Below, one piece after another: positions 1 through 37,009 of a stretch of 37,009 bases of DNA. The first letter of the stretch is position 1. Each line of letters begins with the position of its first letter. The translations under genes and the position numbers were made by a program. Origin of the DNA: an uncultured bacterium (GTDB taxonomy: Bacteria > Cyanobacteriota > Vampirovibrionia > Gastranaerophilales > Gastranaerophilaceae). The DNA is taken from positions 1 to 37,009 of the forward strand of contig CACYUI010000021.1 of assembly GCA_902777605.1 (NCBI GenBank). The letters run 5' to 3'. The notes under the pieces are model-generated. The model did no database searches and was not told the DNA's origin. It saw nothing but the letters and a program-made list of their open reading frames with translations.

Positions 1-460
1 TGTCGTAATTATTATCCTTAAACCATTTTGCATATCTTCTAAATGTGATATCAGCCGGAATAAAACTTTGTCCCTGCTCTTTTAATTTATATTTGGTTAG
101 CGCAATTGCTTTGCCGATTGATAATCTGTTCGGATGTAAAAGCAAACCCATAAATATCTTTATTTCTTCATCATTTAATACAGTTCTGTAATCTTTAACA
201 CTACAATATTTATACTGTGGCAAAAGCTTTGTATAATCTTCAGTACCATTTAGCATCGCAAGCCAACGGTGCAAACTACCACGGGATATTTTGCCTAAAA
301 TCTTAAACAAGTGCGAGTTTGAAGTATTATGCAATTTCACAAAATCATAATCAGCTTGAAGTTTGTTTTGAGATTTCTTTCTGAACTCGAGCCATTGATG
401 GACTACATCAAGTCTTGCGAGTGCTATTTGTTTACATTTTTCTGGAGTAAATTCTGTCAT
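1..460 (-). CDS. Mu-type transposase, N-terminal part (runs off left end)
   Basis: The reading frame opens at an ATG (460-458), preceded on the minus strand by AAGGAA, and stays open for 153 codons to the window edge. The visible part resembles the DNA-binding N-terminal region of MuA-family DDE transposases. It shows a small helical domain ending in a G-K-I-S-R-G-S-L-H-R-W turn, a linker with L-L-P-Q-Y, and a second domain with L-L-L-H-P-N-R-L-S-I-G-K-A and D-I-T-F-R-R-Y, as in the family's I-gamma helix-turn-helix. The catalytic DDE core would lie outside the window. Phased GTGCAAAA boxes sit 110-240 bp upstream, the right kind of place for transposase or repressor binding at an element end. 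I see no repressor gene between the start and the presumed end, unlike phage Mu, so it may be a smaller Mu-like transposon. The family call is by motif recognition only. Confidence 0.7.
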   Translation of the reverse strand, partial: MTEFTPEKCKQIALARLDVVHQWLEFRKKSQNKLQADYDFVKLHNTSNSHLFKILGKISRGSLHRWLAMLNGTEDYTKLLPQYKYCSVKDYRTVLNDEEIKIFMGLLLHPNRLSIGKAIALTKYKLKEQGQSFIPADITFRRYAKWFKDNNYD

Positions 461-570
461 GTGCGTATTCCTTTATACACACATTAATCGCTCTTTGTCT
501 CGGAAACATCAAGTCCTAAATCCCAATCTCAGAGATATTTTGACACATATCAAACTAAAAGATAAATAAT

Positions 571-700
571 TTTTGCACTTTATTGCGCTATTTTGCACGG
601 GGTAAATATTCAAATATATTGGCACTTTAAGGCATGAATATTTCTAAAAATTCAGAATATTAGTGCAAAATAGTGCAAAAATCAGGACAAAAGTGCAAAA
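571..700. repeat. Phased TTTTGCAC/GTGCAAAA boxes, putative transposon-end or operator sites
   Basis: TTTTGCAC occurs at 571 and 591, and its reverse complement GTGCAAAA at 663, 673 and 693. The spacings are 20, 10 and 20 bp, about whole helical turns, so all sites face one side of the DNA. A weaker related box (GGCACTTT) lies near 621. The cluster lies between the start of the Mu-type transposase (460) and core genes, as expected for MuA-type end-binding sites or a repressor operator. The exact element terminus is not resolved; a CA near 711-712 is only a candidate. Confidence 0.6.
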
Positions 701-812
701 ATAGTCCGGCAAATCTCTAAACTATAAATCCGCCTCAAACTCCCAACAACTCGGCAGCATAGCCAATAAAAACGCATCACAACTGTCCTGAAAACCTATA
801 ACAACACAATAT

Positions 813-843
813 AAAAAGAGGTAGGATAAACCTACCTCTTTTT
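813..843 (-). terminator. Strong bidirectional hairpin terminator
   Basis: A perfect 13-bp stem (813-825 with 831-843, core AGAGGTAGG/CCTACCTCT) closes a 5-nt loop. It is flanked by A-runs on one side and T-runs on the other, so it can stop transcription from both strands. It lies directly 3' of the tRNA-Ile fragment on the minus strand, where a tRNA terminator is expected. It also shields the chromosome from the mobile element to the left. Confidence 0.85.
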
Positions 844-846
844 ATA

Positions 847-907
<61 letters not shown>

Positions 908-963
908 ATATTATAAACTTATTTAATTTTCAACTTACGGGCTATACCTTATCAGGGCCTCTC

Positions 964-992
964 ACAAAATGTGACATTTAGTCACCTTTTGT
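964..992. repeat. 12-bp-arm inverted repeat between tRNA-like pieces
   Basis: Arms ACAAAATGTGAC (964-975) and GTCACCTTTTGT (981-992) pair with one mismatch around a 5-nt ATTTA loop. It separates a D-arm-like segment (994-1028) from a CCCTGATAAGG segment (near 945-957) resembling an Ile anticodon loop. It therefore looks like a small palindromic insertion in tRNA-derived sequence. There is no T-run to make it a good terminator. Confidence 0.5.
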
Positions 993-993
993 T

Positions 994-1028
994 CGGCAGA
1001 GTGCTCTAACCATACAGTGAAACTACCC
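994..1028 (-). pseudogene. Possible tRNA 5'-half remnant
   Basis: On the minus strand the segment reads GGGTAGTTTCAC, then TATGGTTAGAGCACTCTGCC. This resembles the usual tRNA order GTAGCTCAG..TGGTTAGAGC, but the D-stem does not pair properly and no acceptor partner follows. An Ile-like CCCTGATAAGG string lies about 40 nt downstream, beyond the hairpin. I read it as a decayed or rearranged tRNA. The resemblance is weak. Confidence 0.3.
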
Positions 1029-1227
1029 ATAGTGCGCTATTCGTTCAGCAATTATTAATCTAGCACAGACATAATTCTAAATCAAGTTATATTTTGGAAA
1101 TTTTATATTACACTTTATGCATAATTTGTTCGGAATCTATGCAAACCGCTATTTCTAAACCTATTTTTCTTGTGATAAGTTTAGTTTTATTTGCTATAAG
1201 TTTATATATAAATTCCTATTTTATAAT

Positions 1228-1545
1228 TTATAAATGTTTTTCTATATTCGTGATAATTGAACTCTTTGGCATTAATCCGACCATGCGTTCTGCAAGCTTA
1301 CCGTCCTTAAAAACTAATAGTGACGGAATTCCGCTAATTTGATATTCTCTTGCTATTTCAATATTATCATCCGTATTTATCTTCGTGAACTTAACTTTAC
1401 CTTGAAGCTCTTGTTCGACTTCTTCTAATATTGGTGACAATTTTCTGCATGGTCCGCACCAATCTGCAAAAAAATCAACAATTGTTACTTGACCGCTATT
1501 AATTACTTCGCTGTTAAAGCTGTTTGTATCTATTTCTTTTACCAT
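1228..1545 (-). CDS. trxA: Thioredoxin
   Basis: A 105-residue thioredoxin: cytoplasmic protein-disulfide reductase that receives electrons from thioredoxin reductase. The fold begins with the strand VTIVDFFADWCGPCRK, carrying the redox motif W-C-G-P-C, and later has the cis-proline segment ISGIPSLLVF and the usual GxMxK region before the last helix. The length matches the family (about 105 aa). I chose the ATG at 1545, which begins MVKEID: it has TTAGGAGAAA about 8 nt upstream. The longer frame to 1581 would add 12 residues and swallow this ribosome binding site. The gene stands alone, transcribed towards the tRNA debris and divergently from the exonuclease gene at 1662. Confidence 0.95.
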   Translation of the reverse strand: MVKEIDTNSFNSEVINSGQVTIVDFFADWCGPCRKLSPILEEVEQELQGKVKFTKINTDDNIEIAREYQISGIPSLLVFKDGKLAERMVGLMPKSSIITNIEKHL

Positions 1546-1661
1546 AATATTTTCTCCTAACTTACCTATTAATATTAGCATGTTAATCTTATTTGTGCTA
1601 TCATTCTGTTGTAGGGTGAAGAGATTACATTTTACTCTAGAATATTTAGCGGGGAAAAGGG

Positions 1662-2579
1662 ATGCCTAGAAAAAAAGAAATTGAAATAGTTTTAGATACA
1701 GAAACAACAGGGCTTGATTATACCAGAGAGAGAATTATAGAATTTGCCGCTGTAAGATTAGAAAACGGAAAGATAAAAGATGAGTTCCAAACATTAATCA
1801 ATCCTAAACAACATATAAGAAAATCCAGTATGGCAATACACGGCATAACTCAAGAAATGGTTGCTGATGCTCCGACAGAGGAAGAAGTTTTGCCGAAAAT
1901 ACTAGAATTTATTGGTGATTATCCGATTGTTGCTCATAATGTAATATTTGACTATTCGTTTTTGAATGAAGCAAAACTTCGAGTGATGGGTGAAAAACTG
2001 GAAAATCCTCGTATTGATTCCCAGATGATGTTTAAAGAAATTGCTCCTGATTTGGAATCGCATGGACTTGAGGCTTTAACTCAAAGATTCAATGTAGAAC
2101 TTAATAATCACCATAGAGCAATGGCTGATACAATGGGCTTGGCGCTAGCGTATCCGAAACTCAAGAAATTGTACTTGCAAAGATTAGATTGGCAGAAAAA
2201 GCAACTAAAAAATGTTGATTATCTTTTTGACAGATATTTAAGAATTCAGCAGAGCATCGCAACTATGCAGGCTGAACTACAGGATTTGAAATCTGTATTT
2301 AAGCTTCACTTTGATTTAGGCGGTGAACCTTTAGTTGCTGAAACGGGTGAAACTATGATATATCAGTCAAAACAATCATTCTCTTACGATTTGGCTGATA
2401 TAAAAGCTGTTCTTGAAGATGTAGGTGCTCTTGAAAAAGCAGTAAAGGTAAATAACGGGTTTGTAGACAGACTATGTAACGGTTTAAGTCTTTCTGAAGA
2501 ATACAAAGAAATTATAAGAGATGCACGTCAAGAAATATCTGAAACAAGAAATATTCAAGTTATAAAACCATGCAAATAG
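1662..2579 (+). CDS. DEDDh 3'-5' exonuclease (DnaQ/Pol III epsilon-like)
   Basis: A 305-aa protein whose first ~170 residues form a DnaQ-type exonuclease domain. All five DEDDh residues are visible: D12 and E14 in DTETTGL, D97 in HNVIFDYSFL, and H151 with D156 in HHRAMADT. Such domains remove 3' nucleotides using two metal ions, in proofreading or in DNA repair and RNA trimming. After about residue 190 comes a helical, Q/K-rich tail without a GIY-YIG or BRCT domain I can recognise. It is therefore not a simple E. coli-like epsilon subunit, and its specific role is unknown. The ATG follows GGGGAAAAGGG. Its stop overlaps the start of the next gene by 10 nt, so the two are co-transcribed and probably translationally coupled. 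Confidence 0.85.
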   Translation: MPRKKEIEIVLDTETTGLDYTRERIIEFAAVRLENGKIKDEFQTLINPKQHIRKSSMAIHGITQEMVADAPTEEEVLPKILEFIGDYPIVAHNVIFDYSFLNEAKLRVMGEKLENPRIDSQMMFKEIAPDLESHGLEALTQRFNVELNNHHRAMADTMGLALAYPKLKKLYLQRLDWQKKQLKNVDYLFDRYLRIQQSIATMQAELQDLKSVFKLHFDLGGEPLVAETGETMIYQSKQSFSYDLADIKAVLEDVGALEKAVKVNNGFVDRLCNGLSLSEEYKEIIRDARQEISETRNIQVIKPCK

Positions 2580-3964
2580 CAAATAAAAAAGATGTTCCCG
2601 AATTATTAGATGTCCGGATTGAAAAAATGTCAAATCTGGGCTTTGGGATTGCAAAATATGATGGGTATGTAATATTTGTATCGGGGGCTTGTACAGGCGA
2701 TTTTGTAAAAGTAAGGTTAAATAAAAAAACAAAAACTTATGCTAACGCAGAAGTAGTTGAAATAATTGTGCCTTCAGAATACAGAGTTGAACCGTTTTGT
2801 AAGATGCAAAAGGTTTGCGGAGCATGTCAGCTTCAGTTTGTTGAGTATTCCGCTCAACTGAAACTCAAAAAACAAATGGTCGAAGATGCTATGCAGTCAG
2901 TATTTGACGAGGAAATAGAGATTAGGGATGTTATTCCATCTAAATCAGACAGAGAATACAGACACAAAATCCAATATCCTGTGTCAGAAACTAAAGACTC
3001 AAAGCGAATTTTGGCTGGGTATTATAAGCCAAAATCACATGAACTTGTCAATATAAAATATTGCCCGATTCAACCTTCTGCTTGTGATGAAATTGTAGAG
3101 TTTATAAGAAAATGCGCAAAAGAATGTTATGTAAGTGGATATGATGAGAATAAACATAACGGTGAACTAAGACATATTGTTTTAAGAGTATCAAAGATGA
3201 CAAAGCAGGTTCTTGTAACACTGGTAGTTAATGATAAAGGAATTAGTTCTAAATTAAAACTTTTGGCAAATAAAATTTATGCTGAACTTCCAAACATAGC
3301 AGGTGTTTTGGTGAATTTAAATAGTAAAAGGACAAATTTAATACTTGGTGACAAAACAATTTTGCTTGAGGGTGTAGAGTTTGTAGAAGAAGAATTGTGT
3401 GACAAGGTATTTAAAATTGGTGCAAAAACATTCTTTCAAGTGAACCCATATACTGCAGACGATATTTTTAGGTATGTAAAAAAATATATTGCTGAAAATT
3501 TTACAAAACCTTCGATATTGGATGCGTACGCAGGTATAACTGCATTTGGAATTTGTATGTCGGATATAGCTTCTAAGGTTGTAAGTATAGAAGAAGAAAA
3601 AGCTTCTGTAGAATTAGCAAAAAAAATTATAGAAGAAAATAAGATAGAAAATATTGAATTACATTGTGGTGATGCGGGCGACTTTTTTGCAGACCAAACA
3701 TCAACAGGCAGACTGTTTGATATAACTATTCTTGACCCTCCGAGAAAAGGGTGCTCGCAAAATAGCCTTGATTATGCAATGAAGCTTACCAAAAGCAAAA
3801 TTATTTATGTGTCTTGTAACCCCTCAACTCTTGCAAGAGATTTAAAATATTTAAAAGAGTTTGGTGCAAGGGTTGAATATGTTCAGCCTTTTGATATGTT
3901 TCCTCATACATATCACATAGAAAATGTTGCTATAATTGACTTACAAACTCTTCAAGCTGATTGA
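2570..3964 (+). CDS. rlmD: 23S rRNA m5U methyltransferase, RlmD/RlmCD type
   Basis: A 464-aa RNA uridine-C5 methyltransferase of the RumA/TrmA family, using SAM to methylate uridines in 23S rRNA. An N-terminal TRAM domain (about 8-66, SNLGFGIAKYDGYVIFV) is followed by the [4Fe-4S] ligands C77, C83, C86 and C165 in the RlmD pattern. The C-terminal SAM domain has DAYAGITAFG, the motif ILDPPRKG, and the catalytic cysteine C416 in VSCNPSTLARD. The conserved ending QPFDMFPHTYHIE is also present. The start overlaps the exonuclease stop. The 3' end overlaps the convergent lplA gene by 35 bp, so there is no room for a terminator. Which uridine is modified (U747 or U1939 equivalent) cannot be read from the sequence. 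Confidence 0.9.
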   Translation: MQIANKKDVPELLDVRIEKMSNLGFGIAKYDGYVIFVSGACTGDFVKVRLNKKTKTYANAEVVEIIVPSEYRVEPFCKMQKVCGACQLQFVEYSAQLKLKKQMVEDAMQSVFDEEIEIRDVIPSKSDREYRHKIQYPVSETKDSKRILAGYYKPKSHELVNIKYCPIQPSACDEIVEFIRKCAKECYVSGYDENKHNGELRHIVLRVSKMTKQVLVTLVVNDKGISSKLKLLANKIYAELPNIAGVLVNLNSKRTNLILGDKTILLEGVEFVEEELCDKVFKIGAKTFFQVNPYTADDIFRYVKKYIAENFTKPSILDAYAGITAFGICMSDIASKVVSIEEEKASVELAKKIIEENKIENIELHCGDAGDFFADQTSTGRLFDITILDPPRKGCSQNSLDYAMKLTKSKIIYVSCNPSTLARDLKYLKEFGARVEYVQPFDMFPHTYHIENVAIIDLQTLQAD

Positions 3965-4571
3965 TAAAATCTTCTTTTGTTATGTCGGGAAGAATTTCTT
4001 TGACTGTCGTAATTCCTTTTACTTCTTCGTGAAAAAGGCTTTCCAATAATTCTTTGTCATATCCGAATAATATAGAACCGTGCTGAAGGATGTAACCTTC
4101 TTTTCTAAATTGAGCCGATCCGATTATTTTTTTACCTTGAAAACAAACATCAGCGCCTGTTGAGAGAAGCATGCAATAATCAAAATGCGTGGAAACCTTT
4201 TTATTTTCGCCAAAGTCAAGCTCTATGCCTAATGTCTTAAAAAATTTAATCAAAATCCCTGAAATATATTTGTAAGAATTATTTACTCCTTCACCATTAG
4301 GAACGGCCGAAACGGGTGTAATGTAACTATATGTAACTTCATCATCATGCAGCAATGCTCTTCCGCCTGTCAATCTGCGAACTACATCAATTTTAATATC
4401 TTTCAAAAAATCATCTTTTTGATTTCGCCCTAGAGAAATACACTTTGGTGACCAGCCATACAGCCTGAAAATAGGCTCGCTTGATTGCTCTTTGATTGCA
4501 TTATCAAGCAAATCCGAATCAATTTGCATATTATCTTTGCCGGTATACACTTTATGTCGTAGCAACTTCAA
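3930..4571 (-). CDS. lplA: Lipoate-protein ligase A family protein
   Basis: A 213-aa protein of the biotin/lipoate ligase fold. Conserved elements are FRLYGWSPKCISLGRNQ near residues 36-52, the RRLTGGRALLHDDEVTYS substrate-binding loop (about 65-82), and GKKIIGSAQFRKEGYILQHGS, whose lysine is the usual adenylate contact. The family attaches lipoate or octanoate to carrier domains of 2-oxoacid dehydrogenases and the glycine cleavage H protein. At 213 aa it lacks the C-terminal accessory domain of E. coli LplA, as in LipM- and LplJ-like or scavenging enzymes, so ligase versus octanoyl transferase is unresolved. It lies 1 nt after dgt on the same strand and overlaps the convergent methyltransferase gene at its 3' end. 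Confidence 0.85.
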   Translation of the reverse strand: MKLLRHKVYTGKDNMQIDSDLLDNAIKEQSSEPIFRLYGWSPKCISLGRNQKDDFLKDIKIDVVRRLTGGRALLHDDEVTYSYITPVSAVPNGEGVNNSYKYISGILIKFFKTLGIELDFGENKKVSTHFDYCMLLSTGADVCFQGKKIIGSAQFRKEGYILQHGSILFGYDKELLESLFHEEVKGITTVKEILPDITKEDFINQLEEFVSQL

Positions 4572-4572
4572 T

Positions 4573-5601
4573 TTATCTGTCCTTTAATCCTTTCAATAGA
4601 GCATCATCATTGGCGTGTTCAGAAAGCGGGGACGGAACAAAAAGATCTAAGTATCTTCTGATTGCATACTGGTCTGTCATTCCTGAAATATAATCTGTTA
4701 TTATCTGTGGAATTTCTTCTTCCGAATAATAAGGCTGTAATTTTTCCATATAGTGCTCAAATAATGATTTTATAATATTTTTAGCTTTCTTTTCTTCTGC
4801 TTTTGCAACAGGATCAAGATATACATTGTCAAACATCCAAGTTCTAAGCTTTGTAACATAAAACCATCCTTCTTCTGACATGCTTACATCAGGTTTATCC
4901 ATTGATGAAGTTATAACATCCGTTATCATTTTGCCTAAGCGGTTAGATTGATTTGCGGAAAAGAATTCTATGCAGTCTTTTGGAAGGTCGCTTTCAGTTA
5001 TTATTCCTGCTCTTATAGAATCCTCGATGTCGTGGTTTATGTATGCAATTTTATCTGCATATTGTACAATCTGAGCCTCGGGAGTTTTAGGTTTGTATCC
5101 CCATGTGTGAGTCAAAATACCGTCTATAGTTTCCTGGCATAAATTCATATCTTCAATAACTTCTACTACTCTTACACTTTGAAGGTTATGGTGAAATCCG
5201 TTCGGTAACAACTCATTTAGAGTTGCTTCTCCGCAATGTCCGAAGGCTGTATGTCCCAAATCGTGTCCCAAAGAAATTGCCTCTACTAAATCTTCATTTA
5301 GTCTGAGCGCTCTTGCCATAGTTCTTCCTATTTGCGAAACTTCAAGAGTATGAGTTAATCTTGTTCTGAAATGGTCATTATAAGGTGACAAAAATACTTG
5401 TGTTTTATGCTTAAGTCTGCGGAAAGACTTTGAGTGTAAAATTTTATCGCGGTCTCTTTGAAAGGCGGTTCTTATTTCAAATACTTCTGTTCGCGGTTTT
5501 TTTCGTCCTTTTGATTCTTTGCATTTTGTTGCATATGGGCTGAGAATTTCGTATTCTCGTTCCTCAAGTTCGTCTTTGATTGTTTTTTGTTCAATATTCA
5601 T
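4573..5601 (-). CDS. dgt: dGTP triphosphohydrolase-like HD protein
   Basis: A 342-aa protein of the deoxyguanosinetriphosphate triphosphohydrolase-like family, which hydrolyses dNTPs to nucleoside and triphosphate. The N-terminus has the diagnostic RTAFQRDRDKILHSKSFRRL and KHKTQVFLS, followed by the HD metal ligands H84 (RLTHTLEV) and H113-D114 (GHDLGHTAFGH), and YADKIAYINHDIED near 181-194. The length matches the ~340-aa Gram-positive/cyanobacterial-type form rather than the 505-aa E. coli enzyme. It is first in a two-gene minus-strand unit with lplA (1-nt gap). It is divergent from the mgtC-like gene, with about 97 bp between the starts. Confidence 0.9.
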   Translation of the reverse strand: MNIEQKTIKDELEEREYEILSPYATKCKESKGRKKPRTEVFEIRTAFQRDRDKILHSKSFRRLKHKTQVFLSPYNDHFRTRLTHTLEVSQIGRTMARALRLNEDLVEAISLGHDLGHTAFGHCGEATLNELLPNGFHHNLQSVRVVEVIEDMNLCQETIDGILTHTWGYKPKTPEAQIVQYADKIAYINHDIEDSIRAGIITESDLPKDCIEFFSANQSNRLGKMITDVITSSMDKPDVSMSEEGWFYVTKLRTWMFDNVYLDPVAKAEEKKAKNIIKSLFEHYMEKLQPYYSEEEIPQIITDYISGMTDQYAIRRYLDLFVPSPLSEHANDDALLKGLKDR

Positions 5602-5647
5602 ACCAAAATTATACAGAATTGTGAAATCTTTTACAATAAACCGAACA

Positions 5648-5676
5648 TTGTATTTTTGGCTCAGATAGTGTATTAT
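5648..5676 (+). promoter_or_regulatory. Putative sigma-70-type promoter for the mgtC-like gene
   Basis: TTGTAT (5648-5653) and TATTAT (5671-5676) are separated by 17 bp and lie 22 bp before the ATG at 5699, which has GGGAGAGA as ribosome binding site. The hexamers are near consensus, but the region is AT-rich, so this is tentative. Confidence 0.4.
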
Positions 5677-5698
5677 TAATATTATTGGGAGAGAGTAT

Positions 5699-6415
5699 AT
5701 GGAAGTTATTAACTTAGAATTAATTTTAAGATTGTTTTTAGCATTAATATTAGGTTTTGCGCTTGGTTTGGAGCGAGAACTTACAAATAAGTATGCAGGA
5801 TTAAGAACTCATATTCTTGTTTGCTTAGGTGCATGTGTGTTTACAATACTTTCCGTATACGGATTCCCGACTTTTGCTATTGGTGATAATGTCATAATTG
5901 ATCAAGCAACGGGAGTCAGAGATACAGCCCGAATCGCAGCACAAATTGTAACTGGTATCGGTTTTATAGGTGCGGGTACTGTACTAAGAAACGGGCCAAT
6001 GGTTTTTGGTCTTACAACGGCTGCAACATTGTGGATTGCGGCAAGTATTGGTATGGCTTGTGGTGCAGGAATGTATGATATAGCAATTGTATCTACGGTA
6101 ATTAGTGTTGCGGTGCTTACGATTATCAGAGTGTTTGAACGCAGAATTTTACCATCAAGCGGCAAGCAAATTAAAAGATACAAAGTTTCAATATACTGTA
6201 ATGGTAATGATGTTAGAGCTATTTATGATTATTTGGTTACAAGAGTAGATGATATGCGCGATTTTACTTCCAAAAAACTTATTGAAAATCCTGAAAAAAG
6301 TAAAATATCCGCGTCTTTTGAACTCTCCAATAAAAAAGTAGTGAATGAAATTTATTATAAATTAGGCGATATAACAGATGCAGATTCTGTAAGTATTCAG
6401 GAATTAAATGATTAA
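5699..6415 (+). CDS. MgtC/SapB family membrane protein
   Basis: A 238-aa inner-membrane protein. The N-terminal ~145 residues hold several hydrophobic helices with the MgtC/SapB signatures LGLERELTNKYAGLRTHILV and GIGFIGAGTVL. The C-terminal ~85 residues look like the soluble ACT-like domain of MgtC (YKVSIYCNGNDVRAIYDYL). MgtC proteins are linked to growth at low magnesium and to control of ATP synthase or membrane potential in pathogens. In ordinary bacteria the function is unclear, and transport activity should not be assumed. The stop overlaps the start of the next, TPR, gene by 8 bp, so the two proteins are probably made together. Confidence 0.85.
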   Translation: MEVINLELILRLFLALILGFALGLERELTNKYAGLRTHILVCLGACVFTILSVYGFPTFAIGDNVIIDQATGVRDTARIAAQIVTGIGFIGAGTVLRNGPMVFGLTTAATLWIAASIGMACGAGMYDIAIVSTVISVAVLTIIRVFERRILPSSGKQIKRYKVSIYCNGNDVRAIYDYLVTRVDDMRDFTSKKLIENPEKSKISASFELSNKKVVNEIYYKLGDITDADSVSIQELND

Positions 6416-7727
6416 AGAAAAATCAAAGAATAAAGAAAAAAATAAAACTTTTGGACAAGTATGTTGGGAATATGCAAGGACAATTTTATGTTCATTTGCA
6501 GTTGCTGCAATTATTACAGTATCGCTAACTATCCGCGCTCGCAATGAAATGATAAAAAATCTTTATCAAAATGCAAGTGAACACAAAAAAATAGATCAGC
6601 AAATTGCAAAACAAGTTGTTGCACAATCAAACTTATTAGATTCTTTGCATACGAAAAATTATGCAGTATGTTTACAAGCTGGAAATTTGTATGATACAGC
6701 AGGTGATTATGAAAAAGCAGAGTATGCTTATAATTTAGCTGTAAAAAAATCAAAACCGAATGTATATAATGCGCATGGAAAATTGGCGATTGTATATATT
6801 GCTCAATCTAAATTTGATGATGCGGAAAAACTTTTAGATTCAATATCAGATTCCAATAATGTTGGATTAATAAAATGTAAAACGAGATCATATATTGTTA
6901 TGGGTGACAAATATTTATCTATTGGTAAAACAATAAAAGCTGCAAGATGTTATGAAAGAGCAAAATTTTATTATGATAAATTTTCTAAAAAAGATAAATA
7001 TGTAGAAGAGTCAATTGTCAAAAGATTAGTAAAGGCATATGTAGAAACCGGTGATGCTATCGTAAAACAAGGTTACAATTCAGATGCTGCAAAATATCTT
7101 AACAAAGCTCTTAAATATGCTCCTGATGATTATCTTATTAGATATAAATTAGCGATAATATATTCTGATTCTGATCCTTTAAAATCCGTTGAATTTTTTG
7201 AACCTCTGTTAAATAAAATTCCTCAAAAGATTGACTATACTGTTTATACTCGCGCTTTGATGAAAGCGGCAACTATATTAGATATGTCAGGCGAACCTGT
7301 AAAAGCTAAGTATTACCGATATAAAATCCATTCAATAGATTTGTTTCTAAATCAAAAAGTTGTCTACAAAGATGATCTTGAAGTTTTTTGTACATCATTT
7401 TCTATTAAAAAATTCATGTTTAAGTATCATTTGAAAGGTAAGTATAGGATAAAAAATGTTTCTGCAAATGATATTTTTAGAATGTCAGTAGATTTTGTTC
7501 TCAAAGAAGGTAACAAAGAAAAAGAAAGATATACATTTAATTGTGTAACAAAACAGGAACCACTTCTTTCAAATGGTTCTGAAACATCTGAAATAGAAGT
7601 TAGTTTTGGAAAAAATATATTTACAAGAAAAGAACTTGAACAATATGCAATTGAAATATATGCTTATAAAGATGACAAGTACAAAACTTTATTAGGAATT
7701 TATCGTATACCTGAAAAATCATTTTAG
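6408..7727 (+). CDS. Membrane-anchored TPR protein
   Basis: A 439-aa protein not recognised beyond its architecture. A short lysine-rich cytoplasmic N-terminus is followed by one membrane helix at about residues 24-43 (ILCSFAVAAIITVSLTIRA). An alpha-helical TPR region spans about 75-290 with units such as AGDYEKAEYAYNLAVKKSKP and YNSDAAKYLNKALKYAPDD. The last ~130 residues are beta-rich and outside the TPRs (KGKYRIKNVSAND onward). The K/R-rich start suggests the TPRs face the periplasm. The start codon lies inside the end of the mgtC-like gene. The stop overlaps the convergent acidic-protein gene by 4 bp. It could be a scaffold for an envelope complex, but nothing here fixes the partner. Confidence 0.7.
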   Translation: MIKEKSKNKEKNKTFGQVCWEYARTILCSFAVAAIITVSLTIRARNEMIKNLYQNASEHKKIDQQIAKQVVAQSNLLDSLHTKNYAVCLQAGNLYDTAGDYEKAEYAYNLAVKKSKPNVYNAHGKLAIVYIAQSKFDDAEKLLDSISDSNNVGLIKCKTRSYIVMGDKYLSIGKTIKAARCYERAKFYYDKFSKKDKYVEESIVKRLVKAYVETGDAIVKQGYNSDAAKYLNKALKYAPDDYLIRYKLAIIYSDSDPLKSVEFFEPLLNKIPQKIDYTVYTRALMKAATILDMSGEPVKAKYYRYKIHSIDLFLNQKVVYKDDLEVFCTSFSIKKFMFKYHLKGKYRIKNVSANDIFRMSVDFVLKEGNKEKERYTFNCVTKQEPLLSNGSETSEIEVSFGKNIFTRKELEQYAIEIYAYKDDKYKTLLGIYRIPEKSF

Positions 7728-9373
7728 TTTTCAAGATATAATTTTTCACCCCATCTGTACAGTTTATCACCTGCAATAAACAACTCAGGGTCAACAACAT
7801 TAGCTCGTAGACGCTTGTTTGTTCCAACAATTCTAAATGTATATCCGTATGTATTAGCTTTTGATTCTGCTTTTTTAAGTTGACGAGCATAAAATTCTTC
7901 CAAGGTCATAGGAGTTTCTTCTTCCTCTTCCTCAGAACCTCTTTTTTGTCCATGAAGCTCATTTATTTCTTCTTTAAGAGATTGTATTTCTTTTAATAAT
8001 GCTTGTTCTCTAGTTATTTCTGCTTCAATTTTATCTGAAGTATAGAAATCTGCAAGAAATTCTGAAATGTCTTCTGGATTGTAATTTTCATTAATAATTT
8101 CAGGAATGATTATTTGATGATCGTTTTTATTTACATCTTTGTTTTCTTCATTATTTTCAATGAATTCTTTATTCGCTTCAGTATCTGTTATTTCATTATC
8201 ATTTATGTTTCTATTTTTTGTATTATCTTCAATAGCACTTTCTAAGTTGTGTCCTCTGCTTTTTCTTCCGTTTTGCTCAAAATCACTAGGAGTTATGTTA
8301 ATGCTGTTTGCGGTAATAACAATCTGTTGTAAGTCTGAATCTGCACTAATTCTCCCTTGACCTCTGCCTTGAGTATTGCCTCTTGATGGAACAGGAGTCG
8401 CAGTTCTTTCAAGATTTTGGGGTCTCATACCTCTTTGTCTTGAGGGTTGGCTATTTCTTTCATGGCGTGCCGTTGCGGAAGATTCTCTGGCAGTTCTGTT
8501 CACATTGTTGTTATCACTGTTCTTATCTTCTTCTGTTCTTGCTTTTGAGTCAAATTCTTTTTTATTGTCAAGATATTCAGAAGCATTCTCATTATTATCT
8601 CTATGTGAGCAATTATTTTCTATTGCTACTTCTTCTGATTTATCTATTAAATCATTTATATTCTTTTCTTCGTAATACTCATTATCTTGTTGTCTAGCTA
8701 GAGAATTTCCTCTATCTTCTTGAGCAATTGTTATGTTAGCATATTTTATTTGTACTTGTTGTTCGTCATCTTCAGCATATCCGTCATAGCTTCCTGCTTG
8801 GTATTCTATTGAATCATCACAATTGTTATATGCAGGTGTATCATAATAGTTAACAACATCTTGTTCTTCATCGTAGTTGTTATCATAATCCGTATCTTCT
8901 ATGTACTCATTATCTTCTGCGTAATTATAGTCAGCATCATTTGAATAATCATTTTTACTATCTATATCTGCTTGATTATTTTTTTTGCTTTTTCTCCTTT
9001 TGTTTTTTGCAGGTTTTGATTTTATTGATTCTTCAATTACTTCAATAGCATTTTCAGTTACAATATCTTCCTTTTTGTCAAGTTTAAGAAAACTGTTAAT
9101 TAATTCAGGATTTCCGTCATTCATTGTGAAATAAAGACTTGCGAGTCCGCAAAGTTCCTTGTTTGCAAATTCTATGTCAATACTATTTTTATCTTTGCAA
9201 TTGAAGTTTTGAATAGAAACTGCATCCTCAAGCTGGTCAATCCCATTAATAATGTGTATGAATTCTTGCATAACAATCGGTGAAATAGTACAAATACTTC
9301 TAAACATACTGTTTATAAGTACATTGTTTCCTAACCATTCTCCATTTAAAGTTATGCCGGTTAAATTTTTCAT
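7724..9373 (-). CDS. Acidic low-complexity orphan protein under a sigma-28 promoter
   Basis: A 549-aa protein I do not recognise. Residues 1-110 look globular (MKNLTGITLNGEWLGNNVLI). Residues 115-300 are dominated by D, N, E, Y and K with many short Asp/Tyr clusters. Residues ~310-365 are Arg/Gly/Gln-rich and basic. A coiled coil with heptads (AEITREQALLKEIQSLKEEI) spans ~440-475, then an EEEEEE run. The last ~55 residues look folded again (RIVGTNKRLRANVVDPELF...WGEKLYLEN). There is no signal peptide or membrane helix. The promoter at 9402-9429 is a perfect FliA-type sigma-28 site, so expression with late flagellar or chemotaxis genes is likely. Candidate roles are a flagellar-pole scaffold, a secreted filament-associated protein or a regulator. 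The disordered middle suggests a scaffold, but that is inference. Confidence 0.7.
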   Translation of the reverse strand: MKNLTGITLNGEWLGNNVLINSMFRSICTISPIVMQEFIHIINGIDQLEDAVSIQNFNCKDKNSIDIEFANKELCGLASLYFTMNDGNPELINSFLKLDKKEDIVTENAIEVIEESIKSKPAKNKRRKSKKNNQADIDSKNDYSNDADYNYAEDNEYIEDTDYDNNYDEEQDVVNYYDTPAYNNCDDSIEYQAGSYDGYAEDDEQQVQIKYANITIAQEDRGNSLARQQDNEYYEEKNINDLIDKSEEVAIENNCSHRDNNENASEYLDNKKEFDSKARTEEDKNSDNNNVNRTARESSATARHERNSQPSRQRGMRPQNLERTATPVPSRGNTQGRGQGRISADSDLQQIVITANSINITPSDFEQNGRKSRGHNLESAIEDNTKNRNINDNEITDTEANKEFIENNEENKDVNKNDHQIIIPEIINENYNPEDISEFLADFYTSDKIEAEITREQALLKEIQSLKEEINELHGQKRGSEEEEEETPMTLEEFYARQLKKAESKANTYGYTFRIVGTNKRLRANVVDPELFIAGDKLYRWGEKLYLEN

Positions 9374-9401
9374 TACTTTTCCTTTTCACCTTACAGGTTA
9401 T

Positions 9402-9429
9402 TTATCGGCATAAAGCATAAAAAACTTTA
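9402..9429 (-). promoter_or_regulatory. Sigma-28 (FliA-type) promoter of the acidic protein gene
   Basis: On the minus strand, TAAAGTTT (9429-9422) and GCCGATAA (9409-9402) are separated by 12 bp. Both halves match the published enterobacterial FliA consensus exactly; the usual spacer there is 11. The -10 ends 28 bp before the ATG at 9373, leaving a short leader with an AAAGGAAA ribosome binding site. The same element with the same spacing recurs at 26850-26877. Confidence 0.8.
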
Positions 9430-9453
9430 GGTTCATGCAATAAATATTTACAA

Positions 9454-9464
9454 TTTGTTACAAA
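9454..9464. promoter_or_regulatory. TTTGTTACAAA palindrome upstream of the sigma-28 promoter
   Basis: An 11-bp odd palindrome (TTTGT-T-ACAAA) sits 24 bp beyond the -35 of the acidic-protein promoter, between it and the end of the ABC gene. An identical box lies upstream of the second sigma-28 promoter (26914-26924). It may be an activator site; chance occurrence in AT-rich DNA is possible. Confidence 0.4.
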
Positions 9465-9466
9465 TG

Positions 9467-10249
9467 TTATAAATGTAAGCGAGGAGCTGAATTAAGGAGC
9501 AATTTTGTATAATCTTCTTTTGGACGGCAAAAAATGGCTGAAGTGTAGTTTTCTTCTACTAATTTGCCAAAATACATAATACCTGTTCTATCTGCCAAAT
9601 ATCTTATTACACTCAAGTCATGTGATATAAACAAAATAGTCAAATTTTTTTGAGCTTTTAAATCTTTTAATAAATTAATAATTTGTGCTTGTATGCTTGC
9701 GTCTAATGCACTCACAGGCTCATCCGCGATTAAAAATTTAGGATTTAATATGAGAGCTCTAGCAATTGCAATTCTTTGCCTTTGACCTCCTGAAAATTCG
9801 TGCGGATATAAATCCAAAACTTTTTCTGTAAGTCCTACATCTCCTAAAATATTTTTAATTATTGTTTGTTTTCTATTGTTAGAATATTTTGTATTTATAT
9901 CAAGGGGTTCTTTTAATATTTCACCAATTTTCATTTTAGGGTTAAGACTTGAGTATGGATTTTGAAATATCATTTGAACATTTTTAGGATAGTTTTTTTG
10001 TTCTTCTTTAGATTGAGTGAATATATTTTCTCCCTCAAATAATATTTCACCGCTAAGGGGCTTTACTAATTTTGTGATAGCTTTAGAAAGTGTTGATTTG
10101 CCGCATCCTGATTCGCCTGCTAAGGCATATATTTCTCCTTCTCTTATAGAAAAAGATACATTGTCAACAGCCCTTGTTATTGTTTTTATGCCGTTTTGGA
10201 TGTTAGTATATTCTACCGTCAACTCTTTTATATCTATCAGATTATCCAT
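9467..10249 (-). CDS. Oligopeptide/nickel-type ABC transporter ATP-binding protein
   Basis: A 260-aa ABC ATPase of the OppF/DppF/NikE type. Visible are Walker A GESGCGKS (45-52), the Q-loop Q96 in MIFQNPYSSLNP, signature FSGGQ (152-156), Walker B FLIADE (172-177), and the switch histidine in LFISHDLSVIRYLADR. The substring QNPYSSLNP is typical of peptide-uptake ATPases. It is shorter than usual OppF (about 320 aa) and ends soon after the catalytic core, with no clear C-terminal oligopeptide-binding extension. No permease, binding protein or partner OppD lies on either side, so it is an orphan ATPase here. It could serve a transporter encoded elsewhere. Confidence 0.9.
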   Translation of the reverse strand: MDNLIDIKELTVEYTNIQNGIKTITRAVDNVSFSIREGEIYALAGESGCGKSTLSKAITKLVKPLSGEILFEGENIFTQSKEEQKNYPKNVQMIFQNPYSSLNPKMKIGEILKEPLDINTKYSNNRKQTIIKNILGDVGLTEKVLDLYPHEFSGGQRQRIAIARALILNPKFLIADEPVSALDASIQAQIINLLKDLKAQKNLTILFISHDLSVIRYLADRTGIMYFGKLVEENYTSAIFCRPKEDYTKLLLNSAPRLHL

Positions 10250-10338
10250 ATGTGTATTTTAGCATTAATTTGAAGTTATTAAAATATATACAAGGGTAAT
10301 TTTATGGTAATATAAATTTGTATTTTTAAGGAGTGAAA

Positions 10339-11358
10339 ATGGAAATTTTTAGCAAATATCTAAGCATGAAAAATATAATTTTTTTCATTATAACAATTTT
10401 ATTCTTAATATTTCTTTCAAGGATAAAGGATGTAGCGATACTATTTTTTGCATCGTATGTTATTGCATGCTCGCTGAAACCTTTAGTAAAAAAACTTTCT
10501 GAAAAAATGAGTCGTCCTGCGGCTTCAGCAGTTGTTTTGGGTGGAGCAATACTTATAGTTTTAGCCTTTTTCGTTCCGATTTTTGTTATGGGCGGAATAC
10601 AGATTAGAGATTTCATGCGTTTGCTTCCCGAACATTTGGCGGAAATCAAGATGTACCTTGCAGGGCTACCGTTTATTAACGCTGAACATCTCAACAACTT
10701 AAATTATTCGGAGTTGGTATCGTCTGCCGGCGGAATTACGACAAATATTTTAGATAAATCTATTATACTAAGTAAGGGAATTGCAGCTGCCCTAATATAT
10801 ATTTTGGCAGGGTGCTTAATTACATATTATTTTTTGGCGGATGAAAAAGTTATAAGGAAAACATATTTAACGCTATTCCCTAAACATATACAAAACAAAG
10901 CTGATGAAATCATAACTTCAATTTCTCAAAAAGTCGGCGGTTATGTTGTTGCACAAATTGTAACTATTGCAAGTGTAGGTATTTTGGTTGCATTAGGTCT
11001 TTTAATCTTGAGAGTTGATTATGCAATTCTGTTAGGTTTAATAGCGGGTTTATTTGATTTGGTTCCTGTCGTTGGTCCGACAATTGCGTTTGTAATTATC
11101 TTACTGGCAGTTTATAAACTTGGCGCTCTAAAGATAGGTCTTGTAATATTCATATTTTTATTTGCTCAATGGGCGGAAAATAATCTTGTGAGACCCTATA
11201 TTTTCAGCAAATTTATGGATTTGCATCCGCTTATAATTTATTTCTTTTTACTTGTTACAGCGCAGTATTTAGGAATTGTCGGGGTTATTTTTGCGCCTCC
11301 TATAGCGGCAACGGTTTGCGTCTTGATAGAAGAATTGTATATAAAGAACATTAAATAG
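10339..11358 (+). CDS. AI-2E family transporter
   Basis: A 339-aa polytopic membrane protein of the AI-2E/PerM family. It has two N-terminal helices (IIFFIITILFLIFLSRI and VAILFFASYVIACSLKPLV), a soluble loop, then a helical core ending with GLIAGLFDLVPVVGPTIAF and HPLIIYFFLLVTAQYLGIVGVIFAPP. Both are strong family signatures. Members export or exchange small molecules (AI-2, Na+/H+ in some cases); the substrate is not predictable. I start at the ATG at 10339, five bases after AAGGAG. A GTG at 10333 lies in the ribosome binding site itself and is unlikely. The next gene begins 1 bp after the stop. Confidence 0.85.
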   Translation: MEIFSKYLSMKNIIFFIITILFLIFLSRIKDVAILFFASYVIACSLKPLVKKLSEKMSRPAASAVVLGGAILIVLAFFVPIFVMGGIQIRDFMRLLPEHLAEIKMYLAGLPFINAEHLNNLNYSELVSSAGGITTNILDKSIILSKGIAAALIYILAGCLITYYFLADEKVIRKTYLTLFPKHIQNKADEIITSISQKVGGYVVAQIVTIASVGILVALGLLILRVDYAILLGLIAGLFDLVPVVGPTIAFVIILLAVYKLGALKIGLVIFIFLFAQWAENNLVRPYIFSKFMDLHPLIIYFFLLVTAQYLGIVGVIFAPPIAATVCVLIEELYIKNIK

Positions 11359-11359
11359 T

Positions 11360-12871
11360 ATGGCAGATATAGTTTTATACAAACATAATCATGGAGAATA
11401 TAAACTTGTGATGGTATACCCTAATAGGGAAGAATTTGCACTGTCTTCCTTGGGGTATATGTGGCTATATAAGATTGCTGCGGAAACTGAAGGAATTTCT
11501 GCAGAGAGGATTTCTACAGACTCAATTAATGTTAACTCTGCTCAAATTGATGCGCTGGCATTTTCACTCTCATTTGATTTTGACTATTTAGGAGTGTTAG
11601 AAATTTTAGACAAATTGAAAATTCCTTTTTATTCAAATGAAAGAGGCGAAGATTTTCCGCTTGTTTTTGCAGGAGGGCCTGTTATTACTACAAATCCTGT
11701 TCCTTATCAAAAGTTTTTTGATTTTATGATGCTGGGTGACGGGGATGAAAATTTTAGTAAAGTTCTAAAAGTTTTATCTCTAAAACTTCCTAAAAAAGAA
11801 ACTTTGCAAAAACTCTCAGAAATTGAGGGGGTATACATTCCTAATTTTTCTGTAAAGAGAGCTTCAGCAAATCTAAGTGAGGTTATTTATACTCCTATAA
11901 TTTCAGATAAAAGCTATTTTAAAAATACATTTATTTTGGAAATTGCAAGAGGGTGTATGAACAGATGCGCTTTTTGTACAGCTTCATATACAAATCTTCC
12001 TTTTAGAGAAAATGAGTATAAAAAAATAATTGAAACGATAGATTTGGGACTAAAATATACAAATAAAATAGCTCTTTTGGGAGCGCAAGTTAGTGCGCAT
12101 CCCAGGTTTGAAGAGATAATGAATTATATTAAAGAAAAAATGGATAATGGAGTGAAAATTGAACTCGGGATTTCTTCTCTAAGGACTGATGCTGTCAATC
12201 CAAAATTTATTCAAATACTTGTGCAAGGAGGACAAAAGCATTCCACTATTGCAATTGAAGCAGCAAGTGAAAGATTACGCAAATTTATTAATAAAAATCT
12301 TAAGGAAGAACAAATTCTAAGTGCGGTTCAAATAGCAAGAGAAAACGGACTCAAAGGACTTAAAATTTATTCTATGCTAGGGATACCAACTGAAACAAAA
12401 GAAGATATCGATGAATTTTTGCGGCTTGCAAAAAAAATAAAAGATGAAAATAAAGGGTTAAATATAGAGTTTTCTTTTTCAACTTTTGTGCCGAAACCTC
12501 AAACACCTCTTCAGTGGTCAAAGAGAGAAGATACAAAAACATTAGAGAAAAAACAAAAATATTTAGAGAAGGAGCTCTCAAAAATCGGTGTTCAATCTAA
12601 ATTTTCAAGCCCGAAATGGGATTATTGGCAGACTGTTTTATCAAGAGGAGATGAAACAATCTCTGAACTTATGATATATGTATATAGAGCAGGTGGAAAG
12701 CTTGGCGCATATAAATCCGCACTAAAAGACTTGAAACTCGATATATCAAAAATGGTAGACGGGTATGATTTCGATGAAACTCTTCCTTGGGATGTTATTG
12801 AGTATAATCCGCAAAAACAACTTTTATTGAATGAATATAAGCGTTTGGAAAAGTATTCTATTCTTGGTTAA
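11360..12871 (+). CDS. B12-binding-type radical SAM protein
   Basis: A 503-aa radical SAM enzyme. The [4Fe-4S] cysteines C199, C203 and C206 lie in [15 protein letters not shown]. The N-terminal ~190 residues resemble the cobalamin-binding-like domain found in large rSAM families ([21 protein letters not shown] and MLGDGDENF). After the barrel comes [18 protein letters not shown], shared with the TIGR03960-like group. Those proteins probably act in RNA or cofactor modification, but their reaction is undefined, so I give no function. It is translationally close to the AI-2E gene (1-bp gap) and overlaps convergent cysE by 14 bp. Confidence 0.8.
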
Positions 12872-13490
12872 TTTTCTCTTTCAAATCCTGAACTTCGTAT
12901 TTGAGCCTGTTTAATTCGCACTTAATCGGGTCAGGGATTCTGTTGTGCATAAGAATACCGTCATTGTTTACAAATTTTTGTTGAACGACTCTTCCGGGGA
13001 TACCTGTAACTGTTGAGTGGTCGGGAACATCTTCTATAACAACCGAACCTGCACCTATTCTTACATTCTCTCCGATTGTAATTGCGCCCAATACTTTTGC
13101 GCCTGCACCGATAATCGTGTTGTTACCAATGGTCGGATGGCGCTTGCCTTTTTCTTTACCTGTTCCGCCCAGTGTAACCTGTTGATAAATAAGTACATCA
13201 TCTCCGATTTTTGTTGTTTCGCCTATTACAACACCTGCTCCGTGGTCAATAAATAACCGCTTGCCTATATCAGCCTTCGGGTGAATTTCTATACCTGTCA
13301 AAAATCTTGCTATGTTTGAAATGCACCTTGGAATAAGTACCCAATTCCATTTTGTAAGCTTATGCGCAAGTCTGTATGCCCAAAGTGCATGTAACCCCGG
13401 ATAACAGAGGACAATTTCAAGTATGCTGTTAGCAGCAGGGTCTTTTTCAAATATTACATCTATATCATCTTTTAGTGTTTGTAATCCCAT
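12858..13490 (-). CDS. cysE: Serine O-acetyltransferase
   Basis: A 210-aa short-form serine acetyltransferase, making O-acetylserine from serine and acetyl-CoA, the first step of cysteine synthesis. The helical N-terminus has [15 protein letters not shown]. The C-terminal left-handed beta-helix shows [18 protein letters not shown] with the catalytic His, [15 protein letters not shown], and repeated hexapeptides ([24 protein letters not shown]). The length agrees with Gram-positive/cyanobacterial CysE, shorter than the 273 aa of E. coli. It follows cysK by 4 bp in one minus-strand operon, so the two consecutive steps are co-expressed. A C-terminal Ile for docking into CysK is not obvious: the protein ends KEKINQE. 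Confidence 0.93.
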
Positions 13491-13494
13491 ACTA

Positions 13495-14361
13495 TTACCA
13501 AATTGATAAATACCTTTCTCCGCAGTCGGGAATTATTGCAACAATTTGTTTATTCGGATATTTTTCTTGAAGCTGCTTTGCGGCTGCTAAATTTGCACCT
13601 GCACTGATTCCGCAAAATATTCCGTGTTTTTTAGCAAGCTCTTTAGCTGTTTCTATTGCATCATCACCTTTTATGGCGATTATTCCGTCTAAATTGTGGT
13701 TTGTGCAAATTTCAGGCTTGAAGTTCGCTCCAATTCCTTGAATCTTGTGAGCACTTGCAAAGCCTTCAGTAAACAGAGGGCTTTCCTTCGGTTCAACTCC
13801 GAATACCATTGCTCCCGAGAAATACTGTTTTATTCCGCAAGCAGTTCCGCCTGTACCTATTCCTGCAACGACGACAACTTCTTTCCCTTCAACGGCATTC
13901 TTAATTTCTTCCGCAGTTTGCTTATGAGCTTTTGGGTTATCAGGATTTGCAAATTGCATTGGCATATAACTGTTTTTATATTCGCTTAAGAGTTCTTTCG
14001 CTTTATCTACTGCACCTTGCATACCTTTTTCTTTCGGTGTCAAAACCAGTTCTGCTCCATATGCTGAAATCGATTTTCTTCTCTCAATTGACATGCTCTC
14101 CGGCATGCAAATAATTATTCTCAAACCAAGAACCGCACAGCACATAGCAAGCCCGATGCCTGTGTTACCGCTGGTCGGCTCAATAATTACTGTATCTTTG
14201 TTTATATCCCCTCTATCCATTGCGCCTTTGAGCATTGAATAAGAAGCCCTGTCTTTTATGGAATTAGATGGATTGTAATATTCTAATTTTAAACAAATAT
14301 TGTCGTTATATTTAACAAGCGGAGTATTGCCGATTAGTTCAAGCACATTTTCGTAAATCAT
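13495..14361 (-). CDS. cysK: Cysteine synthase A (O-acetylserine sulfhydrylase)
   Basis: A 288-aa PLP enzyme of fold type II that converts O-acetylserine and sulfide into cysteine. The PLP lysine is K37 in [15 protein letters not shown]. Other signatures are the substrate loop [13 protein letters not shown], the phosphate-binding glycine loop [10 protein letters not shown], and PDCGERYLS near the C-terminus. It is slightly shorter than typical CysK (300-310 aa), with compact ends. It is transcribed just before cysE, and lepB lies 63 bp upstream on the same strand. I see no T-box or other leader structure in that gap, so regulation is not visible. Confidence 0.93.
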
Positions 14362-14424
14362 ATTAACCTCTTGTGTCTAATTATATCAAAAACTGATAAA
14401 TACAATGTTGCCGAGCGGACTAAT

Positions 14425-15063
14425 TTATAAGCCTTTCAAGTGAGTTAAAGGCCAAAATGTGAATACTGCTCTTCCGATAAATCTTTCTTTTGGAAGTGTG
14501 CCCCAAAAACGGCTGTCTAAAGAGTTTCCTCTGTTATCACCCATCATGAAATAATGACCTTCGGGTATTATTAATGGCCCGCAGTACATATCTGATTTGC
14601 ATTTGTGAAAATCGTATTCGCTCATTATGTACTCTTCTTCTAAAGGCTTGTCATTGATATAAACCTTGTAAGCGCCTGTGCTGTTTTGTTTAATTTCTAA
14701 TTTTTCTCCCGGAAGTCCGACAACTCGCTTTATGTATGCAATATCGTTACAGAAAAATCCTGTTAGTCTTTTGAAAACTGCAACAGGTGATGTGCTAAGT
14801 TTTACAAAAGGAGGGTAAAATATCATTACATCGCCTCTTTTAGGAGTATTCTCAAACGCGTGGTTTTTGATTATATTAGGATATTTTGTAAGCTTTTCTA
14901 CAACAATTCTGTCACCTTCAACAAGTGTCGGCTTCATTGAGCCTGAAGGAATCCATCTGAGCTCTGCCACAAAAAACCTTATAAGAATAACCGCAACTAC
15001 TACAAACACTATAGTATCAATGGTTTCTTTTATATTGGCTTTCAATTTCTCTTTATCTATCAT
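14425..15063 (-). CDS. lepB: Signal peptidase I
   Basis: A 212-aa type I signal peptidase that cleaves Sec and Tat signal peptides at the outer face of the membrane. One N-terminal membrane helix (about 17-35, IVFVVVAVILIRFFVAEL) is followed by the catalytic serine S42 in RWIPSGSMKPTL and the general base K112 in IAYIKRVVGLPGE. The box MGDNRGNSLDSRFWG comes near the end. The size resembles Gram-positive and cyanobacterial enzymes. The 14-residue loop PVAVFKRLTGFFCN before the lysine box is a small family-variable insert. The start codon overlaps the end of the upstream prenyl synthase by 4 bp. Confidence 0.95.
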   Translation of the reverse strand: MIDKEKLKANIKETIDTIVFVVVAVILIRFFVAELRWIPSGSMKPTLVEGDRIVVEKLTKYPNIIKNHAFENTPKRGDVMIFYPPFVKLSTSPVAVFKRLTGFFCNDIAYIKRVVGLPGEKLEIKQNSTGAYKVYINDKPLEEEYIMSEYDFHKCKSDMYCGPLIIPEGHYFMMGDNRGNSLDSRFWGTLPKERFIGRAVFTFWPLTHLKGL

Positions 15064-15839
15064 AACGAGTTTATTATGTCCTCTATCCCTTGTTTATACT
15101 CTTCATTCGGGTATTTTGAAATAATGCTCAAAATCTCTTCTTTATAATTATCTATTAAATTGTTTGTTTTTTCAACACTTAATATGTCGAAGACTGTGAA
15201 TACACCGTTTTTTTTGTCGTTATCTCTTGAAGAAGGTGAAATATCATTTTTTATTTGAAAAAGTATTCCAAAGACTTCGCCCAGTTTTTTAGCATTTTCT
15301 TGGGGTAAATTACATATTGAAGCAGAGCTTTCAAGTATCGCGGAAAATAGGGCAGCAGTTTTTCCTCTGCAAATTTCCAAGTATTCCTCTAACTGATGTT
15401 TTTTACCCCTGTTTTCAAACTGCTTGATTTCAGCTTTTGACATTTCTTGAGTGCAAATTAAAAACTTATTTAAAATTTCACTGTTGTCAATGCTTAACAA
15501 ATTTTTTACTGCAATAGAAAGCAGATAATCTCCTGCAATAATAGACATTTTTGAGCTATATTTTTTGCCGATTGTGGTTTCGCCTCGTCTTACATCGTTG
15601 TTGTCTATTATGTCATCGTGAAGAAGCGAAGCGTTATGAACCAATTCTCCCGACATAAGAATTTTGTATATATCATCTGTTATTTCACTGTTGTTAGCTT
15701 TTAAATATAAAAGTGCCAGCTTTGAGCGAATTCTTTTAGAATTTGATAAAACAAACGAGCGAATATCATTGTATACAATATTTTCTGAGGTCAAACATCT
15801 CTCTAAAAGCTCTTCAATTTTATTAATATCCTCTCTCAT
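15060..15839 (-). CDS. Short trans-prenyl diphosphate synthase-like protein
   Basis: A 259-aa all-helical protein of the class I isoprenyl diphosphate synthase family. The first Asp-rich motif is intact: HDDIID (D75, D76, D79) followed by DVRRGETT. The second, normally DDxxD, is degenerate: QIKNDISPSSRDND with N198-D199. The protein is also shorter than usual (290-330 aa). Family members elongate allylic diphosphates for quinone or undecaprenyl chains. The damaged second metal-binding motif leaves open a partner-dependent subunit (as in heterodimeric HepT/HepS-type enzymes) or altered chemistry. It is the first gene of the lepB-cysK-cysE strand and overlaps lepB by 4 bp. Confidence 0.8.
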   Translation of the reverse strand: MREDINKIEELLERCLTSENIVYNDIRSFVLSNSKRIRSKLALLYLKANNSEITDDIYKILMSGELVHNASLLHDDIIDNNDVRRGETTIGKKYSSKMSIIAGDYLLSIAVKNLLSIDNSEILNKFLICTQEMSKAEIKQFENRGKKHQLEEYLEICRGKTAALFSAILESSASICNLPQENAKKLGEVFGILFQIKNDISPSSRDNDKKNGVFTVFDILSVEKTNNLIDNYKEEILSIISKYPNEEYKQGIEDIINSL

Positions 15840-15889
15840 AGTTTAATATTACCATGAACCCTGCTCTTATAATACTATCCGATAAGATA

Positions 15890-15921
15890 AATAACCCTTT
15901 ACAAATGTAAAGGGTTATTTT
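15890..15921 (-). terminator. Hairpin terminator after the ROK kinase gene
   Basis: A perfect 13-bp stem (15890-15902 with 15907-15919, core AACCCTTTAC/GTAAAGGGTT) has a 4-nt loop, 22 bp beyond the ROK stop. The T-tract is better on the plus strand (TTATTTTATA) than on the minus strand. It separates the ROK/GH13 unit from the prenyl synthase operon. Confidence 0.7.
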
Positions 15922-15943
15922 ATAAGATAAATTTTATAAATTT

Positions 15944-16888
15944 TTATGATTTAATCAATAAGCTTGCGCCGATTACACCTGCAGTGTTTCCAAGCTGTGC
16001 AGGAACAATTTCGACTTCTCTTTGTATTGTCATTGCTCTTTCAGCTATTGTTTTCTTAATAGGCTCAAAGAGAATATCTCCGGCTTCCGCAACACCTCCG
16101 CCGATAATAATTTTCTCGGGGTTAAGAAGGTTAACTACGCTTGTTAATCCCATTCCTATGTATTCACCCATGATTTTGAAAATTTGTCTTGCGACAGGAT
16201 CGCCTTCTTTTGCCGCTACTGCAACGATATATGGCGTAATATCAGGGTTTGCCAGCTCTCTATACTTAGTAGATTTTCCGCCTCTAATATATTCTTCTGC
16301 AAGTGCAACGATGGATGGACCTGATGCGTATGCTTCCAAACAACCTCTGTCACCGCATCCGCAAAGCGGGCCGCCTTGATAATTTAGTTTTATGTGACCG
16401 ATTTCTCCTGCAGCATTATTTGCACCGCGCACGAGTTTGCCGTTAACAACAAGACCTGAGCCGATACCTGTTCCGACTGTTATACATACAAGGTTTTCGC
16501 ATCCTACACCTGCACCGTAATTCAGTTCTCCGAGTGCAGCCGTTCTAACATCATTATCTACACGGGTAGGGATGCCGAATTCTTTTTCCATAATACTTGC
16601 AATAGGAACATTAACCCAGCCGGGGATGTTTGGAGCAAGTCTTACTACACCTTTTTTGCAATCTATTTGTCCGGGGAAACCAAAACCCATACCTTCTATA
16701 TCAGTAGGTTTCATCTTGGTTTCTTTTAATAAATCTCTTATTGCATCTTTCATGCTGTTTATTGTATATTCATAGCCCATCTCTGCACGGGTCGGGATAG
16801 AATTAGAATAAATAATTTTACCTTTATCGCTAACCAAAGCTATTTTAACATTTGTTCCGCCAACATCTACACCAATGCGTTGTGCCAT
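15944..16888 (-). CDS. ROK-family glucokinase
   Basis: A 314-aa sugar kinase of the ROK family, most likely glucokinase, phosphorylating glucose at the entry of glycolysis. The ATP-binding loop is DVGGTNVK (8-15), the catalytic Asp is D113 in DNDVRTAALGE, and the zinc site is H165 with C176, C178 and C183 in CGCGDRGCLEAYASG. GTGIGSGLVVNGKLVRG supports glucokinase rather than a ROK repressor, and there is no N-terminal helix-turn-helix. A strong AGGAAGGAG ribosome binding site precedes the ATG. It lies 75 bp downstream of the GH13 gene on the same strand, suggesting linked use of glucan-derived glucose. Confidence 0.92.
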   Translation of the reverse strand: MAQRIGVDVGGTNVKIALVSDKGKIIYSNSIPTRAEMGYEYTINSMKDAIRDLLKETKMKPTDIEGMGFGFPGQIDCKKGVVRLAPNIPGWVNVPIASIMEKEFGIPTRVDNDVRTAALGELNYGAGVGCENLVCITVGTGIGSGLVVNGKLVRGANNAAGEIGHIKLNYQGGPLCGCGDRGCLEAYASGPSIVALAEEYIRGGKSTKYRELANPDITPYIVAVAAKEGDPVARQIFKIMGEYIGMGLTSVVNLLNPEKIIIGGGVAEAGDILFEPIKKTIAERAMTIQREVEIVPAQLGNTAGVIGASLLIKS

Positions 16889-16963
16889 TTATAAATCTCC
16901 TTCCTCTATAATATAAACGAAATGCTCATTTATCGTAACATAAACAAGCTTTTCGGTAAATAT

Positions 16964-19237
16964 CTAACCTATTTTTTTTAGAATAATGAAGCTGTTTGGA
17001 GCAAGTGACAGATGTTGATTTATATTTGTTATGTCAGTTCTGCCGGCATTTGAATAACCCATTCCACCATATTTTTTATCATCACTTGAGAATACTTCTG
17101 TCCAAGTGCTGTTTTGAGGGAATCCAAAGTATTCGTAACTGTTTTGATGGAAACCGTGTCCAAAGTTCTTTATTACAAGAAGTTCATCTTCTCCTGCTTT
17201 TAATTGGTGTATGTGCACATTGTGGTTATTGTCTTTGTATGTGCTTATTATTTCGCCTTCGCTAAGAGCAGGATGATTATCAAGAATAGCTTTTAAATCT
17301 TTATCGAAATCAAGCATTTGTGTTTTAAGGTCCTTAAATATTCCGCTTGGTTTTATCCTGCCAACAACAGAATCAGGTCTTGCAATTTCTTCTAATGTGT
17401 CATACCCTTTTTTATTTATTATATCCTGTACAATCTCAGGATGTTCTTTTCTGTCAGCTTTTTCGCCTGCAAATTCTCTAAAGAATTTAAAGTACGATAA
17501 ATCAGCTTCGTCATCCCCTTGGAAAAACATTTTTGGGCCGGGTGTTGTCATAACAGTTCCTAGGATAAGTTTTTGCTTCGCTACTGCTGTTTTAAACACA
17601 TTAGCCAAGTCATAATGAGATATAAATGTATTAATTCCTATTTTATTTTCTGCCTCATTTAACTCTTGATTATTCATATTTTCAAAATTTTCAGATACGG
17701 TAAGCTCTGCTAGCTTTTGAGCAGCATGAGCGGCTCTTTGACCTTTTTCTGAGTCACTATTGCCATAAACTTTGTTATATAAATCAAGATGCCTTACGAT
17801 GTATTTTGGAATAAATCTGGTTCCGTCTTCGTTTCCGATTTCATCGTGGCTATAACCGTATTTTACTCTGTAGTGCGATGATTTTAAATAATTATCTAAT
17901 TTATCCAATAAATTAGCTCCCGGAGTTAACACCAAATCGGTTAAAGCTTCTTTGTATTCCGAGTCCCACTCACTGTCAAAACCTATGCTCCAAGGAATTG
18001 TCCACCAACCTTTTGATATATTATCAACTGACATATCAATGAAATTTAATTCATCGAGGTGAGTAGCTTTATCATTGTGGTAATAACTTGTTACATTGTG
18101 TTGTTTGTGCCTGTGATCTTCAGCAATTAAAAATACTTTAGGGTTGTGTTCGTTTAGTTCAACTGCAATTTGTCTCAAAAGCCAGTCAGAATCAACGAAA
18201 CTTGTTAAGTCAAAACGAATACCGTCAACTTTGAATTCATTTGCCCACCATAGAGCGGCATTTGTCATCCAATCTCTTACATATTTGCTGTTCTCACCTT
18301 CGTAATTAAGTTTGTCACCAAATTCTGAACCGCATTTTACATATGGACCTGTTTGTCCTAAATAATTGCCATCCGGTCCCATATGATTTGGTACCATATC
18401 CATGATTACATTAAGACCTTTACCGTGAGTATAATCTATAAGTTCTTTTAATTTATCCGGTCCGCCTAACTTTTCATTTACAGCAAACTTATCAACTCCG
18501 TCATATCCCCATTGTTTAGAAAATGTATTTTCAACAGGCATAAATTCTACGGCTGTTGCATTTTTTCTTGCAGCAATTTCGTCAATGCGTGTTTTAGCGC
18601 TCTCAAAAGTACCATCTAATGACAAGGTCGGAATATTTACTTCATCAATTATAAGCTTGCCAAGTCCTCTAAGTGGTTCATCAGGATTACGAACAATTCT
18701 TCTCGGGTCCTTACCTTCTATCCAATCCGTGTTTTCCCACTTATATGCATTTTGATCGTATATAGTACTCCAACCGTGAATATTTTCTTGTTTTTTTGCA
18801 TATGGGTCTTTTACCATATTTATTTTGTCATCTTTGGTCACGATAACAAATCTATAGTTGTCATTCGGTCTGGCTTTTATGCCTTTAGCTTCATATATTC
18901 CATCACCTTTATCTTTCATTGGATAAAGTTTGGATGTATCATCAATTGTTTTTAATGTTGCTCCGGCTGCTGCGCCGGCTGCTATAACTTTAACAAGACG
19001 GTCTTTTATGTTACCGATGCCTGCAGTAGCTTTATCTGCTACTTCTACAAAAACTGCTTTTGCATCTGGGAATGAGAATAGTTTAAAATTAGTTTTACCT
19101 TTATCTTTTATATAATTCGCGCCCCAACTGACATGTTCTGCCCAAACTCTGCCAAATGATGGTTGACTTGATAAAGTATTACGGTTTGTTGCTTTTGCTC
19201 CGTTTGAATTGTAGCTCCCAATGTTTTGAATTCTCAT
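16964..19237 (-). CDS. GH13 alpha-glucan enzyme (branching-enzyme/amylase-like) with an unusual insert
   Basis: A 757-aa glycoside hydrolase family 13 protein acting on alpha-1,4/1,6 glucans. The order is an N-terminal leader (SSQPSFGRVW), a CBM48-like beta domain (~30-145), then the TIM barrel with DMVPNH (280-285), the nucleophile D343 in VDGIRFDLTS, the acid/base E373 in VFLIAEDHRH, and HDE in YSHDEIGN. The C-terminal beta domain ends APNSFIILKKIG. The closest general match is the branching enzyme/maltooligosyl-trehalose trehalohydrolase side of GH13. The CBM48-like domain carries an odd ~35-residue Ala-rich insertion (68-103). I start at the ATG at 19237, 10 nt after AGGAG; an upstream in-frame GTG is too close to that site. 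There is no signal peptide, so it is probably cytoplasmic. Exact specificity is undetermined. Confidence 0.85.
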   Translation of the reverse strand: MRIQNIGSYNSNGAKATNRNTLSSQPSFGRVWAEHVSWGANYIKDKGKTNFKLFSFPDAKAVFVEVADKATAGIGNIKDRLVKVIAAGAAAGATLKTIDDTSKLYPMKDKGDGIYEAKGIKARPNDNYRFVIVTKDDKINMVKDPYAKKQENIHGWSTIYDQNAYKWENTDWIEGKDPRRIVRNPDEPLRGLGKLIIDEVNIPTLSLDGTFESAKTRIDEIAARKNATAVEFMPVENTFSKQWGYDGVDKFAVNEKLGGPDKLKELIDYTHGKGLNVIMDMVPNHMGPDGNYLGQTGPYVKCGSEFGDKLNYEGENSKYVRDWMTNAALWWANEFKVDGIRFDLTSFVDSDWLLRQIAVELNEHNPKVFLIAEDHRHKQHNVTSYYHNDKATHLDELNFIDMSVDNISKGWWTIPWSIGFDSEWDSEYKEALTDLVLTPGANLLDKLDNYLKSSHYRVKYGYSHDEIGNEDGTRFIPKYIVRHLDLYNKVYGNSDSEKGQRAAHAAQKLAELTVSENFENMNNQELNEAENKIGINTFISHYDLANVFKTAVAKQKLILGTVMTTPGPKMFFQGDDEADLSYFKFFREFAGEKADRKEHPEIVQDIINKKGYDTLEEIARPDSVVGRIKPSGIFKDLKTQMLDFDKDLKAILDNHPALSEGEIISTYKDNNHNVHIHQLKAGEDELLVIKNFGHGFHQNSYEYFGFPQNSTWTEVFSSDDKKYGGMGYSNAGRTDITNINQHLSLAPNSFIILKKIG

Positions 19238-19307
19238 TCTACACACACTCCTATTTGTACTTATATAAACTTCTTAAAAAATTTTTTGCTAGCTCTAAAG
19301 GATGATA

Positions 19308-20201
19308 TTAATCATTTTGTACATAACCAAAATCTTTTAATATTTTATCTTTCTTTCTCCAGTCTTTTTCAACTTTCACTTCCAATCCTAAAAATACTTT
19401 CTTTTCTGTAATATTTTCAAGCTCTATTCTCGCTTGTGTACCGATTATCTTTAAGAGACTTCCGCCTTTGCCTATTAGTATACCTTTTTGACTTTTCTGC
19501 TCACAGTATATTGTTGCATAAATTTTATCAATATCTTCTTTTTCCTCGTACTTGTCTATTTTAATAGCAACTGAGTGAGGAATTTCGTCCTGAGTGTTAA
19601 TAAGTATTTTTTCTCTTATTATTTCTTCGGCGACTGAGCGCATGCTCTCTTCTGTAACTACATCATCAGGATATAGTTTTTCTCCTTCGGGAAGTTTTTT
19701 TAATATATTAGATAAAAGTGTATCTTTATTTCTTCCTGTTTTAGCAGAAATTCTAACTATCGGAATATTATCCTCAAAAAGCAATTTATAACTCATTAAA
19801 TTTTCTTCTACTTTTTGCATGTTTTTAATTTTGTCCAGTTTATTCATAACCAAGATAACAGGAATTTTTGTTCCTTTCAGAATGTTTTCGACAATCCACT
19901 TGTCGCCTTTTCCTGCAGGCTCTGAACCATCTACCAGAAACAATATTAAATCAGCATCAGGAACTGCAACTTTAGCTTCATCAAGCAAAAATTCTCCGAG
20001 TTTATTCAAAGGACGATGAACCCCCGGGGTATCTACAAAAATGATTTGTCCGTTATCATCTGTTAATATCCCTTTAATTCTCTTTCTTGTAGTCTGTGCC
20101 TTATCTGTTGCAATTACTATCTTTTGACCCAAAATCTGATTCAAAAGAGTCGACTTGCCAACATTAGGACGACCTAAAATGGTTACAAATCCACACTTCA
20201 T
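19308..20201 (-). CDS. era: GTPase Era
   Basis: A 297-aa Era GTPase that binds the 3' end of 16S rRNA during small-subunit maturation. The G domain has G1 GRPNVGKS (10-17), G3 DTPG (57-60), G4 NKLD (120-123) and G5 RISAKTG. The switch segment TTRKRIKGI is typical. The C-terminal KH domain has the GxxG loop in ILIGKGGSLLKIIGTQAR. The length is standard. It is the last gene of the ffh-pth-TPR-U32 series, 35 bp after the U32 gene. This pairs ribosome assembly with protein targeting and tRNA recycling. Confidence 0.95.
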   Translation of the reverse strand: MKCGFVTILGRPNVGKSTLLNQILGQKIVIATDKAQTTRKRIKGILTDDNGQIIFVDTPGVHRPLNKLGEFLLDEAKVAVPDADLILFLVDGSEPAGKGDKWIVENILKGTKIPVILVMNKLDKIKNMQKVEENLMSYKLLFEDNIPIVRISAKTGRNKDTLLSNILKKLPEGEKLYPDDVVTEESMRSVAEEIIREKILINTQDEIPHSVAIKIDKYEEKEDIDKIYATIYCEQKSQKGILIGKGGSLLKIIGTQARIELENITEKKVFLGLEVKVEKDWRKKDKILKDFGYVQND

Positions 20202-20236
20202 ATATTTATTATATCAAAAAAAATAATATTGTATTG

Positions 20237-22024
20237 TTAAAATTTTATTGGTGATAATACAGCCATTTCACAATTTTTGCAATCAAACTTAAGTGGAAAT
20301 TTTGTCCCTTTTTCATCCTCTAACAACAGGTTTTTATCAGATTTACACATGTTTAGAGCATACTTGATGCAGTGTTTTGTTCTCATTAGCTCTACTTGTC
20401 GTTTCGGGGATTCTGATTCTAAACTCATCTCTTTTATATTATTTACTCCGCATTCTTCATAAAAGGTTTTAGCTGTTTTGTTATGAATGTTTGCTCTATA
20501 ATCCAATTCTTTTATGTAATATTCTGTTGATTTAATTTGTTGCTTTCTTTCTCTTTTGTTCAGGTAATATTCAATTCTTTTTTGCATATGTTTTGAAAAA
20601 CAATCCCGTCTGAATTGGTTTATTTGGCTTACCTGCATGAATGGGATATTTGTATTGACTCTTATTTTTTCTATATAAAAATCTGTTTCTCCTGTCTTTG
20701 TGAATTGTTTTATAAAAGTTTCATTCATTTTTTCTTGATTTTTTGCGCTCTCTCCTATAGGAAGTTCAAATTCTGTCTTGATATTATCCTCATCTGTTAT
20801 TTCCAATTTGTTTAAATTTGCAATAATATTTAGTCCAATTTGTCGTTTTACAGGTTTTAAAAGTTCTTTTTCAAATTCAATGTTTTGATTTCTGTATAAT
20901 TTAGTCCCAACTTTAATTGATATTTTTTTATTGGGGAAGATAACACATCCTTCGACTTTGTTTATTAGAAATCCTTCAAGATTGTTTTTGTTCTCAAAAC
21001 AAAGTCCGTCTTGGGGATTTAACTTCAGCTTTGTATTTATTATTATTTTGTTTCCTTCAACTTTCTTGACTGTTCCAATATATTCACCCCTTGATTTTGG
21101 AGAAACAAAGTTGAAACAATCTTTTCGCTTTTCTAAAAAGTAATCGGTAAATCCTCTGTTAAAACTTTTTTCAGGATTAGGTGTAAATGGATATATAGAT
21201 TTACCAGAAGATGTTTTTTTTGAAAATTTATCCAATTCTTGTCTATAATATGCTGTAATATTTTTAACATATCCGATATCTTTAAGTCTTCCTTCTATTT
21301 TGAAAGAAAAAACTCCACAATCTATTAGCGATTTTATATGTTTTGATGCATTAAAATCCTTTAAACATAGCGGGTGAATATCTTTTTTTATGTATTCGTT
21401 CTTATCAGTTAGGATGTTATATTTTTTTCTGCAAGGTTGAGCGCATTCCCCCCTGTTAGCTGAGCGGCCGCCTATATATTGGCTAAGGTAACATTGACCG
21501 CTGTATGAGACACATAAAGCTCCATGCACAAATGTCTCCAACTCTAATTTTGGGTTCTCTTTGTGAATATTTCTTATTTGTTCTAAAGAAAGTTCTCTTG
21601 CAAGAACTACTCTTGATACACCAATTTTATTAAAGAAATTTATTTTATCTAAACTTCTGTTGTCGCATTGTGTACTCATATGCAGCGGGGTTGTAAAAGA
21701 TGCATCTTCTCCCAATAGTTTCAAAAGTCCCATATCTTGAACAAGTATTGCATCGACTCCTATGCTATCAAGTTCTTTTGCAAGTTTTACTGCTTCTTCC
21801 AATTCACTGTCTGTAAGAATTGTATTAAGTGTTATAAAAACTTTTGCCCAAAACTTGTGTGCATAATCAACAACTTCTTTTATATCTTCTAAAGAGTTAG
21901 GAGCATTTTTTCTTGCACCAAAATTCCCTGCACCTATATAAACTGCATCAGTCCCGCAATCTATTGCTGCAAATGCTGTATATTTATCTTTTGCAGGTGC
22001 AAGAAGTTCTGTATATGACATCAT
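20237..22024 (-). CDS. U32 peptidase-family protein (RlhA-like)
   Basis: A 595-aa U32-family protein. The N-terminal barrel begins ELLAPAKDKYTAFAAIDCGTDAVYIG. The family signature ETFVHGALCVSYSGQCYLS (C171, C178) is followed by GECAQPCR (C194, C198), cysteines that hold an Fe-S cluster in relatives. A long C-terminal extension (~330-595) matches the layout of RlhA, which hydroxylates a 23S rRNA cytidine, rather than shorter UbiU/UbiV or collagenase-like members. The hydroxylase role is inference. The end has a CxxC pair (CKNCEMA). The first ATG overlaps the TPR gene stop (TAATG). A second ATG three bases on is better spaced from GAGG and may be the true start. Confidence 0.8.
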   Translation of the reverse strand: MMSYTELLAPAKDKYTAFAAIDCGTDAVYIGAGNFGARKNAPNSLEDIKEVVDYAHKFWAKVFITLNTILTDSELEEAVKLAKELDSIGVDAILVQDMGLLKLLGEDASFTTPLHMSTQCDNRSLDKINFFNKIGVSRVVLARELSLEQIRNIHKENPKLELETFVHGALCVSYSGQCYLSQYIGGRSANRGECAQPCRKKYNILTDKNEYIKKDIHPLCLKDFNASKHIKSLIDCGVFSFKIEGRLKDIGYVKNITAYYRQELDKFSKKTSSGKSIYPFTPNPEKSFNRGFTDYFLEKRKDCFNFVSPKSRGEYIGTVKKVEGNKIIINTKLKLNPQDGLCFENKNNLEGFLINKVEGCVIFPNKKISIKVGTKLYRNQNIEFEKELLKPVKRQIGLNIIANLNKLEITDEDNIKTEFELPIGESAKNQEKMNETFIKQFTKTGETDFYIEKIRVNTNIPFMQVSQINQFRRDCFSKHMQKRIEYYLNKRERKQQIKSTEYYIKELDYRANIHNKTAKTFYEECGVNNIKEMSLESESPKRQVELMRTKHCIKYALNMCKSDKNLLLEDEKGTKFPLKFDCKNCEMAVLSPIKF

Positions 22025-23310
22025 TACCTCATACGGCTTCCGAAAATATTTTTAAAGAATGACATTAAACTACTACCACCGTTGCCGTTGCCATTAACTA
22101 ATCTGTCATAGTTATCCGCTACATATTGGTTTCTAGGATCTATAGTTTTTAGTTTTTCCAAATAATCAATTGCACCGCCGTCATCACCTATTGATTCTCT
22201 AAACTCTGCAAGTTTTTGAAGTGCATTAGTGTTTTTAGGGTCAATATCAGCAAGTCTTTCGTAAAATTCACTGGCTTTGGTTTTATCTCCTTCTGCCTCA
22301 AGAAGAGCAGCAATAGTTTCAATTAAATCTATATCAGAATTATTAAATCTGTATGCAGTCATATATTCATTGAGAGCAACATCTTTGTCACCTCTTACTA
22401 TATTATATTTACCCCAGTTTAAGTGTTCATTAAAAGCATCATTTTGTTTTTCGTATATTAATGCTCTCATTTGGTAAATTAGAGCCGAATTCGGTTCAAG
22501 CTTCGCATACTCATCAATTTGTTTGAATGCATCTTCATACATGTCTTTTTGAAAATAGTATTGAGCAAGTAAAGAATGAAAAATCTTGTTTTTGCCTTGT
22601 TTGTCTTTAAGAGTCATAAGTACCTCGTACCCCTCATCATTTCTGTCAAGGTCAAATAGAGCTCTTGCTTTAGTAAGCGGATTTTGAGTGATGTCCAAAG
22701 CTTTTTGCGGCTGAGAATTTCTTATATAATATCCTGCTAAAACTTCGTCATAATCATCAAATCCGTAATCTTTTTTCCCTCGTTCCAAAGTCGCTATTGA
22801 AGATTCAATACCTTCCGTTTTTTCATAGAGCTCCGCAAGTTTTAAAAATATAACGGAATTCTTGTCATCATAGTCTGAAATCCTTAGATATTCGTCAATT
22901 GCTTCGTTATATTTTTCTTGACCTTCGCAGAGTCCTGCAAGCAGGTACCTTGCAGGAAGCGCTTCCTCTGGAGTCTTAGCATGTGATATTGCTTTTTTGT
23001 AATCACTTTTTGCAAAACTCATTTGCTGCTGAAGAGCGTGCATATTGCCTCTTAATAGATAATATTTAAACTTATCATCATTGATAAACAAATCTAATAA
23101 CTGTTCATGAGCAAGTATATTAGAGGGATCTAACTCTAAAATCTTTGCATAATAAATTTTCGCATCTTCTTTTTTATCTAAAATTAAAGCTAAGTGACCT
23201 AATCTTGTAAAAATCTCTACATCATCAGGCTTTGAAACTAGCATTTTTTTGTATTCTGCATAAGCTTCTTCATATTTTTCACTTTGCTCAAGTTGTTCTG
23301 CTGTATTCAT
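22024..23310 (-). CDS. TPR-repeat protein in the ffh-era operon
   Basis: A 428-aa soluble protein made almost wholly of tetratricopeptide helices. There are about ten units, for example EKYEEAYAEYKKMLVSKPDD, KKDAKIYYAKILELDPSN-like segments, and DKTKASEFYERLADIDPKN. The C-terminal 25 residues are different: a Gly/Asn linker, then a short amphipathic, basic tail (LMSFFKNIFGSRMR) that could touch a membrane. TPRs hold protein partners, but no partner is named by the sequence. It sits between pth (9-bp gap, with AAGGAG before the ATG) and the U32 gene (1-bp overlap), so its expression is tied to SRP and ribosome-related genes. Confidence 0.8.
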   Translation of the reverse strand: MNTAEQLEQSEKYEEAYAEYKKMLVSKPDDVEIFTRLGHLALILDKKEDAKIYYAKILELDPSNILAHEQLLDLFINDDKFKYYLLRGNMHALQQQMSFAKSDYKKAISHAKTPEEALPARYLLAGLCEGQEKYNEAIDEYLRISDYDDKNSVIFLKLAELYEKTEGIESSIATLERGKKDYGFDDYDEVLAGYYIRNSQPQKALDITQNPLTKARALFDLDRNDEGYEVLMTLKDKQGKNKIFHSLLAQYYFQKDMYEDAFKQIDEYAKLEPNSALIYQMRALIYEKQNDAFNEHLNWGKYNIVRGDKDVALNEYMTAYRFNNSDIDLIETIAALLEAEGDKTKASEFYERLADIDPKNTNALQKLAEFRESIGDDGGAIDYLEKLKTIDPRNQYVADNYDRLVNGNGNGGSSLMSFFKNIFGSRMR

Positions 23311-23319
23311 TTTTTCTCC

Positions 23320-23877
23320 TTAGTTATACTTATTCTGAACAGTTTGCATACCTTCCGTAAAGTAGCACGCAATTGCTTCTTTTGCAATTGCTAATGTTTC
23401 TTTTAGTTTTTCTAATTCTTCTTTTGAAAAATTTTGAAGTACAAATACTTCAGAAGGGATATTGGGCTGCGGTCCAATTCCGATCTTTAGCCTTGGAATA
23501 TCTTTAGTCCCAAGGTGCTGAATTATTGACTTGATACCATTATGCCCGCCGTCAGAACCGTTTGCTCTAAATCTTATTTTGCCAAGATCAAGTGATAAAT
23601 CATCAAATACTATTAAAATATCTTTGATTTCAATTTTATAATAGTCAATTACGGCTCTTACAGCTTCGCCTGAGAGATTCATAAAAGTAGTAGGTTTTAT
23701 AAGTAAGTAATCTTCACCGTTAGAATGAAATTTTGTAATAAAACACTTTAGCCTTGAATTTTCTTTAAAATCAAGACCTGAATTTAGGGCAATACTGTCT
23801 GCAAGCATAAACCCTGCATTATGCCTTGTGAAAGTGTATTTATTTCCTATGTTTCCTAGTCCTACAATTAATTTCAT
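23320..23877 (-). CDS. pth: Peptidyl-tRNA hydrolase
   Basis: A 185-aa bacterial Pth that cleaves the ester of peptidyl-tRNAs released by stalled ribosomes. The active-site set is present: N9 in GLGNIG, H19 in TRHNAGFM, N67 in KPTTFMNLSG, and D92 in IVFDDLSLDLG, with GSDGGHNGIKSI following. The length is typical. It lies 8 bp after ffh and 9 bp before the TPR gene in the same operon. Confidence 0.95.
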   Translation of the reverse strand: MKLIVGLGNIGNKYTFTRHNAGFMLADSIALNSGLDFKENSRLKCFITKFHSNGEDYLLIKPTTFMNLSGEAVRAVIDYYKIEIKDILIVFDDLSLDLGKIRFRANGSDGGHNGIKSIIQHLGTKDIPRLKIGIGPQPNIPSEVFVLQNFSKEELEKLKETLAIAKEAIACYFTEGMQTVQNKYN

Positions 23878-23885
23878 ATTCAGCC

Positions 23886-25277
23886 TTACTTAAATCGCCT
23901 CATATTTTTTATCATTTGGTGCATGGAAAGTTTTCCGCCCATTTCTGAACCAAATTTTCCAGCCATTTTCCCCATGTTTTTTTTGACATCAGAAAATCCC
24001 TTCATCATTTTTCTCATTTGTTCAAACTGAGTGATGAACATATTGACATCATGCAAAGGCAAACCTGAACCTTGTGCAATTCTTTTTTTTCGAGAAGTGT
24101 TCATAAGCTCAGGATGTTCGCGTTCTTCAGGTGTCATACTTTGAATAAATACCTCTATGCGCTTAAACTGTTTTTCTCCCTCATGAGAAATTTTTTGCTT
24201 GTCATCTCGTGATAGACCAAGTCCCGGTAGCATACCAAGCAGATTCTCAATAGAGCCAAACATTTTCATTTGTGATTGCATTTTGAGAAAATCGTTAAAT
24301 GAAAATTCAGCTTTAGCCATTTTTGCTTCCATTTCTTTAGCGGATTTTTCGTCAAATACTTCCTGTGCTCTTTCTACAAGTGATACTATATCACCCATTC
24401 CGAGAATTCTTGTTGCCATTCTCTCTGGATAAAAATCTTCAAGGGCGTTTAATTTTTCGCCTGTACCAGTCAGTTTTATTGGTTTTCCTGTGCAGTATAC
24501 TATACTTAGTGCTGCACCGCCCCTCGAATCGCCGTCTAATTTTGTCAGAACCAAACCTGTTATGCTGAGTTGTGCATCAAAATTTTCTGCAACATTAACG
24601 GCCTCTTGTCCTGTCATCGAGTCTATTACTAAAAGCTTTTCGGACGGATGGAAAACTCTGTCGATTAAAAGCAGTTCAGCCATCATATCCGTATCAATCT
24701 GTAAACGACCTGCAGTATCAAGTATTAATACATTAAAACCATTTTCTTTTGCATAATTGACGGCGTCACTTATAATATTTTGAACATCTTGCGTATCCTT
24801 TGAAAATACTTCAACTCCTATTTGTTCTCCAAGTGATTTCAATTGTGTAATTGCAGCCGGTCTGTATACATCACATGCTACAAGCAGCGGATTTTTACCT
24901 TCTTTTTTTAGCTTTACTGCAAGCTTAGCGGAAGATGTTGTTTTACCGCTTCCTTGAAGTCCAAGCATCATAATTAAACTTGGGCGCGCAGATAAATCGA
25001 GTGGCTTAACTTCTTTTCCTAAAAGTTCTACTAACTCATCGTGTACAATTTTTACAAGCTGTTGAGAAGGATTTATACCAGTAAGTACATTCTCACCTTC
25101 AGCTCTGTCTTTTATGTTTGAAATAAAAGCTTTTACTACTCTTAAATTAACATCTGCTTCTAATAGTGCGCGCCTGATTTCACGCAGTGCATCTTGCATG
25201 TTATCTTGCGTAAGTTCTTTTTGTCCTGCGGTTTTTTGTATAATATCCTGTAATTTATCCGATAATGAATCAAACAT
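23886..25277 (-). CDS. ffh: Signal recognition particle protein Ffh
   Basis: A 463-aa SRP54 homologue that binds signal sequences and 4.5S RNA and delivers nascent membrane proteins to FtsY. The N domain (1-95) is followed by the G domain with P-loop GLQGSGKT (106-113), DTAGR, and TKLDGDSRGGAAL. The Met-rich M domain runs from ~325 and contains the RNA-binding stretch RKKRIAQGSGLPLHDVN. The tail is Met/Gly/Lys-rich (MRKMMKGFSDVKKNMGKMAG). It opens the ffh-pth-TPR-U32-era series. The 495-aa orphan gene ends 48 bp upstream on the same strand, so read-through from its sigma-28 promoter is possible. Confidence 0.96.
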   Translation of the reverse strand: MFDSLSDKLQDIIQKTAGQKELTQDNMQDALREIRRALLEADVNLRVVKAFISNIKDRAEGENVLTGINPSQQLVKIVHDELVELLGKEVKPLDLSARPSLIMMLGLQGSGKTTSSAKLAVKLKKEGKNPLLVACDVYRPAAITQLKSLGEQIGVEVFSKDTQDVQNIISDAVNYAKENGFNVLILDTAGRLQIDTDMMAELLLIDRVFHPSEKLLVIDSMTGQEAVNVAENFDAQLSITGLVLTKLDGDSRGGAALSIVYCTGKPIKLTGTGEKLNALEDFYPERMATRILGMGDIVSLVERAQEVFDEKSAKEMEAKMAKAEFSFNDFLKMQSQMKMFGSIENLLGMLPGLGLSRDDKQKISHEGEKQFKRIEVFIQSMTPEEREHPELMNTSRKKRIAQGSGLPLHDVNMFITQFEQMRKMMKGFSDVKKNMGKMAGKFGSEMGGKLSMHQMIKNMRRFK

Positions 25278-25325
25278 AGTACATATCCCCTTAATGTTTG
25301 ATTCTAGGATAACACAAACTAATAA

Positions 25326-26813
25326 TTATGAGAATATACTAAAGAATGTTTCTATGTTATCTTTTTCTACTTGTTCAATACCTTTAATCATTTGTTTTAT
25401 TGCAGATTGTTCAGTTTCCAAATTTTTCATTCTGGTATCTATACGAGATTCTTTTGAGTTTATTATACTTTTTTCGTATTCATAATTTGCTAATGCTTCT
25501 TGACGAGCATCTTCATCATTTACGAAGAAAAATTTATCAAAATTTGATGCAATGTCTGTTGTGTAATTGAATTGATTTTTCTTAGTGCTGTCATATTTTT
25601 CATCTTTGTCGTAGTTCGAATTTTCTTCAACAGTAGTAATTGTATAAATATTATTTTGGAATGTGTTATTCAAATAATCACTATCCTCAATTTGAGCATC
25701 TTCTATCCAGCCTTTTTCTGCGATAGCATTAAATATGAGGTCATAAAACTCAATTTTTGTTTCTTCTTCTGCAGTAAAAACTTGATTTTCGTCATTAATG
25801 GCATTGTTATATTCTGCCTTTGCTGTTTCTTCTGCGGCTTTAGCAGAAAGATATGCTTTATAATTGTCATCATCCTTGCCTATTCCACCGATGCATTCAA
25901 ATCTGTAATCTCCGTCAGATTGCTCTGTTGCGCAACCGCTTCCTAATTCACCGCATTTTGAAACGAATCCGCCCATTATTTGTGATATAAAGTCGTCCAT
26001 ATTTATTTCAAAATGACTGCCGTTCTTTTTTACAATATCACTACTGCTGCCGCCGTCTATACTTTCAACTAACCCCGTGTAGTTTGTAATAACGCCGTCT
26101 GTAGCTTCTTTTAGTGCTGTAATATCTTTATCTTCTAAGTAAGGAGATAAATTAGCAACAATATCTTTGCCTATATTTGTAAGAGTAGCTTTAGCATTAG
26201 ACGAACCATCGCCTATGTCAACCAACCCAAATTTGCCAACAGATTTTGAGGCAAAATCAATACCTCCTGCATTGCCCCATTTTTTTACAAAATTTTCTGA
26301 ATTTAAAGTTTCATAAGCTTTTTTTCTGGCAGCTGTCGTTGCATTACGAGCCTTGTCATACTCATCTGCTTTTGTATTTGTTGTACTAAATTTTTCTCCA
26401 TAGTTATCAAATCTGTCTTCAGGTATTCCTGTCAACTGACTTAAAATATAAATTCTGTTGCTTTCATAATCTCCGTTTGGACTGCCATCTTCTGAAATCA
26501 TAGAAGCAAATTTTGCATATTTATTGTTCAATACAATCTTACCGCTGCTATTAGTAACCAAATAAGGTTTGTTTTGGTTAGCAGCTGATGGTGTCATCAA
26601 TGTGGAGTAATTCAAATTAGTATAAGAAACACCTGAATTATTTGACCATTTCAGTGTTTTAGTACTCAAAGCATTGTTATATGCTTTGGAAACTTCTTGC
26701 ATACGGCGAGTTAGAGATTCTTTGTCATTTGACAAATGCTCAAGCTCCACGCTGATATCATGATTTCGGCCTGTGAGTGCAAGTAAACTAACTTGTGAAC
26801 TTGAAAATCCCAT
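25326..26813 (-). CDS. Orphan 495-aa protein under a sigma-28 promoter
   Basis: Not assigned to a named family. The N-terminus MGFSSSQVSLLALTGRNHD is followed by a helical stretch to residue ~60. This start resembles a set of uncharacterised paralogues I associate with Gastranaerophilales (SSQ-LL-LTxR type), recalled, not searched. The middle is mixed, with a small Cys cluster (KCGELGSGC...FECIGG, ~290-310). The last ~65 residues form a coiled coil with repeated E/K heptads, ending NIETFFSIFS. Helical ends around a variable core is the layout of flagellar axial proteins (flagellin, HAPs), and there is no Sec signal peptide. The perfect FliA-type promoter at 26850-26877 supports a late flagellar or secreted role. 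It could instead belong to a different secretion apparatus. Confidence 0.7.
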   Translation of the reverse strand: MGFSSSQVSLLALTGRNHDISVELEHLSNDKESLTRRMQEVSKAYNNALSTKTLKWSNNSGVSYTNLNYSTLMTPSAANQNKPYLVTNSSGKIVLNNKYAKFASMISEDGSPNGDYESNRIYILSQLTGIPEDRFDNYGEKFSTTNTKADEYDKARNATTAARKKAYETLNSENFVKKWGNAGGIDFASKSVGKFGLVDIGDGSSNAKATLTNIGKDIVANLSPYLEDKDITALKEATDGVITNYTGLVESIDGGSSSDIVKKNGSHFEINMDDFISQIMGGFVSKCGELGSGCATEQSDGDYRFECIGGIGKDDDNYKAYLSAKAAEETAKAEYNNAINDENQVFTAEEETKIEFYDLIFNAIAEKGWIEDAQIEDSDYLNNTFQNNIYTITTVEENSNYDKDEKYDSTKKNQFNYTTDIASNFDKFFFVNDEDARQEALANYEYEKSIINSKESRIDTRMKNLETEQSAIKQMIKGIEQVEKDNIETFFSIFS

Positions 26814-26849
26814 TAATCGCTTTTCCTTATAATTGTCCCTTTGGTATTT

Positions 26850-26877
26850 TTATCGGCATTTTTATTTAAAAACTTTA
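26850..26877 (-). promoter_or_regulatory. Sigma-28 (FliA-type) promoter of the 495-aa orphan
   Basis: On the minus strand, TAAAGTTT (26877-26870) and GCCGATAA (26857-26850) are separated by 12 bp. This is identical in both hexamers and in spacing to the promoter at 9402-9429, although the 12-bp spacers differ in sequence. The ATG at 26813 lies 36 bp downstream, with a TAAGGAAAA ribosome binding site. Confidence 0.8.
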
Positions 26878-26890
26878 ATATTTTAGAAAA

Positions 26891-26929
26891 ATTGTTACAA
26901 AAATTTACAAAAATTTGTTACAAAAATTT
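26891..26929. promoter_or_regulatory. Direct repeat of TTGTTACAAAAATTT in a divergent promoter region
   Basis: TTGTTACAAAAATTT occurs at 26892-26906 and again at 26915-26929, 23 bp apart (about two helical turns). The second copy contains the full palindrome TTTGTTACAAA (26914-26924) also seen at 9454-9464. The repeats lie between the sigma-28 promoter and the divergent TPR gene, so a bound regulator could affect either. Confidence 0.45.
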
Positions 26930-26961
26930 AAACTATATAGATGATTTACTTTAAAATTTGC

Positions 26962-26989
26962 TAAAGAATAAAAATATTTTTCCGAATAA
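26962..26989 (+). promoter_or_regulatory. Weak sigma-28-like element before the 551-aa TPR gene
   Basis: TAAAGAAT, 12 bp, then CCGAATAA lies 33 bp before the ATG at 27022. The -35-like half keeps TAAAG, and the -10-like half differs from GCCGATAA by a missing G and an extra A. The spacing equals that of the two perfect sites on the other strand. The match is imperfect and could be chance. Confidence 0.25.
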
Positions 26990-27021
26990 ATTAATATAAG
27001 TACTTTTGGTTTGGAGAGAAT

Positions 27022-28677
27022 ATGACAGAAACATTAATTACCCCGGCTTTTACTTCCTTAAAAAGTGTAGATGTGAAAGGGCTTTTGGAAGAAGCGAGAA
27101 ATGCGCATGAAAACTATTTGATAAGACAACAATATACTGATTTGGAACATGCAATAGAATGCTATGTTGATGCAATAAAAGCTGACCCAACTATTTCTGA
27201 GTCTTATTATAGGTTAGCAAGTCTTTTGTTTATGAAAGGACAAATAACAGTAGATGGAGCTTTGGAACAATGTAAAACTGCTTTGAGTCTAGAACCTGAT
27301 AACGCTAACGCGCATATATATTCAGGCTATTTTCAATGCTTAAACGGTGATTTGGAAGAGGCTGAAAAAGAATTCAATTTGGCTATATCCCGTTCGGGAA
27401 GAAATTCTGCCAGACCAAGATTATTTATGTCTAAACTTTTGTATTCTAAAATCAAAAATCATATTTCAACTCCAAAGGATGTTGTTAAATTCTTATACTA
27501 TTTATTGTCAGGCAGTATGATGATAATGTGGGATTGCCCTTCAATAAAGATGTTTTGTAAATTCCTTGCGAATGATTTTTCTGTGTTTTCATATAAGACT
27601 CTCGGTGAAACATTTGAGAAGATGAAGTTATTCCCGTCAGCTTTGGAAGCTTATTCTAAAGGTTTAGAAAAAACTTCGCAAGGTAATTTATTTTATCAAA
27701 AGATGGGTGACTTGTCTTTAGAATGCAATAACATTGAAGCAAGCATGGAGTTTTTCAAAAAAGCACATGAACTTAATCCAATGGATAGAAATGTTGTTGT
27801 AAAACTTGCAACTATAAGTCAAACATATTTTCCCAATAATGTTGATGAAACAATTGATTATTATAATACTCTTCTTGAATTTGGAGAAGATTTAGACAAA
27901 ATTTATTACGAACTCGGGCACTTATATTTGAATAAGTCAGATAAGCTACATGCCGTATCAGCATTTAAACTCGCACAAGAATTAAACCCTGAAAATCCAT
28001 ACTATAACAATTCACTTGCTTATGCTTATGTAAAAGCTGAGCTTTATGATGACGCTATTGAATACTATCAATTGGCAATAAAACTTAATCCTGATGCTGA
28101 GTGGACTTCAATAGTTTGTCATGCGCTGGGTGCAATTTATGCCGAAATAAAAGGTAACTTTGAAGCAGCAGAAGCAACTTTCAACGCAGGAATGGTTTTA
28201 GATCCAAATAATGTTGATATTCAGCTTTCATTAGGCGACTTGTATATGGCGCAAAATGATATTGATAGAGCAATTAAAACTTATTGTGATACTATTTCAG
28301 TTGAGCCGGATAATTATTTAACCTATGCAAAAACAGGTCTTGCACTGTGGGAAAAAGATTATTTGGAAGAATCAATTATTGCTTTTCAAAAATCTATTGA
28401 TTTGAATCCTGATTTTGAAATTTCACAAAATAATCTTGGTGTAGTTTACCTTGATGGTATTGGTGATACAAAGGCATCTGTTGAGTATTTTAAAAATGCA
28501 ATAAATATAAATCCAAATTATACTTTAGCTTATTTTAACCTTGCAAGAGCATATCAAACATTAGGTGACAAGGCTCAAGCGGCTGAATACTATCAAATGA
28601 CATTAGATTTGAATAAAATAACAGAAGAACTGTCTGACAAAGATATTCGTCAAAGAATTTATGACTTGTTTAATTAA
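27022..28677 (+). CDS. Large TPR-repeat protein
   Basis: A 551-aa protein with TPR units over nearly its whole length, for example YTDLEHAIECYVDAIKADP, GDLEEAEKEFNLAISRSG, YDDAIEYYQLAIKLNPD and GDKAQAAEYYQMTLDLNK. There is a break at ~135-180 (VKFLYYLLSGSMMIMWDCPS) that is hydrophobic enough to be a buried or membrane-associated helix pair. It has no signal peptide and no fused enzymatic domain. The ATG follows TTGGAGAG. A strong terminator ends the unit at 28708. It is divergent from the sigma-28-controlled orphan, with 208 bp between the starts, and may share its regulatory boxes. The function is unknown; a partner-binding scaffold is the general expectation. Confidence 0.75.
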   Translation: MTETLITPAFTSLKSVDVKGLLEEARNAHENYLIRQQYTDLEHAIECYVDAIKADPTISESYYRLASLLFMKGQITVDGALEQCKTALSLEPDNANAHIYSGYFQCLNGDLEEAEKEFNLAISRSGRNSARPRLFMSKLLYSKIKNHISTPKDVVKFLYYLLSGSMMIMWDCPSIKMFCKFLANDFSVFSYKTLGETFEKMKLFPSALEAYSKGLEKTSQGNLFYQKMGDLSLECNNIEASMEFFKKAHELNPMDRNVVVKLATISQTYFPNNVDETIDYYNTLLEFGEDLDKIYYELGHLYLNKSDKLHAVSAFKLAQELNPENPYYNNSLAYAYVKAELYDDAIEYYQLAIKLNPDAEWTSIVCHALGAIYAEIKGNFEAAEATFNAGMVLDPNNVDIQLSLGDLYMAQNDIDRAIKTYCDTISVEPDNYLTYAKTGLALWEKDYLEESIIAFQKSIDLNPDFEISQNNLGVVYLDGIGDTKASVEYFKNAININPNYTLAYFNLARAYQTLGDKAQAAEYYQMTLDLNKITEELSDKDIRQRIYDLFN

Positions 28678-28707
28678 TTAAATAACAAACAATTTTATTT
28701 TTTTTGT

Positions 28708-28738
28708 AAACTCCGAATTTAGTATTCGGAGTTTTTTG
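28708..28738 (+). terminator. Rho-independent terminator of the TPR gene
   Basis: An 11-bp perfect stem (28708-28718 with 28724-28734, core CTCCGAAT/ATTCGGAG) with a 5-nt loop runs into TTTTTT, 31 bp after the stop codon. Confidence 0.9.
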
Positions 28739-28931
28739 TTAAATTTTGTAACGATTTATGCGAAAAGGTGTTATAAAATTCAAAAAATAAGTAATAAGAA
28801 ACATGTTGTAGTGTAAATATCAAGGAATGATATGTATGAGTTTTTGCAAGCATTGAAATTCGCTCGTAGCCATGCATTGCGGGGAGGGGGTAACCTCTAA
28901 TGGCTCGCTAGAGCATACTTTCGCTGATTTT

Positions 28932-28982
28932 GTAAGTCAGGTCTCACCTGATAAAAAAGATGTAGGTCAGGTTCTACCTGCC
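28932..28982. repeat. Two copies of the TCAGGT-ACCTGA hairpin repeat
   Basis: GTAAGTCAGGTCTCACCTGAT (28932) and GTAGGTCAGGTTCTACCTGCC (28962) lie 30 bp apart. A third copy, GTAGGTCAGGTTTCACCTGAC, is at 29524-29544. Each can form a 7-bp stem with a 3-4-nt loop. Confidence 0.7.
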
Positions 28983-29090
28983 CAAAAAGTTAAGGCGATT
29001 CTTCAGGGGCAAATTGGTAAAGAAGTTCAGAATGACAAAACAAATTCCCCTCTGCTAGCAGGACAGGGTGAGGTGCTGAAAAAAGAACAT

Positions 29091-29230
29091 TCGCCCCTTG
29101 AGGGAGAGGGTTAGGGTGAGGTGTCAAACCTTACTTATCCATCAAATTAAGAAAAATACCCCACACCCGAATTTCTAATATTCAAGCAAAGCTTTCATAT
29201 AGAAATTCTTCCCTCTCCCTCAAGGGGCGA
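29091..29230. mobile_element. MITE-like unit with 20-bp perfect inverted ends
   Basis: TCGCCCCTTGAGGGAGAGGG (29091-29110) is repeated exactly in inverse orientation at 29211-29230, enclosing 100 bp of non-coding sequence. Each arm is itself partly self-complementary (CCCCTTGAGGG). No transposase is encoded, so this would be a non-autonomous element or two converging copies of an intergenic repeat. I cannot tell which from one locus. Confidence 0.5.
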
Positions 29231-29429
29231 GGGTTTAGGACTCTAAAGACCATCCCCTCTCCAACGGGGAGGGTAAGGGAGGGGGTAAATGGTGAGCTAG
29301 GGTGAGGTGACGAAAACGAATATTTGTTCAACCCTCCCTTATTAGGGAGGGCAAGGGGGGTATTGATAATGTTTAATAAGAAAAACCGTTACCCCACCTA
29401 ACCTCCTCTAATCAGGGTAGGAATAATAG

Positions 29430-29499
29430 GTCGCCTTTACCAAGGCGACAAAAACTTTTGTTGGCATAGTAATGCCAACCTATAAACTGCCGGCAGTTT
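29430..29499. repeat. Three consecutive unrelated palindromes
   Basis: GTCGCCTT-TACC-AAGGCGAC (29430-29449), TTGGCAT-AGTA-ATGCCAA (29461-29478) and the perfect 16-bp AAACTGCCGGCAGTTT (29484-29499) follow within 70 bp. Their arms share no sequence, so they are separate elements, not copies of one. Confidence 0.7.
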
Positions 29500-29523
29500 T
29501 TGCCTCCTGTCATTCTGAGTGCA

Positions 29524-29544
29524 GTAGGTCAGGTTTCACCTGAC
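29524..29544. repeat. Third copy of the TCAGGT-ACCTGA hairpin repeat
   Basis: GTAGGTCAGGTTTCACCTGAC forms a 7-bp stem with a 3-nt loop. It matches the copies at 28932 and 28962, about 560 bp away. Confidence 0.7.
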
Positions 29545-29610
29545 AATAACATTCAAACTGTTAGTTAGACAAATAATTAAAAAAAAATAAAATTTATCCC
29601 CTATTCTCAT

Positions 29611-29638
29611 TTGATAACATATAATTATTGTATATAAT
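29611..29638 (+). promoter_or_regulatory. Sigma-70-type promoter for grpE-dnaJ
   Basis: TTGATA (29611-29616), 16 bp, TATAAT (29633-29638), 21 bp before the grpE ATG. There is no CIRCE inverted repeat (TTAGCACTC-N9-GAGTGCTAA) here, so HrcA control is not evident. A dedicated heat-shock sigma site is not seen. Confidence 0.6.
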
Positions 29639-29659
29639 ATTTAAAAGGGAGGATAAACC

Positions 29660-30268
29660 ATGGAAAATCCGTTTAAAGGGGTTAATAAAGAATCTGAAAA
29701 AGAAACAAATGAAAATAACTCAGAAAAGTTAGATGTTATTGATGATGAGTCAGAAGAAATTGAGCAAACTGATTCAGAAACAGATGTTCAAGAGGAAACA
29801 AAGGAAGACGAAAAAAATCCAAATTTCGAACTTCAAGAAAAGTACGATTTGTTAAACAATCAATATATAAGACTAGCTGCTGATTTTGATAATTTTAGAA
29901 AGCGCACTGAACAAGAAAGAGAGGCACTTCTAAAATACGGAGCAGAAAGCACATTAAAGAAAATGCTTGAGGTTCTTGATAACTTCGACAGAGGACTCAA
30001 AGCTATTGAAACCGTTGAAGATTGTGACAAAGTAAAAGAGTGTTACAATCTAGCATACAAGAATTTTAATGATGTTTTAACGAAAGCCGGTTTGGAAAAA
30101 ATTGAAGCCGAAGGCAAAGAGTTTGATCCGAATTTCCATGAGGCGGTTATTCAAACTCCTTCTGAAGATATTGAAGAAAATACTATTATTGCTGAGCTTC
30201 AAAAAGGATATAAACTTGGGGATAAGGTTTTAAGACCTACATTAGTTAATGTGGCTACTAAAGCCTAA
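29660..30268 (+). CDS. grpE: Co-chaperone GrpE
   Basis: A 202-aa nucleotide exchange factor for DnaK. A Glu/Asp/Ser-rich disordered N-terminus (1-55) is followed by the long dimerising helix (QEKYDLLNNQYIRLAADFDN) and the signature FDNFRKRTEQERE. The C-terminal beta domain has FDPNFHEAV and the closing KGYKLGDKVLRPTLVNVA. A strong GGGAGG ribosome binding site precedes the ATG. dnaJ follows after 30 bp; dnaK is not in the window. Confidence 0.95.
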   Translation: MENPFKGVNKESEKETNENNSEKLDVIDDESEEIEQTDSETDVQEETKEDEKNPNFELQEKYDLLNNQYIRLAADFDNFRKRTEQEREALLKYGAESTLKKMLEVLDNFDRGLKAIETVEDCDKVKECYNLAYKNFNDVLTKAGLEKIEAEGKEFDPNFHEAVIQTPSEDIEENTIIAELQKGYKLGDKVLRPTLVNVATKA

Positions 30269-30298
30269 TTTTAAACATAAATAAGGTATGAAAAGATA

Positions 30299-31426
30299 AT
30301 GAGCGATTATTATGAGATATTAGGTGTAGATAAGAATGCTACAAAAGACGAGATAAAAAGTGCTTTTAGAAAAATGGCAAGAAAATGGCACCCTGATGTA
30401 AACAAGGCGCCTGAGGCTGAAGCTAAGTTTAAAGAGCTAGGTCAAGCATATGAAACTCTTATAGACGATGAAAAACGAGCAACTTATGATCGTTATGGAG
30501 AAGACGGGCTTAAGAACGCCGGATTTAGTACGCAAGGACCTTTTGCGGGTGGTTTCGGTGATTTGGATGAAGTCTTTAATTCATTCTTCGGCGGCGGTTT
30601 CGGTTTTGGCGGCGGATCAAGAAGGCAAGATCCAAATGCTCCTCAAAGAGGTGATGATTTAAGACTTGATATTGAGTTAGATTTTGAAGACGCTGTCTTT
30701 GGTCTTACGAGAGAAATAAAAATTGATCATTTAGAAACTTGCCATGCTTGCAGCGGGACCGGTGCTAAAGCAGGTTCTAAACCTCAAACATGTAAAACTT
30801 GCGGAGGGCAAGGTAGAATCCAACAAACAACAAAAACGATATTAGGACATTTTACTCAAATTGTTACTTGTCCTCATTGCCATGGTAAAGGTACTGTAAT
30901 ATCTGATCCATGTCCTGATTGTCATGGGCAAGGTAGAAAAACTGTTGAGAAAAAGGTTGAACTAAAGATTCCTGCCGGTGTTGATAATGGCTCAAAAATG
31001 CGCTTGTCACACGAAGGTGATGCTGGTATTAATGGCGGCATAGCAGGTGATTTATATATTGTTATCCATGTTAATCTTTCTCCTTACTATCAACGAGATG
31101 GAATTGATGTTTATACAAAGCTCGAAATTTCTCCTGCGCAGGCTGTTTTGGGTGATGTAATAACAATAAAAACTCTTGACGGTGAAAAGAGTGTTTCAAT
31201 TCCTGCGGGTATTCAAAATGGAGAAACCGTTAAAATAAAAGGTGCAGGTGTGCCAAATATATCTAAACCTTCAATGCGTGGCGATCATATTGTTGTTGTG
31301 TCAATAAAAACACCTACTCATATTTCCAATGAAGAGAAAGTTTTGTACCAAAAACTTTATCAAATTCAAAGGGAGCGTGAAAATAAAGCATCTTTTAAGG
31401 ATAAAGTTAAAGGTGTTTTTAAATAA
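30299..31426 (+). CDS. dnaJ: Chaperone DnaJ
   Basis: A 375-aa full-length type I Hsp40 that stimulates DnaK ATPase and holds unfolded clients. The J domain has HPD at 31-33 (KWHPDVNKAPEA). A Gly/Phe-rich linker (GGGFGFGGGSRR) comes next, then four CxxCxGxG zinc repeats: CHACSGTG, CKTCGGQG, CPHCHGKG and CPDCHGQG. The C-terminal client-binding domains end with the usual dimer segment. The ribosome binding site is modest (AAGG about 13 nt before the ATG). It is second in the grpE operon, and the propeller gene follows after 46 bp. Confidence 0.96.
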   Translation: MSDYYEILGVDKNATKDEIKSAFRKMARKWHPDVNKAPEAEAKFKELGQAYETLIDDEKRATYDRYGEDGLKNAGFSTQGPFAGGFGDLDEVFNSFFGGGFGFGGGSRRQDPNAPQRGDDLRLDIELDFEDAVFGLTREIKIDHLETCHACSGTGAKAGSKPQTCKTCGGQGRIQQTTKTILGHFTQIVTCPHCHGKGTVISDPCPDCHGQGRKTVEKKVELKIPAGVDNGSKMRLSHEGDAGINGGIAGDLYIVIHVNLSPYYQRDGIDVYTKLEISPAQAVLGDVITIKTLDGEKSVSIPAGIQNGETVKIKGAGVPNISKPSMRGDHIVVVSIKTPTHISNEEKVLYQKLYQIQRERENKASFKDKVKGVFK

Positions 31427-31472
31427 TTTATATTGTGGTAATATAAGAAAGTTAATATAGCTTGGAGATGCA

Positions 31473-32912
31473 ATGCGAAAATTTTTGGTATTGATTACAG
31501 CAATAATAATTTCTTGTACATCGTCTTGGGCGGCAAAGATTCCTAATGATGTACAAAATTATATAAAAGATGTTTTTCCGAGTGTTGATATAAGATTTGA
31601 TGGTGTAATTATTTTGCCATCAAACACTATTTATTTACCGTTGTATCCGTCACTTTTTACGGATATAAAAAAATTGAGTATAAAAGAAACCTATCCGGCA
31701 AATCGAAGTTTGTCGCAAGAGCCTGATGTTGTAATTTTTAATAATGATTTTGTTTTGATGAAGGTTCTTACGGATGGTCAAGGTCATAGAACCGTATTGC
31801 ACCAATCAAATCCGCCTGTGCAAATCAGAACAGCATTGCTTCCGCAAGATATGCTTGTTCCGAGTGGTTTGATTATTCCCGAGAATATCAAGGGTATTAT
31901 CGGTAACTTGAAAATTGATACTAAGAGTGAAGATATTATCAAAGTTGAGAATGAGGATGCGTTTGAAGAATTTTTGTCGTCTTCTGAGCCTGTAACCAAG
32001 CAGAATTTGATTTCGCAACTGAAGAATAAAATTTTATTTGTAACGACAAATTATTCTAAAAATATTCAGGTGGTTGAACCAGCAAGAGCCCTTCCTGATT
32101 ATTCTTTAGCTCAAAAATCTATTCCTGTTGATGTAAAAGCTGTTCATAACGGTAAATTTTTGCTCGTAACTTCATATGACAGACCGTTTTTGGATATTGT
32201 TTCTGTTGCAGATTCAAGATTTATCAAACAAATTCAATTGGATGCAAATCCTGAGCAAATTATGCTTGATGCTGCTAATAATAAGGCATATGTTGCAGCC
32301 CCGTCTGTTTCTACGATTTATGTAATTAATTTAGATTCAATGGCGCTAATACAGAAAATAAAAATTAACGGTTACTGTGAACGCATGGTTTTGAATCAAG
32401 GCAAATTATTCTATGTTGATAAATTCAATAACCAAATTTGGTCAATAGAACTAGATAACAATTATGAACTCAAAGAAATAGGTAAATTCCCAAATGTGTC
32501 AGCACTTGCATATGCTGATGGCAAGCTTTTTATAGCAAGCAGAACAAAGAGCAGAATTGCGGTAATTGATTATGCTACAAACACTCTACAAAGTGAATTC
32601 ACTACTGTAAACAAACCTATTTCAATGATGGTTTACAATAACAAATTGTATGTATTAGGTGCTCAGAGTAACGAAATCCAAATTCTTAATCCGTCAGACA
32701 GCAGCCTTATAGGCACAATAAATCTTAATACAAATGGTTTTTCGTCAGGTTTAAAGAAAATAGATGGAATGGATTTGGCGCTTGTTTCTGATTTAAAACA
32801 GAATTTGTATTCAATAATTGATTTAAAGTCAGATGGTTTAATTGCGACATACTCATTAAATATACCGATTAAGGATATTGTAATTACTGATAAAATAAAA
32901 TTGTTTAAATAA
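31473..32912 (+). CDS. Exported beta-propeller (YVTN/NHL-like) protein
   Basis: A 479-aa exported protein. The N-terminal signal sequence MRKFLVLITAIIISCTSSWA allows signal peptidase I cleavage after A20 (SWA-AK). Alternatively, IIS-C15 is a loose lipobox that would make a lipoprotein. Residues ~22-190 are a mixed domain I do not recognise. From ~200 to the end repeated blades of a beta-propeller appear (KAYVAAPSVSTIYVINLDSM, KLFIASRTKSRIAVIDYATN, KLYVLGAQSNEIQILNPSDS), typical of YVTN/YncE-like proteins. No catalytic residues are evident, so it is probably a binding protein of the envelope. It shares the strand with dnaJ and the methyltransferase (17-bp gap). Confidence 0.75.
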   Translation: MRKFLVLITAIIISCTSSWAAKIPNDVQNYIKDVFPSVDIRFDGVIILPSNTIYLPLYPSLFTDIKKLSIKETYPANRSLSQEPDVVIFNNDFVLMKVLTDGQGHRTVLHQSNPPVQIRTALLPQDMLVPSGLIIPENIKGIIGNLKIDTKSEDIIKVENEDAFEEFLSSSEPVTKQNLISQLKNKILFVTTNYSKNIQVVEPARALPDYSLAQKSIPVDVKAVHNGKFLLVTSYDRPFLDIVSVADSRFIKQIQLDANPEQIMLDAANNKAYVAAPSVSTIYVINLDSMALIQKIKINGYCERMVLNQGKLFYVDKFNNQIWSIELDNNYELKEIGKFPNVSALAYADGKLFIASRTKSRIAVIDYATNTLQSEFTTVNKPISMMVYNNKLYVLGAQSNEIQILNPSDSSLIGTINLNTNGFSSGLKKIDGMDLALVSDLKQNLYSIIDLKSDGLIATYSLNIPIKDIVITDKIKLFK

Positions 32913-32929
32913 TTTTTGGAGTAAGAATA

Positions 32930-33496
32930 TTGGATATAAAATTTGATGCGGTAACAAATGAAGTATTAAAAGAGCTTGAAAAGACACAGCACGAGTTTTG
33001 GAATATTCCAAGAAAAACAGGTGTACTTATAAATACATTCATAAAATCTATGGGTGCAAAAAGTGTGTTGGAGCTGGGTACTTCTAACGGATATTCAGGA
33101 ATATGGATTGCAAAGGCGCTTAAGGAAACCGGCGGAAGGCTTACTACTATTGAGTTTTATGAAAAAAGACAAAGTGTAGCGATAGAAAATTTCAAAAAAT
33201 GTGGAGTTTTTGATATTGTTCGTCCGATAGAAGGTTCTGCGTGTGAGGTTCTACGATGGTTGGGACCTGATGAAAAATTTGATTTTGTTTTTATAGATGC
33301 AAACAAAAGAGAGTATGTTGAATACTTTAAACTTGTGAAGCCGCATTTGACGGATAAAGCTATGATTGTTGCAGATAATATAATATCTCATGCAGAAAAA
33401 GTTCAGCCGTTTATAGATGCAATTGATGCTGACGAAGAATTCCAATATATGATAGCAGAACTCCCCGGAGGACTTTTGGTAGCATATCGCGGGTAA
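32930..33496 (+). CDS. Class I SAM-dependent O-methyltransferase
   Basis: A 188-aa methyltransferase of the catechol/caffeoyl-CoA O-methyltransferase type (YrrM/TrmR-like). SAM motif I is SVLELGTSNGYSG (45-57). The acidic end of strand 2 is TTIEFYEKRQ, and the metal-binding region is DFVFIDANKREYVEYF with ADNIISH. It starts at TTG (32930) with TTGGAG 8 nt upstream; no better ATG is in frame. The substrate could be a tRNA wobble uridine (TrmR function) or a small catechol, which the sequence does not settle. Confidence 0.8.
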   Translation: MDIKFDAVTNEVLKELEKTQHEFWNIPRKTGVLINTFIKSMGAKSVLELGTSNGYSGIWIAKALKETGGRLTTIEFYEKRQSVAIENFKKCGVFDIVRPIEGSACEVLRWLGPDEKFDFVFIDANKREYVEYFKLVKPHLTDKAMIVADNIISHAEKVQPFIDAIDADEEFQYMIAELPGGLLVAYRG

Positions 33497-33508
33497 ATAA
33501 TTGTGTCT

Positions 33509-33610
33509 CATTTACCCCTTGTAGTTGCAAATTTAACTAAAATACATTTACCTCCAAAATTCTTCATTTACCCCTTGTAGTTGCAAACCCTACCAAAATA
33601 CATTTACCCA
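33509..33610. repeat. Tandem 56-bp repeat between the methyltransferase and the FliD-like gene
   Basis: CATTTACCCCTTGTAGTTGC starts at 33509 and again at 33565. Each copy continues with AAAATACATTTACC, giving two nearly complete 56-bp units and the beginning of a third CATTTACCC at 33601. The first unit's ATTTACCC can also pair with GGGTAAAT at the methyltransferase stop codon (33491-33498). It lies just upstream of the promoter at 33617. No coding potential. Confidence 0.7.
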
Positions 33611-33616
33611 CCCCAC

Positions 33617-33644
33617 TTGAAATAGTTAAAAAATGTGATATAAT
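33617..33644 (+). promoter_or_regulatory. Near-consensus sigma-70 promoter for the FliD-like gene
   Basis: TTGAAA (33617-33622), 16 bp, TATAAT (33639-33644), with an extended -10 TGA directly before it. It gives a leader of about 120 nt to the GTG at 33770. No sigma-28 element is visible in this interval, in contrast to the two orphan genes. Confidence 0.7.
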
Positions 33645-33671
33645 ATTTGTATAAAGTAGCGATGTAATACA

Positions 33672-33687
33672 TGAGCGTATACGCTCA
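33672..33687. promoter_or_regulatory. Perfect 16-bp palindrome in the FliD-like leader
   Basis: TGAGCGTATACGCTCA is a perfect palindrome about 20 bp after the expected transcription start. It could be an operator or a weak RNA hairpin. No T-run follows, so it is not a terminator. Confidence 0.45.
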
Positions 33688-33769
33688 ACAATATTATGGA
33701 AAAATACGATGTTTACCCCAAATATCGACATTGCTGCTAAAATGTAAGTAGTAATACAAGGATTGAATT

Positions 33770-36700
33770 GTGTCTATTTCATTTAGCGGATTAGCATCAG
33801 GTTTAGATACCTCTTCTTGGGTAGAGTCGCTGGTAGCACTCAAGAAGGCAAAGGTTACATCATTGCAAACTCAGGTCAGTGATGTAGAGATTACTCGTGC
33901 TGCCGTAAGTGATATAAAAAACTTTTTCACAACATTCCAATCATCTTTGGAAAAACTAACTGATGCAAAATTTAGTGTGGATAGTATTGACTTATTTATG
34001 CAAAATATAGCCAATACTTCAGATGCTGATGTATTTACTGCTATAGCTTCAACAGAGGCAAAAGAAGGTTCATATAAAATTGTAGTAGAGAAACTTGCAA
34101 GTTATACTGCTGCTTATTCGGATTATAGTTATACAACAACATATACAGAGACAACGACCGCTACTGAAAATTCAACGCTGACATCATTGGGGGTAAGAAT
34201 AGATGGTGCAGCAAGTGTTGGGGTGAAGGTAAATGGGGTAGAGAGAGGCTTGATATTGAGTGAGTTTGAGACAATAGGCTCATTTGTAGACAAGTTGGCA
34301 TCTATAGGGGTAGATGCTTCCTATAATGAAAATTCAGGGATTTTCTCCGTAAATCTTGATATGGGTGATATTAATGATATTGACAATACAGGAATTGTAA
34401 ATGCATTAGGTCTTGTAAAAGTCAATGAAGGTTACCAATCAGGAATTTGGCAGACTGAAGAAACGCAAGATGTTGTAAATGTCGCTACTTTAAATACAAC
34501 TCTTGCGGAACTCGGACGAGGAACGACAATATCAGGGACAAAACAAGTTATTGTTGAAAACTCCAGCGGAGATATTTCAACATTCAATGTTACAGGCACA
34601 ACAACACTCTCTCAATTTATCGCAAATCTTCAAGACTGCGGCTTATATGCAAATCTTACTGAAGATGGTATTTTGGAAATATCAGGCGGTAATATTGTAG
34701 GCGGAAGCTTTGATGCCAAATCAATTTTCGGTTTGGAAGAAGATCCTGTTAGTGCGATGGTTACCGGTAACGAACTTACGACAACGATAATTGTTCCGAA
34801 TAAGGTTGAACTTACAACAAAACTTGTAGAAGACTTAAATATATCAAAAGGCTACTTTGAGATAACGAATCCTGATGGTGATGTTTATTACGAAAAGATT
34901 TATTCAGGAATGACAATTTCTGATTTGATTACCGATTTGGGTAATCTTGGTATCAATGCAAAACTTGATGCAGAGAATGGTATATTGACTATTACAGGCG
35001 GAACATTTGATACTTTAACGGATGCGGAAGTTGTTTCGCTATGTAATAACAATAGAATAACAGAAACTGATGTTAATGACAGAAAAGGCACAAATATGCT
35101 TTCTCTGTTGGGCTTGAATTCTGATGCCAATATTACGGTTTCATTGACAAGAGCTAAATCTAAAGCAATGACATATACAAAGACTGCTGCTGCTGTAGAT
35201 GGTGATGTAATTTCTAATTTTGTAACCTTGCCTAAAAATAAGGATATAACAATACACGAAGAAAACGGTGATGTTATTGGTACTGTTCGTATAGATAATA
35301 ATACTACTTTTGAAGAATTATTCAGCGAATTATCAAATTACGGCATAGACGGTGATATGCATGACGGTGTAATTTTATTCTCTTCTGATAATAAGAGATA
35401 CTTAACAGGTGATGTTATATCAGCCATGGGTGTAGAGGTTAGTTATGTTACAATAACAACAACTACAACTGTTGGAACTCAACAATCAACGCAGGTCAAA
35501 AAATATACAGAAACGGATGTTGCATCTGAAGATAATAAACTTTCGGATTATGGCTTGTCTGGAACTTTGAATATAAAAGACAAAGATGGTAATGTAATAG
35601 GAACATATACTGCGGGAGCAAATGATACTTTTGCAGATATGTTTAATGCAATCGCTGCTTATGGTATGGATGGGGATATAAATGAAGGCAGAGTAACCTT
35701 TGTACATGATTTTGGCGGTTATGTAGATGGTAGTTTGGCTACGGCACTTGGTGTCGGTACATCTTATACAACAGTAATCACGACAACAACTGTTGGTACA
35801 ACAACAACAGGTACGCTCAAAAGGTATACATCTACAGACCTTGCAACAGATGATAACAAACTCTCTGACTTTGGAATCGGCTCAGGCAGAGTGCTGAATG
35901 TCAAAGACAAAGACGGTCATTTAATCGGCTCATTCACAACGGGCGCAAATACAACATTTGGCGAACTGTTTAATGCAATAGCTGCATATGGAATGGACGG
36001 TGACCTCAACGAAGGTAAAGTAACCTTTGTACATGATTTTGGCGGCTATGTAGACGGTACACTCGCAAGCGACTTGGGTGTAACAACGACATATAATACA
36101 GTAACAACATATACAACCGTAGGCTCCCAAACAACAGGAACCTTGAAACAGTATTCCGAAACAGATTATGCAACAGATGATAACAAACTCTCTGACTTTG
36201 GAATAGGCTCAGGTAAAGTATTGAATGTAAAAGATAAAGACGGTCACATAATCGGCTCATTCACAACAGGCGCAAATACAACATTCGGAGAATTGTTTAA
36301 TGCAATAGCTGCATACGGAATGGACGGTGACCTAAACGAAGGTAAAGTAACCTTTGTACATGATTTTGGCGGTTATGTAGACGGCTCATTGGCAGATGCT
36401 CTCGGAGTAAGTATTACATATAATACAGTAACAACATATACAACAGTTGGCTCCCAAACAACAGGAACTTTGAAACAGTATTCCGAAACAGATTATGCAA
36501 CAGATGATAATAAACTTTCAGACTTTGGTATCGGCTCAGGTAAAGTATTGAATGTCAAAGACAAAGACGGTCACATAATCGGCTCATTCACAACAGGTTC
36601 AAATACAACATTTGGCGAACTGTTTAATGCAATAGCTGCATACGGAATGGACGGTGACCTAAACGAAGGTAAAGTAACCTTTGTACATGATTTTGGTGGC

Positions 36701-37009
36701 TATGTAGACGGCTCATTGGCAGATGCTCTCGGAGTAAGTATTACATATAATACCGTAACAACATATACGACCGTAGGTTCGCAAACAACAGGAACTTTGA
36801 AACAGTATTCAGAAACCGACTATGCAACAGACGATAACAAACTCTCTGACTTTGGTATCGGTGCAAATAGAGTGCTGAACGTAAAAGACAAAGACGGAAA
36901 TCTCATAGGTAGCTTTACAACAGGCGCAAATACAACATTTGCAGAATTGTTTAACAAGATAGCAGAATGGGGTATGGATGGCGACTTGAACCAAGGTAAA
37001 GTAACATTC
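33770..37009 (+). CDS. fliD: Large FliD-like hook-associated protein 2 with tandem IN-type repeats (3' end outside window)
   Basis: The frame opens at GTG 33770 (CAAGGA about 8 nt upstream) and is uninterrupted for 1080 codons to the window edge; ordinary FliD is 400-700 aa. The N-terminus (V)SISFSGLASGLDTSSWVES, with heptad-rich helices to ~70, is the FliD_N signature: FliD caps the growing flagellar filament. Several divergent modules follow, each with a 'g-v-i-g-t-f-t...T-f-e-L...I...G-i-d-a...dG...l' pattern typical of the flagellin/hook IN motif. From residue ~465 the modules become an increasingly regular tandem array of 109 aa (327 bp), rich in Thr/Gly/Asp with TTTYTTVGSQTTG linkers. 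No Sec signal is present, in keeping with type III export. It could be a FliD paralogue used as an adhesin-like cap. The C-terminal FliD_C domain, if present, is beyond the window. Confidence 0.8.
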   Translation, partial: MSISFSGLASGLDTSSWVESLVALKKAKVTSLQTQVSDVEITRAAVSDIKNFFTTFQSSLEKLTDAKFSVDSIDLFMQNIANTSDADVFTAIASTEAKEGSYKIVVEKLASYTAAYSDYSYTTTYTETTTATENSTLTSLGVRIDGAASVGVKVNGVERGLILSEFETIGSFVDKLASIGVDASYNENSGIFSVNLDMGDINDIDNTGIVNALGLVKVNEGYQSGIWQTEETQDVVNVATLNTTLAELGRGTTISGTKQVIVENSSGDISTFNVTGTTTLSQFIANLQDCGLYANLTEDGILEISGGNIVGGSFDAKSIFGLEEDPVSAMVTGNELTTTIIVPNKVELTTKLVEDLNISKGYFEITNPDGDVYYEKIYSGMTISDLITDLGNLGINAKLDAENGILTITGGTFDTLTDAEVVSLCNNNRITETDVNDRKGTNMLSLLGLNSDANITVSLTRAKSKAMTYTKTAAAVDGDVISNFVTLPKNKDITIHEENGDVIGTVRIDNNTTFEELFSELSNYGIDGDMHDGVILFSSDNKRYLTGDVISAMGVEVSYVTITTTTTVGTQQSTQVKKYTETDVASEDNKLSDYGLSGTLNIKDKDGNVIGTYTAGANDTFADMFNAIAAYGMDGDINEGRVTFVHDFGGYVDGSLATALGVGTSYTTVITTTTVGTTTTGTLKRYTSTDLATDDNKLSDFGIGSGRVLNVKDKDGHLIGSFTTGANTTFGELFNAIAAYGMDGDLNEGKVTFVHDFGGYVDGTLASDLGVTTTYNTVTTYTTVGSQTTGTLKQYSETDYATDDNKLSDFGIGSGKVLNVKDKDGHIIGSFTTGANTTFGELFNAIAAYGMDGDLNEGKVTFVHDFGGYVDGSLADALGVSITYNTVTTYTTVGSQTTGTLKQYSETDYATDDNKLSDFGIGSGKVLNVKDKDGHIIGSFTTGSNTTFGELFNAIAAYGMDGDLNEGKVTFVHDFGGYVDGSLADALGVSITYNTVTTYTTVGSQTTGTLKQYSETDYATDDNKLSDFGIGANRVLNVKDKDGNLIGSFTTGANTTFAELFNKIAEWGMDGDLNQGKVTF
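35165..37009 (+). repeat. 327-bp tandem repeat array within the FliD-like gene
   Basis: Units begin near 35165 (divergent), 35495 (321 bp), 35816, 36143, 36470 and 36797 (cut by the window end). The marker TGTACATGAT recurs at 35701, 36028, 36355 and 36682, exactly 327 bp apart. A consensus unit is 109 residues: LKQYSETDYATDDNKLSDFG, then VLNVKDKDGHIIGSFTTGAN, then TTFGELFNAIAAYGMDGDLN, EGKVTFVHDFGGYVDGSLAD and a Thr-rich linker. Similarity rises along the array; the third and fourth full-length units differ by one residue. The number of further copies is unknown. Confidence 0.95.

What the first reader, a model, noticed from the sequence alone, without database searches (positions are those of the whole stretch)
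33770..37009. Oversized FliD-like cap protein built from an expanding array of IN-type modules
The N-terminus is clearly FliD-like. The visible 1080 codons already exceed usual FliD length, and the second half is a tandem 109-aa array whose regularity increases downstream. Each unit keeps the strand-turn-helix rhythm of the flagellin/hook IN motif that FliD normally carries once or twice. A cap protein with a long, recombinationally adjustable stalk would project a variable, Thr-rich surface at the filament tip, suggesting adhesion or antigenic length variation. Seen: repeats, N-terminus, open frame. Known: FliD_N and the IN motif. Inferred: stalk role.
Basis: partly seen in the sequence, partly recalled or inferred. 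Interest (0 to 1): 0.8.

Follow-up and report, generated by a model that had tools for sequence, protein, structure and literature searches.

The report
Giant bead-loop flagellar tip protein
A group of uncultured gut bacteria make, beside a normal flagellum-tip cap protein, giant versions up to ten times longer in which dozens of copies of one small domain form two bead-like arms, often around a central adhesin-type block, which suggests that the tip of the flagellum has become a long sticky tether.

Summary
The open frame at 33770-37009 is the 5' part of a giant fliD. It has a FliD_N domain, then an array of head-domain units from residue 124 on (nine units, not only the second half). Its probable other half lies at the end of another contig (C2): seven more units and FliD_C. 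An ortholog with the same upstream genes is one uninterrupted 5,985-aa gene; both window pieces match its two ends.

In three genera of one Gastranaerophilales family, genomes carry an ordinary ~580-aa FliD (two head units) plus giant paralogs. 27 complete frames are 1,200-6,589 aa long (median 3,653). The extra units sit between FliD_N and the ancestral first head unit. Larger giants usually carry GLUG (adhesin-type) blocks in the middle of the array.

AlphaFold models show each unit as a separate domain with the fold of FliD head domain 2 and flagellin/FlgK outer domains, and a complete 1,200-aa giant superposes on Salmonella FliD (Z 23).

Both ends of the array return to the cap, so it should form a loop or two-armed hairpin, not a free stalk. 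Best reading: an exported tip protein displaying a long adhesive loop. Architecture is well supported; adhesion is inferred.

The parts
33636..33769 (+). Conserved leader of giant fliD genes: extended -10 TGATATAAT (33636-33644), long-range stem arms 33656-33665 and 33728-33737, TTTACCCC (33712-33719), AAGGA ribosome site (33758-33762)
   Evidence: Shared with 17 other giant fliD leaders and unlike ordinary fliD leaders; TATAAAGTAGCGATGTAAT has its only exact match in the genome here; stem 89 % paired in 14 sequences against 23-62 % when slid, but only 2 pairs with compensatory change. Suggestive only.
33770..37009 (+). 5' part (1,080 codons) of a giant fliD gene, cut by the contig end; probable 3' part is the 1,120-aa frame at the end of contig C2 (minus strand, L009:11822-15184)
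33797..34102 (+). FliD_N domain
   Evidence: PF02465, 66.8 bits, E 3.5e-18
34139..34447 (+). Head-domain unit N1 (residues 124-226)
   Evidence: unit HMM 57 bits; weak match to the ordinary FliD first unit, 17.5 bits
34463..34786 (+). Unit N2 (232-339)
   Evidence: unit HMM 52 bits
34787..35155 (+). Unit N3 (340-462)
   Evidence: unit HMM 48 bits
35171..35494 (+). Unit N4 (468-575)
   Evidence: unit HMM 69 bits
35498..35818 (+). Unit N5 (577-683)
   Evidence: unit HMM 80 bits
35819..36145 (+). Unit N6 (684-792)
   Evidence: unit HMM 85 bits; 90 % identical to N7
36146..36472 (+). Unit N7 (793-901)
   Evidence: unit HMM 90 bits; 99 % identical to N8; modelled with N8
36473..36799 (+). Unit N8 (902-1010)
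   Evidence: unit HMM 90 bits
36800..37009 (+). Unit N9, cut by the contig end (1011-1080)
   Evidence: unit HMM 56 bits

Best explanation
The gene encodes a giant paralog of the flagellar filament cap FliD. The normal N- and C-terminal FliD frame (export, leg and oligomerisation parts) is kept. Copies of the outer head domain ('head domain 2', D3, IN-type fold) were added by repeated duplication at the junction between FliD_N and the ancestral first head unit. The added domains form two bead-like arms which, in many of the larger members, flank a central block of GLUG repeats of the kind found in adhesins. Because both ends of the array enter the same cap subunit, each subunit should carry a loop or two-armed hairpin with the GLUG part at its outer end. 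Proposed working: the protein is exported by the flagellar type III system, sits at the filament tip in place of or mixed with the ordinary cap, and tethers the cell to mucus, particles or other cells; loop length changes by recombination between near-identical units. Shown: family membership, array anatomy, insertion point, paralogy to the ordinary FliD, central GLUG position in many giants, purifying selection, fold (by prediction). Inferred: export, place at the tip, loop shape, adhesion, recombination.
For: FliD_N and FliD_C at the two ends; window N half and C2 half match the two ends of a syntenic 5,985-aa ortholog (52 % over 310 aa; 43.6 % over 1,102 aa; same upstream dnaJ, propeller and methyltransferase genes). 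Complete ordinary FliDs of the fetched set have two units, complete giants 7-36. Complete giants in the main set have one O2 unit 256-273 aa from the C end and their best O1 unit about 358-385 aa from it in nearly all. Giants and ordinary FliDs split 100/100 in the tree. Two-unit model: two separate ~80-aa domains with pLDDT mostly over 90 and a weak Thr-rich linker; its 23 best VIA-align rows are all flagellar axial proteins (FlgK, flagellin, FliD; Z 3.9-7.7), including P. aeruginosa FliD 109-212, inside head domain 2 (104-230, PMC5072837). Complete 1,200-aa giant: Z 23.1, 423 aligned residues, on Salmonella cap FliD. GLUG blocks lie in the middle; PF07581 79.7, 41.3 and 37.3 bits over a cut-off of 20.5, the last in the ortholog. 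flhB and a sigma factor lie next to the ortholog; nine flagellins above the cut-off in the window's genome. P. aeruginosa FliD is a known mucin adhesin (PMC11374773).
Against: No experiment. The middle of the window's own gene is missing, so GLUG is inferred for it from the ortholog; several complete giants (1,200-2,388 aa, also 3,181 and 3,437 aa) have no GLUG signature. The ordinary FliD in the same genome could do all the capping. Exporting a ~680-kDa subunit through the flagellar channel is demanding. GLUG is a signature, not proof of adhesion. AlphaFold does not fix the arrangement of the beads (pTM 0.44-0.48).
Confidence: 0.62

Rival explanations
1. Secreted or surface adhesin that uses the FliD frame only for export: the giant no longer caps filaments but leaves through the flagellar channel and acts free or bound to the filament side.
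For: An ordinary FliD remains in most sampled genomes of the group; giants form their own well-separated clade.
Against: Leg helices, D1 and both termini stay conserved and superpose on cap FliD along 11-1200; a mere export signal would not need FliD_C.
Confidence: 0.2
2. Alternative cap for a special filament: giants cap filaments made of some of the several flagellins and shape swimming or filament growth; the array is a bulky hydrodynamic or spacing element, not an adhesin.
For: Nine flagellins over the cut-off in the genome; several giants have no GLUG block.
Against: GLUG blocks recur at mid-array in many giants of at least two genera.
Confidence: 0.1
3. Antigenic or phage-decoy surface whose length and sequence vary quickly.
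For: Close relatives differ in length (2,375, 3,181, 3,437 and 3,503 aa on short branches); near-identical neighbouring units.
Against: Strong purifying selection between units (dN well below dS); no strain-level data.
Confidence: 0.07
4. Assembly collapse, chimera or degraded gene.
For: The contig ends inside the repeat.
Against: 27 complete frames, nearly all in different assemblies, one of 6,589 aa lying inside a 443-kb contig; constant end anatomy.
Confidence: 0.01

Closest known systems
Ordinary FliD (HAP2) filament cap, PF02465/PF07195
   Same: FliD_N, FliD_C and head domains; the model of a complete giant superposes on Salmonella cap FliD
   Different: Head domain 2 is expanded from one inserted domain to dozens, often with GLUG blocks; up to 6,589 aa instead of ~580; present beside the ordinary copy
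Giant flagellins with tandem DE regions (Thomson et al. 2018, PMC6248924)
   Same: Enlargement of the outer region of an out-and-back flagellar axial protein by domain duplication; the same topological puzzle
   Different: Flagellin, not cap; over 1,000 aa with two DE copies; filament-wide, not tip only; DE region is a different insert
Flagellin_IN motif, PF07196
   Same: bb-a-bb unit; PF07196 matches 21 of 80 unit pairs (best 1.6e-7) and the C2 half (27.3 bits)
   Different: Longer (~109 aa), long tandem arrays; the window's own N7-N8 pair does not reach the model
GLUG-repeat surface proteins (PF07581; M26 N-terminal region PF05342)
   Same: GLUG repeats over the Pfam cut-off in the giants' centre
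   Different: Carried between two FliD-derived arms; only the repeat region resembles the M26 protein, no catalytic part seen

Membership tests
FliD filament cap | FliD_N domain at the N end | tested here: met
   66.8 bits over 24.8
FliD filament cap | FliD_C domain at the C end of the same chain | tested here: met
   On the C2 half (131.5 bits), colinear with the C end of the complete ortholog; the physical joint C21-C2 itself is not sequenced
FliD filament cap | Cap fold: paired end helices with head inserted between | tested here: met
   Complete 1,200-aa relative, Z 23.1 to 9gnz_U, 423 aligned; predicted model of a relative, not of the window's gene
FliD filament cap | Flagellar genes present | tested here: met
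   Nine flagellins above cut-off; flhB beside the ortholog
FliD filament cap | Oligomeric cap at the filament tip that promotes flagellin insertion | not testable with these tools
   needs microscopy or genetics
Flagellin_IN motif (PF07196) | Profile match of the units | tested here: inconclusive
   C2 half over cut-off, 21 of 80 unit pairs at E<=1; window N7-N8 no match
Flagellar axial outer-domain fold | Unit fold shared with FliD head 2, FlgK and flagellin outer domains | tested here: met
   23 best rows all flagellar, Z 3.9-7.7
GLUG adhesin-type repeat | PF07581 over cut-off in the central block | tested here: inconclusive
   Met in relatives and in the ortholog; the middle of the window's gene is not assembled
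Giant flagellin | Flagellin_N domain | tested here: not met
   The window contig C21 is not among the Flagellin_N matches of the genome

The most novel reading that the evidence does not exclude
A family of flagellar tip proteins in which the filament cap was turned into a giant two-armed loop adhesin, exported through the flagellum, with a dedicated conserved leader RNA controlling it.
Probability: 0.4. Interest if true: 0.88.

Novelty: new variant of a known kind. Interest (0 to 1): 0.8.

Why it matters
FliD is treated as a small, fixed-size cap (~450-700 aa, general knowledge). Here a whole bacterial lineage keeps that cap and adds paralogs of 1,200-6,589 aa made almost only of repeated head domains, often with an adhesin-type centre. 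If exported and tip-located they would be among the largest known substrates of a flagellar export system and would make the tip a polyvalent attachment organ, testing limits on export, cap rotation and motility. They would also suggest how uncultured Gastranaerophilales hold on in the gut and rumen. The series from two units to several dozen is a natural experiment in domain-array growth, and bears on the open question how tandem duplicates fold in out-and-back flagellar proteins (raised in PMC6248924).

Tried and rejected
Assembly artefact or pseudogene: rejected by complete frames in many genomes and dN well below dS. Direct overlap of the C21 and C2 ends: none (no shared 25-mer), so the joint is inferred from the ortholog and some sequence between them is probably missing. 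Ubiquitin-like Pfam hits of the units (UAE_UbL, Ubiquitin_2, OTU1_UBXL): short stretches of a similar bb-a pattern, not evidence of ubiquitin biology. Sequence search of the units against PDB: nothing significant. Foldseek on the two-unit model: no E<=0.001; the VIA second look gave the flagellar cluster. Sigma-28-like promoter: no enrichment upstream of giants, ordinary fliD or own flagellins. Rfam: no match in the window or for the leader. RNAalifold on the leader: no consensus pairs; a named stem scored only moderately. Conserved synteny among giants in general: not found; only the ortholog L051/L184 shares the window's upstream genes. Papers: no giant FliD found; most subscription journals are not covered.

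Full report
What is in the window. The frame 33770-37009 starts with GTG behind AAGGA, has no stop and leaves the contig at codon 1,080. The window is a whole contig (C21) of a 2.0-Mb, 43-contig genome. FliD_N covers 33797-34102 (66.8 bits). An HMM of the 109-aa unit, iterated on relatives, finds nine units from residue 124 to the end. Adjacent identities rise from 15-37 % to 70-99 % and fall to 84 % at the cut last unit; dN is far below dS.

The other half. The genome has two FliD_N places (C21, C11) and two FliD_C places (C11, C2). C11 is the ordinary FliD (~585 aa). C21 has FliD_N without FliD_C and leaves its contig at the 3' end; C2 has FliD_C without FliD_N and leaves its contig at the 5' end, with seven units and the same residue rhythm at the break (GKVTF / VMTF). 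Relative L051 carries the same upstream genes as the window (dnaJ 87 %, propeller 71 %, methyltransferase 79 %), followed by one frame of 5,985 aa (L184). The window part matches its N end (52 % over 310 aa), the C2 part its C end (43.6 % over 1,102 aa, E 0). C21 and C2 are therefore best read as the ends of one gene, probably with a missing middle. Downstream of the ortholog lie flhB and a sigma factor.

Spread. Nearly all of the sampled genomes of the genus have an ordinary FliD, and many also have giants. In the listed matches of order and class samples (383 and 382 genomes), frames over 1,000 aa occur only in three genera (g1, g31, g44) of one family; the others are mostly about 475-800 aa, with some shorter frames that may be cut by contig ends (the lists are cut at weak E-values). 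Named relatives are 'Candidatus Gastranaerophilales', Melainabacteria or uncultured-bacterium assemblies, several from rumen or gut. 27 complete giants measure 1,200-6,589 aa, median 3,653. The largest lies inside a 443-kb contig.

Anatomy and origin. Complete ordinary FliDs of the fetched set have two units, O1 and O2. Giants keep one strong O2 256-273 aa from the C end and, in nearly all, their best O1-like unit about 358-385 aa from it; the additional units lie between FliD_N and O1 (L033 has its O1 further away, L143 has its best O1 score elsewhere, and a few show extra weak O2 matches). Giants and ordinary copies are separated with full support (one long-branch row). In most larger members, non-unit blocks of about 170-1,640 aa lie in the middle, with 3-14 units before and 3-18 after; these are GLUG-rich in most, while L032/L036 carry other inserts and L046, L150 and the smaller giants none.

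Structure. Two window units fold as separate ~80-aa domains (pLDDT mostly over 90) joined by weakly predicted Thr-rich linkers. The 23 best VIA-align rows are all flagellar: FlgK, flagellins and FliDs, Z 3.9-7.7. The match in P. aeruginosa FliD (109-212) lies in head domain 2 (104-230), itself a loop insertion in head domain 1 (PMC5072837). A complete 1,200-aa giant superposes on Salmonella cap FliD with Z 23.1 over 423 residues from 11 to 1200. So the array sits inside the head, both ends anchored. Thomson et al. discuss the same folding problem for giant flagellins (PMC6248924).

How it probably works (inference). Export through the flagellum, folding outside into beads, a place at the tip with or instead of the ordinary cap, a long loop reaching out, and a GLUG centre that binds. 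FliD is a known mucin adhesin in P. aeruginosa (PMC11374773). Length can change by recombination between near-identical units; close relatives range from 2,375 to 3,503 aa. The ordinary FliD probably keeps the basic capping job.

Leader. The window and 17 other giants share a leader with an extended -10, TTTACCCC and a possible closing stem; ordinary fliD leaders differ. Its core has one exact match in the genome. Compensatory evidence is thin.

Limits. The genomes are mostly metagenome assemblies; no strain comparison; bead arrangement not predicted with confidence; central GLUG not seen in the window's own gene; literature search limited to open papers.

Noticed in passing
window 33636-33769; leaders of L053, L062, L066, L079 and others: Conserved ~130-nt leader upstream of giant fliD genes with TTTACCCC and a possible long-range stem; no Rfam family; absent from ordinary fliD leaders. 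Could be a cis-regulatory RNA.
   Followed up: partly
window 33511-33605: Repeated TTTACCCCTTGTAGTTGCAAA-like segments just upstream of the leader, echoing the TTTACCCC of the leader.
   Followed up: no
L010:3074-8557 (C11): 1,827-aa LysM protein encoded near the ordinary fliD.
   Followed up: no
G014:C24, G014:C8, G003:C74, G018:C2, G008:C15: Flagellin_N frames of 1,342-1,801 aa in the same genus: giant flagellins may accompany giant caps.
   Followed up: no
L032 1034-1202 and 4001-4189, L036 3893-4074 (protein coordinates): Other inserts without clear Pfam family in the giants of 5,406 and 4,940 aa, each followed directly by a second, smaller giant fliD (L033, L035).
   Followed up: partly
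L066 (RUG13389): A 1,530-aa giant whose C end is unlike FliD_C (long branch in the tree); possible frameshift or altered end.
   Followed up: no
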